Below are positions 1 to 64,000 of a stretch of 64,000 nucleotides of DNA, one piece after another. Each line of letters begins with the position of its first letter. Positions within the stretch are counted from its first letter, which is position 1. The stretch comes from an uncultured Porphyromonadaceae bacterium (GTDB lineage Bacteria; Bacteroidota; Bacteroidia; Bacteroidales; Muribaculaceae), in assembly GCA_947177635.1 (NCBI GenBank), contig CAMWVQ010000005.1, forward strand, positions 1 through 64,000. The letters are read 5' to 3'. The notes beneath the pieces are model-generated. The model ran no database searches and had not been told where the DNA came from. It was given only the letters and a program-made list of their open reading frames with translations. Both the position numbers and the translations under genes were made by a program.

Positions 1-52
1 GAGCACGACCTTGCCAAGGTCGGGGTCGCGGGTTCGAGTCCCGTTTTTCGCT
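1..52 (+). tRNA. tRNA-Gly(GCC), 5' end outside window
   Basis: Anticodon stem-loop CGACC-TTGCCAA-GGTCG (anticodon GCC), T-arm GCGGG-TTCGAGT-CCCGT, then 3' acceptor TTTTCGC plus T73. Confidence 0.88.
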
Positions 53-105
53 CAACAAACCGCTCCTCTGAATCTCGGGAGAAAAGTCACAAAAGGTTTA
101 AAAAT

Positions 106-189
106 GTCCGGATGGCGGAATTGGTAGACGCGCTACTTTGAGGGGGTAGTGATCATTGGATCGTGTGAGTTCGAGTCTCATTTCGGACA
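106..189 (+). tRNA. tRNA-Leu(GAG)
   Basis: Acceptor GTCCGGA/TTCGGAC, D-arm GGCGGAATTGGTAGACGC, anticodon loop TTTGAGG (GAG), long variable arm, T-arm GTGAGTTCGAGTCTCAT. Confidence 0.92.
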
Positions 190-292
190 CTTGTCAGACA
201 AGCTGAGTATTTCATTGATACTCGGCTTGTTTGCTTTATATACCCCTCCTGACCATTCCACAGCTCAACGCCAACCTCTCCACACCCCCTGT

Positions 293-1090
293 ATGACAGA
301 CCTCGACAGACCTCTTGAAAGCGCGGCCGACCTCGAAGACCGCATCACCAGGCTCGGATTCCTCCCCTATTTCCGAAACCGCATACCCGGTTTCTCGGTC
401 GAGGAGATGACCCAGCCTGAAATACTCTGGGAAAACGACGGCCCTTGGGAATGGAAAGGAGACATCGCCCGCGGACTCACATCTGCCTACGGAAAGTTCT
501 TCCACGGAAAAGCCGGCTACGTCAGCCGCGAATGGCTCGCCGACTTCATCAATTACCGACGTTGGTGCGCACCCCTCGAAGCTGCCATCCCCGACTCGCT
601 GGGCAACAATGTCGACGCTATTATTCTCGACATACTGTCGCTAAACGGGCCGATGCGCTCGACCGACCTCCGCAACGCCACAGGATTCCAACGCATTCCG
701 CGCAAGCAATACCTCGAGATGCAGGAAGCTGCCAAAGCGGCAGCCGACAAGGAAGAGACAAGGGAACGCGTAAAAGCAACCCGCTCAAGAAAGGATGTCG
801 GGTTTGACACTCGCATGACGCGCCTGCAGATGGCCGGACGCGTCGTGATAACAGACTTCACCCACAACACCGACCGCCACGGCAATCCCTACGGATTCGG
901 CATCGCCTGCTACGACACCCCGGAGAATCTGTTCGGCGCCGACACCCTCGACAGCCACGGACGCAGCCCGATGGAATCCTTCTCCAGGATGCTGTCCCAC
1001 CTGAAACAGCAGCTTCCCTACACCCCGCCTCAGCTGATATCGGCCCTCATAGGACATCCGCGCAAAGACGGCCGCATCCGCTTGTCCTGA
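293..1090 (+). CDS. AlkZ-related / winged-helix DNA-binding-like protein
   Basis: ORF open from 149; Met at 293 (MTDLDRPLESAADLEDRITRLGFLPYF) preferred because the upstream part overlaps tRNA-Leu. WENDGPWEWKG...YGKFFHGKAGYVSREW resembles AlkZ-related proteins. Confidence 0.55.
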   Translation: MTDLDRPLESAADLEDRITRLGFLPYFRNRIPGFSVEEMTQPEILWENDGPWEWKGDIARGLTSAYGKFFHGKAGYVSREWLADFINYRRWCAPLEAAIPDSLGNNVDAIILDILSLNGPMRSTDLRNATGFQRIPRKQYLEMQEAAKAAADKEETRERVKATRSRKDVGFDTRMTRLQMAGRVVITDFTHNTDRHGNPYGFGIACYDTPENLFGADTLDSHGRSPMESFSRMLSHLKQQLPYTPPQLISALIGHPRKDGRIRLS

Positions 1091-1216
1091 CACCTTCCCT
1101 ATACCCCTCTCTGCCCCCTTCCGCCGAGGCTGTCTGCCTCCGGTTTGTTTTTTCGTGGTTTTTTGGATATTTTTGTCAGGAAATTTGTTTAATGTTCATA
1201 TCCACATGCTTCAACT

Positions 1217-2584
1217 ATGGCTGAGAATTTCTGGACGAAACTGAAATCCCTGACAGGAAATTATTTTGCGCTTGCCCCTTACCTTGTCACACAACAGGAG
1301 GCTGAAGCCTCAATCAGGGAGGGGGTGTCGTTTCGCGGCACCAACCTGATAATACTCGTGCTTGCGATTTTCATCGCATCGCTCGGCCTCAACACCAACT
1401 CCACGGCTGTAATCATCGGAGCCATGCTCATCTCCCCATTGATGGGCCCGATAATCGGGATAGGGCTTGGTATCGGCATCACCGACTTCGAGCTGCTGAA
1501 ACGCTCGCTGCGAAACCTCGTCGTGGCCGCTCTCTTCTCGATGCTCGCCTCATCTCTTTACTTCCTGATTTCACCGGTGGCCGAAGGGCACAGCGAACTG
1601 CTTGCCCGCACCTCCCCAACGATATACGACGTGCTGATAGGATTCTTCGGAGGGGGCGCCGGAATCGTCGCAACCTGTTCGCGCAGCAAAGGGAATGTGA
1701 TTCCGGGGGTGGCCATCGCCACAGCCCTTATGCCGCCGCTCTGTACCGCCGGCTACGGACTCGCCACATTGCAGATGCACTACTTCCTCGGAGCATCATA
1801 CCTGTTCATAATAAACTCGATTTTCATCTGCCTGGCAACATTCATCGGCGTGAAGCTTTTCCAATTCAAACCGGTGACCGCCGCCAATCCCGAACGTGTC
1901 AAGCGCATACGCCGCATTACCTACACCGTGGCCCTGCTCACCCTGCTCCCCAGCGTGTATCTGACATACAATATGATGCGGATGAACCGGTTCGAGCTCA
2001 ACGCCGGGCGGTTCATATCACACGAATGCCAGTGGCCCGACACCCACGTGTTGTCATCTTCCGAGACATGGGGAAAGGATGGCAGGCAGATTAACCTGAC
2101 CCTGATCGGGAAGGCCATGCCCCAGGACTCCCTGCTGATTGCCCTGTCGTCGCGTCTGCATTTCTACAACCTCGAAGGAACCAAGCTGAAGATTTTCCAG
2201 GGAGACGCGCCGATGTCTGTCGACGAGCTCAAGAGTGCCGCCGTCAGCGACATCTACCATATCTCCCAGACAGCCATCCAGTCGAAACAGGCTGAGATCG
2301 ACTCCCTGACCAACATCCTCGCCGCCGACAGAGCCTCCTTCGGGGCGGCCGCCGACATTCTTCCCGAGCTGCGTGTGGTCTTCCCGAAAGTCAATGAAAT
2401 AGCCGTAACGAAAGCGGTGTTCGCCAATCCGGCCGAAGGCCGCACCGACACGGTCAACATCGCGCTCATACATACGGCCTCAGGTTTCACCGCCGCAGGC
2501 AAGACCGAACTGCAACGTTACCTTGAGGCTCGCCTCAAACTTGACGAAATCAAGGTTATCGAGATTCCACGCGTCATCCGCTGA
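1217..2584 (+). CDS. DUF389 domain-containing membrane protein
   Basis: 455 aa; SLGLNTNSTAVIIGAMLISPLMGPIIGIGLGIG is the hallmark of the DUF389/TIGR00341 family. Confidence 0.9.
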   Translation: MAENFWTKLKSLTGNYFALAPYLVTQQEAEASIREGVSFRGTNLIILVLAIFIASLGLNTNSTAVIIGAMLISPLMGPIIGIGLGIGITDFELLKRSLRNLVVAALFSMLASSLYFLISPVAEGHSELLARTSPTIYDVLIGFFGGGAGIVATCSRSKGNVIPGVAIATALMPPLCTAGYGLATLQMHYFLGASYLFIINSIFICLATFIGVKLFQFKPVTAANPERVKRIRRITYTVALLTLLPSVYLTYNMMRMNRFELNAGRFISHECQWPDTHVLSSSETWGKDGRQINLTLIGKAMPQDSLLIALSSRLHFYNLEGTKLKIFQGDAPMSVDELKSAAVSDIYHISQTAIQSKQAEIDSLTNILAADRASFGAAADILPELRVVFPKVNEIAVTKAVFANPAEGRTDTVNIALIHTASGFTAAGKTELQRYLEARLKLDEIKVIEIPRVIR

Positions 2585-2600
2585 AAACAAACACAAACGG

Positions 2601-2661
2601 GGATATAATTACACAAACGGGAGGCCGCCTCAGGCGGCCTCCCGTTTGTGTAATTATATCC
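2601..2661. terminator. Bidirectional intrinsic terminator; 61-bp perfect palindrome between convergent genes
   Basis: 30-nt arms GGATATAATTACACAAACGGGAGGCCGCCT / AGGCGGCCTCCCGTTTGTGTAATTATATCC with one central base, between 1217..2584(+) and 2681..5002(-). Confidence 0.8.
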
Positions 2662-2680
2662 GTGTTAAGGTTCAGGCTTT

Positions 2681-5002
2681 TTAGTTGAGGCGAATGAATG
2701 CGGGCACCCATGCCGACACATTCACCGATCCGTTGACAGTGCCGCCATTGATGAGGTCTTCACCTGTGCCGCCGATTGACACATTCTGGTCGGTCTGGGA
2801 GAAAATCACAACCACTGTGTTGCCGGTCTCGGCATCTGTCTTGGTGATTACCTCCAGGCCGTTGTTGCGCTGGTCGCGGCTCACGGTTCCTCGCCAGAGG
2901 GCGGGATTCTCGGCACGCGCGTTGAACACCTTCGCCACATAATCGTGGAGACGCTGCTCGTTGGCATTGAAGCCGTCCAGACGACCGGAAGTGCGCGCCC
3001 AGTTGTCAGAGTTGCCATTTCCACGCTTGTCGCCGATTTCGTCACCGTAGTAGGTACAAGTCGGGCCGGAATAGCAGGCCACAGCCGCGTGGCGGGCCAT
3101 AAGTCCCTCCACATTGCTGTTGATGTCGACAAAGTCTCCCACGCGCGAAGTGTCGTGGTTGCTCAGGAAGAGTGTCGGATTCACACCTGCATCCTTGTAA
3201 CCGCGTCCGGCCGCATCGGTGGAGAGGAACCAGCCAATCGAGCCGACACCCGCACTGAGGTTGACGATATTGTCCTTGCCGTCAAAGTCCATAACGCTCT
3301 TGAGTCCATCCTGCTGGGTGGTGGTGATATTGCCGGCACTGGTCCAGTCCTCACCGACCATGAAGCCGAGAGTACCCCACTGTTCTCCACGGTTCTTGCG
3401 TTCCTGGCATACAGCCTCAACCTCCTTACGGAGGTCATACCAATAGTTGTGTCCTCCCTGGTAAACCTGGTAGCACTGGTCGAGACGCCAGCCGTCCACT
3501 CCTCGGTTCATCCAGTAACGGACCACCTCCTTGAAATATTCGAGCGAACCGGGATATGCGATGTTGCCAGCGTCTGAGCCACGCACATTGGCTGTATTGT
3601 CCCGTGTGTCGATGTAGCGACCTTCAGGAGAAGCAGCCGTAACGCCGCCGTGATGGCCGAACACACCGTCAAGAATCACGTAGATGCCACGATTGTGGGC
3701 TTCCTCAATGAGTTCGTCGAACTCAGCCTCGGTGCCGAACTTCGGGTCAATCTTGAAATAGTTGGTGCAGAAATATCCGGTGGCCTGCAGTCTCTCACCA
3801 CCATTGCCATTGGTGGAATCAAACACCGGGGTCATCCAGAGGGCGTTCATGCCAAGCTCCTTGATGTAATCAAGCGAGTTGATGATACCGCGCAGGTTGC
3901 CATCCTTGCGATGCCCCTCGGGGCCCCACATGTTGGTGTAACCCGGCGCGCCACCTTCTCCGTGCTGGAACGAGCCAACCATCACCTGGTATATCGAGAG
4001 CTCGCGGTGGTCACCCGTCAATGTTGTCACGGGCTGTGAGTCATCGCGGTTGTAGGTAGCCGAGAATGTGGTCTCCCCCTCGTCATTGGATGCGGTCAGA
4101 GACAAAGTCGCGCTCTCCCCGTCATTGAGGTAATCGGCGACATCGAGACGCGTGGCAGAAGTGGTGGAGAGGCTGAGCTGACGTCCGTTGAAGGTGCCCG
4201 ACACCAATGTCGGCGCGTTGGAGAAGCTGATGGTGATGACCGATGTGCCCCTCACGCGGCCACCTGCCGGCGACACGGTAATCGCAGGCTTCTGCGGGCC
4301 TTCGGGATTCGAAGAATACCATTTCTTGTCAGCCAGAAGATACCAACCCTCCTTGCCGGGGAAATCAAGCGCGATACCGGGCTGCTGGTCGGCGGGATAA
4401 CGGTCAGCGCCACCATCGCCGGTGTTGAAAATCACCAGTGCCGACTCGTCGGCCTTTTCAGGAAGCACGTAGCTGTACCATCCGTTCTCGGACACACTCA
4501 TCAGAGAGCCGGGCCATGCTCCTGCATATTCCTGACTGGGTTCGGAATAGATGTAGACATACGGAGTCTTTGACCATCCGCCTTTGAAATATATGGTGCG
4601 CTCATTCGATGCGGGAGCGATTTTCACCGTGTAGGTCTTGGTGGCGTTCCCGTCGGTCACATTGAAGGTCACATTGTTGTCACCCTTCACCAGCTGTGCC
4701 ACTGAATGATTGGTTAACAGGGAACCGTTGACAGAGATGTCAACGGTGGCGTCTGACGCCACGGGAGCAGCAGAGAATGACGCCAGCGTCGGAAATGAGT
4801 TTTCAGCCTCGACGGTGTAAGCCACAGTCTCGGAAGAGAAACCCTCGACGATGTTATGGCCGTCAACTTTTATCTCAAGCGCGCTCAATGAGGCATTGTC
4901 GCTGCCTGCGGCGGCGGAGGCGGCCAGAGCGGAACCTCCGACAAGCACACCCACACAGAGGGAGCGGAGTGTGCCGCATATCGAATATGAAATTTTCATC
5001 AT
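2681..5002 (-). CDS. Secreted GH13 alpha-amylase family protein with N-terminal cadherin-like/starch-binding modules
   Basis: 773 aa; LGMNALWMTPVFDS, GVDGWRLDQCYQV, MVGEDWTSAG, FLSNHDTSR match GH13 conserved regions; signal peptide. Confidence 0.9.
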   Translation of the reverse strand: MMKISYSICGTLRSLCVGVLVGGSALAASAAAGSDNASLSALEIKVDGHNIVEGFSSETVAYTVEAENSFPTLASFSAAPVASDATVDISVNGSLLTNHSVAQLVKGDNNVTFNVTDGNATKTYTVKIAPASNERTIYFKGGWSKTPYVYIYSEPSQEYAGAWPGSLMSVSENGWYSYVLPEKADESALVIFNTGDGGADRYPADQQPGIALDFPGKEGWYLLADKKWYSSNPEGPQKPAITVSPAGGRVRGTSVITISFSNAPTLVSGTFNGRQLSLSTTSATRLDVADYLNDGESATLSLTASNDEGETTFSATYNRDDSQPVTTLTGDHRELSIYQVMVGSFQHGEGGAPGYTNMWGPEGHRKDGNLRGIINSLDYIKELGMNALWMTPVFDSTNGNGGERLQATGYFCTNYFKIDPKFGTEAEFDELIEEAHNRGIYVILDGVFGHHGGVTAASPEGRYIDTRDNTANVRGSDAGNIAYPGSLEYFKEVVRYWMNRGVDGWRLDQCYQVYQGGHNYWYDLRKEVEAVCQERKNRGEQWGTLGFMVGEDWTSAGNITTTQQDGLKSVMDFDGKDNIVNLSAGVGSIGWFLSTDAAGRGYKDAGVNPTLFLSNHDTSRVGDFVDINSNVEGLMARHAAVACYSGPTCTYYGDEIGDKRGNGNSDNWARTSGRLDGFNANEQRLHDYVAKVFNARAENPALWRGTVSRDQRNNGLEVITKTDAETGNTVVVIFSQTDQNVSIGGTGEDLINGGTVNGSVNVSAWVPAFIRLN

Positions 5003-5022
5003 TGCAATATTGTGTGTTAGGA

Positions 5023-6648
5023 TTATTTCTTGACAATCTTGAAGACGGCAGTCTTGGCCTGCTCCATCTCAACCTGCAGCAGATAAACTCCGGCGGCAGA
5101 ACCTGAAAGGTCTATTGCCACCTCATTTTTGCCCTCACCGCAGAGATTGGCGACAAGCTGTCCGGAGATGGAGAACACTTTGCAGGATAGAATGGCGGCG
5201 GGAGCCGACACGGCGAGCAGTCCCTCTGTGGGATTCGGTGAAACGGAGATGTCCACACCCTCGGCGTCGACTGCATCAATGGCAGAAATTGCTTTGAAAA
5301 GCTCATCAGGGAAAATATGGGACTGGTTCTCGCCAAGCGAACGGAGAACCGGCCCCTGTACGGCCACGGAAGCACGAGCGACCTCGGTGCGCCAGAGCCA
5401 TACATTGTCGAAATCCCATCCCGAGAGTGACTTGTAGACATTCTCTGATGCAATCTCATTGGAAGACTTTAGTGTGGCGTGGTCGCCATAATTGGCCCAA
5501 TTTCCATTCGGCGCGCTCATAAGCTCCCAGGCATAATTGCCCTCCGAGATGTTCCGGCTGTTGTTGTTCCCGCCAAAACGGGCGGCATAATTGTTTGTCG
5601 CAGATATGGAGGCATTGACGGCGAACGAGCGGTTCACTTTGCCGTAATTCGCACCTACCAGTCCGCCTACATAGTCGAATCCGGTCACATCACCGGAAGC
5701 GACAGTGTTGGCTATGGTGCCGGTGTTTTTCCCCACGAGACCACCTACGGCGTAGTCATCGGAAGCATTAACCGTAGCCGTCGAGTAACAGTCGGAAATC
5801 GAGCCGCCGTTTTCACCGACCAGACCGCCTGCGCAGATGGAAGAGGCGTTGACGGTTCCGGTGGAATAGCAGCGGAGGATGCCGCCGCCGTCGACACGTC
5901 CGGCAAGGATACCGGTGAAACACATACCGGCAACCGTGGCGTCGGCGATTCCGAGGTCACGGATTTCCGCACCGTTGCCGACTGTGCCGAAAAGGCCGGT
6001 GGCCTCACCAAACACATTCCCCGACAATTTAAGGTTGTTGATTGTCTTGCCGTTGCCGTCGAAGGTTCCGGTGAAAGGGATGGCTGAGTTGCCGACGGTA
6101 GCTGTGACACCCGACGCGTCGACATCAGAATCGAGACGGAACGATTTGCCCCAGTCGGCCGAGGTCGACGAGAGTTCCTTGAGGTCAGCGGCGGTCGAGA
6201 TGAGGTAAGGGGAAGCGGCCGTCCCCTCTCCTCCCGAATAATGCTGCACCGGAGCCTGGATTACAGCCACCATACAGTCAATGGTCTGCTTCGATGAGGT
6301 CTTGGCAATGAAGCCAAGCTCTGTCAGGCTTGACAGCTCAGAGTCGCTGAGGTTGTATAACGTCTTGATGTCCTCGATAGCGTAGGTGTAGACCCCGTTC
6401 GAGCCTGACATCTTGTATTTGTCGACATTCGTGTTCTCCCACGAAGCCGCCGGTTTGGAGGCTGAACCGACGACAGCCCAGGTGTAGAGATAAACCTCGC
6501 TTCCGAAGTCAGAGGTTGTGATCGTGACTGATACCGGGCGCGTGGCCACGACCGGCGACGGGTCTGACACGATGGTCGCATTATCCCCGGCAGCCCACGA
6601 AGAAACAGCGGCTCCCGCCGCCAACAAACATAAAATAATCTTCTTCAT
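5023..6648 (-). CDS. Secreted GLUG-motif repeat protein with T9SS-type A sorting domain
   Basis: Repeats such as GGLVGENGGSISDCYSTATV and GGLVGKNTGTIANTVASGDV; C-term VSPNPTEGLLAVSAPAAILSCKVFSISGQLV...AAGVYLLQVE...FKIVKK. Start at MKKIILCLLAAGAAVSSWA (6648). Confidence 0.8.
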   Translation of the reverse strand: MKKIILCLLAAGAAVSSWAAGDNATIVSDPSPVVATRPVSVTITTSDFGSEVYLYTWAVVGSASKPAASWENTNVDKYKMSGSNGVYTYAIEDIKTLYNLSDSELSSLTELGFIAKTSSKQTIDCMVAVIQAPVQHYSGGEGTAASPYLISTAADLKELSSTSADWGKSFRLDSDVDASGVTATVGNSAIPFTGTFDGNGKTINNLKLSGNVFGEATGLFGTVGNGAEIRDLGIADATVAGMCFTGILAGRVDGGGILRCYSTGTVNASSICAGGLVGENGGSISDCYSTATVNASDDYAVGGLVGKNTGTIANTVASGDVTGFDYVGGLVGANYGKVNRSFAVNASISATNNYAARFGGNNNSRNISEGNYAWELMSAPNGNWANYGDHATLKSSNEIASENVYKSLSGWDFDNVWLWRTEVARASVAVQGPVLRSLGENQSHIFPDELFKAISAIDAVDAEGVDISVSPNPTEGLLAVSAPAAILSCKVFSISGQLVANLCGEGKNEVAIDLSGSAAGVYLLQVEMEQAKTAVFKIVKK

Positions 6649-6800
6649 GTAGAAATTTAGATGATGTAAGTAATACACGGAACCGATTGAGGCGCAATGC
6701 ACCTCAATCAAAATGTGGTTTCAAGCAAATTTTGAATGTGCAAAGTTACGCATCTTCATCCTCAAATTTCCACACGAATGATATGTTTTTCAACAGATTT

Positions 6801-7508
6801 TCATTTTTCCCGCACCACTGCCGACGTTTCTTCGGCATCAGCCCGTTCTTTGCGGCCACCCTTTACCGGCGCGTCATCCGTGACAGGCGTGAACCAGGCC
6901 GGCATGCCTACGGCCAGACGATAGAGATTGCAGCCCAGGAAGTTGCCGACCACCGTCGGGAGATAAGCCGCCAGGAGCGTCAAACCATTGGCCATCAGGA
7001 AATCCCTGCCGCAGGAGGCATAGTAGAATGAATCGGCCACACAGTGGGGGAATCCGCATATTATGAACGCCGGCACACCGAAAAGCAGCGGCAGCCAGTT
7101 GTTCTTCATCCCTGCACCGCGAACTGCAGCCGTCATTATGAAGCCGCAGGGAATCGACAACAGTCCGCACATCAGCGGCCCTTTTGCCAGGCGCGCGTTG
7201 ATGATGGCCCTCGACGATTCGGCGATTTCCGGAGTGCAGGTCAGAGCCGACAGTATGAAGCATCCTCCAAGGTTGAGCAGCAACATCAGGCCGAGCAGGG
7301 AATACTCCCCACCCTTGCGGCTCCAGACATGCTGGGCCTGCCCGGTGAACAGCGGCAGCTTCATCGCCACCACAACTATGAGCCCGAAGGCGAACATCGC
7401 CGCGCCAAGCACGCCGCCGACCTTGAGATACACCGTGGCGGCGATACCGATACATCCCCCTGCCATCAGCGCGCCACTGAAAAATTTAACCGCGTTTTCC
7501 TTATTCAT
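6801..7508 (-). CDS. Formate/nitrite transporter (FNT) family-like membrane protein
   Basis: 235 aa, six-TM-like hydropathy; GFPHCVADSFYY and LPTVVGNFLGCNLYRL match FNT signature positions. Confidence 0.65.
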   Translation of the reverse strand: MNKENAVKFFSGALMAGGCIGIAATVYLKVGGVLGAAMFAFGLIVVVAMKLPLFTGQAQHVWSRKGGEYSLLGLMLLLNLGGCFILSALTCTPEIAESSRAIINARLAKGPLMCGLLSIPCGFIMTAAVRGAGMKNNWLPLLFGVPAFIICGFPHCVADSFYYASCGRDFLMANGLTLLAAYLPTVVGNFLGCNLYRLAVGMPAWFTPVTDDAPVKGGRKERADAEETSAVVREK

Positions 7509-7585
7509 ATTGTGATAATGTATTGGCTTCAGGGTGCAAATTTACGGATTTTTTCGTAGTTTTGCACTAAACTTGCCTTACACTC

Positions 7586-8683
7586 ATGAAAACCAAAAGA
7601 TTTGTCATCCGCGGCTTGCTGGCCGCCACACTCATTATGGGGGCATACGCCTCGTCAGAAGCCAAGAAACCACGCGAGCTGTGGCTCGGAGCCGACATCA
7701 GCGGCACAACCCATGACGAGGCCCGCGGAATCTACTCGACAGACACCCTCGGAAACCAACGCGAAAACACCCTGCTTATGAAAGACTACGGCATGAACGC
7801 CGTGCGTCTGCGCGTCTGGGTCAACCCTCGCGGAGGCTGGAGCGCAAAGGAGGATGTCCTCGAAATGGCCAAAAGGGCCAGGCTGCTCGGCATGGAGGTG
7901 ATGATAGACTTCCATTACTCCGACTGGTGGGCCGACCCTGAGAAGCAGAACATACCCGCCGCCTGGAAAGACTACGGCCTGGAGGAGATGAAAACCGCCC
8001 TGGCCGACCACACAGCCTCCACCCTGCGCTACCTCAAAGACAACGGCATAGATGTGAAATGGGTGCAGGTCGGCAACGAGACCCGCAACGGGTTCCTTTG
8101 GCCGATCGGCCGAATAGATGTCAGCGACATGTCGAACATCGCAAACTACGCCGCCCTGACGACCGCCGGATATGACGCCGTGAAAAGCGTCTACCCCGAA
8201 GCGGAGGTAATCGTCCACATCGACAACGGTTTTGACAACCCCACCTACCAGACAATCTTCGACGGGCTGAAGGCCAACGGCGGCAAATGGGACATCATCG
8301 GCATGAGCGTCTATCCATACTGGGCCATCAAGTATGACCACGAGCCTGACGCCGAATCCACCCTCCGCGACGCCATCGACAACATCCGCAAGCTCAACGC
8401 CCGCTACGGATGCGACGTTATGATTGTCGAGACCGGTGTCGATTCCTCCAAACCGGCCGAAGGACTGGAGTTCATGAACTCCCTGTTCGACGCGGTAATC
8501 AATGACGCCGACGGCGCATGCACCGGAGTGTTCTACTGGGCTCCGGAGTCATTCCAGACAGAGTGTCCCGACGGCACCCTCGAAGGCTACGCCCTCGGGG
8601 CCTTCCGCAACCGGCGCCCAACCGCCATACTTGACTCATATCCCCGCGCCGCACGCCTCTTCTCCGCCGGGAAAACGGAGTGA
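7586..8683 (+). CDS. Arabinogalactan endo-beta-1,4-galactanase (GH53)
   Basis: 365 aa; GMNAVRLRVWVNP, MEVMIDFHYSDWWADPEKQNIPAAW, VQVGNETRNGFLWP, GVFYWAPE. Confidence 0.92.
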   Translation: MKTKRFVIRGLLAATLIMGAYASSEAKKPRELWLGADISGTTHDEARGIYSTDTLGNQRENTLLMKDYGMNAVRLRVWVNPRGGWSAKEDVLEMAKRARLLGMEVMIDFHYSDWWADPEKQNIPAAWKDYGLEEMKTALADHTASTLRYLKDNGIDVKWVQVGNETRNGFLWPIGRIDVSDMSNIANYAALTTAGYDAVKSVYPEAEVIVHIDNGFDNPTYQTIFDGLKANGGKWDIIGMSVYPYWAIKYDHEPDAESTLRDAIDNIRKLNARYGCDVMIVETGVDSSKPAEGLEFMNSLFDAVINDADGACTGVFYWAPESFQTECPDGTLEGYALGAFRNRRPTAILDSYPRAARLFSAGKTE

Positions 8684-8740
8684 AAAATAAGCGGCGCCGA
8701 CATCGCCCGCGCGGATTCCCGAATATTAACCGCCGATATG

Positions 8741-8772
8741 TTTGCGCGGGCGGGATTATTTTCGTAACTTTG
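8741..8772 (+). promoter_or_regulatory. Bacteroidetes-type promoter (TTTG-N20-TAACTTTG) for rplY
   Basis: TTTG 8741-8744 and TAACTTTG 8765-8772, matching the Bacteroidetes TTTG/TAnnTTTG consensus. Confidence 0.75.
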
Positions 8773-8789
8773 CGGCGGTTTTTTCAGAA

Positions 8790-8855
8790 GAGGAGCGGCT
8801 ACGCGCCTCGGATGGAAGCCCCCGGCCCCGCCGGGCATCCCGTGTGATGGGAAAT
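8790..8855 (+). promoter_or_regulatory. Structured 5' leader of rplY (candidate r-protein leader)
   Basis: Hairpin GAGG-a-GCG-gcta-CGC-g-CCTC (8790-8809); helix GGATG/CATCC (8810-8814/8836-8840) enclosing CCCGGC-ccc-GCCGGG (8821-8835); competing TCCC...GGGA hairpin. Confidence 0.5.
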
Positions 8856-8895
8856 TATATGTATAATTTTGAGTAACACAAAAAATCTCAACCGA

Positions 8896-9558
8896 ATGAA
8901 ATCTTACGAACTGAAGGCTACCCCCCGTGTAGACCTGGGCAAGAAAGCCGCCAAGGCTCTCCGTGCAGAAGGCAAAATCCCCGCTGTCCTCAATGGCGGT
9001 GAAATCGTAGAACTCCCCTTCAAGGGCAACCTCAAGGAGGGCGAGAAGCTCGTTGAAATCGAGAACGGCCGTGGCATCATCACCACCGACCTCACCCTGA
9101 CCAACGAGTCTGTGCGCAAGCTCATCTACACTCCCGAGATCTTCGCCATCGACCTCGACATCAACGGCGAGAAGAAAACCGCCGTTCTCCGCGAGGTACA
9201 GTTCCACCCCGTGAAGGACAACATCCTCCACATCGACCTTCTCGAAGTCAAGGCTGACAAGCCCGTTGTCATGTCTGTTCCCGTGAAGCTCGAAGGCCAC
9301 GCCGAAGGTGTGAAGGCCGGTGGTAAGCTGACCCTCTCGATGAAGAAAATCAAAGTTCGCGCTCCCTACACCGAAATCCCCGAACGTCTGGTCATCAACG
9401 TTGACCACCTCGGTCTGGGCAAGACCCTCCAGGTTGGCGAGCTCCACTTTGAAGGTCTCGAAATGGTAACCCCCAAGGAAGCAGTTGTCTGCGCAGTTCA
9501 GCTCACCCGCGCCGCCCGTGGTGCGGCCGCAGCCGAGGCAGCCGCAGCCAAGAAGTAA
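8896..9558 (+). CDS. rplY: 50S ribosomal protein L25/general stress protein Ctc
   Basis: MKSYELKATPRVDLGKKAAKALRAEGKIPAVLNGG; L25 plus TL5-like C-terminal domain. Start at internal Met 8896 preferred over TTG 8869. Confidence 0.93.
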   Translation: MKSYELKATPRVDLGKKAAKALRAEGKIPAVLNGGEIVELPFKGNLKEGEKLVEIENGRGIITTDLTLTNESVRKLIYTPEIFAIDLDINGEKKTAVLREVQFHPVKDNILHIDLLEVKADKPVVMSVPVKLEGHAEGVKAGGKLTLSMKKIKVRAPYTEIPERLVINVDHLGLGKTLQVGELHFEGLEMVTPKEAVVCAVQLTRAARGAAAAEAAAAKK

Positions 9559-9578
9559 TCTTCCCTGCAGAACCTACC

Positions 9579-9628
9579 GAGAGGATGCCCCTCCCGGCGC
9601 TCCGGCGCCGGCAGGCATCCTCTCTGAT
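9579..9628 (+). terminator. Rho-independent terminator after rplY
   Basis: GAGAGGATGCC ... GGCATCCTCTC followed by tgatttt. Confidence 0.75.
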
Positions 9629-9672
9629 TTTAACGTTGAGAGGAGCAAACAACCGATTCAATTCCGCAGACA

Positions 9673-10236
9673 ATGAAATACCTCATAGTAGGCCTGGGCA
9701 ACATCGGGCCGGAATATGTCGGCACTCGCCACAACATCGGATTCCACATCGCCGACCATCTTGCCGAGAGCCTCAACCTCAGCTTCTCGACCGAACGTTA
9801 CGGCGACGTGGCCCGCGGACGACTCAAGAACAAACAGGTGGTGATAATCAAGCCTTCCACCTACATGAACCTCTCGGGAAACGCCGTGCGCTACTGGAAG
9901 GAGAAGGAGAAAATCGAGAACGACCACATCCTCGTGCTGGTTGACGACATCGCCCTACCCTTCGGAGCAATCCGAATCAAGCCGTCAGGAAGCGACGCCG
10001 GCCACAACGGCCTGAAGAACATCGCCCAGATGCTCGGCTCGCAGGCATATCCGCGCCTCCGCTTCGGGGTAGGCAACGACTTCCCGCGCGGATGCCAGAT
10101 AGATTACGTACTCGGCCATTTCACCCTCGACCAGCGGCAGCAGTTGCCCGTCAGGACTGACATCGCCGTGGACGCCATCAAGACCTATGTGCTCGCCGGG
10201 CTGCAGACGGCCATGTGTGACTTCAACAACAAATAA
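9673..10236 (+). CDS. pth: Peptidyl-tRNA hydrolase
   Basis: MKYLIVGLGNIGPEYVGTRHNIGF...PSTYMNLSGNAV...HNGLKNI. Confidence 0.97.
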   Translation: MKYLIVGLGNIGPEYVGTRHNIGFHIADHLAESLNLSFSTERYGDVARGRLKNKQVVIIKPSTYMNLSGNAVRYWKEKEKIENDHILVLVDDIALPFGAIRIKPSGSDAGHNGLKNIAQMLGSQAYPRLRFGVGNDFPRGCQIDYVLGHFTLDQRQQLPVRTDIAVDAIKTYVLAGLQTAMCDFNNK

Positions 10237-10247
10237 CCCCGCCGGCA

Positions 10248-10718
10248 ATGAAAAGCGAAGTAAGAATAGACAAATGGCTGTGGGCGATGAGGATATTCAA
10301 GACCCGCACCGTCGCCACCGACTCCTGCAAGAAAGGGAGAGTGGCCATCTCCACCCCCTCGGGAGAGGTCGTGGCCAAGCCATCGCGCATGATCCATGTC
10401 GGCGATGTGATACTCGTCAGGAAGCCGCCTGTCACCTACTCGTTCAAGGTGCTGGCCCTTACCGAGAACCGCCTTGGAGCGAAGCTCGTGCCGGAATACC
10501 TGGAGAATGTCACCCCCAAGGAGCAATACGACCTCCTCGATGTCATCCGCATCTCAGGATTCATAGACCGCCGGAAAGGGCTCGGACGTCCGACCAAACG
10601 CGAAGGACGCGAACTGGCCCGTTTCACCGACGACATCTACACCGGCCCCTCCTCGCAGCCATGGCAGGCCGAGGATGGCTGGGACTTCGATTTCGACGAG
10701 GAGGATTTCAACGACTGA
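10248..10718 (+). CDS. hslR: S4-domain RNA-binding heat-shock protein (Hsp15 family)
   Basis: VRIDKWLWAMRIFKTRTVATDSCKKGRV S4 domain and FIDRRKGLGRPTKREGR. Confidence 0.85.
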   Translation: MKSEVRIDKWLWAMRIFKTRTVATDSCKKGRVAISTPSGEVVAKPSRMIHVGDVILVRKPPVTYSFKVLALTENRLGAKLVPEYLENVTPKEQYDLLDVIRISGFIDRRKGLGRPTKREGRELARFTDDIYTGPSSQPWQAEDGWDFDFDEEDFND

Positions 10719-10747
10719 TCTGACACGCAACCTCAAGGCTCACAAAG

Positions 10748-11425
10748 ATGGAAGTAATCTACGAAGACAATCACCTCATCGTGGTCAACAAGGCCCCCGG
10801 GGAAATAGTGCAGGGAGACAAGACCGGCGACGAGCCTCTTGTCGAGACCCTCAAACGATGGATAAAGGAGAAATACGCCAAACCGGGCAATGTGTTTTGC
10901 GGGGTTGTCCACCGCCTTGACCGTCCGGTGGGCGGACTGGTGGTTTTCGCCAAGACCTCCAAAGCCCTCTCGCGTCTAAACGAGATGTTCCGCGACGGGC
11001 AAGTGCACAAGACCTACTGGGCACTCTCCCGCAATCTCCCCCCTCAGCCTGAAGGGGAACTCAAGGGCTACATCAAGACCATCGAGAAGACCAACAAGTC
11101 GCTCTACTCCCTTACCCCGAAGGATGGCTACAAGGAGGCACGGCTGCGCTACCGCCTGCTCGGCTCGATGGAACGTTACCACCTCATCGAAGTCGAGCTG
11201 CTCACCGGCCGCAAGCACCAGATACGGGTGCAGCTCGCATCGATAGGATGCACAATCAAGGGTGACCTGAAATATGGCGACAAGCGCTCGAACCCCGACG
11301 GCTCCATATCCCTTATGGCCCGCCACATTTCCTTCACCCATCCTGTAAACAAGGAGAAAATATCACTCACAGCCCCCCTTCCCGACGACCCTCTGTGGCA
11401 AGCCGCCGGGGAGGTGGCTAAGTAG
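10748..11425 (+). CDS. RluA-family pseudouridine synthase
   Basis: VVHRLDRPVGGLVVFAKTSKALSRL catalytic HRLD motif; LLTGRKHQIRVQLA. Confidence 0.92.
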   Translation: MEVIYEDNHLIVVNKAPGEIVQGDKTGDEPLVETLKRWIKEKYAKPGNVFCGVVHRLDRPVGGLVVFAKTSKALSRLNEMFRDGQVHKTYWALSRNLPPQPEGELKGYIKTIEKTNKSLYSLTPKDGYKEARLRYRLLGSMERYHLIEVELLTGRKHQIRVQLASIGCTIKGDLKYGDKRSNPDGSISLMARHISFTHPVNKEKISLTAPLPDDPLWQAAGEVAK

Positions 11426-11444
11426 AATCCCACCTGCCGTTCAT

Positions 11445-12425
11445 ATGAAGAAAGAAGACCTCAGAATAGTATTCCTCGGAACCCCCGAATTTGCAGTAGA
11501 GAGCCTTGACCTCCTGGTCAGGGAGGGGTTCAACATCGTCGGAGTGGTCACTATGCCCGACAAACCCGCCGGCCGCGGCCACCGTATGTTCGAGTCTCCC
11601 GTCAAACTCTACGCCAAAGAGCACGGCCTGAAACTGATGCAGCCCGTGAAACTCAAAGACCCGGAATTCGTGAGCGAACTGCAGAGCCTTGACGCCGACC
11701 TGTTCATCGTCATCGCGTTCAGGATGCTCCCAGAAGTGGTCTGGCAGATGCCCCGCCTGGGAACTTTCAACCTCCACGCCGCGTTACTGCCCCGATACCG
11801 TGGTGCGGCTCCCATCAACTGGGCGGTCATCAACGGCGACACGGAGACCGGCGTCACCACCTTCTTCCTCAAGCATGAAATCGACACCGGCGACATCATA
11901 TCGCAGGAGCGGGTGGAGATACTCCCGACAGACAATGTCGGGGATGTCCATGACAAGCTGATGCACCTTGGGGCCACGCTGACCCTCGACACTGTCAACC
12001 ACATCCTGAAAGGAGACCTCGTCACCATCCCGCAGGACAAACTGCTCACGGAGGGGGCCGAGACTTCGCTGGCTCCCAAGATTTTCAAGGAGACATGCCA
12101 CATAGACTGGACACTCCCCGCAGTGAGAGTGCACAATCTTGTCAGGGGACTTTCTCCCTATCCCTGCGCGTGGACCGAACTGTATGACGCCACCGACAAC
12201 GAGGGCGGAGCCATCTACAACCTGAAGGTTCTTGAAACGCGAGTGACAGACGGTGATGGCTCAGCCACCCCCGGATGCGTCATCAGCCGCGACGGTGGCC
12301 TGATTGTGGCCTGCGGCGAAGGAGCCATCGAGATACTGCGCCTCCAGCCTGCCGGGAAGAAAGCGATGACCGCGGCTGAGTTTCTGCGCGGAGCGCGAAT
12401 GCCCAAATCAACTGTCGCCCGCTGA
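11445..12425 (+). CDS. fmt: Methionyl-tRNA formyltransferase
   Basis: IVFLGTPEFAVESLDLLV, NLHAALLPRYRGAAPINWAVINGDTETGVT. Confidence 0.96.
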   Translation: MKKEDLRIVFLGTPEFAVESLDLLVREGFNIVGVVTMPDKPAGRGHRMFESPVKLYAKEHGLKLMQPVKLKDPEFVSELQSLDADLFIVIAFRMLPEVVWQMPRLGTFNLHAALLPRYRGAAPINWAVINGDTETGVTTFFLKHEIDTGDIISQERVEILPTDNVGDVHDKLMHLGATLTLDTVNHILKGDLVTIPQDKLLTEGAETSLAPKIFKETCHIDWTLPAVRVHNLVRGLSPYPCAWTELYDATDNEGGAIYNLKVLETRVTDGDGSATPGCVISRDGGLIVACGEGAIEILRLQPAGKKAMTAAEFLRGARMPKSTVAR

Positions 12426-13799
12426 CTCCTCCCCCTCGCTGAAAGCCCCGAGGTCGTTGTTGTCGGGCTGGCGTGACGGCTGAATCAACAGACGTAATGA
12501 GGTGGAGTAGTTGAAATAAGCCCATATCCAGTTGACCAGCACCGTGATTTTGTTTCGCATACCCAGTATGGAGATGAGATGGATGAACATCCAGACCATC
12601 CAGGCCGGGAAACCGTGGAACCGGAAATGTTTCAGGTCAACAACCGCCCTGTTACGTCCCACCGTAGCCATCGAGCCCTTGTCATTGTAGCTGAAAGCCC
12701 TCACCCGTGAAGCCTTTCCTGCGGTCAAGGCATTCAGGTTGGCGGCGAGCCGCTTCCCCTGCTGCAACGCGACCTGCGCCAGCTGGGGATGCCCAGTGGG
12801 GAAAGCCGGGTCGCCCGACACAATGGCGATGTCGCCCAACGCGTAGACATCCTCAAGCCCCTCGACACGGCAATAAGCGTCAGTCTTTAGCCTTCCGCCG
12901 TGTCCGACAAAGGGGGGAACCGCAACAGTCGGTTTCCCCTCCCCGGCATCGGACATCCACCTGAATGGAGTAGCCGTCACCCCCGCCGTCCATATCACCA
13001 TCGACGCGGGAAGCACGGAGCCGTCGGCAAGCACTACCCGGTTCCGGTCAGGCAGATACTCCTTCATATTGGCTCCGAGCCTGATGTTCACCATCAGCGA
13101 CTCCAGTGATTTCCTGGCCGCCGCCGAGGCATCCTCCGACATAGTGCGCAACAGCCGGTCTGACCCCTCCACGATGGTTATCGACATCTCATCCTGGGAT
13201 ATGAGTGGATATTCTCGCGGAAGCACATACCGTTTCATCTCCCCTATCGCCCCGGCTATCTCGACCCCGGTAGGGCCACCCCCAATCACCACGAAGTCAA
13301 GCAGACGGCGGCGTTCGTCTGAGGTGGGCGCGATGGACGCCCGTTCCAGCAGGGCGAGTATGTCGTTCCTGCATCTCAGGGCCTCAGAAGTCGACTTCAT
13401 TGTGTAGACACTGTCAGCCAACTCCGGCATGTTGAAGAAGTTGTTGGTGGTGCCGGCCGCCACCACAAGGATGTCATATGGAATCACCTCCAGAGGTGTA
13501 ACCACGCGACGCCCGGCAGTGTCAATCTCCTCCACCGCCCCCATGCTGAAACGAACACGGCCACCGTGGCGTTTGCGCAGCTCCCGCCGTAACGGGAAAC
13601 AGATGCTCGCCGGATCAAGTCCCGAAGAGGCCACCTGATAGAAAAGTGGCGGGAAACTATGGTAATTGTTGCGGTCGACCAACGTTACATCGAACGCCGA
13701 CAAATCAAGGCGCTTCACGAAATTAAGACCGGCGAAACCTCCGCCGATCACCACAACCCTCTTTCTGCGGGTTCCGAATTCATTGTCAGGCAGGCTCAT
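12408..13799 (-). CDS. NAD(P)/FAD-dependent oxidoreductase (type II NADH dehydrogenase-like)
   Basis: VVVIGGGFAGLNFVKRL, FVVIGGGPTGVEIAGAIGEM, DVYALGDIA; C-terminal membrane segment. Confidence 0.9.
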   Translation of the reverse strand: MSLPDNEFGTRRKRVVVIGGGFAGLNFVKRLDLSAFDVTLVDRNNYHSFPPLFYQVASSGLDPASICFPLRRELRKRHGGRVRFSMGAVEEIDTAGRRVVTPLEVIPYDILVVAAGTTNNFFNMPELADSVYTMKSTSEALRCRNDILALLERASIAPTSDERRRLLDFVVIGGGPTGVEIAGAIGEMKRYVLPREYPLISQDEMSITIVEGSDRLLRTMSEDASAAARKSLESLMVNIRLGANMKEYLPDRNRVVLADGSVLPASMVIWTAGVTATPFRWMSDAGEGKPTVAVPPFVGHGGRLKTDAYCRVEGLEDVYALGDIAIVSGDPAFPTGHPQLAQVALQQGKRLAANLNALTAGKASRVRAFSYNDKGSMATVGRNRAVVDLKHFRFHGFPAWMVWMFIHLISILGMRNKITVLVNWIWAYFNYSTSLRLLIQPSRQPDNNDLGAFSEGEESAGDS

Positions 13800-13913
13800 A
13801 ATGGTTCTGTATGTATAAGGAATATCATCCCTTGGTTCGATAAATAGTTTTAGAATCTAACATTCGGCACCCCGGATGTGTTTTCAGAAAAAATTAGTAA
13901 CTTTGCAACACAT

Positions 13914-14486
13914 ATGCTTAAATTCCTGGGCAACATAATACAGCTTGTCTTCTCCCCACAGAAAGGATGGGAAGACCTTGACGAAGATGACTACCGCAGC
14001 GACGGACGCCGTGGCAGGATTGACATACGCAGACTCTACACCCGTTGTTTCCTCCCGCTAATCGCGATATGCTCCGCCACATCTTTCACCCGCATGCTGT
14101 TTGACGGGGGGCCCGATTTCCTTGGCGCGCTCCAGATGGCCATCATAGAGTTCTTCTCCCTTTTCCTCTCCTACCACCTGGCCGTGTATGTCTTCTCCTG
14201 GGGGATGCCCAAGATAATGGAGGGGAATCACGACCACAGGCGCGACGCGATAATGGTGCTTTACTGCATCTCGGTCATCTCGCTGATATTCCTCCTGGGA
14301 AACATCATAAAAGTGAAGCTCGCCCTGATACAGTTCCTCCCCTTCTATGTCATATTCATAATCTGGAAAGGGGCAGACTTCATCGGTGTGCCGCAGAGAA
14401 ACATCGGCCAGTTCATGCTGATGGCCTCGGCCTCTGTCCTGGGGGCAGTCTACGGCCTCAGCTTCCTTTTCGACAAACTGATGTAA
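13914..14486 (+). CDS. Yip1-like integral membrane protein of unknown function
   Basis: Multi-TM protein (MLKFLGNIIQLVFSPQKGWEDLDEDD...); start at 13914 follows TAACTTTG at 13898-13905. Confidence 0.6.
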   Translation: MLKFLGNIIQLVFSPQKGWEDLDEDDYRSDGRRGRIDIRRLYTRCFLPLIAICSATSFTRMLFDGGPDFLGALQMAIIEFFSLFLSYHLAVYVFSWGMPKIMEGNHDHRRDAIMVLYCISVISLIFLLGNIIKVKLALIQFLPFYVIFIIWKGADFIGVPQRNIGQFMLMASASVLGAVYGLSFLFDKLM

Positions 14487-14517
14487 GACATCACTCCAAC
14501 CCTGATTACCATCTCCT

Positions 14518-14970
14518 ATGAAATTCAAGGAAGTCAACATAAAAAACCGCCGCGCGACATTCGATTACGCCATCGGCGACACCTTCACCGCCGGAATCGT
14601 GCTGACCGGAACGGAAATAAAGTCGATACGCCTGGGGAAAGCCTCCCTGGTCGACACCTTCTGTTACGTCAACAACGGTGAGGTCTGGGTGAAGAACATG
14701 TACATAGCCGAGTATTTCTACGGCACATACAACAACCACACCGAACGCCGCGACCGCAAACTGCTGCTCAACAAAAAGGAAATCCGACAGATTGAAAAGA
14801 ACGGCAAAGAGAGCGGCTTCACCATCGTGCCACTGCGCCTCTACATAAATGACCGGGGCTACGCGAAACTCGTCATAGGCATAGGCCGAGGTAAAAAAGA
14901 GTATGACAAGCGCCAGTCTATAAAGGAACGCGAAGACAACCGTTCAATGGCCCGTTTCTTCCAGAAATAA
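14518..14970 (+). CDS. smpB: SsrA-binding protein
   Basis: [50 protein letters not shown]. Confidence 0.95.
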
Positions 14971-16235
14971 TGGAATTCAACCAGGAATATCTTGATTTCG
15001 TGAGGGAAAACGCCGGGGCTGACCCGGCGACACTCAGGTTGCGGCTCCACAAGGATTCCCGTCCCTGGATTCCGATGGCGATAAACAACATAGCGGCTCT
15101 GAAAAAGAGCCGTAAGTTCAGACTCGCCGAGGATGCCGACCTCACCCCGAGAGTGATTCCTCTTGAAGTCTCGGCCCAGCAGGCCACATCGGCCCGCGTC
15201 GCCCTGCTCCACGCCAACCTCGCCGGCAACGCCACCACTGTGCTTGATATGACTTTCGGGCTTGGGATGGACGCCCGCCTCCTCGCGATGGATTCCGGCA
15301 GGAGAATCATCGGCTTCGACCTCAGGGAGGAGCTGGCGGCGGCGGCCAAAGTCAACTTCGCAGACTTCCCGAATGTCGAAGTGCGCCTTGGCGACTCAGT
15401 CGCTTTCCTTGAAAATTACCGGGGAGAACCGTTCGACCTCATATTCATCGACCCGGCCCGCAGAGGCAAAGAGGGTGAACGCCTTTACAACCTACACGAC
15501 TGCCAGCCCGACCTGATAGAGATATTGCCATTGATACGGCGCAACTCACGCAGGCTGATGGCCAAGCTTTCGCCAATGCTCGATGTCTCGCAGACCCTCC
15601 GCGACCTTCCTGGAATCACCTCCCTGCATATCGTGGAGGAAGGGAACGAATGCAAGGAATTGCTCGCAATCGTGGATTTCGAGAAAGAGGCTGCTGTGCC
15701 TGAAATCGTAATCGACAGATTCGCCAGAGGGGAGTTCCGCCGGTTCTCATTCACCATACCGGAGGAGCGCGACATCCTTTCATACCCATGGCCCGGAAAC
15801 TCAGGGCGGCTGCTCGACCGTATGCCCCGCCCCGGGGAATACCTGCTTGAGCCCTCGGCCGCCACAATGAAAGCCGCCCCTTTCAACCTGCTTTCACAGC
15901 GCTTCGCCACACCGATGCTGCATCCGAACACCCATCTTTATGTATCCCCGGCCAATGGCGACGGTGCCATTCCGGCCAATGCGGAGGATTTCCCGGGCAA
16001 CACCTATCTCATCGAACAGGCCCTCCCCCTAACATCCTCCAACCTCAAGATGATAGCCCGCAATGTCGGCAAGGCAGAAATAGCAGTGCGCAACCTCAAG
16101 GGATTCACATCCGATGGGTTGCGCAAACGTCTGAAGACAAAACCGGGCGGTGACTTAAAGCTTTACGCCGTCACCATAGCCGCCGGAGGCGGTGACACCC
16201 AAGCCCTGCTCCTGGTAAGACCAACGGGCAAGTGA
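14970..16235 (+). CDS. Class I SAM-dependent methyltransferase with THUMP-like domain (PG_1098-like)
   Basis: VLDMTFGLGMDARLLA, DLIFIDPARRG; C-terminal THUMP-like part (NVGKAEIAVRNLKGFTSDGLRKRLK). Confidence 0.8.
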   Translation: MEFNQEYLDFVRENAGADPATLRLRLHKDSRPWIPMAINNIAALKKSRKFRLAEDADLTPRVIPLEVSAQQATSARVALLHANLAGNATTVLDMTFGLGMDARLLAMDSGRRIIGFDLREELAAAAKVNFADFPNVEVRLGDSVAFLENYRGEPFDLIFIDPARRGKEGERLYNLHDCQPDLIEILPLIRRNSRRLMAKLSPMLDVSQTLRDLPGITSLHIVEEGNECKELLAIVDFEKEAAVPEIVIDRFARGEFRRFSFTIPEERDILSYPWPGNSGRLLDRMPRPGEYLLEPSAATMKAAPFNLLSQRFATPMLHPNTHLYVSPANGDGAIPANAEDFPGNTYLIEQALPLTSSNLKMIARNVGKAEIAVRNLKGFTSDGLRKRLKTKPGGDLKLYAVTIAAGGGDTQALLLVRPTGK

Positions 16236-17441
16236 CGCCAGCGTGAGAGCATATTCGAGCCTGGCGGCGTTATATTCGCGGGCGGCGTCAACAAAGTAGC
16301 TTGTCTCCTGCAGGTATTCAAGCAGGGTTATTTCCCCACCCTCAAGCGCCATCTTGAGCAGACGGACATTGTTGGTGTTCTCAACCGCCGGGCCAAGCAT
16401 GGCAAGCTGACGTTCGAGCATATGCGCGCGACGGCAATCGGCATTCGCAGAGGCCACCATCTCCCGGAGCTTCATCTCATTGCCCAGCATCTCCGCCATA
16501 CCCTCAGCAGTTACCGCGTCAAGCGAAGAACCCCGCGAGAACACCGGCAAAGTCAGCCCTGCCGACAGACCGTTGAAATGCGTGCCCTCCTCATAGGCGT
16601 GGACATACCCCAATGTCAGCTTAGGGAACCGTTCCTTCGATGCGAGATTAATCTTTTCCAAGGCTACCTTCTCCCGGGCTTCCATCACACGGTACTGCGG
16701 AGAATTGCGCACCACAGGCTCCATTATCCCCTCATCCAGACTACACCCGTGGCCCGCCACAGGCAGCTGGTACATCGGATAGTCTGTCAGTGAGTCAAGC
16801 CAATCCTGCTTGATTTCGCCACCCGAGAGGGCTACAATCTCAGCCGTAAGGGCCGCGACATTTCCCTGCGCCTCATCATCTGCCGCCGAAGCCCGAGCAT
16901 GCTCGATTTTTATTTTGTTGAGGTCGAGGATGGAGACCTCACCCTTCTCCCAGGCGCGGGTGTAGGCTGCAGTCAGGGAGTCGAGATTCTCGTGGATTTC
17001 CTGGAGCATCATCAGCTCGCGGCGCGCACCGACAAGGGAGATAAGTTTCTGCTCAGCCTCATACATGGCCTCCGCCCCGACCGCCATACGCTGCGCGATG
17101 TCAAGGGAGTCGATAGCCCTGACCACACGCCGTGTGGCTCCCATCCTGCGGAAATCAGGCAGCTCCTGGCTGACGCCGGCGGACCACCGGCCTTGTTCAC
17201 CGGCCGACGATGGCCAGAGATATTCAAATTCCACTTCAGGGTCAGAAGGCACCACTTCCGCCTTCAGGCTTGATTTCTCGGCGATGAGCGACGCGCTCTC
17301 GGCTTGTCCGGCACTGATACTTGACGCAAGGCGCGAAGCGATATGCGCGAAGTCAGGTTCGGCGCCATACACCGCTCCCGTGGCGGCGATGGCCATTACT
17401 CCGGCGAAAATCAGTTTTATGCGGTCAGTCAATGAGTTCAT
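16155..17441 (-). CDS. TolC family outer-membrane efflux protein
   Basis: Heptad-rich SLTAAYTRAWEKGEVSILDLNKIKIEHA...EYLQETSYFVDAAREYNAARLEYALTLASL; start MNSLTDRIKLIFAGVMAIAATGAVYG. Confidence 0.88.
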   Translation of the reverse strand: MNSLTDRIKLIFAGVMAIAATGAVYGAEPDFAHIASRLASSISAGQAESASLIAEKSSLKAEVVPSDPEVEFEYLWPSSAGEQGRWSAGVSQELPDFRRMGATRRVVRAIDSLDIAQRMAVGAEAMYEAEQKLISLVGARRELMMLQEIHENLDSLTAAYTRAWEKGEVSILDLNKIKIEHARASAADDEAQGNVAALTAEIVALSGGEIKQDWLDSLTDYPMYQLPVAGHGCSLDEGIMEPVVRNSPQYRVMEAREKVALEKINLASKERFPKLTLGYVHAYEEGTHFNGLSAGLTLPVFSRGSSLDAVTAEGMAEMLGNEMKLREMVASANADCRRAHMLERQLAMLGPAVENTNNVRLLKMALEGGEITLLEYLQETSYFVDAAREYNAARLEYALTLASLARWSYQEQGLGVTASGGYGDGVKL

Positions 17442-20400
17442 TTTCTGTAATTTTTGTTGTTTGGACGGCAAAGTTACGATTTTTCTTCCGGTTTATGAAA
17501 CGGTAGAGTATCGGCACCACGAATATATTCAACGCCGTAGAGGAAATCAGGCCTCCGAGAATCACAATCGCGAGCGGACTCTGTATCTCGTTTCCCGGCT
17601 CATTACCCCGGAGGGCAAGCGGAATCAGGGCAAGCGCAGAGGTCAGGGCCGTCATCACGATAGGGGTAAGGCGGTCAGCCGAGCCTACCGCGATACGCTC
17701 CTCAAGCCCCATCCCCTCGTCGCGGAGATGATTGTAACGCGAGATGAGCAACATGCCGTTGCGGGTCGATATTCCCAGCAAGGATATGAAACCGATGATG
17801 GCAGGGATGTTAAGCTCCCCCCCGGTAATCACAAGAATCAGCACTCCCCCTATCATCGCCAGCGGCATGTTTATCAGTATGACGAGCGACTCGCGGAAAT
17901 CACGGAATTCACCGTACAGGAGCATCAGGATTATGGCCAGTGCCAGCAGCGAAGTAAGGGCGAGGGTGCGCGAAGCTGCCGCCTCACTCTCAAACTGCCC
18001 GCTGTAACGTATATGGTAGCCCTGGGGCATCTCCACATTGGCCGACACCTTGTCGCTGATTTCGTTGACCACCCCGCGGAGGTCGCGGCCATCCACATTG
18101 GCCGACACCACAAGGCGACGCACCGCATTCTCGCGGTTGATGGTGTTTGGCCCGCTCACCGACCTTATGTCGGCGAGATTGCCCAGCGGCACCTTCCCTT
18201 CGCGTGTGTCGACAGGCATCCGGCGCAGCCCCTCGACAGAAACATCTGCCGGGGTCTCGAATCTTACTGTCAGCGGAGCCGGGTAGCCATCCTCATACAC
18301 CTGCGACACCTGTTTCCCTGCCATGGCAACATCGACGAACTCCGAGAACCGGTTCATCGCCACCCCGTAACGGGCAAGCATCTCACGGCGCGGCACAATC
18401 TCGATCTGGGGCCGCTCAATCTGCTGTTCGATGTTCACATCAACAACACCGCCGACACCCTTGACAACTTCGCTCACCGACTGACCTATGGCGTAAAGAC
18501 GGTTGAGGTCGGCACCGAAAATCTTGATGGCAATCTGCGCCTCCGTGCCTGAAAGCATGGCGTCGATACGGTGGGAAATCGGCTGACCGATCTCAATGCT
18601 CGCCCCGGGAATCACCGAGAGCTTCTCGCGCAACTCGGCCACCATCTCGCGGCGTCCCCGACCGTCAAGCCTGTAAGGAGCCTCGATTTCCGACACATTC
18701 ACTCCGAGGGAGTGCTCGTCAAGCTCGGCACGTCCGGTCTTGCGGGCCACCGTGCTCACCTCCGGCACCGACAGGATTATCTCCTCGGCCATACGACCGA
18801 TACGGTCACTCTCCTCCAGGGATATGCCCGGTAGTGTGGAGACATTTATGGTCAGCGAGCCTTCGTTGAAGTTCGGAAGGAAGCTCCTTCCAAGATTGAA
18901 AAACAGTATCAGCGACACCACGAACAGCACGCCGACCGAACCGGTCACCATCGCCGGACGCCGCATGCACCAGGCGAGGGATTTCCCATAAGAGCGTTTC
19001 ATCGCAGCAGCCACACGGGGTTCTTTCCCCAGCGCGTCATCCTCCTTGCGGCTTCCGAGCAGGTATGAGCAAAGCACCGGAGTGAGTGTGAGGGCGACAA
19101 CGGTTGATGCCGCCAGCGCGACGATAAACGCCACCCCGAGGGGGATGAGCATGCGCCCCTCCATCCCCGACAGGAAGAAGAGGGGGAGGAAACTGGCGAT
19201 TATGATGAGGGAGGAATTGAAAATAGGCTTCCTCACCTCCTTTGACGCGTCATAGACCACCTGCACCACGCTGCGCCGCCGCGACTCGGGCAATGCCCGG
19301 TTCTCGCGCAGACGTTTGTAGACATTCTCCACATCAACAATAGCGTCATCTACCAGCGAACCGATGGCGATGGCGATGCCGCCAAGACTCATAGTGTTTA
19401 TTGTCACACCCATGGCCCGGAGGATGATTACTGATATGATTATCGACAACGGCAACGCCACAAGCGACACCAATGTCGTGCGCAGGTTCATCAGGAAGAG
19501 AAACAGGACGATTATCACCATCAATGCCCCTTCGAGCAACGAGGCCTGGAGATTGCTGATAGAGTTTGAGATGAATTCCGACTGGCGGAAGATGTCGGCA
19601 GACACGGTGACATCAGGCGGCAGGCTCTTTTTAAGTTCCTCAATCTGTCGGTCAAGCTCTTCGGTAAGCCCGATGGTGCCGGTGTCGGGCTGCTTCGTGA
19701 TTGTCAGTATCACCGACTCGCGTCCCTTGACGGAAGCGGTGCCGATACGGGGCAGCTTACCCCCGAACCTGACTGTGGCGACATCACCGAGCCTCAGGTT
19801 GCGGCCTGACTCGGAAGGGATGGCCAGGGCGGCCACCTCTTCAGGGGAGGCGGAGTTGACCGCCCCCTTGACAAGGTATTCATTGCCGTGGGCATACATC
19901 ACACTCCCCGTGGCGTTGTCGTTGCTCCCTTCAAGAGCCTCAAGCACCTCGGCGAGAGTGACACCGAGGAATTTCATCTTATCGGGGGAGAGAAGCACCT
20001 GCATCTCCCTCTCCTCACCGCCGATTACCGACACCTGCGCCACACCAGGGGTGGCAAGCAGCTGGCGCGTCACCTGACGGTCTACCATATTGCGCAGGTC
20101 AAGCACCGAAGTGGAGTCGGGTGTAAGGCCTATTATCATTATCTCCCCCAGAATGGACGACTGCGGCCCCATAACCGGTGTGCCGACCCCCGGCGGGAGG
20201 GTTTCCCCGACGGTGGCGAGACGTTCGGCCACAGTCTGACGAGCGTGGTATATGTCGGTGCCCCAGTCAAATTCCACCCACACCACCGAGAAGCCCGTGG
20301 AGCTTGACGAACGTGTGCGCCTGACCCCGTTAGAGCCTGTCATAGCGGTCTCCACCGGGAACGTCACAAGTTTCTCAACCTCCTCCGGGGCCAGGCCCGG

Positions 20401-20559
20401 GGCCTCGGTCATGACAACCACGGTCGGGGCGTTGAGGTCGGGGAATATATCAATCTCGGAGCGGGTAAGCACCACGCATCCGGCTATGGTGATAACGGCG
20501 GCAAGCACCAGTATCACCACTCTGTTGAGCAATGAGAATCTGATTATGCGGTCAAGCAT
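17425..20559 (-). CDS. CusA/CzcA-type heavy-metal efflux RND transporter
   Basis: 1044 aa; MLDRIIRFSLLNRVVILVLAAV, GGIAIAIGSLVDDAIVDVENVYKRL, ISLLGISTRNGMLLISRY. Confidence 0.95.
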   Translation of the reverse strand: MLDRIIRFSLLNRVVILVLAAVITIAGCVVLTRSEIDIFPDLNAPTVVVMTEAPGLAPEEVEKLVTFPVETAMTGSNGVRRTRSSSSTGFSVVWVEFDWGTDIYHARQTVAERLATVGETLPPGVGTPVMGPQSSILGEIMIIGLTPDSTSVLDLRNMVDRQVTRQLLATPGVAQVSVIGGEEREMQVLLSPDKMKFLGVTLAEVLEALEGSNDNATGSVMYAHGNEYLVKGAVNSASPEEVAALAIPSESGRNLRLGDVATVRFGGKLPRIGTASVKGRESVILTITKQPDTGTIGLTEELDRQIEELKKSLPPDVTVSADIFRQSEFISNSISNLQASLLEGALMVIIVLFLFLMNLRTTLVSLVALPLSIIISVIILRAMGVTINTMSLGGIAIAIGSLVDDAIVDVENVYKRLRENRALPESRRRSVVQVVYDASKEVRKPIFNSSLIIIASFLPLFFLSGMEGRMLIPLGVAFIVALAASTVVALTLTPVLCSYLLGSRKEDDALGKEPRVAAAMKRSYGKSLAWCMRRPAMVTGSVGVLFVVSLILFFNLGRSFLPNFNEGSLTINVSTLPGISLEESDRIGRMAEEIILSVPEVSTVARKTGRAELDEHSLGVNVSEIEAPYRLDGRGRREMVAELREKLSVIPGASIEIGQPISHRIDAMLSGTEAQIAIKIFGADLNRLYAIGQSVSEVVKGVGGVVDVNIEQQIERPQIEIVPRREMLARYGVAMNRFSEFVDVAMAGKQVSQVYEDGYPAPLTVRFETPADVSVEGLRRMPVDTREGKVPLGNLADIRSVSGPNTINRENAVRRLVVSANVDGRDLRGVVNEISDKVSANVEMPQGYHIRYSGQFESEAAASRTLALTSLLALAIILMLLYGEFRDFRESLVILINMPLAMIGGVLILVITGGELNIPAIIGFISLLGISTRNGMLLISRYNHLRDEGMGLEERIAVGSADRLTPIVMTALTSALALIPLALRGNEPGNEIQSPLAIVILGGLISSTALNIFVVPILYRFINRKKNRNFAVQTTKITENELID

Positions 20560-20564
20560 AAGTT

Positions 20565-20747
20565 AGTAACTGTTCAAAATTATTTTATATTAACCGGTCA
20601 TCTTATTTCAATGTTTCTTCGGCAAAATTTTTGAATCTTTTCCTCTCTTCATCAGTCGTGTAGCTCGCTACACTCCCTCTTCATAGAGAAAAATCTTCTA
20701 AAAATTTCACTCGAACAAACATTAAAATAATTTCGACCAGTTACTTA
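20565..20747. repeat. MITE/REP-like long imperfect palindrome, copy 1 (full-length form)
   Basis: Starts AGTAACTGTTCAAAATTATTTTATATTAACCGGTCATCTTATTTCAATGTTT (identical to copy 2) and ends CTCGAACAAACATTAAAATAATTTCGACCAGTTACTTA; centre GTGTAGC-TC-GCTACAC. Confidence 0.9.
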
Positions 20748-20777
20748 TATCTTTTTAGTGGGATGTTACGGACTGGT

Positions 20778-21959
20778 TCAATGGGAGTGGGAATGCCCTT
20801 CAGGCACCGCGCCGGATGTCTCGGCAAGCCTGACGAATGTCATACCCTTGCTGACCACCAGTTCGCCGGGCTGCAGACCGGAAATGATTTCCCGTCTCCG
20901 GCCATCAGTCTGCCCAATCGCAACGGGTCGTTTCTCATAATGCCCCGTGGCCTTCTCCACATAAACGAAATATTTGCCCTGCTGCTCGCTCACCGCCGAT
21001 TCGGCTACGGACAGGACGCCTTGGCGTGTTGAGCCGAGAAGATACACCTCACAGTATGTGCCGTTGATTACCTCCCCTTTACCTTTAGGGAGAGTGAAAT
21101 ACACCGGGATATAGCCCCCTGTGGCCGACGAGACCGAACGGGAGGAAATCATCTTCCCTCCGGAAGCGATTACATCTATGACCTCATCGGAATAGGCCGG
21201 GCGGAAACGCGCCCCGGTGATTCCCGCCAGTCGGGATGCGGAACTTTCAGGCAAATCGGCCCGCAGGGTCAGCGCATTGTTGGAGGATATGGTGGCGATA
21301 GTCTGCCCGGCATCGACAAACTGGCCGTCAACAACATCAATCGACGTTATCACCCCGCTTACAGGTGCGGTGGCCGACGTAGACGCGCCGGAAGCTGCTC
21401 CCCCCATCGCCACGCGTGTCTCCTCCACCCTCTGCAAGGCGGCGTTGTAGTCGCGGGTCGATACGATTCCCTCCTTGTGAAGCGGGGTCAGGCGGTCAAG
21501 CTCTCGTTTTGCGGCCTGATACGCCACCCTCGCCGACTCGTTGGGGTCGCCCCCGCTCATCCCACGGGCAGAGACCGTTGCGATTGACCTCCCGGCAGAG
21601 ACCGACATGCCCGCCGATATTCCGGGGGAGAGCCTGACGATTCCCCCCTGACGGGCGGCAACCGCCCCCTCCGAACCGGGCATGGCTGAAATCTCGCCGG
21701 AGACCTTCAGCGTCTCGGAAAACTCCCCGGGCCTTACGGTATCAGCCTCCACCACGAGTTTTTCAAGCTGGTGCGGCGTAAGCACAATCAGCCCCTCGTC
21801 ATCGTGGTCATCGGCTTGAGCCGGCTGGTGGTCGTGCGGTTCGTGGTCATGGCCTTCGTGGCCTGTATGGTCGGAATGGTCGCCTGAACATGCTCCAAGC
21901 ATGAACAGCAAACCCGCCGCCGGGACAATCCTGCGCAGATAACGCATCTTATTACACAT
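20778..21959 (-). CDS. Efflux RND transporter periplasmic adaptor (CusB/CzcB-like) with His-rich N- and C-termini
   Basis: CSGDHSDHTGHEGHDHEPHDHQPAQADDHDDEG; biotinyl-lipoyl-like and barrel segments; C-term VPEGHSHSH. Start MCNKMRYLRRIVPAAGLLF (21959 or 21947). Confidence 0.9.
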   Translation of the reverse strand: MCNKMRYLRRIVPAAGLLFMLGACSGDHSDHTGHEGHDHEPHDHQPAQADDHDDEGLIVLTPHQLEKLVVEADTVRPGEFSETLKVSGEISAMPGSEGAVAARQGGIVRLSPGISAGMSVSAGRSIATVSARGMSGGDPNESARVAYQAAKRELDRLTPLHKEGIVSTRDYNAALQRVEETRVAMGGAASGASTSATAPVSGVITSIDVVDGQFVDAGQTIATISSNNALTLRADLPESSASRLAGITGARFRPAYSDEVIDVIASGGKMISSRSVSSATGGYIPVYFTLPKGKGEVINGTYCEVYLLGSTRQGVLSVAESAVSEQQGKYFVYVEKATGHYEKRPVAIGQTDGRRREIISGLQPGELVVSKGMTFVRLAETSGAVPEGHSHSH

Positions 21960-22050
21960 AGACAGAAGATATATAGAAGTGGTCAGATTAATCATACCGC
22001 AAAGTTAGCGAGTATGCCCATCTCGTGGATTAAATTATTTCGGGATAAAA

Positions 22051-22081
22051 TTGCATCTTTCCGAGAGGTTGACTAATTTTG
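22051..22081 (+). promoter_or_regulatory. Bacteroidetes-type promoter for rmuC (TTG-N20-TAATTTTG)
   Basis: TTG 22051-22053 and TAATTTTG 22074-22081, about 30 bp before the rmuC ATG. Confidence 0.6.
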
Positions 22082-22110
22082 TATGAAACATCCACCGTAT
22101 AGACTCATTT

Positions 22111-23493
22111 ATGATTACCGTAATCGCCATCATAGCCTCCCTGGCCGCAATCGTGTTGCTGATATTGCTGATGAAGACCCGCGAGGAGATAGCCCGGCGG
22201 GAGAACGAGACAATAAGCCGCCTGGCCGCCCAAAGGGAGGAGTCAACCCTCAGGGAAGCGTCACTCCGCCAGGAAGCATCTCTCCGCGAGGCCGACCTCA
22301 AGGAACTTGCCTCCAGACGAGAAGCCGAACTGACAGGCGAGAACGCGAGGCTTGCCGCCGAAATCTCATCGCTGCGCACCGCCGCCGAAGCTTTGCGCGA
22401 ACAGATCAGGGGGAAGGAGAAGCAACTGGAGGAGAACCGCGAACAGAACGCCACCCTGCTGCGCCAGCAGGAGGAGCGCTTCAAGAATCTCGCCAATGAA
22501 ATCATGGAGAGCAACTCGCGCCGTTTCAACGAGACCTCCTCGCAACGCCTCAACGACCTGCTGTCACCGCTCAAGGAGAACATCGAGAATTTCCGCAAGG
22601 TTGTCGGTGACGCCTACAACAATGAGTCTCGCGAACGATTCTCGCTCCAGAAGGAGCTGCGCGAACTGCGCGAACTGAACAAGACCATCGGCCGGGAGGC
22701 CCGCGACCTCACCCGCGCCCTCCGCTCCGACTCAAAGATGCAGGGTGACTGGGGTGAGATGATTCTCGAGAAACTCCTCGAAAAATCCGGGCTGCAGAAG
22801 GGGGTGCATTTCGACACCCAGGTTACACGCGACACCGACGGTTCGCGCCTGACCGACCCTGAGGGGAAGAGCCTGCGCGCCGATGTCGTCATCTATTACC
22901 CCGACGACCGTTGCCTTGTCATCGACTCCAAGGTTTCACTCACCAGCTTCATCGACTACATCAACCTGGCCGATGACGCGGAAGACATTGGCGGAGAACG
23001 ACGCAAGCAGGCGGCCGCCCACCACCTCGCCTCTGTCAAGGCCCACATAAACGAGCTTTCGCGCAAGAGCTACCAAGACCTCATCGGCAAGAAACGGATG
23101 GACTTCGTGATGATGTTCATCCCCAACGAAGCGGCCTACATAGCCGCCATGCAGATTGAGCCCGGACTCTGGCAGGAGGCCTACGACAAACGCGTATTGA
23201 TGGTGTCGCCAACCCAGCTCATATCCGTCCTGCGCATGCTGCGCCAGCTGTGGAAACAAGACGCCGTAAACCGCAACGTCGAGGAAATAGCCCGCCTCTC
23301 CGGACGTCTGCTCGACAAATTCACCGGCATGATGGATGCCTTCGACGATGTGGAACGACACATTTCCAACACCCAGAAAGCCTACACCACCCTACGCTCG
23401 CGACTCTCCGACGGCCCCGGCAACGTGTTCGTCACCGCCCGTAAAATCCTCGACCTCGGAGCCAAATCGACAAAGCAACTCCCCGAGAAATAG
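22111..23493 (+). CDS. rmuC: DNA recombination protein RmuC
   Basis: Long N-terminal coiled coil, then KMQGDWGEMILEKLLEKSGLQKGVHFDTQ and FVMMFIPNEAAYIAA. Confidence 0.95.
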   Translation: MITVIAIIASLAAIVLLILLMKTREEIARRENETISRLAAQREESTLREASLRQEASLREADLKELASRREAELTGENARLAAEISSLRTAAEALREQIRGKEKQLEENREQNATLLRQQEERFKNLANEIMESNSRRFNETSSQRLNDLLSPLKENIENFRKVVGDAYNNESRERFSLQKELRELRELNKTIGREARDLTRALRSDSKMQGDWGEMILEKLLEKSGLQKGVHFDTQVTRDTDGSRLTDPEGKSLRADVVIYYPDDRCLVIDSKVSLTSFIDYINLADDAEDIGGERRKQAAAHHLASVKAHINELSRKSYQDLIGKKRMDFVMMFIPNEAAYIAAMQIEPGLWQEAYDKRVLMVSPTQLISVLRMLRQLWKQDAVNRNVEEIARLSGRLLDKFTGMMDAFDDVERHISNTQKAYTTLRSRLSDGPGNVFVTARKILDLGAKSTKQLPEK

Positions 23494-23553
23494 GCCGGAG
23501 CCATCTCCCCCGGGGAGCGTGCGACATATGACGTCTAAGTCAACAGGTCCCGG

Positions 23554-24360
23554 TCAGCCCAATCTGACTTCAACACGGCGGTCAAGGGCGGGCGACTCAA
23601 AGGCGTGGGTCTCCCCCTTACCTTCCACAGAGATATGGTCACGCGCCACGCCGTGGGCGACAAGATAGTCACCGATGGCCTGCGCACGCCGCGCGCTGAG
23701 CTGCTGGTTGTAGGCGGCGTTTCCCGACTCATCCGCATAACCCGTCACCACCACGTCAGACCCGTCAGCGACAGCCTCCTCGGCAAGGTCATTCAACTGG
23801 GGATTCTCCTGTATTGCCGCCCCATCCACCGGGAAAAGACATATGACATCAGGGGTGGTGGAAGCATACGCCAGATTGTCGGCGGCTGATGCAGTGGTTG
23901 TCACACCGGCATTACCTGAATTTTCCTGACCGGTCGTGGTCGGAGTGGACTGCTGTCCGGTGGTGTCTGCTGCTACTGCGGCCTGCGTCACCACTGCCGA
24001 TTCCTGTCCGGAAACATTCTGAGCAAGATCACCGCTGCTGATTTCAACCACCTCTATCACGCCCGACCTTGCCGGCCTTGAGGTCTCCATACGGTTCGTG
24101 GCGGTCTGTTTCCCTCCATCCCTGAAATACCAGGCATCCGAGAAGAAGAAAACCAGGGCCGCCAACGCCACCGCACCGATTCCGGCGATGATGCTGCCTG
24201 TGTTGAACCCGCCGCCATACGCTCCCGCCATCGCGGCTCTGTCTCTGCTGCGACATCTCCGGCCCGTCGCAGCTACCGGCTTGTAGCCTTCGAAGCTTTC
24301 AGGGATTTCCTTCATCGGTTCGTGTCCCTCAAGCCTTTTCATTTCGTTGTTGTAATCCAT
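23554..24360 (-). CDS. OmpA family protein
   Basis: C-term ADGSDVVVTGYADESGNAAYNQQLSARRAQAIGDYLVAHGVARDHISVEGKGET; single TM segment. Confidence 0.88.
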   Translation of the reverse strand: MDYNNEMKRLEGHEPMKEIPESFEGYKPVAATGRRCRSRDRAAMAGAYGGGFNTGSIIAGIGAVALAALVFFFSDAWYFRDGGKQTATNRMETSRPARSGVIEVVEISSGDLAQNVSGQESAVVTQAAVAADTTGQQSTPTTTGQENSGNAGVTTTASAADNLAYASTTPDVICLFPVDGAAIQENPQLNDLAEEAVADGSDVVVTGYADESGNAAYNQQLSARRAQAIGDYLVAHGVARDHISVEGKGETHAFESPALDRRVEVRLG

Positions 24361-24818
24361 AACAATTATGATTAAGAGGCGAATAATTTACATTAAAACA
24401 CCTCCCGTCACATCATTGTTAGCAACCAAAGCGTTAAAAATTCCCTACTTGTCACTATCCTTTCCTCCTACAGATTCTCGCAATCATTACTATACTATGT
24501 TGTATCCCTCGGCTGGATTCTTCCTGTAAACAATGATAAATCATATCGCCGGATCACCAACATAATAGTGTAATGATACGCAATGAGGAGACCAATCTCC
24601 AAACATTACAGCCGGAATAATATTGAAAGATGTTGACTTATATTGATAACTGATATTTAAATATTTACAATCTCCAATTTCATATAAATACCATTTCCCT
24701 ATAAATTCTTCAGGCCATTTGATTGAATCTGCAAAATACACAAATACACAGCCAATCGAGAATGAGACGCGTACAGCCTGCCTGATACGGCTCCACCATA
24801 GGTGAGGACCGGATAAAG

Positions 24819-24851
24819 AAAGAGCCGCGGCCCTGAGGACTGCGGCTCTTT
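24819..24851 (-). terminator. Intrinsic terminator downstream of tRNA-Ser
   Basis: AAAGAGCCGC ... GCGGCTCTTT immediately 3' of the tRNA on the minus strand. Confidence 0.75.
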
Positions 24852-24858
24852 GTCGAAG

Positions 24859-24945
24859 CGGAAGGGACGAGATTCGAACTCGTGGTAGGATTGCTCCTAC
24901 GTCAGTTTAGCAAACTGGTGGTTTCAGCCACTCACCCACCCTTCC
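24859..24945 (-). tRNA. tRNA-Ser(GCT)
   Basis: Reverse complement GGAAGGGTGGGTGAGTGGCTGAAACCACCAGTTTGCTAAACTG...CACGAGTTCGAATCTCGTCCCTTCC; anticodon GCT, long variable arm. Confidence 0.93.
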
Positions 24946-25109
24946 GGGTCAAATGCGGTGCAAAGTTAAGAATAATGTTTTAATTCCGCAAGTTTTTCGG
25001 CGATTTTTTTATTTCGCTGAACCCTCCCTCATTTGATGGCGTCTAAAGCCTGTAATCTTTATTTCAACTATTTAACCCAAAGTTCAATAATCAGGATTAT
25101 GTTCCTAAT

Positions 25110-25707
25110 CCCCGCAAAACCTGTGATATTTCCGGTCTGTATAGCCATCGCCTCTTCGATGCCCCCTCTTTGGCCCACGATCCGACGCTCCACGCCAAGG
25201 ACACGCAACCGCCCCTGACCGACTCCCTTCCGGAGGTGTCGCTGAAGGAGGTCTCAGTCGTCGCCAACCGCCGGAATCCGTTTATCGAGGTGGCGAAAAT
25301 CGACATCGACCCCGGCAGCGGACTGACATCGGCACTTACGCTCTCGGCGACATCAGCGAAAGCGCGCTGTGGGCATACGGGGGAATCGAGATGAACCTCG
25401 GCAAATGGATGATAAACCTGGCTGTAAGGGTCGACTGGTTCCAGTTCAGCTACGCCGACAAGACAGCCACAAAGTATTCCGACCCAAACAAACATCACCA
25501 TATTTCATCGTCGACATCAGCGGTTCCTTCACCTGGAAGAAGTTCACTTTCGGGCTCGCGGTCGAAAACCTTTTCAACACCAAATGGCGCGAGGCCCAGT
25601 TCGCCACCGAGACCTTGATTCCGGGAGACTCCCAGCCTGTGACCGACATCTGTTTCACCCCCGGCACCCCCTTCTCCCTGCGCGGTTCGGTGGCCTTCAA
25701 ATTTTGA
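25110..25707 (+). pseudogene. Decayed, internally deleted TonB-dependent receptor
   Basis: N-terminal remnant (DSLPEVSLKEVSVVANRRNPFIEVAKIDIDPGSGLTS), then ALWAYGGIEMNLGKWMINLAVRVDWFQFSYADK in another frame, then YFIVDISGSFTWKKFTFGLAVENLFNTKWREAQF...FSLRGSVAFKF in a third frame. Confidence 0.8.
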
Positions 25708-25753
25708 AAAATATGTCGTAAAACATATGATTTCACCCGCGACATCCTCTTGA

Positions 25754-25823
25754 TTAACCCATTTTAACAAACTGCCGAAAATCGCCCTCCTGAGCTGTCA
25801 GAAGGGCGATTTTAATGGGTTAA
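25754..25823. terminator. Strong intrinsic terminator (nested inverted repeats)
   Basis: TTAACCCATT/AATGGGTTAA outer arms and AAAATCGCCCT/AGGGCGATTTT inner arms. Confidence 0.75.
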
Positions 25824-25856
25824 AAATCGTAAATTGGTGATAGCTAACGGACTAAA

Positions 25857-25888
25857 TTTGGCCATATGGCGTTTTTTTCGTAACTTTG
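25857..25888 (+). promoter_or_regulatory. Bacteroidetes-type promoter (TTTG-N20-TAACTTTG)
   Basis: TTTG 25857-25860, TAACTTTG 25881-25888. Confidence 0.75.
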
Positions 25889-25909
25889 CAAACGAAAGAG
25901 TAAATAAGA

Positions 25910-26005
25910 GGGTGTCGCAGAGGCGACATCCAGGCCGAAAATCGGCAAGGAAACCGACCGGGAATTTTCCCACAGAAATATGTTGTGCAACATACCGGTT
26001 TCCTT
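25910..26005 (+). promoter_or_regulatory. Structured 5' leader RNA (four helices) upstream of a thioredoxin-fold gene
   Basis: GGGTGTCGC-AGAG-GCGACATCC; GCCGA-AAA-TCGGC; long-range AAGGAAACCG/CGGTTTCCTT enclosing GGGAATTTTCCC and TATGTTGTGCAACATA. Confidence 0.6.
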
Positions 26006-26029
26006 AATTATGAACCTCAACAAAATGTA

Positions 26030-26608
26030 ATGAAGAAGACAATGATTCTCATTGCCGCCTTCGCCATTTTGTTTACCTCGCTCTCAGCCGCAGTTGACGA
26101 CCGCCGCGTGGCGGCCTACGGCAAGGAGGCTCCCGCAGTCGTTGTCGAGCGCAACGGCGCGCGCCAGGCTCTCGAAGCCTTGCGAGGTAAATGGGTCGTG
26201 CTCTCGTTCTGGTCAACCACCGACCCCGTGTCGCGTCTGACCCAGAACAGAATCGCCTCGATTGTGAAATCAGCCACCGGCGACGACTCCAATGGCAATA
26301 ACGGCAATGACGCTGAAATTGAATTCAAGACTCCTGCCGGAGTCTATTCTCTCGGCAACAAAACCAAAGTAGAAGTATTGTCGGTCAATTTCGACCAATC
26401 AGAGCCTCTGATGAATGAAATCATCAGTCTCGACAACCTTCTTGAGAGCTCGCAGACGAGGGTAAAATCCAAAGAGGAAATCAAACGCCTTTGCGACGCT
26501 TTTGAAATGAACAGCGGCCTGCGGTCATTCATCATCGACCCGGAAGGGAAACTTGTGATGGCCGACCCCGACGAGGAGACCTTACGCAAGCTGCTCGCCT
26601 CCCGCTGA
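26030..26608 (+). CDS. Secreted thioredoxin-fold (redoxin-like) protein lacking CXXC
   Basis: MKKTMILIAAFAILFTSLSAA signal peptide; GKEAPAVVVE...LRGKWVVLSFWSTTDPVSRLTQNRI aligns with TlpA-like FWATWCxPC but has no cysteines there. Confidence 0.65.
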   Translation: MKKTMILIAAFAILFTSLSAAVDDRRVAAYGKEAPAVVVERNGARQALEALRGKWVVLSFWSTTDPVSRLTQNRIASIVKSATGDDSNGNNGNDAEIEFKTPAGVYSLGNKTKVEVLSVNFDQSEPLMNEIISLDNLLESSQTRVKSKEEIKRLCDAFEMNSGLRSFIIDPEGKLVMADPDEETLRKLLASR

Positions 26609-26637
26609 AAACAATGAACATTCATTCCCATCAGAAA

Positions 26638-26680
26638 AACCTGCCCCCAGGCCTTGAGCCGGGCGACAGGTTCTTTTTTT
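26638..26680 (+). terminator. Intrinsic terminator
   Basis: AACCTG...CAGGTT stem followed by cttttttttt. Confidence 0.65.
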
Positions 26681-26784
26681 TGCCCCGCCACATCCCTCAT
26701 CCAGAAACCATTTCCTCCCGGCGGGGTTTATATTAAGAAAGGCGACCGACTCAACCGGGCGCCCTCACAACACAGTCTTACAAC

Positions 26785-28311
26785 ATGAGGGAAGCAGACA
26801 GACAGGAAGACACATCCGGCAACAAGAGCCGCATGAATCCGGATAGGAACCGAATCGGACGGTTCCTCCAGGATTTCCTGTACCCTCCCGTGAAGAGGGA
26901 CGATGTCACAGGTTACGGACAGTCTCTTGCCCAACGCTACCGGGGCATCTCACCTGGAGAGAGGAAACGGCTAACCGACCGCGACCTCGGAGCCGCGCAA
27001 TTGATGGCCGTGGCCATGTTGGCCGGTATTCTCGCCGGGTTGGCCGCGGCATTGCTCAAGTGGGGCATCGCGGTTTTCAGCAAATTCGTGACCGGTTGCT
27101 TCAATGCCGACGGGCCCAACTGGTGGCTGATTCTGCTTCCGGTCGCCGGACTGTTGCTTGTCGGGATATACCAGCGCTACATAATCCACCACCAGATTTC
27201 CCACGGGGATGACCGCCTGCGCAATGATTTCCGTCTCAACCGCTGTTACCTGCGGGTATCGACCACTTACAACCCGATTATCGCTTGTATCCTGACTCTC
27301 GGCTTCGGAGGCTCGGCCGGTTCGGAAGGGCCTGTCGCATACTCGGGGGCAGCAATCGGCAGCAATATCGCCGCGCTGTTCAGAATCTCACCCGCAAAGG
27401 TCAGGATGCTCACCGCGATAGGAGCGGGAGCAGGCATCGCCGGCATCTTCAAGGCCCCTGTCGGCGGTGTGCTGTTCACCATCGAAGTGCTCGGCATCGA
27501 GCTGACCACGGTTGCCGTAGGCGCACTATTCGTGGCCTGTGTCTCCTCTGCCACCGTCGCTTACTATCTCTCGGGATGCACCTCTGACATCCCCTTCAAC
27601 GACGCCACTCCCCTCTCTTTCGAACACTTCCCGCTGCTGATTCTCTTCGGGATAGTCTGCGGGCTATATTCCTCATATTACGCCTCTTCTATGAGAGCCG
27701 TCGCGCGGTGGCTTGGCCGTGTCCGGAATCCTTGGGTGAAAAACATCATTGCCGGACTGTCGGTCGGCATCCTGGTCTTCCTGTTTCCCCCGCTGTACGG
27801 CGAGGGCTATGGACTCGGCGCGCACCTCCTCGACGGACAATGGGACAATCTTCTTACAGGAGGGATACTGAGCGGGAAGGAGATTACACCGGCAATCCTG
27901 CTCATCGGGGCCGCAGGCATTATGGCTGTGAAAGGATTGGCCACGGCCGCGACAAACGACGGTGGCGGTGTCGCCGGAGACTTCGCCCCCACGATCATGA
28001 TCGGCAGTGTGACAGGCTTCTTTTACGCCACCCTGCTCGACAACTATTGCGGCATGTCGCTTCCAGTCTCTGACTATGTCTTCATGGGGATGGCCGGGAT
28101 ACTCGCCGGCGCCGTCAGGGCCCCGCTGATGGCTATGTTCCTCGTAACGGAAATGGCGACCATCGGCTACGGGCAGTTCATGCCAGTAGCGATAGTCGCC
28201 AGTTTATCCTACCTTACGGTATGCGCTGTGAAGTTTATCGGCCGGAAGTGGTCACAAGATTCTCCACACGGCGGTTGTAAAGCTCCTCGCCGAGAAGGTC
28301 CTCAAGGGTGA
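26785..28311 (+). CDS. CLC-family chloride channel protein
   Basis: FGGSAGSEGPVAYSGAAIGSNIA, GAGAGIAGIFKAPVGGVLFTIEVL, MAGILAGAVRAPLMAMFLVTEM. Confidence 0.93.
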   Translation: MREADRQEDTSGNKSRMNPDRNRIGRFLQDFLYPPVKRDDVTGYGQSLAQRYRGISPGERKRLTDRDLGAAQLMAVAMLAGILAGLAAALLKWGIAVFSKFVTGCFNADGPNWWLILLPVAGLLLVGIYQRYIIHHQISHGDDRLRNDFRLNRCYLRVSTTYNPIIACILTLGFGGSAGSEGPVAYSGAAIGSNIAALFRISPAKVRMLTAIGAGAGIAGIFKAPVGGVLFTIEVLGIELTTVAVGALFVACVSSATVAYYLSGCTSDIPFNDATPLSFEHFPLLILFGIVCGLYSSYYASSMRAVARWLGRVRNPWVKNIIAGLSVGILVFLFPPLYGEGYGLGAHLLDGQWDNLLTGGILSGKEITPAILLIGAAGIMAVKGLATAATNDGGGVAGDFAPTIMIGSVTGFFYATLLDNYCGMSLPVSDYVFMGMAGILAGAVRAPLMAMFLVTEMATIGYGQFMPVAIVASLSYLTVCAVKFIGRKWSQDSPHGGCKAPRREGPQG

Positions 28312-30913
28312 GGTGCATACGGTAGCGCCAGTAATGGGGGTTCTTGGCAGGTTCGTTGATCTGCTCCTTGTAGGGGTTCTCGCGGCGCACTGTGCCATCG
28401 ATAGACAGCCAGTCCTGAAGCGGGAGGATGCAGAGCATCGCGGGTGAGTTGAGATGGCTTTCCACGATTTTCTCACATACCCATGGCTCGGCGAAGAAGG
28501 GGGCCTCCCCACCTTCGTGGAGGATGTTGTTGTAGAACCGCTGGGTTGCCGCACGGTCTGACTCCCACCACTGACGGATACCCGACATGTCGTGGGTCGA
28601 GGTGGTGCAGACAGTGTAATAGGGATAGTGGGCGGGATTGCCAAACTCCTCGCGGGGATTCTTGGGCATGCGCTGTATGTCGAGTGTCAGAATCTCGAGC
28701 GCGCTCATCACGGCAGGCACGCAGTCGGGAATCATACCGAGGTCTTCGGCGCAGGTGAGCATGTCGGTGGCGTCGATGATGGGGGGAAGTTTCCACATGG
28801 CCTTGCCATACCAGAAGTCGTTGTGACGGTGGTAGTAGAAGTCATTGTAGAGACGGTCGAAACACCAACGCTCGTAATCGGTCAGCGAACGGTAGATATA
28901 GGTGTACTGGGCCGAGATGCGGGGATGATACTTACCCTTCTCATAAGGATCCTCTACAAAGAGCACCTGGTCGATGAGACCCTGGAGGGCGTTGCAGAGA
29001 CGGCTGTTCTTCTCATCGTCAGGCTGTCCGGCGAAGTAGTCGGCTACCTGACGCTGGGTGGCGAACTCCGGACGCAGACGGTAGCGGCCATAACCGGCAT
29101 CAACCAGGAAGCGGTCGCGGGCCTCGTCGGTGTACTCCCCGAAGAAGTCGTTCAGGAAGTAATCCATTATGTAAGGGGTGGTCTGCAGGTCAACATCCAG
29201 CCAGAAGTCGTAGCTGTTGCGCAGCTCATCGGGATGGAACGGGAGAGCGGGATTGAACACACCGAGCAGACCGTGGAGCTGGTTCATCGGTATCTGCCAG
29301 ATGCGGAAGAAGCCGAGGACGTGGTCGATACGGTAGACATCGAAGTATTCAGCCATCTTGCGGAAGCGGGCCTTCCACCAGGCGAACCCGTCGCGGTTCA
29401 TCTCCTCCCAGTTATAGGTCGGGAAGCCCCAGTTCTGACCCAGGATGGAGAAGTCATCCGGCGGCGCGCCGGCCTGGCAGTCGAGGTTGAACAGGCGGGG
29501 AGAAATCCACGCGTCCACACTGTTGCGCGAGATGCCGATGGGGATGTCACCCTTGATTGCCACACCGTGGGCATGGGCGTAATCGCGGACAGCACGCATC
29601 TGCTTGTCGAGATGGTACTGAATCCAGTAGACATAGTTGATGTCGCTCTGGTTTGCCTTGACGAACTCGGCGACAGCGGCCTCGTCATATTCGGCATACT
29701 CACCCCACTTCGAGAAGTCGGCAGAGCCGTTGCGGTCGCGGAGGACACAGAAAGCGGCGTAAGGAGTCAGCCATGAAGCGTTATCCTTGACGAATTTGCG
29801 GAACATAGGCGCCTTGCATGCTTTCTCACCCACTTCGGCGAAAAGCTCGCGGGTGTAAGCGTTCTTGGCATTGTTGACCCTTTCATAATCGACCTCCTCG
29901 AGGGCGTTGAGTTCCTTGGCCAGGTTGTCGTAATAAGCCTGGCGCTCGCCGTCGGCCAGTGTGCCCATCTCCTTTAGACGGAGATACATCGGATGGAGGG
30001 CGAATGTGGAGTTGGCGTTGTAGGGATATGAGTCGGTCCAGGTGTGGGTCATCGTGGTGTCGTTGATGGGGAGCATCTGGATGAACCGCTGGCCGGTCTT
30101 GGCTGCCCAGTCGACAAGCATCTTGATGTCGTAGAATTCACCAACGCCGAAATCCTCCTCAGAGCGGAGCGAGAATACCGGGATGGCGACACCGGCACCA
30201 CGCCAGGGGGTCTTGGGATTGACAAACCTCATCCCTGCCACAGCCAAGCTCTCACCCTTGGTGGCGGGAGCCACGGTCAGGCGGCGGTTGTCACATCCCT
30301 CCCAGCATACCACGTCTGAGTTGTTCTTTTTCAGTATGAGGAACTTGTATTCGAGGTCTTCGGGGAGCTTGTCGAGGGGAAGCGCGCAGCTCCAGGTGGG
30401 GAAGAACGCGTCGCTCATCACTACGGCCTTGGCGGGATCCCAGTTGCCCAGGGCATCGCATCCGCCCGAAACAGCCAGAACCTCGTCGGGAGCCACCATC
30501 GGGGCGTCGCAGCTCAGCAACAGCCCGGCTGCCTCCACCTTTGGAGGGAGAGCACGGCCTTCGCGGCGGCATACGCAATCGGTGAACACAACCGAATAGA
30601 AAGGCTTGTCCCAGGGCTGGTCTTGCCAGCGGTCGAAGATTTCGTAGGACTTCACCCCTTCACCGGCACGGAAAAGGTGGCCGTGGCCCCACTCGTTTTT
30701 CTCATACCCGTTCTCATGCTTCACAAAGTAGGCATATTTGAAATCGGGAGTGTCATCGGGGAGCTCGATCTGGGCTTTCCAGCTCTGCTCGCCGTACAGT
30801 TCAAGCTTGACTGCTTTCGCGTGGTCGCCATTGCCGAGGTGGGGAATGTCAGCCGTCAGATAGATGGCCTCACCCCAGTTTGTGCGGTAGTCGACGTTAA
30901 ATGAAAGAATCAT
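28235..30913 (-). CDS. malQ: 4-alpha-glucanotransferase with N-terminal CBM20-like domains
   Basis: 892 aa; GVAIPVFSLRSEEDFGVGEFYDIKMLVDWA, GVAIKGDIPIGISRNSVDAW, YRIDHVLGFFRIW, TSTHDMSGIRQWWE. Confidence 0.95.
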   Translation of the reverse strand: MILSFNVDYRTNWGEAIYLTADIPHLGNGDHAKAVKLELYGEQSWKAQIELPDDTPDFKYAYFVKHENGYEKNEWGHGHLFRAGEGVKSYEIFDRWQDQPWDKPFYSVVFTDCVCRREGRALPPKVEAAGLLLSCDAPMVAPDEVLAVSGGCDALGNWDPAKAVVMSDAFFPTWSCALPLDKLPEDLEYKFLILKKNNSDVVCWEGCDNRRLTVAPATKGESLAVAGMRFVNPKTPWRGAGVAIPVFSLRSEEDFGVGEFYDIKMLVDWAAKTGQRFIQMLPINDTTMTHTWTDSYPYNANSTFALHPMYLRLKEMGTLADGERQAYYDNLAKELNALEEVDYERVNNAKNAYTRELFAEVGEKACKAPMFRKFVKDNASWLTPYAAFCVLRDRNGSADFSKWGEYAEYDEAAVAEFVKANQSDINYVYWIQYHLDKQMRAVRDYAHAHGVAIKGDIPIGISRNSVDAWISPRLFNLDCQAGAPPDDFSILGQNWGFPTYNWEEMNRDGFAWWKARFRKMAEYFDVYRIDHVLGFFRIWQIPMNQLHGLLGVFNPALPFHPDELRNSYDFWLDVDLQTTPYIMDYFLNDFFGEYTDEARDRFLVDAGYGRYRLRPEFATQRQVADYFAGQPDDEKNSRLCNALQGLIDQVLFVEDPYEKGKYHPRISAQYTYIYRSLTDYERWCFDRLYNDFYYHRHNDFWYGKAMWKLPPIIDATDMLTCAEDLGMIPDCVPAVMSALEILTLDIQRMPKNPREEFGNPAHYPYYTVCTTSTHDMSGIRQWWESDRAATQRFYNNILHEGGEAPFFAEPWVCEKIVESHLNSPAMLCILPLQDWLSIDGTVRRENPYKEQINEPAKNPHYWRYRMHLTLEDLLGEELYNRRVENLVTTSGR

Positions 30914-30970
30914 AGGTATCGATTATTGGTCGGTATTATGTGAGTAAGATATATTTCAGATTCAGCCTGC

Positions 30971-31867
30971 TCAAAGCAGCTTGATTGATATGTAACGCTT
31001 GGGATTGCGCTTCACATCGATGAGCAGAGAGTCGAGAGAGGCAGAGGCGGCGCTGAGGTTGTCATAAAGCTGACGGTCATGGGTCAGCGCGCCAAGGGTC
31101 GAATTGGGATTGTCGAGTTCAGCGGAGAGGGCCTTGAGGTTCTCCGACACAACCATCATATTGTCGACCAGGGAGTCGACAGGAAGCGTCTTGAGCTGTC
31201 CCGACAGCACCGCCAGGTCGGCGGTTATGGTGTTTACGTTGGTGGTGATGCCCTCAACGTTCCTCACAACCGGAGGGAGCTGGCGGACAGTGCCGTTTAT
31301 CGACCTCATTGTGCCGTCAAGCTGCAATGTGATGTCATCCAGACGGGTGATTGAGGTCTGGAGCGCAGGATTGGCCACAAGCAGGTTGATATTGGTCAGC
31401 AGCGTGTCGATTTTCGGCAACATGGCGTTGAGCTTGGGCATCAGGTCGCCCGACACTCCGTCAAGCATTCCGGCAGCGGTTTCGCCGATGAGCTTGTTGC
31501 CGACGGCGTGGTATTCCTTTGAGTCAGACATATGGAGGGAGACAGTGGATGTGCCGAGAAGGTCCTGCTCGATGACCGCCTTTGTGCCTACAGGCACACG
31601 CAGCTCCTTGTCGAGGCTCAGCTCCACGGCCACATGGCCCGGGTTGTCATATTCATACCTGATTTCCCTAACCTGGCCAACCTTGAGGCCGTTGAGCATC
31701 ACCGGAGCCGAAACCTGCAGCCCGGCGACATTCGTGTAGGAGGCGGTATAGAAATTGGCGGGTTTGAACACATTCACACCCTTGAGAAACTCGATTCCGA
31801 AAAAGAGGACGGCGAGCGCCGCTACGGCACACAGGCCGATTGTCACTTCTTTCTTTACGTTGTTCAT
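30971..31867 (-). CDS. MlaD/MCE family protein
   Basis: VKKEVTIGLCAVAALAVLFFGIEFLKGVNVF...YTNVAGLQVSAPVMLNGLKVGQVREI. Confidence 0.9.
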   Translation of the reverse strand: MNNVKKEVTIGLCAVAALAVLFFGIEFLKGVNVFKPANFYTASYTNVAGLQVSAPVMLNGLKVGQVREIRYEYDNPGHVAVELSLDKELRVPVGTKAVIEQDLLGTSTVSLHMSDSKEYHAVGNKLIGETAAGMLDGVSGDLMPKLNAMLPKIDTLLTNINLLVANPALQTSITRLDDITLQLDGTMRSINGTVRQLPPVVRNVEGITTNVNTITADLAVLSGQLKTLPVDSLVDNMMVVSENLKALSAELDNPNSTLGALTHDRQLYDNLSAASASLDSLLIDVKRNPKRYISIKLL

Positions 31868-31941
31868 TTCTTTTCTGCTTGTTCGGTTTTAATTCGGAGG
31901 GGCTGACGGCCGGCATACTGCCGGGAGGACGCCTCGCCGGG

Positions 31942-32811
31942 TCAGATTGTGCGGGCCTTCACCTCCCTGTCGAGAAGAGCCGGCCCGTAAGTGTTGAGAT
32001 AACAGATGAAAGCGTTGTATATCGCCTTGGCCATCTGGTCGCACCCCTTGTCTGAGGCAAGGTAAGCCTCGCTGTCGGGGTTGCAGATGAAGTCAAGTTC
32101 GACAAGGACGGCCGGCATCGAGGTCGCCCACAACACCCAGAATCCGGCCTGCCTCACACCCATCTGTTTGCGCGAGGCGGTGACGGAGAGATTGTGATGT
32201 ATCGCGTCGGCCAGCTCAATGCTCTGGTCCATGCGCTTGCTTTGTGTCAGTTCGAAGAGGATGTCTCCTTCAAGTGAGTTCGGGTCGAAACCCGCATAGC
32301 TTTTCTTGTTGTCAGGCTCGAAATCCATAGCCGCGTTCTCACGTTTGGCCACAGCCAGGTTCTCGGCTGTCTTGTGGAGACCAAGGGTGTAGACCTGGCA
32401 TCCGGCTATCGTCTTGCGCCGTTTGTTTGACTTCGCCACGGAGTTGACATGAATCGAGACAAAGAGATCGCTGTGAGCCTGGTTGGCGATGTCGGCGCGC
32501 CCCTGGAGCGTGACGAAATAATCCCCGTCACGGGTCATCACCACATCGGCATAGTCCGAAAGGTGCTTCTCCACAAGCTTCTGCACCCTTGAGGCGACTC
32601 TCAGCACTATGGTCTTCTCATTGGTCTTCGCCCCGATGCAGCCGAAGTCTTTCCCTCCATGGCCGGGATCGAGACACAACGTGAATTTCTTTTCTCCTGA
32701 CGCGCCGGAATACCTGGCGGACAACACCACGGGCGACAGCACCCCGGCAAGGGTGACCGCCGCGACCATAAGGAGCCGTTTAAACAGGTTTACTTTCATC
32801 GTCGGAGACAA
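31942..32811 (-). CDS. N-acetylmuramoyl-L-alanine amidase (Amidase_3)
   Basis: TLCLDPGHGGKDFGCIGAKTNEKTIVL; DLFVSIHVNS; PAVLVELDFICNPDSE. Confidence 0.93.
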   Translation of the reverse strand: MSPTMKVNLFKRLLMVAAVTLAGVLSPVVLSARYSGASGEKKFTLCLDPGHGGKDFGCIGAKTNEKTIVLRVASRVQKLVEKHLSDYADVVMTRDGDYFVTLQGRADIANQAHSDLFVSIHVNSVAKSNKRRKTIAGCQVYTLGLHKTAENLAVAKRENAAMDFEPDNKKSYAGFDPNSLEGDILFELTQSKRMDQSIELADAIHHNLSVTASRKQMGVRQAGFWVLWATSMPAVLVELDFICNPDSEAYLASDKGCDQMAKAIYNAFICYLNTYGPALLDREVKARTI

Positions 32812-32941
32812 TTATGCTACAAAATTAACAAATTCAAACAAGATATCCCACCTCACCACGAAAAAAAGAGCCATCCATCACAACTTTTTTTCACATAAGG
32901 CCATCTATCACCTTACAGCGGTTTGCATCGTAGGCAAGGAA

Positions 32942-35419
32942 TCACTGCGGGTCTACGTCGTAATAAAGCGTCGCCTGCCTCATCGCCGGGTCGGAATGCA
33001 GGTCGAGGTAGGTCTGGCGCAGCAGCTCCTTTATCTTCGAGATGGACGCGTTCACCTCGATTTTCAACATTATCCGCCTGATATACAGGTTCTGCACACG
33101 GGCCACCGCCGGTTCGTCAGGCCCGAAGACACGTCCCCCGAGGAGCTGCCTCAGCCGCCCCGCGTAACTGTCGGCCAGACGCGCCACCACCGCCCGGTCA
33201 CGGTGCTTGATATAGACATATATCAGCCTGACGAATGGCGGGTAGAAATGTTTGCGCCGCTGCTCGACTTCATCATTGTAGAATCCCTCGTAGTCGTGGG
33301 ACGCCACGTAGCCGAGTATCGGGTGGGATGGCTCATAGGTCTGCACCACCACACGTCCCCGGCTTCCGTCGCCGCGCCCGGCCCGTCCAGAGACCTGTTC
33401 AAGCATGTTGAAGCCGCGCTCACCCGACCTGAAGTCGGGATAGTTTATCACGGCGTCGGCATTCAGCACCCCGACCACCTCGACATCCTTGAAATCAAGC
33501 CCCTTGGTAACCATCTGGGTGCCGACAAGCACATTGGCTTTCCCCTCGGAGAAGGCCTCGATTATCTGCTCGTGGGAATGCTTGTTGCGGGTGGAATCGA
33601 GATCCATCCTGAGCATCGTGACCCCAGGTAGCAACGCGGCCAGCTCATCCTCCACTCGCTCGGTGCCATACCCTATCTCCTCGATGGCAGGTTCCTTGCA
33701 TTGCGGACAGACCTGGGGTATGGGATAGACAGCCCCGCAGTAATGACACTGCAGCTGCCGCAACGCGCGGTGGTAGGTCAGCGACACGTCGCAATGCTCA
33801 CACCTGGGCACCCACGCGCACTGGCGGCATCTCACCATCGGCGCGTACCCCCTCCGGTTCTGGAAAAATATCACCTGCTTCCCCCCGGAGACCGCCTCTT
33901 TTGCGCGCCTCACTGTCGCGCGGGCGAATGCCCCCTCAAGTTCCTTGGCTTCACGCGCCCGGCGCATGTCAACCACCTCCATCTCCGGGAGGGCCACATC
34001 GCCGTAACGCTTGTCGAGCGTGACAAGACCGAACTTGCCCTGCCGCGCCTTGTAATATGTCTCCACCGAGGGGGTGGCGGAGCCAAGCAATGTCTTCGCC
34101 CCGTGGAACCGGGCAAGCACCATCGCGACATCGCGGGCGTTGTAGCGTGGCGCGGGGTCAAACTGCTTGTATGAACTCTCATGCTCCTCATCCACTATCA
34201 CCAGTCCGAGCCTGGCGAACGGCAGGAACACCGACGACCTTGCCCCGAGAACAAGCAGCGGCTCATGGCTGGCGAGCAGTTTCTTCCAGATGTCGACCCG
34301 TTCGTTGTCTGAGAACTTTGAATGGTAGACCACGACTTTCTCGCCGAACACCTCCTGGAGGCGGCGGGTAAGCTGGGCAGTCAGCGCGATTTCCGGCACA
34401 AGGTACAGCACCTGGTCGCCACGCCTCAACAGATGGTTGACAAGATGTATGTAGATTTCGGTCTTCCCGGAGGAGGTGATGCCGTGAAGGAGGTTGACAT
34501 CCTTCTCTTTCCAGAGCAGATGGAGTTTTTCCAACGCCTCCTGCTGAGGTTCGGACAGCACGGGCAGTTTTTTCAACGGGCGGCCGTCGTAGCGGAACCG
34601 ATTGATTTCAATCGTGTATTGCTCCACAATCCCCTTCTTGACCATCGAGGAGAGTATGGCCGCGCTGACACCGGCCCTCTCCAGCAGCCTGTCTTTCGGT
34701 ATGTCGGCCGCGGCAGACTCCTGGGTCCCCCCCTGCGCCACCTGGCGTGACAGGTCGAGGAGCGCAAGCAGCAGTGTCTCCTGCTTCCTGGCCGAACCGA
34801 CACGCGCGAACGCCTCCCCCTCTGCCAGCCCCGGGGCAAGCCTCACACAGGTCTGTTTCTTGGTGACATATCTCTCCACCAGCTTTTCAGCCACTATCAG
34901 CACGCCACGCGCTACCAGGCGGTTGACCGAGGCCGCTGTGCCGCGCCGGTCAAGCTTTTTCACGATTTCCGAGATGGAAGTCTGCTCCAGATGCTCCACC
35001 AGCTGGTAAATCTCATTTTCCAGGTCATTTTTGAGAGGGAAGGCTGAGAAATCAAAATCGGGATTTACCTCCACGAATGTCTCGCTCTCTATCTTGAGTC
35101 CTGAGGGGACAGCCGCCCGGTAGACATCACCCGAGGAGCATAGGTAGTAGTCGGCCACCCACTCCCAGAGTTTCAGCTGCGGATTCCTGACAATGGGGGA
35201 ATCGTCAATGACCATCGCCACATCCTTGATTTCATATCCTGAGGGGGCCGACATCGGCAACCCGACAACTATCCCCGTGTAAAACTTCTTCCTGCCGAAA
35301 GGCACAATCACCCGGAACCCCACCCCGATCGGGAGGGTTCGCATTTCGGGAGGTATCCGGTAAGTGAATGTGGCCTGCAACGGCAACGGCAAAACCACCT
35401 CTACAAATTCACTGGCCAT
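32942..35419 (-). CDS. priA: Primosomal protein N' (replication restart helicase)
   Basis: LLHGITSSGKTEIYIHLV, VIVDEEHESSYKQFDPAPRYNARDVA, CRQCAWVPRCEHCDVSLTYH zinc motifs. Confidence 0.96.
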   Translation of the reverse strand: MASEFVEVVLPLPLQATFTYRIPPEMRTLPIGVGFRVIVPFGRKKFYTGIVVGLPMSAPSGYEIKDVAMVIDDSPIVRNPQLKLWEWVADYYLCSSGDVYRAAVPSGLKIESETFVEVNPDFDFSAFPLKNDLENEIYQLVEHLEQTSISEIVKKLDRRGTAASVNRLVARGVLIVAEKLVERYVTKKQTCVRLAPGLAEGEAFARVGSARKQETLLLALLDLSRQVAQGGTQESAAADIPKDRLLERAGVSAAILSSMVKKGIVEQYTIEINRFRYDGRPLKKLPVLSEPQQEALEKLHLLWKEKDVNLLHGITSSGKTEIYIHLVNHLLRRGDQVLYLVPEIALTAQLTRRLQEVFGEKVVVYHSKFSDNERVDIWKKLLASHEPLLVLGARSSVFLPFARLGLVIVDEEHESSYKQFDPAPRYNARDVAMVLARFHGAKTLLGSATPSVETYYKARQGKFGLVTLDKRYGDVALPEMEVVDMRRAREAKELEGAFARATVRRAKEAVSGGKQVIFFQNRRGYAPMVRCRQCAWVPRCEHCDVSLTYHRALRQLQCHYCGAVYPIPQVCPQCKEPAIEEIGYGTERVEDELAALLPGVTMLRMDLDSTRNKHSHEQIIEAFSEGKANVLVGTQMVTKGLDFKDVEVVGVLNADAVINYPDFRSGERGFNMLEQVSGRAGRGDGSRGRVVVQTYEPSHPILGYVASHDYEGFYNDEVEQRRKHFYPPFVRLIYVYIKHRDRAVVARLADSYAGRLRQLLGGRVFGPDEPAVARVQNLYIRRIMLKIEVNASISKIKELLRQTYLDLHSDPAMRQATLYYDVDPQ

Positions 35420-36215
35420 CTGGGATATGGATTTTCATGTCATCAACAGCGAGAAACACATTCGACGGGAGGGTAGGCGCGACGTCGGCATACCGCCCCA
35501 TATCGTGGCTTATGTGGGTGAGATACGCCACTCTCGGCTCAATCCGGCCTATGATTTCCAACGCTTCATCAAGGGTGATGTGTGACAGGTGGGGCTTGCG
35601 GCGCAACGCGTTTATCACAAGGGTGTCGACACCTCTCATCGCCTGTATTGTCTCTTCCGGCACCACTTTGGCGTCTGTGATATATCCAAGCCGCCCGATA
35701 CGGAAACCGAGCATGTCAAGTATGTAATGGTTGATTCTGACCGGAAGCACCTCCACCCCTGCGGCCTCGAACTTCTTCCCGGCTTCTATCTCGCGCAGGT
35801 CGAATCTTGGAGCACCCGGATAAGGATCGGGCCTGAAGGAGTATGGCAGGCGGTCACGCAGGTCGCGGGCCACATCTCCCTGGCAATAGACAGGGAAACC
35901 GATCTCAATGATACCTTCCTGGTAGCAATAGGGACGCAGGTCGTCGATGCCACCGACATGGTCGTAATGCTGATGGGTCACCAGCAACGCGTCCAGGCGG
36001 TCCTCACGCGAACGCGCCCCGTGACGCAACATCTGAGTGTGGAAATCAGGGCCGCAGTCAATCAGCAGCCTTTTCCCGTCAGTCTCCACCAAGACAGACG
36101 CCCTGAGACGGCGGTCACGAGGGTCAGCGGAGGTGCAGGTCGGACATCCGCATCTGAGCTGCGGCACCCCGGTAGATGTGCCTGTTCCCAAAAAAGTCAG
36201 TTCCATATCCTTCAA
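35409..36215 (-). CDS. MBL-fold metallohydrolase (PhnP-like)
   Basis: LTFLGTGTSTGVPQLRCGCPTC, LLVTHQHYDHVGGIDDLRPY. Confidence 0.9.
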   Translation of the reverse strand: MKDMELTFLGTGTSTGVPQLRCGCPTCTSADPRDRRLRASVLVETDGKRLLIDCGPDFHTQMLRHGARSREDRLDALLVTHQHYDHVGGIDDLRPYCYQEGIIEIGFPVYCQGDVARDLRDRLPYSFRPDPYPGAPRFDLREIEAGKKFEAAGVEVLPVRINHYILDMLGFRIGRLGYITDAKVVPEETIQAMRGVDTLVINALRRKPHLSHITLDEALEIIGRIEPRVAYLTHISHDMGRYADVAPTLPSNVFLAVDDMKIHIPDGQ

Positions 36216-36237
36216 ACAATTCTCACGCGGTGTTGGC

Positions 36238-37230
36238 TCACTGGTTATATCTCACCAAAAGTCCGTTCTCGAATATCACATAAACGCCACCCGGGTAACT
36301 CCATCGCTCATACAGCATCGACTGGTCGTGGCGCCGGTCAACTTCACGGGGTGCCCCGAGAGCCAATGTTACCTCCTGGGCGGTCATCCCCTCGGTCACC
36401 TTTCCCTGGCGGACAAGCTCCCAGTTGGTATCGGTAATCTGCGGATAGTTGCCGCGCGGATCAGACATAAGGAAGAGGTTCTCAAATCCCCGCAGCGCGG
36501 GTACTCCTTCGTCAACCGTCGTCGACATCAGCAAAGCCCCCTCCTCCTTGTCATCCTCAAGCGAGACGAAATATATGAGGAAAGGGTAATCCTCCGAGGA
36601 GGCGTCAACGCGGGTAATCTTCACATTAAGGAACTTACGTCCGCGGGCCGCCTTGCCGTCAGGTGCAAGCCAGCGGTCGGTTCGGGTGACAAGCTCCTTG
36701 CCGACAAGAATCCGTGCCACTTCATCGACAAGCCCAAGGTCTACCATGAACGGCAATCTCAGGTTGTCGCGGTCGCGCAACTCCTCGGCATCCCCACCGG
36801 GACGATAGAGGAGCGTGTCAGCGGGGGATGAGGAGAGTGTGAAAATCAACTCGGCCACCTTCCCTCCGGTGATAGCCGGAACCTCCCGCAATCCGCGATA
36901 CACCAAGGTGTCGCCCATCGTTGCCGCGGAAGTCTTTCCGGCAGGGGCTGAATAGGTCAGTTCTCCCCGCCTGTCGGCCATAAGAAAACGGCGTCCGGGT
37001 TGCCACTTGCTGAACGGCACCGCCCTGAACTGACTGGCGAACACCTGTTCGGGAGTGTCGCCAACCTGCTGCTTGCGGACATCCTTGTATGTGATTTTGG
37101 GTGTGGATTCTATACCGGTGAAGCATCCCTGCAAAAGGAATGCCCCACAGAAAAGCAGGATGGCCGCAGGAAACCCGCAACGGGTTCCTGTCAGCCATCC
37201 GCATTTACAGATGTTTCTTTTCAATTTCAT
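36238..37230 (-). CDS. Lipoprotein of unknown function with SmpA/BamE-like C-terminus
   Basis: Lipobox LLQGC; C-term VTEGMTAQEVTLALGAPREVDRRHDQSMLYERWSYPGGVYVIFENG. Confidence 0.6.
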   Translation of the reverse strand: MKLKRNICKCGWLTGTRCGFPAAILLFCGAFLLQGCFTGIESTPKITYKDVRKQQVGDTPEQVFASQFRAVPFSKWQPGRRFLMADRRGELTYSAPAGKTSAATMGDTLVYRGLREVPAITGGKVAELIFTLSSSPADTLLYRPGGDAEELRDRDNLRLPFMVDLGLVDEVARILVGKELVTRTDRWLAPDGKAARGRKFLNVKITRVDASSEDYPFLIYFVSLEDDKEEGALLMSTTVDEGVPALRGFENLFLMSDPRGNYPQITDTNWELVRQGKVTEGMTAQEVTLALGAPREVDRRHDQSMLYERWSYPGGVYVIFENGLLVRYNQ

Positions 37231-39398
37231 TCAGCCTTGGGAGTTATGCCCAGGTTGTGGAATATAAATGAATAAATGTCGGCATACTCGTCAATCACCT
37301 TGGCGATAGGCTTGCCCGCTCCGTGACCAGCCTTTGAGTCTACGCGGATGAGCTTGGGGGCATCACCGGTGTCGGCAGCCTGGAGAGCAGCGGCGTATTT
37401 GAAAGAGTGGGCAGGCACGACACGGTCGTCATGGTCCGCGGTGGTCACCATGATTGCCGGATAGGGGGTACCGTCATTGCGGATGGTGTGGAGCGGGGAG
37501 TATTCCACCAGGTATTTCGCCATCTCTGGAGAGTCGGCCGAAGTACCGTAGTCTGACGCCCAGTTCCATCCGATTGTGAACAGGTGGTAGCGCATCATAT
37601 CCATCACGCCGACCCTCGGAATAGCCACCTTGAAGAGGTCGGGACGCATGTTGGTAACGGCTCCCACGAGCAGGCCACCGTTGCTGCCACCCTCAATCAC
37701 CAGATGCTCAGGCTTTGTCCAACCCTCGTTGACCATATACTCGGCTGCGGCGATGAAGTCATTGAAGACATTGAGCTTCTTCATCTTGGTACCGGCCTCA
37801 TGCCAGGCTTCGCCATATTCCGAACCGCCGCGAAGGTTGGTCTGGGCATAGATGCCGCCGTTTTCGAGCCATACGAGACGGTTGGGGGAGAATCCGGGAG
37901 TAAGGGAGATGTTGAAGCCACCGTAGCCGTAGAGATAAACGGGATTGGAACCGTCACGCTTGAGGTCTTTGCGGTAGGTCAGGAACATCGGAACCTTGGT
38001 GCCGTCTGCCGAGGGGTAGAACACCTGCTCGGTTACATAGTCGTCAGGATTGAAGCCCTTGATGTCGGGAGAGTAGTAAAGCTTGCTCTCATCCGACTCG
38101 AGGTCGTACGAGAAAATCGTTGCCGGATAGAGGAAAGAGGTGAAAGAATAGAACGCGTCGGGATATTCCTTCGAGAGGCTGAATCCGGCCGAACCGAATG
38201 TCGGCAGCTTGATGTCGCGGATTTTAGCCCCGTCAAGGGAATAAAGCGCGGGGTGGTCGGCCGCGTCCTTCTCATAATTGAGGAAAAGACGGTCGCCGTA
38301 AATGACCTCGCATCCGGTAAGCACCGCGTCTGGCGCCTCTGGAATGAGGTCTTTCCAGTTCTCCTTTGTGGGAGCCGACAGCGGAGCGGTCACTATGCGG
38401 TTCTTAGGCGCGTTGTATGAAGTCTGTATCAGCAGGGAGTCTCCGATGACGTCGATTACCCCTACCTCGTAGTCCTGAGAAGGCTCGATAACAACCCAGT
38501 CGCTTCCGGGGGTCTCGAGGTCTTTCATCATAAGGCCGTTGCCGAAGCCCTGGCCACCGACTGAAATCATCACATAACGCTCATCATCGGTAAGCCCGAC
38601 AGAATGGAAGTGGAGCGGATGCTCCTTGTCTGTGAAAACAAGGGTGTCCTCGCTCTGGGGCGTCCCGAGCTTGTGGAAATATATGCTGTGGAACTCGTTG
38701 GCGTTGGAGAATTCCTTCCCGGCTTCCGGACGCGGATACGCGCTGTAGAAGAACCCCTTGGCCCCGTCAAGACCTTTCTCACGCCAGGCTGCGCCGGTGA
38801 ACTTGGCCCATTCGATATGGTCGTCGAGCGGCTTGAGGGTCTCGGCGTCAAGCACATATATCTCGGTCCAGTCAGAACCGCTCCTTGAGATTGTGTAGGC
38901 GATATGCTTGCCATCTTTCGACATGGAGATGCCGGTCAGCGCCACTGTGCCGTCATCCGAAAGGGCGTTGGGATCGAGCACCACCTCCGGCTCACCGCCG
39001 AGAGTATCCATTCTGTACAGCACCGACTGGTTTTTCAGTCCGTCGTTGCTGTAGAAGTAATATTTCCCATCCTTCCAGCGGAACGGAGTGCCGCGTTTGG
39101 CATAGTTGTTGAACGCCTCGATACGTCCGCGCAGCATAGAGCGGAAAGGTATCGAGGAGAGGTATGAGTTTGTCACGGCATTCTCGGCCTCCACCCAAGC
39201 GAGGGTCGCGGCAGCCGTGTCGTTTTCAAGGGGACGGTAGGGGTCTGCGACCTTCATTCCGAAGTAATCGTCGACCACAGTCTCGGTGGGAGCCTGCGGA
39301 TAAGTCAGTTTCCCGGAGGCTGTCATGTCAGTAGATGTCGCCATAGCTATGGAAAACAATGCCAGCGATGCGGCAGGCAGGTTTGCAAGTTTTTTCAT
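37227..39398 (-). CDS. Prolyl oligopeptidase family serine peptidase (S9A)
   Basis: DPYRPLENDTAAATLAWVEAEN; LVIEGGSNGGLLVGAVTNMRPDLF; ADHDDRVVPAHSFKYAA. Confidence 0.95.
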   Translation of the reverse strand: MKKLANLPAASLALFSIAMATSTDMTASGKLTYPQAPTETVVDDYFGMKVADPYRPLENDTAAATLAWVEAENAVTNSYLSSIPFRSMLRGRIEAFNNYAKRGTPFRWKDGKYYFYSNDGLKNQSVLYRMDTLGGEPEVVLDPNALSDDGTVALTGISMSKDGKHIAYTISRSGSDWTEIYVLDAETLKPLDDHIEWAKFTGAAWREKGLDGAKGFFYSAYPRPEAGKEFSNANEFHSIYFHKLGTPQSEDTLVFTDKEHPLHFHSVGLTDDERYVMISVGGQGFGNGLMMKDLETPGSDWVVIEPSQDYEVGVIDVIGDSLLIQTSYNAPKNRIVTAPLSAPTKENWKDLIPEAPDAVLTGCEVIYGDRLFLNYEKDAADHPALYSLDGAKIRDIKLPTFGSAGFSLSKEYPDAFYSFTSFLYPATIFSYDLESDESKLYYSPDIKGFNPDDYVTEQVFYPSADGTKVPMFLTYRKDLKRDGSNPVYLYGYGGFNISLTPGFSPNRLVWLENGGIYAQTNLRGGSEYGEAWHEAGTKMKKLNVFNDFIAAAEYMVNEGWTKPEHLVIEGGSNGGLLVGAVTNMRPDLFKVAIPRVGVMDMMRYHLFTIGWNWASDYGTSADSPEMAKYLVEYSPLHTIRNDGTPYPAIMVTTADHDDRVVPAHSFKYAAALQAADTGDAPKLIRVDSKAGHGAGKPIAKVIDEYADIYSFIFHNLGITPKAE

Positions 39399-39415
39399 GA
39401 TGGTTTGAATGAACG

Positions 39416-39625
39416 TTATCGACTGTCTTTAGGGTGTGACTCTCGTTTTTTCAGGTGAAGATGGAGAAGCAGAATGCAGAGGGCCACTATCGCTGTTCCC
39501 CCGAAATAAAGCTGGGGGGAAGTCAGACCGGCCGTGTAGGAATCCCACCCCATCACCACCATCGCAACCAGGTATATGGCGAGGATGACCGGCACGATGA
39601 CCGACATTCGCAGAATCCTTTTCAT
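39416..39625 (-). CDS. Small two-TM membrane protein
   Basis: 69 aa; MKRILRMSVIVPVILAIYLVAMVVMGWDSYTAG...; 4-bp overlap with the upstream exonuclease gene. Confidence 0.55.
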   Translation of the reverse strand: MKRILRMSVIVPVILAIYLVAMVVMGWDSYTAGLTSPQLYFGGTAIVALCILLLHLHLKKRESHPKDSR

Positions 39626-40812
39626 TCCTCTTTCTTTTTTCCGGTTGTGCGGACGGCGGCTCCGCGAGATGCCTTGCGCCTGGCCGTTGAAACGGTTTTG
39701 GCAGCAGCGGTTTTGGCGGGAGCTTTCTTCGCCGTCGTTTTGGCAGTTTTGGCAGTTCCGGCGGTCTTTGTCTCCCCTGCCTTTGCAGCGGCTTTATCCG
39801 TTTTCGGTTTCACTGCCTTGGACTTGGCGGAGACAGGCTTCGTTGTCTTCGGCTTCGTCGTTTTTGCCTTCGCAGCCTTCGGCTTGGCGTCAGCTGACTT
39901 TTCAGGCGATGCTGACTTTTTCGTGGCCGTTGCGGCTTTTGCCTTCGTCGGGGTCTTTGCCCCGGCAGTCTTCCTTTTTGCTTTGGGCTTGTCAGAGGAG
40001 TTGCCAGACTCCCCGGCAGTTGACTTGGCACCTTTGGCGGCTGATTTCCCGGCCGATGTCCTCCTGCGGCGTTTCACCGGTGTGCCGTTTATCGCGGTGG
40101 ATTCCATTATGGCCAGCGACGGGGTTTCGGAAGACGCAGAGTCCTCACCATCGGAGGTCTTGAGGGGCAGATGGATACCGACAGAGTTCTGGAGCATCCT
40201 GGCGGTCTCATCATCTATCTTGTAAGGGCATTCCTCAGGATGGAATTTCCCGGCGAGCAGGTGGTTGTAAATCTCCACACAGGCCCACGCGTCAATCGCC
40301 GCGTAAGCCTGCTGTCCGGGAGTCAGCTCGGTTGCCTCCCAGTTGGTAAGCCGCTGGTTCTTTGAGATGCGCTGTCCGAATATCAGGGCGTATATTTTTT
40401 GCAGGCTGTTGTCTGCGATTTCATATTCCTTGACAAATGTCTGCAACTCCACGAAGCCTGCCGGGGTGAATTCACACAGTTTGGCCAGCGAATGGAAGTC
40501 ATCCTTGAGCGACAATCCGATTTTCTGGATGGCCGGGTTCTCGAATATTGACATCAGGCCGTCGAGGCTTCCGATCTGCTTGAGACGGAACAGGAAGCAT
40601 TCCCCCGGGACAGAAAGCTGCACCAGGGAGACCTTGTAGCGATGGTTCTTCTGGAAGCTGGGCCTGGTCTCGGTGTCGAAACCGATCTGGGGCTGTTTCA
40701 GCAGGTATGCCACGGCATCACGGGCCTTGGCGGCGGAATCTATAAGAATGACTCTCCCGGGGTAATGCACCTCGGGAAGAGCGTGTACTGTTTCCTTAGA
40801 TATTCCTAACAT
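39622..40812 (-). CDS. RNase D-like 3'-5' exonuclease with histone H1-like Lys/Ala-rich C-terminal tail
   Basis: IGFDTETRPSF, YAAIDAWACVEIYNHL (DEDD exonuclease motifs), then about 150 residues of K/A/T/P-rich sequence. Confidence 0.85.
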   Translation of the reverse strand: MLGISKETVHALPEVHYPGRVILIDSAAKARDAVAYLLKQPQIGFDTETRPSFQKNHRYKVSLVQLSVPGECFLFRLKQIGSLDGLMSIFENPAIQKIGLSLKDDFHSLAKLCEFTPAGFVELQTFVKEYEIADNSLQKIYALIFGQRISKNQRLTNWEATELTPGQQAYAAIDAWACVEIYNHLLAGKFHPEECPYKIDDETARMLQNSVGIHLPLKTSDGEDSASSETPSLAIMESTAINGTPVKRRRRTSAGKSAAKGAKSTAGESGNSSDKPKAKRKTAGAKTPTKAKAATATKKSASPEKSADAKPKAAKAKTTKPKTTKPVSAKSKAVKPKTDKAAAKAGETKTAGTAKTAKTTAKKAPAKTAAAKTVSTARRKASRGAAVRTTGKKKEE

Positions 40813-40905
40813 TCCGCAAAGTTACCAAAAGTTTTTCAAATCCATACAATCCCCGTGGGGAAATAGAGGGCGAAAACAATGGCACAGGTTGCGAAAGTTA
40901 CCGAA

Positions 40906-41607
40906 TCAGTCGCGGAGAAGAATTTTCCCCGAATGGGTCGGTGTGGCCCAGATATACAAGCCGGCCGGCAACGAAAGGGAAGCTGAGCCGGAGGCTGCGG
41001 AAAGGCGTTTCTGGTCTGCCACACGGCCGTCGGGGGTGTATATGGTCATCACGCCGGGAGCCTTGTCAAGGTTCCAGTAGACATATCTGCCGGAAATCGT
41101 GAAAGCCGAAGAGTCGGCCACGACACTGTTGACCGAGGCGTTTTCGTCATTGGTGACGATGATGGAGAAGTTCTTCAGCGTCTCCCCTCCGGAGGCTACA
41201 TTCACGTCAATGACATATGTGCGGATTACGTCAGGAGTCCACGGCTCGGAGAACATGCCGGCCGGCTCCACCGACATCAGCAGGGGGGAGGCCGGTGTGA
41301 TTGTGGCCGACGTTCCGGTCGAACCGCCGACAGCCACAGGCACACAGGAGGTGAAACAGATGCCATACTTCTCCACTCCGGAGGTCAGGGTGGCGGTCAC
41401 ATCGACAGCCACATCCTCATCGGCGCCGATTGTCACGCTTCCGGAAATCCACACCTCCCCATCTTCAAGCCATCCCGGATCGGGATTGTTGAAAAGCACG
41501 TTCCCGTCGGGCAAAAGGATTCCGGCATGGGGGGAGACTGTAAGTTGAACGGCGGAGGAGGAGAGGGCCACAGCCCCGGCTGCAAGCAACGTAAAGAGTT
41601 TATTCAT
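40906..41607 (-). CDS. Secreted protein with C-terminal sorting-like domain
   Basis: MNKLFTLLAAGAVALSSSAVQL signal; C-term TIYTPDGRVADQKRLSAASGSASLSLPAGLYIWATPTHSGKILLRD. Confidence 0.6.
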   Translation of the reverse strand: MNKLFTLLAAGAVALSSSAVQLTVSPHAGILLPDGNVLFNNPDPGWLEDGEVWISGSVTIGADEDVAVDVTATLTSGVEKYGICFTSCVPVAVGGSTGTSATITPASPLLMSVEPAGMFSEPWTPDVIRTYVIDVNVASGGETLKNFSIIVTNDENASVNSVVADSSAFTISGRYVYWNLDKAPGVMTIYTPDGRVADQKRLSAASGSASLSLPAGLYIWATPTHSGKILLRD

Positions 41608-41614
41608 AAGAATT

Positions 41615-42454
41615 TCAATTTTGTTCGGTTGACATATCGATGTAAGCATGGGCGGTCTGGAGATATTCCCCGGAAGCCCTGTCTGTAACAAACGCTACGA
41701 CAGAAATGTTTTCCACGTTCCAGGAGGGGTCAAGGGCCACGGAGAAGTCGCGGGAGGTCTTCTCGTCGCGCACGAGAGCGACGGCGTCCCCCCAGACAGA
41801 AGTGGTCGCGAAACCTCTCATTACATGGTCGTGTACATAGTTGCGGTCCCAGGTATGGTCGCCGTTGACATTGTATTGTCGCGCCACGATTCCATCCTCA
41901 AGAATCCATATTCCAATGGCGGCATCCGCCGACTTTCCGGGGAGAATATCCACCCGGCCACGCAGCAGCCGCGTGGTTTCATCATACATGAATCCTCCGA
42001 TGGAAATCTCACAGAGCGACGGCTTCTGGAGGGCTTCACGCACGGCGGCAGCCCAATCGGCGTGGAGGCGCGGGCCTACCCCGTCTATGACTCCCGAGGG
42101 GTAGACCGACACACCCCGGTCGCCACACATCGCGTCTCCGAAGTCTGGCTTCAACCCTACATAGGTGGGATTTGAGGCAGGTATGGCGAACTCCCCGGCA
42201 TGGATGCTCACGGCCACTATCCTGCCGGGATACTGCTCTTCAAGCCGGCTGACAATCCGGTGTCCTTCAGGGCAATTCGGGCAACTCTGCCCGGTATAAT
42301 CCTCAAGCAGCACCACCCGGTCACCCTCCACCGGGGGCAACTCAATGAAACGCTCGTCATTGTCTATCTCGCCGCAACCGGAAAGAACGACAGCCGTTGC
42401 CGCAATGGCGACAGCCAGCCACGAAGTCTTGGTTGATATGCAGGTTTTCATCAT
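41615..42454 (-). CDS. Omp28-related lipoprotein with thioredoxin-like CPNC motif
   Basis: Lipobox VVLSGCGEID; VVLLEDYTGQSCPNCPEGHRIVSRLEEQYPGRIVAVSIHAG. Confidence 0.8.
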   Translation of the reverse strand: MMKTCISTKTSWLAVAIAATAVVLSGCGEIDNDERFIELPPVEGDRVVLLEDYTGQSCPNCPEGHRIVSRLEEQYPGRIVAVSIHAGEFAIPASNPTYVGLKPDFGDAMCGDRGVSVYPSGVIDGVGPRLHADWAAAVREALQKPSLCEISIGGFMYDETTRLLRGRVDILPGKSADAAIGIWILEDGIVARQYNVNGDHTWDRNYVHDHVMRGFATTSVWGDAVALVRDEKTSRDFSVALDPSWNVENISVVAFVTDRASGEYLQTAHAYIDMSTEQN

Positions 42455-42469
42455 ATAGGGCGTGGACTT

Positions 42470-42588
42470 AAGTAACTGTTCAAAATTATTTTATATTAAC
42501 CGGTCATCTTATTTCAATGTTTGTTCGAGGAAAATCTCCTAAAAATTTTACTCGAACAAACATTAAAATAATTTCGACCAGTTACTTA
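42470..42588. repeat. MITE/REP-like long imperfect palindrome, copy 2 (centre-deleted form)
   Basis: AAGTAACTG...CAGTTACTT termini; inner arms AATGTTTGTTCGAG / CTCGAACAAACATT are a perfect 14-bp inverted repeat; flanking arms near-identical to copy 1. Confidence 0.9.
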
Positions 42589-44268
42589 TCAGAATGAATA
42601 ATTGTAGGAGAGCGAGAGGCCACGGGTGGCGGGCACCCAGCGGCAGACACCGCCGGAGCAGTTGTAGCCGGCGCGTGTGCGCCCATACGAGACACTGAAA
42701 CGGTTTGCCCCGTATGAACCGGTCACCCCCGCCTGGTAATAATGGGTGTCGGTGCGTCCGCAATTCCAAAGGTCGCTGACAGCGAAAGACCAATGAGGGG
42801 TGAGGGTCAGCTCGGCCATAGCGTAAAGCCAGTCGCCGTCGTCATCGGGGGTGGTCATATACTGCAACTCACCCCTGAGAATCGTGCGCGGCGTTATTGA
42901 CCAGCGTCCCTCGGCCACGAATATGTTGGCGTTCACCTTGTCACCCTCCCCCTGTATGGCGGCCTTGTCGAAGAACTGGTTCATATACATCAGTGTGAGG
43001 GTGAATGGGCGCGAGAGACGTTTCTCCATCATCAGGTTGATGTCGCGGTAGAGAAGGCTTCCGGCCTTGAAAAAGCCACACGTCACCCCGTCTGAACCCA
43101 TAGGCATTGACTTGTCGGCCCTGGGAAGCGAATATGAAAGGGAGGCGTTGAGACGGATACGGGTGCCATAGCGGCCACCCAGGGGTGTGCCTCGCTTGAA
43201 GTTTATGGCCGCTTCCGCCTGGTAGGCCCACTCCCCTGCCAGCCGGGTGGCGTAGGGATAAAACGACGGCAGGGTGTAGGAATGCTGTGTGGTGAAAGGC
43301 GCGAGGTTGTTGATGAAACCTGAATTGCCGCTTATTGTCCTGTCCTGACGGAACACCATATTGTCGGCTCGCCGTGCCTGTACCATAACACTCTTTCCCG
43401 ACTTCATCCAGGAGAGTGACAGCATGGCCGCGTTGCCATGCTTGTAGGTGTAGCCGTTGTCGAATGACGGGTCCTGCCCTTTCCAGGCGAATTCCCCATA
43501 AAGAGCGAACGATTTATAGCTCAGGCGTGTACGGGCATCAATGGCGTTGACCGTGCGCGGCAGGTTAAGGCGGAGGTCTTTCCCGGGAACCATCACGTCG
43601 TGGTCATCCTCGCGGTGGAGAATCCATCCAGCGCCGAGTTTCCATCCCCATCCGGCGCCACGCAACGCTGGCAACCAGCGGGAGATGTCGCCTTCGACAT
43701 CCGCGCCCGCAATCCACGAGCCGGTGTCCCAATGCCAGTATCGCCGCTGCACCCCTCCGAGGGCTTTCAACGTTAGCCCCTCGACCGAAGTCCACCTCAC
43801 GCGGCCTCCCCTGACGGCATTGTCGATGCCGAGGGCGCGGTCTTCGTAAGCGCGGAAAATCAGACCGGAACCAAACTGCTCGTAAAAATCCCCTGCGGTA
43901 AGCTCCAGCCCTTTCACCGGCTCACCCTTGACATAAAAGTAAGGCACTCCCCATCCTTTGAACTCCGGCTCGAAGCCAGGGAGGGGATGGTCGAGATATT
44001 CAAACCGCGCCCCGGCCGAGAAGCGTTCACCCTGGAGCCATAGGTCAAGGTATGTGTTGGTGTTGAACTTTCCGTCATCTGTGGTCGATCCGATTTTGTC
44101 ATCGGCCTCGGGGAAAAGCATATCGGTCTGGAACGACCCGTGCAGGGCGAGCTTGCCGGGCCAGAGGTCAATCGCCCCGGCTTCCCAGAGAGGGGAAACC
44201 GACGCGATTAAACCTGTGGCGACAGCAATCCGCCGCATAAGCCCGAATTTGGCGAAACTTATCGTCAT
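42589..44268 (-). CDS. DUF6029-like beta-barrel outer-membrane protein
   Basis: 559 aa; signal region, alternating beta-strand pattern, C-term RGLSLSYNYSF ending in aromatic residue; resembles DUF6029 proteins. Confidence 0.65.
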   Translation of the reverse strand: MTISFAKFGLMRRIAVATGLIASVSPLWEAGAIDLWPGKLALHGSFQTDMLFPEADDKIGSTTDDGKFNTNTYLDLWLQGERFSAGARFEYLDHPLPGFEPEFKGWGVPYFYVKGEPVKGLELTAGDFYEQFGSGLIFRAYEDRALGIDNAVRGGRVRWTSVEGLTLKALGGVQRRYWHWDTGSWIAGADVEGDISRWLPALRGAGWGWKLGAGWILHREDDHDVMVPGKDLRLNLPRTVNAIDARTRLSYKSFALYGEFAWKGQDPSFDNGYTYKHGNAAMLSLSWMKSGKSVMVQARRADNMVFRQDRTISGNSGFINNLAPFTTQHSYTLPSFYPYATRLAGEWAYQAEAAINFKRGTPLGGRYGTRIRLNASLSYSLPRADKSMPMGSDGVTCGFFKAGSLLYRDINLMMEKRLSRPFTLTLMYMNQFFDKAAIQGEGDKVNANIFVAEGRWSITPRTILRGELQYMTTPDDDGDWLYAMAELTLTPHWSFAVSDLWNCGRTDTHYYQAGVTGSYGANRFSVSYGRTRAGYNCSGGVCRWVPATRGLSLSYNYSF

Positions 44269-44299
44269 TGTGAATATCTGTGGGTTATCGGCATTTGTT

Positions 44300-44788
44300 T
44301 CACTTCACGGCAGACTTCACCTGCTCGAAAAGCTCGGTCTCAGCCCCGTCGTGATAGCCGGAATGGGAATACACCACATTGCCGGCGCCGTCGAGAAGCA
44401 GCACATGCGGCACTGCCTGTACCCCTACCCCCCGGGCAAGCTCACTGTTGGAGTCAAGCAGCACGGTATAGGGCCAGTCGTGGGAGGCGACGAGCGAACG
44501 GACCTTGTCGGCATCCTGGGCCTTGTCAATCGACACGGCGACAAGCTCCACGCCGGTCTCCTCCTGCCAGTCTTCATAAACCTGCTCTATGGCGGCAAGC
44601 TCCCTCATGCAAGGCTTGCACCATGTGGCGAAGAAGCTCACGATTACCGGCTTCCCGGAGGTGCCGATGTCTGCCGCGCTGACATTCTCTCCGTCGAGAT
44701 TCTGCAGCTGCACCGAAGGGAGTCCGGCGGCGGCAGACAGAGAAGAGACCGCCACAACTGCCGCTATCATCAAATTCCTAAGCGTCAT
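44300..44788 (-). CDS. TlpA-family thiol:disulfide oxidoreductase
   Basis: PVIVSFFATWCKPCMRELAAIEQVYEDW; AVPHVLLLDGAGNVVYSHSGY. Confidence 0.9.
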   Translation of the reverse strand: MTLRNLMIAAVVAVSSLSAAAGLPSVQLQNLDGENVSAADIGTSGKPVIVSFFATWCKPCMRELAAIEQVYEDWQEETGVELVAVSIDKAQDADKVRSLVASHDWPYTVLLDSNSELARGVGVQAVPHVLLLDGAGNVVYSHSGYHDGAETELFEQVKSAVK

Positions 44789-44805
44789 ATCCTTCTTTAT
44801 TTCTG

Positions 44806-46143
44806 TCAACGTATAACTGTTTTCGAGACCTTACGTCCCTGACGCACAATGTAGATGCCCGGCGTGAGGTTGTCGGGGGAGACCTTCATGCCATCTATGG
44901 TGAAATACTCCTTGACTGCGTTTTCCAGGTCGACATCCTGAGCGACACCGGTGATGCCGGAAGCCTCGGCTATCGGGGCCCAGTCACAGTTGATGACAGC
45001 CTTGGACGAACTGTTGGAAAGCACGGCCACCACACGACACTTGTCGGGATTCTGGAGTATGTACTTGGAGACATTGCCGTTCTCCTTGATTTTGTTCACC
45101 GCCTCGAAGGTATGTTCGAAGGTGATTTCAACACGACCGTCAGTCTGCGGGACAGAGGCGGAGAAACCGCTCCCCGACTTCAGGGTGTTGGCTATGCAGA
45201 CATCATTGAACTCCACAGCCACATAGTCGCTGCCCTTGGTGAACACCTCCCAAAGGGGATCGCTCCACCCGCCTGATGTCCCGGCGTAGCCGTTGAATTG
45301 TTTCCAGGATTTCGTGGTGCCGGTCAGACCATCCTCAACCAGCACTAATTCTATCTGGCATTCACCGTCGGAGACATAATTGGCGAATTCGACAGTAGCC
45401 TTGGCGTAAGCCTGGCTATGCTCCTCGTCAAGCCATTCGGCGGTCTCCAGCGTGACGGCCGCCGACGCGAGCGAGTTGACGGTGCGTATGGCTGAAGCTC
45501 CGGCCGTAGCTCCCGATCCTGTGTTGTTTGGGTCGTTGGTGCTGCGGTTCACCCTGATGGTGGGGGCATAATTTGTCTGCTGCGGAACGCTGAATGTGGA
45601 TACCGCCATCGGGTCGCCGCCGTGGTAGGCGATGCCGACAACTGCATCGGAATAATCACGGCGGATACCCTCCATCGCCACATATCCCTGGGGACAATAG
45701 CCACACCATGTGCCGGTGTAGTCCTCAACCAACACACGGTGTACAGGGACGAACGAAGTGGTTATCACCTTGCCCGAGACAGGCGTCTTGGAGACTTCGA
45801 CGCCGTTGACGGCCGTAACCTGGAGTTTTACTACAGTCGTGGCATCCTCCTCGTCGGGAGCCACACCCTTCATCTCCACATACCGCTTCCCGTCGACCTC
45901 TATCGGAGCGAATTCGATTGTGAAGCTACGGTCTTCATACCCATCCACTATCTGGGTATAAGTGAGTGACGTGAGCGGTTCGGTGCCTTTGTTTGTCACC
46001 ATGTTGTAAAACCGGAATTCCTGTCCAGGCTCGGCGTAGGTATTGCCGAATGCCATCATAGACATGTCAACTGAAGCTTTGGCGGAAGGAGTCGCCAGGG
46101 CGGTCAGCCCGAGTAATGTGATGCTGGGTAAAAATTTCTTCAT
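44806..46143 (-). CDS. Omp28-related secreted protein with CGYC thioredoxin-like motif and C-terminal sorting-like domain
   Basis: VLVEDYTGTWCGYCPQGYVAMEGIRRDY; C-term YFTIDGMKVSPDNLTPGIYIVRQGRKVSKTVIR. Confidence 0.8.
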   Translation of the reverse strand: MKKFLPSITLLGLTALATPSAKASVDMSMMAFGNTYAEPGQEFRFYNMVTNKGTEPLTSLTYTQIVDGYEDRSFTIEFAPIEVDGKRYVEMKGVAPDEEDATTVVKLQVTAVNGVEVSKTPVSGKVITTSFVPVHRVLVEDYTGTWCGYCPQGYVAMEGIRRDYSDAVVGIAYHGGDPMAVSTFSVPQQTNYAPTIRVNRSTNDPNNTGSGATAGASAIRTVNSLASAAVTLETAEWLDEEHSQAYAKATVEFANYVSDGECQIELVLVEDGLTGTTKSWKQFNGYAGTSGGWSDPLWEVFTKGSDYVAVEFNDVCIANTLKSGSGFSASVPQTDGRVEITFEHTFEAVNKIKENGNVSKYILQNPDKCRVVAVLSNSSSKAVINCDWAPIAEASGITGVAQDVDLENAVKEYFTIDGMKVSPDNLTPGIYIVRQGRKVSKTVIR

Positions 46144-46399
46144 ATTAGCACCTTTTTTTAGATTGATAATTGATGATGCACACAAGAAGCCCGCAGGTTG
46201 CCCGTTGGTTCTTATCTTGTCAGTAGTGAAAAGAGGTGGAGAGATTTCCACGCCGCAAATTTAACAAAAGTTTTTAACATCCCAAAATATATTGACAAAA
46301 TGTTTATTCCAAATCACAAACACCCGACATTTTGCCACACGGTCGAATCAAGCGAAGATAACCGCCGGGGTGAACAGTGACCACATCATACAAAAAACA

Positions 46400-46439
46400 G
46401 GCCGGTGTGTCAACATTCATCCTTGTTGACACACCGGCC
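46400..46439 (-). terminator. Intrinsic terminator
   Basis: GGCCGGTGTGTCAACA / TGTTGACACACCGGCC, 16-bp perfect arms, followed on the minus strand by CTGTTTTTTG. Confidence 0.8.
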
Positions 46440-46485
46440 GATATCATTGGCTGCGGAGAGGCCGCAGAAAAATCAGTCAGTCTTT

Positions 46486-47367
46486 TCAGTCAGTCTTTAT
46501 GATTAGGAAATTAGACTGGTTCCAGAAGCGGGTGGGGTTGGTGATCTTGAGAATCTTCATTCCGTTGGCACCGTCCACAAGCTCGTAGGAGTCTGAGGGC
46601 TGGTTTGTCATCACCTTGGCCTTCTTCGAACCGAGGTTGATGGTGCGGAGCGAACGCTTGTCTCCGGTTGTGAAATAGCTCTGGTCGAAATTCTCGGGCA
46701 TTATCTTTGTCTTGCGGAGGAATCCAGACTCCATCAGGTTGTGGGCCTTGAGCTCCTTGCCAGTACCGATGGCATAGTAGCAGAGGTTCATCTCGTTGTT
46801 GAGTTCGACAGCCCTGCGTTCAGCGTCCTGGCGGGCGGTGGACTCAACCTCCACGACTGTGGTCAGGGAGTCTTTCTGCTGGCCGAGCTGGTCTACGGAG
46901 CGGCTCAGCCCCTGAATCTGTATGTTGGCGTCGGCGAGCTGGGTGCGCAGCCCTTCGATGGTCTTTTCCTGGTCGGCAATCTGGGTTTTGAGGTTTGCAA
47001 TCGCGCGCTGCAGGGTGGCGTTGTTCTGGTTGCTGGCTGCGAGCTGCTGCTCAAGCTGCTCCAGACGCTGACGGCGCTGTTCGAGGGCATTCTGAATCTG
47101 CTCCATATCCTCGCGTATCTGGCGGCGCTTGTCGGGAGTCTCAGCTCCGAGCCCGCCCGAACTGAGGATGTTCTCCATCTGTTTGATCTGGTTCATACCC
47201 TCGGTGATGTCGTTGAGAATGACAAGGAGGGAATCCTGGTTTGCCAGGGCAACATGAAGGGAATCAGAAGTGGTCGGGCCTCCGGCCTGGTTTCCATCCT
47301 TGTTCTGACAGGCTGCCAGCATGGCGAGGGCCGCAACGGCCACGAAGCCTAATTTCATGATTTTCAT
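46486..47367 (-). CDS. Coiled-coil lipoprotein resembling Cbp1-family collagen-binding adhesin
   Basis: Lipobox MLAACQNKDG, long Q-rich coiled coil, C-term IMPENFDQSYFTTGDKRSL...KVMTNQPSDSYEL...ITNPTRFWNQSNFLII. Confidence 0.6.
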   Translation of the reverse strand: MKIMKLGFVAVAALAMLAACQNKDGNQAGGPTTSDSLHVALANQDSLLVILNDITEGMNQIKQMENILSSGGLGAETPDKRRQIREDMEQIQNALEQRRQRLEQLEQQLAASNQNNATLQRAIANLKTQIADQEKTIEGLRTQLADANIQIQGLSRSVDQLGQQKDSLTTVVEVESTARQDAERRAVELNNEMNLCYYAIGTGKELKAHNLMESGFLRKTKIMPENFDQSYFTTGDKRSLRTINLGSKKAKVMTNQPSDSYELVDGANGMKILKITNPTRFWNQSNFLIIKTD

Positions 47368-47422
47368 AATTGAAACAGTTAAAACGTGGTTAGATTTTCT
47401 TAATTGTAAACACTTCGGCGAC

Positions 47423-48181
47423 TTATTCGCCGGAGGGGTCGGGACGATACTTGTTGCGGTGGACTTTCCGCTCCTCGCGACTCGCACGGTTGCCCGACAC
47501 TACTATAACGATTTCACCCCTCGGATTGTTCTGCGTGAAATATTCGGCGAGTTCTCCGAGGGTGGCGTTATGCGTTGAATTATGAAGTTTCGATATTTCT
47601 CTCGACACGGAAGCGTCGCGGTCTGAACCACACACTTCGGCCAGCTCGCGCAGTGTCTTTACCAGCCGCAGCGGCGACTCATATATTATAAAGGTGCGCT
47701 CGTCGGCCGCGAGCTGGGCCAATCGGGTGGCCCTCCCCTTCTTGGGCGGCAGGAACCCCTCGAAACAGAAACGTTCGCAAGGGAGGCCGGAATTGACCAG
47801 CGCGGGGACAAATGCCGTAGGCCCCGGGAGGGTCTCCACCTCAACCCCGGCCTGGCGACACTCCCTCACAAGCATGAAGCCCGGGTCAGAGATTGCAGGA
47901 GTACCCGCATCGGAAATCAATGCCATCACCTCACCTCCGAGCATCCGGTCGACAAGGGGCTTGACGGTCTCATGCTCGTTGAACTTGTGATGCGAGGCAA
48001 GCGGGGTCGCTATTTCAAAATGACGGGTTATGACGGCTGAGGTGCGTGTGTCCTCGGCAAGAATCAGGTTGGCGTTCCTGAGCGTCTCCACAGCCCGGGG
48101 AGCCATGTCGCCGAGGTTTCCGACCGGAGTCGGCACCACATACAGTTTGCCTGCGCCTTTTATTTTTTCGGTCATATTCAA
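47423..48181 (-). CDS. rsmI: 16S rRNA (cytidine(1402)-2'-O)-methyltransferase
   Basis: KLYVVPTPVGNLGDMAPRAVETL, ILAEDTRTSAVITRHF, ALISDAGTPAISDPG. Confidence 0.95.
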   Translation of the reverse strand: MNMTEKIKGAGKLYVVPTPVGNLGDMAPRAVETLRNANLILAEDTRTSAVITRHFEIATPLASHHKFNEHETVKPLVDRMLGGEVMALISDAGTPAISDPGFMLVRECRQAGVEVETLPGPTAFVPALVNSGLPCERFCFEGFLPPKKGRATRLAQLAADERTFIIYESPLRLVKTLRELAEVCGSDRDASVSREISKLHNSTHNATLGELAEYFTQNNPRGEIVIVVSGNRASREERKVHRNKYRPDPSGE

Positions 48182-48187
48182 CTGTTG

Positions 48188-49090
48188 TTACAAGAATGAG
48201 GAAAGAGACTGATAAAACTCCTTGCCGGGAGACTCGTCGAGATTCAGGGCAAGACGCTCCACGAGGTACTCCCGGAGGGCCTGGCGGTCGGGGAGCATCG
48301 ATATCCTTACCAACGCCTCCATCATCTGCTGACGCGAGCCGCCGAAAATCTCCCGGCGGTAATAGAAAGCGTCATTGATGGAGAAAGCCCTGTAGAGGTC
48401 GGCCGGCGTGATATTCCTGTTGTCGGATTTCTGTTCGACAGGCTGTTCGACAGGCTCTTCGGCAGGCTGTTCAACCACTTCCGGCTGCTGCTCCCCCCTG
48501 TCGGGACTCTCCTCTGTCGCAGCATCGCTATTCTCCGACGGGGCGGCGACAGTTTCAGAGGATGAGACAACCACAGGCTCCACATCACCCTCCGGCTCAG
48601 TGTCAGGTTCAGGTTCAATCACCACATCTGCTGTTTCCTCAACCTCCTCTTCCCGGGGGCAGTCTTCAATATCCGCATTTGCGTCTGTCTCCTCCTCAAA
48701 TTCTGCACTCTCAGCTTCCGCGTCAGCATCATCGGTCGCGTCATCAGCAGCGTCGGATGACGCCACCTCTTCGGCGACCGGCTCCTCATTCCCCTCCGCT
48801 TCACGTTTCTCCGCTTCGGGAATGATGTCTTCGGCCGCCGGAATCTCCTCCTGGGCCTCTTCCGCCGGGGTCTCAACCTCCGTTTCAGGCAGTTCGGAAA
48901 CCATCTCTTCCGGGGCCGGAGATTCCTCTTCCACTGAAGGTTCATCTACGGTCGCGGCCAGTTCGGCCAATGAGATTATCTTGAGTTTCAGGCCGTCAGG
49001 CAACGTGTCGCGCTCCGCGTCCTTTATCAGGAGCAGCTCTTCGGCTATGTCAGCCGTCAGCCCGAGCATACGGTCTATTACTGGATTCAT
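48188..49090 (-). CDS. Acidic low-complexity protein of unknown function
   Basis: MNPVIDRMLGLTADIAEELLLIKDAERDTLPDGLKL, long E/A/D-rich region, conserved-looking C-term ITPADLYRAFSINDAFYYRREIFGGSRQQMMEALVRI. Confidence 0.7.
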   Translation of the reverse strand: MNPVIDRMLGLTADIAEELLLIKDAERDTLPDGLKLKIISLAELAATVDEPSVEEESPAPEEMVSELPETEVETPAEEAQEEIPAAEDIIPEAEKREAEGNEEPVAEEVASSDAADDATDDADAEAESAEFEEETDANADIEDCPREEEVEETADVVIEPEPDTEPEGDVEPVVVSSSETVAAPSENSDAATEESPDRGEQQPEVVEQPAEEPVEQPVEQKSDNRNITPADLYRAFSINDAFYYRREIFGGSRQQMMEALVRISMLPDRQALREYLVERLALNLDESPGKEFYQSLSSFL

Positions 49091-49115
49091 CTTGATGTGG
49101 TTTAATGTTGGAGAA

Positions 49116-50351
49116 TCAGAATTGCTGTTTGAGGAAGCGGGCGATGGCATCGCGCACCTCGGCCCTCTTGCAGAAGAAGTCATTGACGAGAATCACCACG
49201 GCGTGGGTCGGCTTGCCTTCGCTGTCGAGCTTGTATCCCGCATAGCAATGCACTCCGTTCATACTGCCGCTTTTGAGGGCGAGCCGTCCCTGTAGGGGAG
49301 TGCCTTTGAGAAGCGTCTTCACCGTGCCCTCCTCCCCTACAAGGGGGAAAAGGGAGACATACGACACAGCCCCGCCCCGACGCCCGGCCATCTTCTCAAG
49401 CAGGTCGGCCATGAAACGGGCGGTAACCCGGTTGTTGCGCGAAAGACCCGAGCCGTCGTGGATGTCGGTGATGTCGAAATCTACGCCTCGCGAGGAAAGC
49501 AGACGCCGTTCGCGGGCAATCGCCGCCGAACGGGGTTGTCCGGGAGCCAGTAATCTCAACATCCCTTCGGCGAAAAGGTTGTCGGAACGGCTCATAAGGT
49601 TGTCGAGAATCTCTCCGCCACGCGGCGAACGGTGAACCAGAATCTCCGCCAGCGGCTCGCCGGAGGTGTCGACGGTCTGCCAGCAGACGGTCACCCCCTC
49701 CGTGGCAAGCCGGTTCTCAAGGGCCTCGCCGAACGACTCCGACGGGCTTTCCATCGCCTTGTCGCCGACGCGGTTGTCTCGGTAGTTGAGGGCATACAGC
49801 CCGGCACCATATTCATACCTGAGGTCTGACAGCTCCCAACGGTCGCAGGGGCCATCGTCGGGGAACGATGAGGTATCGACCTGTATCTCCCCCTCGACAA
49901 CGCGTATCCCGGCATTTTTCACAGCCCTGACTATCTCGTTGACGAAAGATGGATTCGATGGGAACTGCGCGCTCTCTATCGTGGGGTCGCCGTTGCCGGC
50001 AATCACAAGGTCACCCAGCAGGGTGCCGTCCTCGATTCTGCCCCGGGTGTAGACGCGGGTCTCGAAACGGGCGGTGTCGAGACCGGCCTCGATGGCGGCG
50101 GCCGCCGTCAGGCATTTCATCGTGCTGGCGGGCAGCATCGCTTTGTAGGGGTTCTGACTGACCACATCCTCGCCGGTTGCAAGGTCGCGCACCACCACCG
50201 CCACAGAGGAAGCCCTGTCACGGGAAAAGGGGATGACAGACCCGGCATCAGCCCGGAACACCCCGGCCAGCATTACAGCAACCACAAGAGCCAGCCCCGG
50301 CCAGAAGCGGCATTTCACCTGATATGATATGTTGTTGTTTTTTATCTCCAT
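49116..50351 (-). CDS. dacB: D-alanyl-D-alanine carboxypeptidase/endopeptidase (PBP4 family)
   Basis: PYKAMLPASTMKCLTAAAAIEAG (SxxK), SRSDNLFAEGMLRLL (SxN), LALKSGSMNGVHCYAGY (KSG). Confidence 0.93.
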   Translation of the reverse strand: MEIKNNNISYQVKCRFWPGLALVVAVMLAGVFRADAGSVIPFSRDRASSVAVVVRDLATGEDVVSQNPYKAMLPASTMKCLTAAAAIEAGLDTARFETRVYTRGRIEDGTLLGDLVIAGNGDPTIESAQFPSNPSFVNEIVRAVKNAGIRVVEGEIQVDTSSFPDDGPCDRWELSDLRYEYGAGLYALNYRDNRVGDKAMESPSESFGEALENRLATEGVTVCWQTVDTSGEPLAEILVHRSPRGGEILDNLMSRSDNLFAEGMLRLLAPGQPRSAAIARERRLLSSRGVDFDITDIHDGSGLSRNNRVTARFMADLLEKMAGRRGGAVSYVSLFPLVGEEGTVKTLLKGTPLQGRLALKSGSMNGVHCYAGYKLDSEGKPTHAVVILVNDFFCKRAEVRDAIARFLKQQF

Positions 50352-50562
50352 TTCAGCCTACGAATTTACTAAACAATCCATCTTTAAACAAACTTTTAAG
50401 GGCAAAACAGTGTCAACTCAACCAAAATCGGCGTTTTTTCCCGAGGGTTTTCCGTTTTATCCCATTTTTTTCGTAACTTCGCAGATTGAATCGGCCTCTC
50501 TTCACCCCGACCTCTCTCCGCTCATCATCAACCCTCACCGGCCGTCACGGCTACAAAAAAGC

Positions 50563-51174
50563 ATGGCACTCAAAACCCGCGACAAACTTATAGAAGTTGC
50601 CCGTCAGCTCTTCGCCCACAAGGGGGTGGAAAACACCACCATGCTCGACATCGCCAACGCCTCGGAGAAGGGACGCCGCACAATCTACACTTACTTCAAG
50701 AACAAGCGCGAGATTCACCAGGCCGTGATAGAGCGGGAAAGCGAACAGATTGTCAGCCGTGAACGTCAGATACTCGAATCAGACGAGAGCTGTTCGCGCA
50801 AATTGCGCCAGTTCATGGAGGCGAGGTTCCAGATTCTGATATGTCCGACCGGACGGCGCGAACGCCAGGACACAGTCCCCCTGCTCATGCGCCTTGATGT
50901 CACCCGCGCCGAAAAGACGCGCCGCCTGGCCGCCCGCAAGGAAATCGAAATACTGAAAGAGATTCTCGACGAGGGGAAACGCAGCGGGGAATTCTCCGCC
51001 ACCCAGGCCGACCGCGCCCTGTCGATGATAATAACATTGATGAAAGGGGCTGACGCTCCGGGTCTGGCGCTCAACCTTGACGACGCGCATACCGACCTCG
51101 AGCAGGCGCGCCGCGACATCATCGACTTCGTAATCGCCGGCATCGCCCCACGCGTCACCACCACGCCCGACTGA
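50563..51174 (+). CDS. TetR/AcrR-family transcriptional regulator
   Basis: KTRDKLIEVARQLFAHKGVENTTMLDIANASEKGRRTIYTYFKNKREIHQAVI HTH; start at 50563. Confidence 0.9.
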   Translation: MALKTRDKLIEVARQLFAHKGVENTTMLDIANASEKGRRTIYTYFKNKREIHQAVIERESEQIVSRERQILESDESCSRKLRQFMEARFQILICPTGRRERQDTVPLLMRLDVTRAEKTRRLAARKEIEILKEILDEGKRSGEFSATQADRALSMIITLMKGADAPGLALNLDDAHTDLEQARRDIIDFVIAGIAPRVTTTPD

Positions 51175-51219
51175 CACCGACACTGAAACTCAAACGATAA
51201 ACTTTCATATATCACCATC

Positions 51220-51966
51220 ATGAAATTACTCGAAGGAAAAACCGCGCTCATCACCGGCGCCGCCCGCGGAATCGGAAAGGAAATCGCGATCCGCTTTGCC
51301 AAAGAAGGTGCAAACATCGCCTTCACCGACCTCGTCATCGATGAGAACGGAAAGAAAACCGAGGAGGAAATCGCCGCCCTCGGTGTAAAAGTAAAGGGCT
51401 ACGCCTCCAACGCCGCCGACTTCGCCCAGACCGAAGAGGTGGTAAAGGAAGTCCACAAGGATTTCGGCTCGATTGACATCCTGGTCAACAACGCCGGTAT
51501 CACCAAAGACGGACTCATGATGCGCATGACCGAGGCCCAGTGGGACGCTGTCATCGCCGTCAACCTCAAGAGCGCATTCAACTTCATCCACGCAGTGCTG
51601 CCCATCATGCTCCGCCAGCGCAGCGGCTCCATCATCAACATGGCATCTGTTGTCGGCGTACACGGCAACGCAGGCCAGAGCAACTACGCCGCCTCCAAGG
51701 CCGGCCTCATCGCCCTCGCCAAGAGTATCGCCCAGGAAGTCGGTTCACGCGGCATCCGCGCCAACGCCATCGCCCCCGGCTTCATCGAGACAGCCATGAC
51801 CGCCGCCCTCCCCGACGAGGTGCGCAAGGAGTGGGCGATGAAGATACCCCTGCGTCGCGCAGGCAAGGTCGACGACATCGCCGACGTGGCAACCTTCCTC
51901 GCCTCCGACATGTCATCCTACGTCACCGGCCAGGTAATCCAGGTTGACGGCGGTATGAACATGTAA
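51220..51966 (+). CDS. fabG: 3-oxoacyl-[acyl-carrier-protein] reductase
   Basis: GKTALITGAARGIGKEIAIRFAKEGANI; SVVGVHGNAGQSNYAASKAGL; VTGQVIQVDGGMNM. Confidence 0.96.
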   Translation: MKLLEGKTALITGAARGIGKEIAIRFAKEGANIAFTDLVIDENGKKTEEEIAALGVKVKGYASNAADFAQTEEVVKEVHKDFGSIDILVNNAGITKDGLMMRMTEAQWDAVIAVNLKSAFNFIHAVLPIMLRQRSGSIINMASVVGVHGNAGQSNYAASKAGLIALAKSIAQEVGSRGIRANAIAPGFIETAMTAALPDEVRKEWAMKIPLRRAGKVDDIADVATFLASDMSSYVTGQVIQVDGGMNM

Positions 51967-51997
51967 TCCATACACCCGTAAAGAACCAACTACTTAA

Positions 51998-52044
51998 AAA
52001 TCAGAGAGACAGCTTCCACAGAAACTGCCTCTCTGATTTTTTTT
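51998..52044 (+). terminator. Intrinsic terminator after fabG
   Basis: AATCAGAGAGaCAG...CTGcCTCTCTGATTtttttt. Confidence 0.85.
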
Positions 52045-52155
52045 GAAAAAAAATGGCCGGGGATGTCACCTTCGGGAGCCACAGTGTGTCTATATTACGA
52101 GATGTCTCGAAAACAACATTAGACAACAATAACAACACTTAACTTAAATAGAATC

Positions 52156-52572
52156 ATGGAAGGTATAATAGCAACCTCAATTCCCATCTTCATCTGTGTC
52201 GTGCTTCCCGCCCTCATCGTATGGATTGTTTTCCGCGCGAGCATGAACAACGACAACAAACGCGCCGAAGTGCTGATCAAGGCAATCGAGTCAAACAACG
52301 GCATAGATGCCGACAGGCTCGCCGACGCCCTCGCCAAGCCCCGCAAGACAGCCCGCGAGATTCTCAACCTCCGCCTGCTCCGCGGATGCATCTTCTCGTT
52401 TATCGGTCTCGGATTCTTCGCCACTGCCCTATTCGCCAACAGCGAAGGGCTCCACTCCGACAACGTCACCATCCCGATGCTTGCAGGCAGCGTGTCATTG
52501 GCAATCGGTGTCAGCTACCTCATCGTCTACTTCGTCACACGCAAGCAGGCAGGCGCCTCCTCTGAAAAATAA
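52156..52572 (+). CDS. DUF6249-like membrane protein
   Basis: Two or three TM segments; MEGIIATSIPIFICVVLPALIVWIVFRASMNNDNKRAEVLIKAIESNNGIDADRLADAL. Confidence 0.65.
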   Translation: MEGIIATSIPIFICVVLPALIVWIVFRASMNNDNKRAEVLIKAIESNNGIDADRLADALAKPRKTAREILNLRLLRGCIFSFIGLGFFATALFANSEGLHSDNVTIPMLAGSVSLAIGVSYLIVYFVTRKQAGASSEK

Positions 52573-52574
52573 CA

Positions 52575-53057
52575 ATGGACCGCGAGCAATTCATATCCCA
52601 TGTGAAGGGTTCACAGAAAGCACTCCGGCGCTTTCTGGTGGCCCTTTGCTGCGGTGACGCCGCGCTCGCCGACGACATCGCCCAGGAAGCCCTGATAAAA
52701 GCCTACCTCTCGTGTGACGGATTCAAAAAAACCGACAAGTTCAATGCCTGGATATACCGCATCGCCTACAACACCTTCCTGAACCACAAACGGTCTCAGC
52801 GGTTCACCACCGGCTACGAAGAGGCCACGGCCATTTCCGGGAGCGACAACGCCGACTCCTCATTCAGGTACCAGGCGCTGTACGCGGCCCTCAACCGGCT
52901 CCCAGGGAAAGAGCGCACCTCTGTCCTGCTCCATTACATGGAAGGATACTCCATCAAGGAGATAGCCGCCATCACGGAGTCATCAGAGGACGCGGTAAAG
53001 CAACACCTCTCGCGGGGACGCACGCATCTGCGCGGCCTGCTGGTCTCACCCTACTAA
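52575..53057 (+). CDS. ECF-type RNA polymerase sigma factor
   Basis: DDIAQEALIKAYLSCDGFKKTDKFNAWIYRIAYNTFLNHKR and RTSVLLHYMEGYSIKEIAAITESSEDAVKQHLSRGRTHLR. Confidence 0.92.
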   Translation: MDREQFISHVKGSQKALRRFLVALCCGDAALADDIAQEALIKAYLSCDGFKKTDKFNAWIYRIAYNTFLNHKRSQRFTTGYEEATAISGSDNADSSFRYQALYAALNRLPGKERTSVLLHYMEGYSIKEIAAITESSEDAVKQHLSRGRTHLRGLLVSPY

Positions 53058-53071
53058 CAACTGCTTCAACT

Positions 53072-53464
53072 ATGGAAGAGGACAAGCTCAAAGATATTTT
53101 CAAGGATTTCAATCCCGACCTGTCGTCAGACAACGATTTCATGTCGCGGCTCGAAAGGAGCATGGACGCTGTCGAGATTGTAAAACGCCAAAACGCCGAA
53201 ATCCACCGCCGCAGCAAACGCGCGATTGCAATTGCCGCCCTTGCCGGATTCGTGGCGGGAGTCGTGATGACCATCCTGCAGCCTCACATCTGCAAATGGC
53301 TGGGTGACATCGACCTCACAATCTCCATTCCGTCCGTCACGACCGTGGCCATCGACCCGGCGCTTGTCGGATGGATCGCGGCCGCCGCGATATCGACAAT
53401 CATCGCCTACAACACTTACGAAATCGCTTCCTTACGGCTATCCGCCCGACAGCAACCTGCCTGA
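53072..53464 (+). CDS. Small membrane protein, candidate anti-sigma partner
   Basis: Cytosolic-looking N-term MEEDKLKDIFKDFNPDLSSDNDFMSRLERSM followed by two TM segments; 14 bp after the sigma stop. Confidence 0.6.
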   Translation: MEEDKLKDIFKDFNPDLSSDNDFMSRLERSMDAVEIVKRQNAEIHRRSKRAIAIAALAGFVAGVVMTILQPHICKWLGDIDLTISIPSVTTVAIDPALVGWIAAAAISTIIAYNTYEIASLRLSARQQPA

Positions 53465-53582
53465 TTGCAGCCCTGTATACAAATCGCTTCGCGATGCCTG
53501 TCGGGATGATATGCCGGCAGACACCGCGAAGCGATTATCGTTTATCGACAGAAGCCGTGACATTTCACGGCCTGGCGAGACG

Positions 53583-54071
53583 TCAGAAGAATGGGAAGAA
53601 TGAGTTGGAGGCGACGAACTTGCGGTCGAATTCCTCATTTGTCATATTCCAGAACGCGAGGATACCCTGAATCACAGGGAGGATTGCCCACGCGCCGCAG
53701 GTAATGCAGACCAGGATGATTGTCAGAATTCCCGCTCCCACCTTGTTGATGTAAAAATAGTGAAGGCCGATAGAGCCGAGCATCAGCGCGAAAATCGCGT
53801 ACACGCCGCGACACTTACCTTCCGGGCCGCAGTTGAAGGCGTTGTTGGATGTCGTCTCCACATAAGGCCTCGCGGGCTGCTGGTAGTGAGGCTGCTGGTA
53901 GCCCTGCTGATACCCCTGGTTGTATCCCTGCTGGTAGCCTTGCTGCTGATACCCCTGCTGCTGGTATCCTTGGTTGTAACCTTGGTTATAGGTCTGCTGA
54001 CCATAGCCCTGCTGTTGCTGATAGCCCTGACCGGGTTGCTGGCCGGGCTGGTAAGGTTGATTTGGATTCAT
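53583..54071 (-). CDS. TM2 domain-containing protein with N-terminal Q/G/Y repeats
   Basis: YQQQGYQQQGYQQGYNQGYQQGYQQ repeats, then GVYAIFALMLGSIGLHYFYINKVGAGILTIILVCITCGAWAILPVIQGI (TM2). Confidence 0.88.
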   Translation of the reverse strand: MNPNQPYQPGQQPGQGYQQQQGYGQQTYNQGYNQGYQQQGYQQQGYQQGYNQGYQQGYQQPHYQQPARPYVETTSNNAFNCGPEGKCRGVYAIFALMLGSIGLHYFYINKVGAGILTIILVCITCGAWAILPVIQGILAFWNMTNEEFDRKFVASNSFFPFF

Positions 54072-54146
54072 AGTAAATGTTTCTTTTTACTCTTTGACTG
54101 CAAAAATAGAATATTGGTTGCAATCCGCCAAAAAAACACAATAAAA

Positions 54147-54170
54147 AAAGACATCCGATTGGATGTCTTT
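54147..54170. terminator. Intrinsic terminator-like hairpin
   Basis: AAAGACATCC-GATT-GGATGTCTTT between the TM2 gene and tRNA-His. Confidence 0.65.
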
Positions 54171-54211
54171 CTGTTTTGGCGGCTATTTTCAGGAATCCTG
54201 ACAGCCTTCAG

Positions 54212-54286
<75 letters not shown>

Positions 54287-54407
54287 ATTTTCAATCTTCA
54301 GGGAAACCGCCGAAGAGGTTTGTTCCTTAAGACGGTGCAAAGGTACAACAATTTTTTGATTCCGCAAGCGTTCGGGCCATATTTTTTACATCGGCGGGGA
54401 TTTTTCT

Positions 54408-55523
54408 TCATTCTTCGGTGACCTCACCGACATTTGAAGTCCGGAACAACTCCCTTGCGGCCCGGGCGAAATCGCGGGCACGTCCTTTCCAGGCCTCGGG
54501 CACTGAGTCGACAGGCACCACCCGGTAGTTCTCCCTGACGAACCCATACCTCTTCCCTACCGGAGCTGTCCCCGCCGACGGCGACGGCTTGAAAGAGCCG
54601 TCGACCGGCGGCACGGTGAAAACCAGCCGGTATGCCGCGTCGCTGACATAGGCTTTGCCCACGCTGTCGCGGGAGATGGTCACACGGGTCACAAGGCCGC
54701 CACGCGTGTCGCGGGTCATCATGTTGGATATGAAATTGCCGTGGGAATAGGCCAGGAACATCGGGCGCCCGGTCCTGGCGTTGTCGCGCAGCTCCATCGG
54801 CTGCACCACATGGGGATGGCCCCCCATAATTATATCCACCCCTTCATCCTCGAGGAAACGCGCCCACTGTTTTTCATACCTGACAGGCGCAAGGGTGTAT
54901 TCCTCCCCCCAGTGCATGGCCGCCACTATTATCTCGGCCCCAGCGTTGCGTGCTTTGGCGATGTCGGCGCGTATGAGGTCGGCGTTGATGTAATCCACCA
55001 CGGCGTCGCCGCTGACGGTGAAGCCGTTGGTGCCGTAGGTGTAATTTACAAACCCCACCTTGAAACCGCTGATGTCGACCACCAGCGGCATGCGGGAGGC
55101 TCGTTCGGCGGCGTCGGTGTATGTGCCGATATGCGCCAGCCCGAGCGAATCAAGCGCGGCCACGGTCTGTTTGAGTCCGCGGTCGCGCCTGTCAAGGGTA
55201 TGGTTGTTGGCGGTCAGGAAAAGGTCGAAACCCGCATCGGCGAGCGCCTCGACATAGCTCACCGGGGCGTTGAACTGGGGATAGCCGGAATATTGGCCAC
55301 CGGCCACGGGTGTCTCGAGGTTGACAACCGCATAATCGGCCTGACGGACATATGGGGCAATCGCCGAGAAGCAGTATGAATAATCATACCCCTCCCCACC
55401 CCTCTTCGCGGCCTCAAGCTGGCCGGTGTGCATCATGGCGTCACCGGCGAACACCAGCTCTATCTCCCCCGCCGAAGCGAGGGACATCACGAAAGCCGCA
55501 GCTGCCGCCACAAGACTGTTCAT
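54408..55523 (-). CDS. CapA-family protein (PGA synthesis-like metallophosphatase)
   Basis: LVFAGDAMMHTGQLEAA, YAVVNLETPVAGGQYSGYPQFNAP, AAMHWGEEYTLAP, IMGGHPHVVQPMEL. Confidence 0.92.
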   Translation of the reverse strand: MNSLVAAAAAFVMSLASAGEIELVFAGDAMMHTGQLEAAKRGGEGYDYSYCFSAIAPYVRQADYAVVNLETPVAGGQYSGYPQFNAPVSYVEALADAGFDLFLTANNHTLDRRDRGLKQTVAALDSLGLAHIGTYTDAAERASRMPLVVDISGFKVGFVNYTYGTNGFTVSGDAVVDYINADLIRADIAKARNAGAEIIVAAMHWGEEYTLAPVRYEKQWARFLEDEGVDIIMGGHPHVVQPMELRDNARTGRPMFLAYSHGNFISNMMTRDTRGGLVTRVTISRDSVGKAYVSDAAYRLVFTVPPVDGSFKPSPSAGTAPVGKRYGFVRENYRVVPVDSVPEAWKGRARDFARAARELFRTSNVGEVTEE

Positions 55524-55563
55524 AGCCCAAACACGGTGATTTCCTTAAAATAACGCCTCAGAA

Positions 55564-56445
55564 TCACTGATAGATGGCTTTCTTTCCTGCAAGGAGGGTG
55601 TTGCGCATCAGCGAGACAATCGTCATCGGACCGACACCGCCGGGAACCGGGGTGATATAGGCGCACTTGGGAGCCACTTCGTCGAACTCCACATCGCCGC
55701 GCAGACGGAAACCGCTCTTACGGGTAGCGTCGGGGACACGGGTGGTGCCGACATCTATCACTGTCGCCCCCTCCTTGACCATATCGGCGGTAACGAAGCC
55801 CGGCACACCCATCGCGGCGATGATTATGTCGGCGTTGCGGCATACCTCCTTGAGGTCGCGGGTGGCGCGGTGACACACCGTGACGGTGGCGTCGCCCGGA
55901 TACCCTTTCTGCATCAGCAGGGTAGCCACAGGCTTGCCGACGATGTTGCTTCGCCCGAGCACCACGCAGTTGGCTCCCTTGGTGGGGATTTCGTAACGTT
56001 CGAGCAGGGTGAGGATTCCGGCGGGAGTAGCGCTGTGGAAACAGGGCAGACCGATTGACTGGCGGCCGACGTTGATGGGGTGGAAACCGTCGACATCCTT
56101 GCGGTAATCGATGGCCTCGATGACCTTCTGCTCGGAGATATGACGGGGCAATGGAAGCTGCACGATGAAGCCGTCCACATCCTCGTCGCGGTTGAGCTTG
56201 TCGACAGCCTCAAGCAAGGTGGCCTCGTCGATGTCATCCTCGAAACGAATCAGCGAAGACTTGAACCCGCACTCCTCACAGGCTTTCACCTTGGAGGCGA
56301 CATAGGTCTCACTGCCGCCGTCGTGGCCCACGAGTATGGCGGCCAGATGGGGACGTTTCTCTCCGCGGGATACCATCTGGGCAACCTCGGCGGCTATCTC
56401 GGCCTTGATTCTGGCGGCCGTCTCCTTTCCGTCAATCTTTATCAT
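55564..56445 (-). CDS. folD: Methylenetetrahydrofolate dehydrogenase/cyclohydrolase
   Basis: [69 protein letters not shown]. Confidence 0.97.
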
Positions 56446-56463
56446 CGGTTTTAGTTTTATGGA

Positions 56464-57795
56464 TTATCGGCGTCCGCGCATAGCGCGCATCATCTTCATG
56501 GGATTCTTCATCGCCGTGGCGGCCTTCATCATCTTGCGGGTCTGCTCAAACTGGGTCAGCAGGCGGTTGACCTCCTGGAGTGAGGTTCCCGACCCGGCGG
56601 CGATACGCTTGCGGCGGCTGCCGTTGATGATTTCGGGATTCGTACGCTCCTTGGCGGTCATCGAGCTGATGATGGCCTCGATGCTCTTGAAAACGTTGTC
56701 GTCGATGTCGATATCCTTTATCGCCTTTCCGAGGCCGGGAATCATCGACGCGAGGTCTTTGAGGTTACCCATCTTCTTGATTTGCTGAATCTGGGCAAGG
56801 AAGTCATTGAAATTAAACTGGTTGCGGGCAAGTTTGCGCTGGATTTCGAGGGCCTGCTTCTCATCGAACTGCGCCTGGGCCTTCTCAACCAGGGAGACGA
56901 TGTCACCCATGCCGAGGATACGGTCGGCCATTCGTGAGGGGTGGAATAGGTCGAGGGCGTCGAGCTTCTCGCCGGTTCCGACAAACTTGATGGGCTTGGT
57001 GACGACGGTACGGATAGAGAGGGCCGCACCGCCACGGGTGTCACCGTCGAGTTTGGTGAGCACCACTCCGTCGAAGTCGAGACGGTCGTTGAACTCCTTG
57101 GCGGTGTTGACGGCGTCCTGACCGGTCATCGAGTCGACCACGAAGAGGGTCTCCTGCGGCTTGATGGCGTTCTTGATGGCCTCGATTTCATCCATCATCT
57201 GCTCATCGACAGCCAGACGTCCGGCGGTGTCGACAATCACCAGGTCGAGATGGTTCTGCTTGGCATAGGCGATTGCGTTCTTTGCAATCTCTACGGGGTT
57301 CTTGTTCCCCTCCTCAGTGTAGACCGGCACCTCGATCTGCGAGGCCAGCACCTTCAGCTGCTCGATGGCGGCGGGACGGTAGACGTCACAAGCCACAAGC
57401 AGGGGACGTTTCCCCTTCTCGCTCTTGAGCTTGCGGGCAAGCTTGCCTGAGAAGGTGGTCTTACCCGAGCCCTGCAGACCCGACATCAGTATCACAGTCG
57501 GATTGCCCGAGAGGTTCACCTGGGCGGTCTCGCCACCCATCAGGGTTGCCAGCTCGTCGTGAACAATCTTCACCATAAGCTCCTGAGGCTTGATGGCGTT
57601 TATCACATTCTGGCCGAGGGCCTTCTGCTTCACGGTGTCGGTGAAGCTCTTGGCCACCTTGTAGTTGACGTCGGCGTCAAGGAGGGCGCGGCGCACATCC
57701 TTGAGGGTTTCGGCCACATTGATTTCGGTAATCTTACCTTGGCCTTTCAGTATTTTGAAACTTCTTTCAAGTTTCTCGCTTAGATTCTCAAACAT
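56464..57795 (-). CDS. ffh: Signal recognition particle protein
   Basis: MSGLQGSGKTTFSGKLARKLKSEKGKRPLLVACDVYRPAAIEQL; VDTAGRLAVDEQMM; M-domain. Confidence 0.97.
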   Translation of the reverse strand: MFENLSEKLERSFKILKGQGKITEINVAETLKDVRRALLDADVNYKVAKSFTDTVKQKALGQNVINAIKPQELMVKIVHDELATLMGGETAQVNLSGNPTVILMSGLQGSGKTTFSGKLARKLKSEKGKRPLLVACDVYRPAAIEQLKVLASQIEVPVYTEEGNKNPVEIAKNAIAYAKQNHLDLVIVDTAGRLAVDEQMMDEIEAIKNAIKPQETLFVVDSMTGQDAVNTAKEFNDRLDFDGVVLTKLDGDTRGGAALSIRTVVTKPIKFVGTGEKLDALDLFHPSRMADRILGMGDIVSLVEKAQAQFDEKQALEIQRKLARNQFNFNDFLAQIQQIKKMGNLKDLASMIPGLGKAIKDIDIDDNVFKSIEAIISSMTAKERTNPEIINGSRRKRIAAGSGTSLQEVNRLLTQFEQTRKMMKAATAMKNPMKMMRAMRGRR

Positions 57796-57832
57796 ATGTC
57801 GGGGAGGGATTTGCCTTTAAACTATAAAAACG

Positions 57833-58183
57833 TCAGACCAGCCTGTTCGTGGCCGTGTCGGGGAAAACTATCGAAGGTTTGAAACCACGGGCTTCCTCAT
57901 AGGGCATCGACGCGTAGGCCATGATAATCACTATGTCGCCGGGCTGCACCTTGCGGGCGGCGGCGCCGTTGAGGCATATCACGCCTGAGCCGCGCTCGCC
58001 GGGGATGGCGTAAGTCTCAAGGCGTTCGCCATTGTTGTTGTCGACGATGTAGACATGCTCGCCGGGAAGGATGTCAGCGGCGTCCATGAGGTCCTCGTCG
58101 ATGGTGATGCTGCCGATGTAGTCGAGGTTCGCCTCGGTGACGGTGACCCGGTGGATTTTCGATTTCAGTATTTCAACGTTCAT
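57833..58183 (-). CDS. panD: Aspartate 1-decarboxylase
   Basis: [40 protein letters not shown] cleavage site context YIGSI. Confidence 0.95.
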
Positions 58184-58184
58184 G

Positions 58185-59036
58185 TCAGCGTTCATATTTG
58201 ATATTGTCAATCAGCCGGACATCGCCGCAATAACAGGTGATGCATCCTACGGCCTGACCGTTATGGGGTGTCGACCACTCCTGCAGGGGCTGCATCGTCA
58301 GCGGATCGACGATTTCGTAATACTCCACCTCCATCTGGGGGTAGGCGTTCAGCTCCTCGGTCACCAGGCGGCGGGTGTCGTCGAGGCTGTGGTCACGCGC
58401 CCATTCGACGCTCTTGGAGAGTATCCGGTGGATGGCCGGGGCAACCGCGCGGTTCTCGGGGGTCAGCCTGACATTGCGGCTGCTCATCGCCAGCCCGTCA
58501 TCCTCGCGGCATATCGGACAGTCGACAATCTCGATCGGGAACTTCTCCAGCTCCACCATACGGCGTATGACGGCTATCTGCTGGAAATCCTTCTCGCCGA
58601 AATAGGCGCGGTCAGGCTCCACGAAGCTGAAAAGCTTGCTGACCACCTGCGCCACACCGTTGAAATGGCCCGGGCGCATCGGCCCCTCCATCACGGCGGC
58701 TACCTCCCCGAGGTCGAAGACGCGGGTGTCCTCCTGGGGATACATCTCCTCCACCGTGGGGATGAAGGCTATGTCGACTCCCGCCTCACGGAGCTTGGCG
58801 CAGTCGGCCTCCTCGGTGCGGGGATATGTCGCCAGGTCGGTGGCGTTGTTGAACTGGGTGGGATTCACGAAGACACTGACCACCACCGCGCCGTTCTCGC
58901 GGCGCGCGCGGTCAACCAGTGAGATATGTCCGGCGTGGAGGGCACCCATCGTGGGCACCAGCCCTACCGAACGTCCCTCGGCCTTGAAGCGGGCCACTGC
59001 TTCTTTGAGCCCGCTGACACTTCTTATTATTTCCAT
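58185..59036 (-). CDS. panC: Pantoate--beta-alanine ligase
   Basis: [35 protein letters not shown]-like [17 protein letters not shown]. Confidence 0.97.
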
Positions 59037-59065
59037 TTGTTAACAGTCAGGAATTTTTACGGGTG

Positions 59066-59125
59066 CAAAGTTACGTTTTTTTTCAACATCTACCGCCAAA
59101 AATCCCAACAAATACCGTAACTTTG
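59066..59125. promoter_or_regulatory. Divergent -7 promoter elements for panC (minus) and recR (plus)
   Basis: CAAAGTTA at 59066-59073 (TAACTTTG on the minus strand) and TAACTTTG at 59118-59125 on the plus strand. Confidence 0.6.
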
Positions 59126-59164
59126 CAACTCTTTCACCCCCAGCGAGCCATCGAGACATTACAT

Positions 59165-59791
59165 ATGAGACAGGAATTTGAATCCACACTGCTTGAAAAC
59201 TGCGTGACCGAGATTTCCAGGCTTCCCGGCATCGGGCGCAAGACGGCGCTCCGACTGGCCCTCCACCTCCTGCGGCAGGATGAGGGGACGGCCAACGCCT
59301 TGGGAAACGCCATCATCGACATGCGCAAAGGCATCACCTACTGTGAGGTGTGTCACAACATCTCCGAGACCGAGCTTTGCCCCATATGTGCCGACACCCG
59401 CCGCGACCGCGCCACGATATGCGTCGTCGAGTCGGTGAAAGATGTGATGATACTCGAGAGCACCGGCCAGTTCAACGGCCTTTATCACGTCCTCGGCGGG
59501 GTCATCTCCCCCATCGACGGGATAAGCCCCGACCAGCTCGAAATCGATTCCCTGATTGCCCGCGTGGCCGAAGGGGGAATCCGGGAGGTAATCCTCGCCC
59601 TCGGGGCGACTATGGAGGGTGACACCACCGGCTATTACCTCTACCGGCGCCTGGCTCCATATTCCGATGTCAAAGTCACCCAGCTCGCGCGCGGCGTGGC
59701 CCTCGGCAACGAAATCGAGTACACCGACGAGCTGACCCTCGGCCGCTCCCTCACCAACCGCACCCTATTCGCCGACTCCCTCAATCCCTGA
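59165..59791 (+). CDS. recR: Recombination mediator protein RecR
   Basis: [36 protein letters not shown] zinc finger, [15 protein letters not shown] Toprim. Confidence 0.96.
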
Positions 59792-59811
59792 ACCCGATAT
59801 TACATTAATAT

Positions 59812-60369
59812 ATGGAAAAGGCAGGAAATAACAGGGAGACAACAGAGGTCAGGCTGCGGGCGGTCGAACCCTCGGATGTAGACCGGCTCTATCTGTGGGA
59901 GAATGACCGGAAGATATGGCCGTTCGGGGGGACACGCGCGCCCATGTCGCGACATCAGCTTTGGGAATACGCGAGCAACTACGACGCCAACCCCTTCTCT
60001 GCCGGTCAGCTGAGACTTATGATAGAGGTGGCCACGGATGACGGCGACGACAAAGGGATTGCCACGTGTGGCGTCCTCGACCTTTACGACATCGACCCGG
60101 TGAACTCGCGCACCATGGTAGGGATTATGGTCGCGCCGCAATGGCGCGGCAGGGGAATCGCGGCCCGCGCGCTGAAGGCCGCCGGGGAGTATTGCCGCGA
60201 CACACTCGCCTTGGCGACAATCGCCGCCGAAGTCGCCGCCGACAACCTGCCGTCGATAAAACTTTTCGGGGAGAAAGCGGGGTATTCAGCCGTCGGCCGG
60301 AGACCGTCGTGGTATCGGCGCGCAGACCGATTTGCCGACGCCGTTCTTTTCCAGAAAAACCTCTGCTGA
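59812..60369 (+). CDS. GNAT-family N-acetyltransferase
   Basis: VRLRAVEPSDVDRLYLWEND; VGIMVAPQWRGRGIAARALKAAGEYC; AADNLPSIKLFGEKAGY. Confidence 0.9.
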   Translation: MEKAGNNRETTEVRLRAVEPSDVDRLYLWENDRKIWPFGGTRAPMSRHQLWEYASNYDANPFSAGQLRLMIEVATDDGDDKGIATCGVLDLYDIDPVNSRTMVGIMVAPQWRGRGIAARALKAAGEYCRDTLALATIAAEVAADNLPSIKLFGEKAGYSAVGRRPSWYRRADRFADAVLFQKNLC

Positions 60370-60401
60370 CACAATTTTTTTCACCACCCCCGACAAGCTA
60401 C

Positions 60402-60437
60402 GCGCCCGACCGGAACCAACCGGCCGGGCGATGTTTT
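60402..60437 (+). terminator. Intrinsic terminator
   Basis: CGCCCGaCCGG-aaccaa-CCGGcCGGGCG followed by atgttttt. Confidence 0.7.
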
Positions 60438-60463
60438 TAAGGGTGTCGCCATACACGCAACTC

Positions 60464-60517
60464 ATTGGAAACGTTCCCGTTAATCACGCCGGCCGGATTG
60501 GAAACGTTCCCGTTAAT
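60464..60517 (+). repeat. Two direct 21-bp boxes ATTGGAAACGTTCCCGTTAAT, 33 bp apart (candidate regulator sites)
   Basis: Exact copies at 60464-60484 and 60497-60517, upstream of a TATCTTTG -7 element (60557-60564). Confidence 0.8.
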
Positions 60518-60640
60518 TTTTTCGGCAAATTCCGAAAATAGAGAACGGAATATGTATATCTTTGCATCGTCAAAACAAACCAAGACAACGGTTTTTTACC
60601 TCGAATCGAACTAACTGAACATACCATAAAAAAAACTCTT

Positions 60641-62059
60641 ATGAAACATTTTTCCGCACTCCTGTTCTCGGTGATGGCAGTGGCCGGCTCAACCCAGGCA
60701 CAAGACTTCACCGTGCTTGCTACCCCTGAAGAAGTTTACACCTACTCCATCGAAGAGGTCTCCGGCGCAAAGGCAGACTTCAAGGCCGTCCTCGACAACG
60801 CGAGCGCGACCGACGCAGAAAAGACTGCCGCCATGCAGGCCTACCAGCAGAACGCGACTCCTGCTCCCGGCTATGCCTTCGATATGACATTCCTTATGTC
60901 TTACACCGCCGTCACCTCTGACAATGTCGGGAAATACACCCAGGCAAAACTTGCCGAGACCTGGCAGAACGACATAGACGGACTCACCTTCGGCTCGGGC
61001 AGCGTACTGGCTGCAAAGGCACCCGAAGGCAAACCAGCTTATATGTGTCTCAACTCAGCCATTCTCAGCAATGAAAGTTCATACAACAAATTCGCTGTCT
61101 ACCAGAATGTGACACTTTCAAAAGGCTCATACGTTCTTGAAAGTGAGGCATACGTCACCGGAGCAGCTAAAACGGCCAATCTTGCAGCAGGCTCCGCTGT
61201 CAGCGCCGACATCGTCGGAGGCGGAGTGATGAGCGACTATTCCGTATCTTTCAAAATGGATAATTCCGGAGATATCAAGCTCGGTTTCCTGCGCAATTCC
61301 AAAGTTGGAGGCCTCACGCGCATCTACTTCAACAATGTAGAGCTCTACAAGGTGTCTTCCATCATCGCCATCAAGGATGACGCCACCGCCGGACTGGCAG
61401 AAGCCACCAATGTCGACATACAGCTCTGCCGTGATTTCGAAGCAGGCGTGTATGTGCCCATCTGCCTCCCCTTCGTAATCGAGAACTGGCGCGACATCTT
61501 CGATGACCTCCAGATATGGAACAACTACGCCGACGACGAGCTGACTTTCGCCACTATCAGCGGCGCCAACACCCAGGCCCGCAAGCCCTACCTCGCGAAG
61601 ACCAAGGCCTCCATCTCGGCCGAAAACTACCTGATGTTCTACGGAGTGGATATTCAGAAAGGCAACCCCGGAAGCTGGACAAAGAGTGTGGCCGAGGGTG
61701 AAGAGCCCTTCCCCGTCAAGATGGTCGGCAACTGGGAGACAACCACCGTTCCCGCCAACTGCTACTACCTCTCCGACGGCGCATGGGTTCTGAGCGACGG
61801 CTCTGCCACCATCCCCGCTTTCTCAGCCTACATCGACGCGACTGCCCTCGACACCCACCCCACCACCCTCAAGATGAACAATGGCAGCGGCACTGCTTCC
61901 ATTCTTGACAGCGTGTTCACTTCCGAGACTCCCGCTTTCTCAAATGTCTACAACCTCCAGGGTATCCTCCTGAAGCAGAATGTGGCTACTGAATCCGCCC
62001 TCGAAGACCTCCCCGCCGGCATCTACATCATGAACGGCAAGAAAATCCGCAAAAACTAA
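60641..62059 (+). CDS. Secreted protein of unknown function with C-terminal sorting-like domain
   Basis: MKHFSALLFSVMAVAGSTQAQ signal; C-term VYNLQGILLKQNVATESALEDLPAGIYIMNGKKIRKN. Confidence 0.75.
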   Translation: MKHFSALLFSVMAVAGSTQAQDFTVLATPEEVYTYSIEEVSGAKADFKAVLDNASATDAEKTAAMQAYQQNATPAPGYAFDMTFLMSYTAVTSDNVGKYTQAKLAETWQNDIDGLTFGSGSVLAAKAPEGKPAYMCLNSAILSNESSYNKFAVYQNVTLSKGSYVLESEAYVTGAAKTANLAAGSAVSADIVGGGVMSDYSVSFKMDNSGDIKLGFLRNSKVGGLTRIYFNNVELYKVSSIIAIKDDATAGLAEATNVDIQLCRDFEAGVYVPICLPFVIENWRDIFDDLQIWNNYADDELTFATISGANTQARKPYLAKTKASISAENYLMFYGVDIQKGNPGSWTKSVAEGEEPFPVKMVGNWETTTVPANCYYLSDGAWVLSDGSATIPAFSAYIDATALDTHPTTLKMNNGSGTASILDSVFTSETPAFSNVYNLQGILLKQNVATESALEDLPAGIYIMNGKKIRKN

Positions 62060-62081
62060 TTCCTTTTTCATAATTCCACTT

Positions 62082-62109
62082 ACAGGGGCGCGCCGTGGCG
62101 CGCCCCTGT
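62082..62109 (+). terminator. Intrinsic terminator
   Basis: ACAGGGGCGCGCC-gt-GGCGCGCCCCTGT followed by tgttt. Confidence 0.75.
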
Positions 62110-62137
62110 TGTTTAACCACCACACCTGACACCTGCC

Positions 62138-64000
62138 ATGACACGCCGCACCACAGCTTCCATCTTTTCCTCATTTCTGCTCGCAGCCTCGGCTGCGGCC
62201 CAGTCCTCCTCATACCTTATCGAGGGGGAAGCATTCCAGTTCAAAGGAAAATGGGTAGTTGAGAAGTCTTCCGACTGTCTCGGATCCGCGATGCTGCGTG
62301 TCTACCAGGACAACCGCGCCGAGCCTGAGGAGGACGCGCTGACAGTAGTCAACATCACCGAGGGCGGCACATACCGCGTATGGACCCGCTCGCAGGATTA
62401 CGCCAACTCTGCCCGCCCGCGCACATTCACCCTCACCGTCGACGGGAAGCGTATGGCCCAGAGCGGCAACCACGGTGTGGCGGCCTTCCACTGGGAGATG
62501 GTCGGCGAGGTCACCCTTGACCGCAAGCCGACCCTGCTGCGTCTCAGCGACACCGGACTGTATTTCGGACGTTGTGACGCCATCTTCCTGACCCCCGACC
62601 CCACTCTCGACCCCAACACGATGGCCAACACCGAAATCGCCCGCTGGAGGCGAAACCCGGTGACAATGGACTACACCACAGAAAACGCCCCCTCGATCGG
62701 CGCGCCTCTCGATGTCGAGAGCGGCTACACCGTGCTGGCCACCGCATCCAACGACAAAATACGCGTCAGCTTCGTGCGCCGCCCCTCAGATGGACTGATT
62801 GTCTGCAAGACCGATTTCTACGCGGCCGGTTCCTGGCGGCGGTTCTCCGGCCAGAAAGAGGACAACCGGGTGGCCCTGATTTCAAACCCTTCCACCACTC
62901 TTTCTGTCAACCACAACCAGTTTTATCCCGCGTGGAACAGCTGCACGGCCTCACGCACCTTCACTTTCGAGGGTAACAGCTACCCGGTCGCCATCGACGG
63001 CGACAGCAGCAACCCCTTCTTCACCGGGGAACTTACCGAGCCCCGCGCGACAGCCGTCACCAAGACTTCTGGCAACTGCATAAAGGTCACCTACGACTGC
63101 GGCGACAAAGGCTCCCTCACCGGTTACTGGACCATTCCTGACACCGGCTCGCACATCTCCGTGAGGTTTCTCTTCAAGCCTGCCGCCGACGGCACATATT
63201 CCCTCGCCCTGCACGGCGCCAAGGGTGTGGCCGACAGCGACGTCGCCGGTGGCCTCATGCCGCCGATGTATGCAGGCCTGCGCCTCCCCTCCACACCCCA
63301 GATGCTTTTCTCCTCGATGATGCCCCAGTGTCTGGCCGCTGTCTCCCGCCTCGAAAGCCACGGCAAGGCGACGGCGTTTGTCACCGCCGACCTCGACGGC
63401 TTCACTAATGCCTGGGGCGGCTATGACTACTCCCCTGTCGGGTTCACCCTCCGCAACAGCCTCGGCGAGCTGCAGCCTGTTGGCATCTCCCCCCTCCCCG
63501 GCATGGCCGACGCCAAGGTCAAGAGCGGCCGCACGATGGAGGCCCGGTTCATCACCGGTGTAATCGAGGGGGCGTGGGATGACCTCCTGGAATACGCGAG
63601 CGAGAATATCTTCGGGGTATCTGACTACCGCCGCCCGAGCGGAAGCTCTCTCACCGAGACCATGGCAAACATCGTCAGGCTGATCAAGGATGACACCCAC
63701 AGCGGATGGGAACCCTCCCTGAAGGGGTTCTGGGACATCGAGGCCGACGGCAACACTACCCCGACTGTCGTCCATTCCGCCCCGCTGGCCCTTATCGGGG
63801 CCTCTGCCCTCACCGACGACGAGCAGCTCTACGAAAGCCGCGCCCTCCCCACCATCGAATACCTCCTCTCCCGCAACGGCTACCGCACCCGCGCGAATGC
63901 CCCTGCCCCGTTGGCCCCACTTGTGTCGCAGTTCCCCACCACCCTGTATGAGGGAGTCAACACCCTCACCGGCGGACTCAACCCCTGGCTCTCCGCGCTC
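62138..64000 (+). CDS. Secreted protein, possibly glycan-active, truncated by window end
   Basis: Manual translation from ATG 62138: MTRRTTASIFSSFLLAASAAAQSSSYLIEGEAFQFKGKWVVEKSSDCLGSAMLRV...; open to the last base, hence absent from the ORF track. N-terminal part looks CBM-like. Confidence 0.7.
   Translation, partial: MTRRTTASIFSSFLLAASAAAQSSSYLIEGEAFQFKGKWVVEKSSDCLGSAMLRVYQDNRAEPEEDALTVVNITEGGTYRVWTRSQDYANSARPRTFTLTVDGKRMAQSGNHGVAAFHWEMVGEVTLDRKPTLLRLSDTGLYFGRCDAIFLTPDPTLDPNTMANTEIARWRRNPVTMDYTTENAPSIGAPLDVESGYTVLATASNDKIRVSFVRRPSDGLIVCKTDFYAAGSWRRFSGQKEDNRVALISNPSTTLSVNHNQFYPAWNSCTASRTFTFEGNSYPVAIDGDSSNPFFTGELTEPRATAVTKTSGNCIKVTYDCGDKGSLTGYWTIPDTGSHISVRFLFKPAADGTYSLALHGAKGVADSDVAGGLMPPMYAGLRLPSTPQMLFSSMMPQCLAAVSRLESHGKATAFVTADLDGFTNAWGGYDYSPVGFTLRNSLGELQPVGISPLPGMADAKVKSGRTMEARFITGVIEGAWDDLLEYASENIFGVSDYRRPSGSSLTETMANIVRLIKDDTHSGWEPSLKGFWDIEADGNTTPTVVHSAPLALIGASALTDDEQLYESRALPTIEYLLSRNGYRTRANAPAPLAPLVSQFPTTLYEGVNTLTGGLNPWLSAL

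Follow-up and report, generated by a model that had tools for sequence, protein, structure and literature searches.

A MITE in the metal-efflux operon of a Muribaculaceae bacterium and a strand-polar hairpin module that it has in common with MITEs of other Bacteroidales

The stretch of DNA analyzed here (the window) consists of 64,000 nucleotides from an uncultured Porphyromonadaceae bacterium that is placed by GTDB in the Muribaculaceae (GenBank assembly GCA_947177635.1, contig CAMWVQ010000005.1), and it contains a metal-efflux operon on the minus strand. Upstream is the ORF of a CusB/CzcB-like efflux adaptor (20778..21995), identified from its position and from a preliminary description of the sequence, and it is followed by the ORF of a CusA-like RND efflux pump (17425..20559), which has orthologues in ten relatives of the same genus (61-90% protein identity), and by a third ORF (16155..17471) that, judging from the type of operon, probably encodes the outer-membrane efflux component. 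Between the adaptor and pump genes lies a 181-bp AT-rich element (20565-20745) that begins AGTAACTG and ends CAGTTACT. The preliminary description had placed a unit of ~183 bp here, extending to 20747 and separating the two genes with the pump ATG about 5 bp away. The element and its placement agree with the ORF coordinates, as does its AT-richness in GC-rich surroundings (68.5% AT vs 40% in 2 kb of flanks), but its proper end is at 20745 and positions 20746-20747 are the flanking TA.

The inverted termini already noticed in this element are seen at both ends, each of which reads AGTAACTGNTC, and they form a left terminal inverted repeat, AGTAACTGTTCAAAATTATTTT, at 20565..20586 on the plus strand and a right one, AGTAACTGGTCGAAATTATTTT when read on the minus strand, at 20724..20745. 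These ends are conserved across species (mean column identity 0.92-0.94), and there is no ORF of 80 or more amino acids inside the element. The right flank is a target-site TA (20746..20747), and the left flank (20563..20564) is TT where other copies have TA, which is probably the result of a single base change since insertion. The whole unit is indeed a long imperfect palindrome: the minus strand, which is the sense strand of the operon, folds best, at -66.5 kcal/mol (z = -9.75, 200 dinucleotide shuffles), and the plus strand folds at -40.7 kcal/mol (z = -7.6, dinucleotide shuffles).

A whole-genome search with the element gave 59 matches. The genome holds three complete 181-bp copies and a fourth cut by a contig end, all with the centre, about 16 short copies of 115-117 bp without it, and additionally contig-end fragments and small relics. 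A second family member in the window (42471..42586, plus strand) is a 116-bp short form without the tip, lacking the central 65 nt, including GTGTAGCTCGCTACAC, and flanked by TA at 42469-42470 and 42587-42588. Direct comparison of the two copies in the window agrees with the earlier statement that their outer left 52 nt are identical, but the last ~50 nt, said to have about one difference, have two, at positions 38 and 49 from the end. Nearly all complete copies in this genome have TA on both sides, the copy at 20565 having TT on its left and TA on its right, and TA flanks both sides of 43 of the 45 copies of types A, B, and D, a figure for which flank shuffling is no test since TA is the fixed target of these types. 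Two copies on contig C12 are arranged head to tail and separated by just one TA, consistent with insertion at that dinucleotide. The element also has matches in 12 of the 14 genomes of the genus, and several of the species have copies of exactly 181 bp. The preliminary description had proposed that copies be counted and target-site duplications sought, and had held that a genome with only two copies would speak against a MITE; many dispersed copies and flanking TA are what was found. Tiny relics consisting of the two ends only were seen at L003 (near 1480-1500) and L062 (near 1209-1241), 22 and ~33 bp in length, one of which adjoins a full copy, with one TA common to both.

The element is absent from the adaptor-pump junction in all ten orthologous operons of the genus, where the junction sequences were read and show short, unrelated spacers, the order of the two genes being otherwise the same. 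The ten empty junctions indicate that the insertion in this operon is recent, and they rule out a fixed regulatory part of the operon, which is the outcome of the comparison that had been suggested earlier, together with the view that conservation across distant genera as a fixed part of the operon would count against a MITE. A riboswitch or attenuator proper to the efflux operon would account for the position between operon genes and for the very stable fold of the sense-strand RNA. It is scarcely credible, however, given that 10 of 10 junctions lack the element, that the element is found at many unrelated sites, and that Rfam has no match above chance: at the gathering score Rfam 15 matched none of the hairpins searched, and at a relaxed threshold its only matches were one due to chance and others to hairpin families of a generic type. 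An apparent TPP riboswitch near L042 was likewise given no confirmation by Rfam. In one relative (G005) the orthologous spacer (L087, upstream of 1500) contains an unrelated small repeat, GCAGAGCGAAGTGAC / GCAAAGCGAAGCTAC.

The preliminary description left the choice between a MITE and a REP-type structural element. REPs measure 20-40 bp and are tagged at one end by GTAG or CGTC (PMC3733652). A REP/BIME-type element that owed its spread to a RAYT tyrosine transposase would be palindromic, intergenic, and multi-copy, as this one is, and GTAG is present in its hairpin tip. Its length of 181 bp, constant across species, its terminal inverted repeats and its TA duplications are nevertheless far from a 20-40 bp palindrome with a tag at one end and no terminal repeats, and this origin is highly improbable. 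The ends, the flanking TA, the copies, the empty sites and the ends of IS630 relatives all support the other half of the earlier choice, that the element at 20565-20745 is a MITE. It is a full-length element of type A, and its family is new although the kind of element is known.

It had been noted that the window contains no transposase, and for the IS630 (DDE_3) type this is true of the whole genome, which yielded none in searches with the DDE_3 profile and with an IS630 protein. Such elements are found elsewhere in the same bacterial family, with ends AGTAGATGTTGAAAATTAGTTTATA / AGTAAGTCGTAAAAATTAATTTATACT beside TA and in one case the end AGTAACTAGTAGAAATTAATTTATACT, also beside TA, and in one relative (G002) an IS630-like end adjoins a DDE_3 fragment. 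The IS630-family elements L233, L234, L236, L238, and L239 resemble the MITE in their TA target and in ends that read AGTA followed by an AAATTA-rich stretch, but differ from it in being ~1.1 kb, in having a DDE transposase and in lacking the hairpin module described below. A search for a transposase sharing the termini had been recommended. Similar IS630 ends are present in relatives; an autonomous partner with exactly the ends of the MITE (AGTAACTGTTCAAAATT) was found neither in this genome nor in the relatives searched. The similar ends and the TA target suggest that the MITE was mobilized by an IS630-type enzyme. A scan for autonomous elements, with ends 0.4-3.5 kb apart and an ORF between them, returned only ordinary genes lying between separate MITEs.

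The palindromic centre GTGTAGC-TC-GCTACAC, which the preliminary description had singled out, matches the stem (GTGTAGC / GCTACAC, 20658-20673) of a conserved tip (20653..20680, minus strand), and sequence comparison indicates that it belongs to a separate, strand-polar hairpin module, which goes beyond that first reading. The module occupies the 80 positions of a covariance model termed R1 at 20626..20705 on the minus strand, and its centre is absent from the 116-bp copies. R1 was built from 37 non-redundant hairpins, and its score here of 87.1 bits (E 3.9e-17) is partly circular since this sequence is among them. On the minus strand the tip reads 5'-GARGGAGYGUAGCGRGCUACRYGACUGA, in which the flanks, GARGGA and GACTGA in the DNA, can form two tandem G.A/A.G pairs, and both of these steps are near-invariant. 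In the alignment of the 37 hairpins 83% of cells are paired and two-sided changes occupy 249 cells, compared with 94 +/- 8 in shuffled and 79-114 in slid controls, where the shuffle overstates the significance because the aligned sequences are related, and the slid control is free of this fault yet favours a structure derived from the same sequences. The minus strand has 99 G-U cells vs 29 A-C cells, the arms show this same direction in 26 of 33 informative sequences, and the minus strand is the better-folding one in nearly all representatives, which were oriented by the tip motif and not by folding. Mean conservation among full-length copies, mostly of the genus, is 0.92 in the tip, 0.76 in the arms, and 0.92-0.94 in the ends, a set that was picked by the better-folding strand and is left out of the claim of polarity. 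Together the alignments point to selection on one single strand of the module, as RNA or DNA.

The module is not confined to this MITE. When one genome per species was scanned for the central motif, at least 119 stretches were found, and among the matches listed nearly all were from Bacteroidales. The elements that contain it and are flanked by TA have ends AGTAACTG, AGTAAGTC, AGTAGGTG, AGTGATGG and others, and those of type C have ends GG[CT]NGGTTCTAT[A/C]AATTA and a 4-bp duplication that is exact in 53 of 71 copies (6.3 expected from shuffled flanks). The R1 model found further Bacteroidales variants with yet other ends, and one set of these has a suggestive 3-bp TWA duplication (7/10 vs 4 expected). 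The occurrence of one module in MITEs with different ends, and with TA or 4-bp duplications, suggests that they are probably mobilized by different transposases. In a sample of the phylum, R1 matches were found in Bacteroidales only, with counts that are lower bounds, as few genomes were of that order and 11 candidates per genome were scored; the motif was present 1 to 52 times per genome in the eight genomes holding it, and the reversed control gave 0. As far as searches of open-licence papers, their text and Rfam show, a covarying hairpin common to MITEs with different ends is undescribed, and the tip sequence itself has no match in the text of open-licence papers.

MITEs are usually viewed as the ends recognized by a transposase plus filler. 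In the present elements the filler is conserved among gut and oral Bacteroidales, and its covariation has one strand sense, despite differing ends and duplication lengths. This suggests that non-autonomous elements can harbour a function exerted by RNA or by a single strand. The best explanation, to which a probability of roughly three in four is assigned, is a non-autonomous MITE that inserts at TA, is probably mobilized in trans by an IS630-type enzyme, and contains an inner single-strand hairpin module under selection. Its insertion at TA, between the adaptor gene and that of the pump, would postdate the divergence of this lineage from its sequenced relatives, and from its ends and its target the enzyme acting in trans was most likely a DDE transposase of the IS630 family, either lost from this genome or left out of its assembly. 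The module would act in single-stranded form with one polarity, RNA being the likeliest, and selection on the elements would keep it, because the same module occurs in MITEs whose ends, and probably whose transposases, differ. As the operon mRNA has the sense of the folding strand, the adaptor-pump transcript should carry a long hairpin, which would end ~30 nt before the start codon of the pump gene.

What the module does can be approached from where it lies. Of 92 copies all but one fall outside the ORFs that were called mechanically, and among those flanked by co-directional genes 33 have the folding sense and 30 the opposite one. If it were a host-useful, cis-acting mRNA element for neighbouring genes, such as a stabiliser, processing site, or antiterminator, a strand-polar fold like that of transcribed RNA and the near absence from called ORFs would be expected; the lack of orientation bias leaves a beneficial cis effect on neighbouring mRNA unsupported, no U-run follows the hairpin, and such a role is unlikely. 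The form most often seen in this genome is the short one that lacks the tip, and it has still spread, showing that the module is dispensable for transposition. It may also be that the hairpin is functionless, the MITEs deriving from one ancestor whose ends diverged while quasi-palindrome correction kept the arms complementary, and this would agree with the spread of the short copies, with the absence of orientation bias and with the ends of types A, B, and D, which grade into one another and resemble IS630 ends. It is rather doubtful, since correction by template switching should give perfect pairs and not a G-U excess on one strand, the unpaired tip is conserved as much as the ends, and the duplication of type C differs in length. 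For a module under selection, there would remain an element-level role, in trans or through a host factor. A possible form of this, put forward tentatively, is that the module is selfish or functional in its own right, a structure of RNA or ssDNA recognized by a conserved Bacteroidales factor, and that several differently mobilized MITE families captured it and retained it under selection. The tip is a concrete motif for binding-protein tests. The sampled GC skew of the Prevotella ihumii genome was too noisy to place origin and terminus and so assess a replication-strand bias of the module. The left end of the element reads TAATTTTG outward, which we take to resemble the Bacteroidota -7 box, and inspection by eye found no -33 box at the right distance from it.

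Correia elements have TA at their ends and at their target. Passages of two reports describe these Neisseria repeats (also NEMIS) as short and non-autonomous, with a long hairpin and forms of 155 and 107 bp (PMC10969869, PMC2229807), and one of them describes a copy in the gonococcal mtrCDE efflux operon where RNase III cuts the transcript and expression is affected (PMC10969869). The MITE is like them in being non-autonomous, in its long hairpin, TA ends, long and short forms and site in an efflux operon, and by this analogy an RNase III cut of its hairpin may uncouple the adaptor and pump genes. It differs in its covarying tip, common to MITEs with other ends; those passages on Correia elements describe none. 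The 107-bp RUP of Streptococcus pneumoniae is likewise a MITE at TA, with ends like those of the IS630 element thought to mobilize it (PMC2229807), but its partner, IS630-Spn1, is in the same species, while here the presumed IS630-type partner is found only in relatives and its ends are similar, not identical.

The 188-bp PINSR of the Prevotella intermedia/nigrescens group is an intergenic repeat of high copy number that PCR is reported to have detected in P. falsenii and P. disiens as well; the authors who described it state that terminal inverted repeats are lacking and that it is not a MITE (PMC4755523). Module-containing MITEs of ~190 bp are present in P. falsenii (L156, L186) and P. disiens (L150), and PINSR, likened here by its description as its consensus is given only in a figure, may be a MITE of the module superfamily whose terminal repeats were overlooked. 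MITEs with the module would account for a class of unannotated repeats, perhaps including PINSR, at which Bacteroidales assemblies break and which sit between operon genes.

Several records that contain the module are unusual. Phage and plasmid records have no similar DNA and the module is in one viral contig only, so that a phage or plasmid origin was set aside. A Verrucomicrobia MAG, JAJRVS (L144, L191, L200, L213), has several copies, either through spread beyond the phylum or through contamination of the bin. The module is present in the JAMPAP contigs (L163, L215), labelled Lachnoclostridium, and the titles of these and of JAMPHO (L151, L183, L193), labelled Alistipes timonensis, look wrong. 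In G020, an element with AGAGCTTGTTTAATAATAAATG ends (L294, ~1297-1660) has two hairpin modules in opposite orientation and several copies in the genome. The 2.7-Mb draft of an uncultured Bacteroidales (G1081, the record behind L114) has 404 type C ends, or ~200 copies, an unusual load.

Follow-up and report, generated by a model that had tools for sequence, protein, structure and literature searches.

A probable IS630-related MITE beside start codons in Bacteroidales, with a predicted hairpin in the sense RNA

The repeat and its two forms

Positions 42471–42586 of the window (the whole 64,000-nt stretch of DNA analysed here) are occupied by an inverted repeat that separates two co-directional genes and has a longer counterpart elsewhere in the window. 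The locus raises the question of what this repeat is, how it moves and whether its folding is selected. An earlier note on the two copies had suggested selection for folding or hairpin-mediated mobility. The features under discussion are the following.

42469..42470, no strand: TA flank, putative target duplication, read from the sequence
42471..42586, minus strand (the direction of the adjacent gene): window copy (copy 2), short form of the MITE, 116 bp; further copies in the genome and an empty orthologous site in genome G008
42471..42493, no strand: LEFT terminal inverted repeat, gene-proximal; its outward strand contains TAATTTTG
42495..42522, no strand: second, inner unit related to the terminal repeat but diverged from it; its partner in the predicted sense RNA fold is the right arm
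42516..42529, no strand: left inner arm, AATGTTTGTTCGAG, read from the sequence
42551..42564, no strand: right inner arm, CTCGAACAAACATT, read from the sequence
42564..42586, no strand: RIGHT terminal inverted repeat, distal; its outward strand contains TAATTTCG
42587..42588, no strand: TA flank, putative target duplication, read from the sequence
42497..42584, minus strand: predicted sense-RNA hairpin (RNA fold -44.5 kcal/mol), with 42471-42496 unpaired beside the start codon
41615..42454, minus strand: downstream gene, Omp28-like (PF11551), its ATG 16 nt from the window copy
42589..44268, minus strand: co-directional gene on the upstream side, DUF6029 (PF19494), with a stop codon directly beside the TA flank of the window copy
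20565..20745, minus strand: copy 1, the 181-bp long form of this MITE, with the ATG of an acrB-like gene 5 nt away; empty site in G008
17425..20559, minus strand: RND transporter gene (ACR_tran) downstream of copy 1
20778..21995, minus strand: HlyD-type membrane fusion protein gene upstream of copy 1

Both outer parts of copy 1 are 96.6–98% identical to the window copy, and copy 1 carries 65 additional central bases (181 versus 116 bp), which bears out the earlier description of copy 2 as the two arms of copy 1 without a centre of ~64 bases. The inner arms of the window copy form the perfect 14-bp inverted repeat previously described, within a 27-nt pair that is 93% complementary. The left inner arm of copy 1 is AATGTTTCTTCGGC, again as reported, and the left arm of the window copy does comprise a pair of related units, the outer one being the terminal repeat and the inner one a copy of it, TTAACCGGTCATCTTATTTCAATGTTT. 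Copy 1 splits an RND efflux operon between its membrane-fusion and AcrB-type genes, a placement that recalls the Correia element at the mtrCDE efflux locus of Neisseria.

Copies within and beyond the genome

The genome of the window (G000) contains ~25–30 dispersed copies, a number taken from search output. Fifteen others match the window copy at 90–97% identity over ~118 bp, and the repeat is thus far beyond chance. The set includes 16 nearly full short copies and three complete long ones, so that both subfamilies proposed earlier are present. It also holds a tandem pair, a single divergent copy, remnants of 33 and 22 bp and several copies truncated where contigs end. At least nine contigs end inside the element (C10, C14, C24, C25, C38, C39, C52, C83 and C103); the element has therefore fragmented the genome assembly, and its copies are undercounted. 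With lengths of 116 and 181 bp, no coding sequence, terminal inverted repeats of 23–25 bp and dispersed copies, the repeat has the properties of a MITE.

The short form probably arose from the long form by loss of its centre and spread afterwards; the GAG of the short form derives from the deletion junction. Across the 16 short copies there is little variation in the right inner arm, and the left arm is mismatched in 13 of them. The left-arm base opposite the C of the right arm is G in three copies and C or T in the other 13, so the perfect arm of the window copy reflects a one-sided change in a minority of copies and does not demonstrate compensation.

Relatives of the element occur in most genomes of the window's genus and in two further genera. 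In G036, the elements are ~195 bp long, with ends as in the window element and a different interior. No Rfam family reached its gathering score on the elements, and only chance-level matches, on copy 1, were obtained; the exact end sequence of the element was absent from the viral contigs searched. Inspection of protein sequences in the window's own genome showed that the neighbouring genes include murG, lysyl-tRNA synthetase, malate dehydrogenase and an RND efflux pump. A functional regulon was rejected, as these are unrelated housekeeping and envelope genes.

Two further kinds of short repeat were observed. Very short forms of ~22–34 bp, in which the two terminal repeats are joined via a shared AAATTATTTT or TCGAA, are present in several genera (G000:C32:12207-12241, L037; G000:C48:5970-5993, L039; L109, L118, L126, L226, L248, L260, L262, L275 and L277) and may be internal deletions or excision scars. 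A second Bacteroidales MITE family has the left end TAAGTAGATGAGCAAATTTAGTTTAC, a right end as in the window element and a GC-rich hairpin interior (L223, L225, L230, L235, L236, L255-L257, L265, L278 and L288); many of its copies likewise abut start codons.

Insertion and the IS630 link

The joined flanks of four copies, including copy 1 and the window copy, each match contiguous sequence in G008, a genome of the same genus that yielded no copy of the element. These contiguous empty sites establish the copies as insertions. The alignments fit insertion at TA, with the two-base accounting exact at one site only (L006) and loose at the others. TA is present on both sides of nearly all copies; the left flank of copy 1 is TT.

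At least 107 genome-contig stretches contain the terminal 21-mer WTAATTTTGAACAGTTACTTA; they are from Bacteroidales wherever the listed title names a group. In P. denticola (L281, 6859-7959), the same terminus closes a TA-flanked, 1,097-bp IS630-family IS, whose overlapping frames encode an HTH protein (HTH_32) and a DDE_3 protein (5.9e-29). The LEFT terminal repeat of the window copy matches the 3′ end (IRR) of this IS, the left end of which is AGTAAGTGAACAAAATTAATTT. Insertion sequences in Segatella maculosa and a Bacteroides MAG have the same arrangement at the shared-terminus end, and all three end in the same 20 bases as the element. Muribaculaceae also contain relatives, at 65–73% identity, whose reading frames are intact; one such IS is present twice in G125, in a block of 1,114 bp bounded by TAAGTA and TACTTA.

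A search of the window's own genome, a fragmented draft from which a collapsed copy may be missing, recovered no IS630 transposase. Elsewhere in the genus, only damaged or partial transposase copies were found (G008 and G009). One of these, on G009:C100 (L068 1414-2286, 1756-2190), is degenerate and interleaved with a frame that resembles IS66; a long MITE copy lies ~90 bp away. The copies in the window's genome may be fossils, or the transposase gene may lie in unassembled sequence; a source of transposase in the same genome is usual for a MITE and not required.

It is concluded that the element is, with high confidence, an IS630-related MITE. The TA flanks, the empty sites and the terminal repeats common to IS630-family insertion sequences suggest that a DDE transposase acted in trans, and IS630-family enzymes probably mobilised the element; the hairpin-mediated mobility suggested earlier finds no support here.

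Placement at start codons

The earlier note missed the placement of the element beside start codons. Among 52 elements with adequate flanks, 35 have the LEFT end at most 40 nt before a start codon and four have the RIGHT end alone in such a position (p 3e-7), with the surrounding genes called heuristically. A start codon lies within 40 nt on either side in 39 of the 52 (75%), compared with 40% of random intergenic TAs drawn from the window (Fisher p 6e-6). The LEFT preference recurs in G000, G004, G015 and G036. Of 29 matching ends in other Bacteroidales, 14 have a start codon within 40 nt. The autonomous IS copies are not placed in this way (one of eight IRR ends near a start, in a small sample), and selection on the short element is for this reason a likelier cause than targeting by the transposase.

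Folding and covariation

Folding of the window copy, the check proposed earlier, gave -26.9 kcal/mol (z -8.5) for single-stranded DNA and -44.5 kcal/mol (z -9.5) for the gene-sense RNA. In the predicted RNA fold, the inner unit is the partner of the right terminal repeat, and the 26 nt nearest the gene are free. Similarly, the right end of the long form is predicted to pair with the inner unit in the window's species, G009, G015 and a Barnesiella MAG; in G004, the terminal pairing is preferred.

Compensatory change, which the inner arms of the 16 short copies do not demonstrate, was observed across species. In an alignment of 26 long forms, 19 of the 60 pairs of the hairpin changed on both sides. 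These changes occupy 145 cells, compared with 55 +/- 7 in shuffles and 8–46 in slid registers, where cells count related sequences and not independent events. The competing terminal pairing is nearly invariant across long forms and is therefore uninformative on covariation. Read on the gene-sense strand over the whole register, deviations from the hairpin comprise 147 G.U and 19 A.C cells; when the same arms are paired at random, the ratio is 255:152. For pairs that are Watson–Crick in the reference, the counts are 58–83 G.U and 6–17 A.C over six different references. This asymmetry fits pairing in the sense RNA, and the gene-sense strand seems to be the pairing strand. A transcription-linked mutation bias could add to the asymmetry and would likewise imply transcription toward the gene.

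Folding thus appears, from these sequence comparisons, to be under selection, as the earlier note had proposed, with the support coming from cross-species covariation and the sense-strand G.U bias rather than from the arms that it had cited. Simulated in-place flips lowered the accessibility of the start region in close (at most 5 nt) LEFT-proximal cases in the window's genus. In G036, start accessibility was generally not lowered, and a model in which this fold frees the start codon failed for that genome. G036 and G004 depart from the free-leader fold, yet have the same orientation bias.

Alternative explanations

Placement and orientation could also be produced by a promoter or by the transposase itself. 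If the LEFT end carried a Bacteroidetes −7 box (TAATTTTG; consensus TAnnTTTG), copies would survive where they drive the next gene. The sequence TAATTTTG is indeed found at the gene-proximal end in the window's genus and in G036, with degraded versions distally (TAATTTCG, TAATTATG), and Correia elements carry outward promoters (PMC10969869). However, the proximal end in G015 is mostly TAATTTTA, with TAATTTTG distal and the orientation bias unchanged; in G004 the bias persists although both ends have the box; and no clear −33 box is found at the right spacing. The box as the cause of orientation was rejected on the evidence of G015 and G004, and a mobile promoter is considered a rather weak candidate. 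Less credit still is given to a transposase that selects DNA just 5′ of starts in a fixed orientation and so generates the placement without selection. Such targeting would explain the recurrence of placement and orientation across genera, as well as the repeated use of TATG, a site at which the TA preserves the ATG. It is difficult to reconcile with the single start-proximal end among eight same-ended IS copies, with flanking bases beyond TA that are alike at both ends and with the existence of convergent-intergenic and RIGHT-proximal copies.

The matched arms might instead be maintained in DNA, through correction of quasipalindromes by template switching during replication, in which case folding would have no function. 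The short forms have at least three junction types, several of which fit joins between inverted arms, and among own-genome copies (L001-L016) the loop of ~22 bp that the inner arms enclose is found either way round, as if inverted between the 14-bp arms. Both features fit template switching between inverted arms, which would also account for the three copies whose left arm exactly matches the right. A DNA-level process nevertheless predicts strand symmetry, and the gene-sense deviations are asymmetric to the extent given above; as a full explanation it is judged unlikely, if slightly less so than targeting. Two other mobile systems are far less probable than any of these. An inverton, an invertible promoter flipped by a site-specific recombinase, would be in keeping with inverted repeats upstream of genes in Bacteroidales and with the few oppositely oriented copies, but is very hard to square with the presence of near-identical copies beside unrelated genes, with the empty sites and with an IS630 that has the same ends. 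Least probable of all is a REPIN mobilised by a RAYT (Y1) transposase. A Y1-like protein of ~320 aa with a weak Y1_Tnp (RAYT-like) domain, its gene unflanked by repeats, is encoded in several genomes of the genus, including the window's own (L091, L087, L088, L089, L090 and L092). No element termini were found near the Y1 genes at the loci examined, where this partner was rejected; Y1 matches do not track the element, with none in the copy-rich G009; and TA flanks with IS630 ends are a better fit to the data.

Comparison with known elements

The element adds to the MITE class a new member that has IS630-type ends and a Correia/RUP-like architecture. The Correia/NEMIS elements of Neisseria exist as ~107- and ~155-bp forms that differ by a 50-bp internal segment, have TA termini and terminal inverted repeats and lie mostly just 5′ of genes; their long RNA stem-loop is cleaved by RNase III, and some contain promoters (PMC2229807, PMC10969869, PMC2649163). 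Compared by architecture as given in the literature, the window element resembles them in its two size forms, TA termini, terminal repeats and gene-upstream location. It differs in belonging to another phylum and in its IS630-matching ends, doubled inner unit and covarying fold with sense bias. Its predicted fold would be compatible with RNase III processing of the Correia/NEMIS kind.

RUP of Streptococcus pneumoniae is a ~107-bp MITE with a TA target, for which mobilisation in trans by the IS630-Spn1 transposase via common ends has been proposed (PMC2229807). Set side by side by description, the two elements have ends common with an IS630, and the window element has a putative TA target as well, in different phyla; RUP reportedly favours IS-rich regions, whereas the window element favours start codons. 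The Bacteroidales IS630 (DDE_3) insertion sequences have the same terminal ~18–20 bp at one end, TA flanks and a DDE_3 transposase with an HTH protein, but are 1.1 kb long with two reading frames, and the sampled copies lie away from start codons. BrickBuilt, from Porphyromonas gingivalis, is an intergenic MITE with promoter activity shown in E. coli (PMC4596501). Its host belongs to the same order, Bacteroidales, as that of the window element; it differs in its terminal repeats (CCGAAAGGTCTC), its 23-nt minisatellite and its distance of 49–591 nt from coding sequences. The Prevotella repeat PINSR is without terminal repeats and is not the window element (PMC4755523).

Proposed model and significance

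The account preferred here, and judged somewhat more likely than not as a whole, is that of an IS630-related MITE mobilised in trans, kept LEFT-end-first upstream of start codons and forming a hairpin in the sense leader. An IS630-family transposase would recognise ends of the form TA-AGTAACTG(T/G)TC... and insert the element at TA. Copies would then persist mainly where the LEFT end adjoins the upstream side of a start codon, and read-through transcription would make the element part of the mRNA leader. In this leader, the right terminal repeat and the inner unit would form one long hairpin, which in the window's species, G009, the genus of G015 and the Barnesiella MAG would leave unpaired both the start codon and the AU-rich terminal stretch of ~26 nt. 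The hairpin would affect mRNA processing, stability or access to the start codon.

A broader proposal is offered tentatively, as the less probable extension of this account. The order-wide set of MITEs may constitute a mobile 5′ leader, kept at starts because its sense hairpin is useful, or at least harmless, to the gene; the doubled end would free the start region in most lineages, and selection on RNA, not on transposition, would have shaped the arms.

If the account is true, Bacteroidales gain a Correia/RUP-like element with a candidate mobiliser, which would rewire the leaders of ordinary genes. The strand bias in covariation would offer a way to separate RNA-level selection from the mere upkeep of palindromes in MITEs, and the placement rule is directly testable in culturable species.
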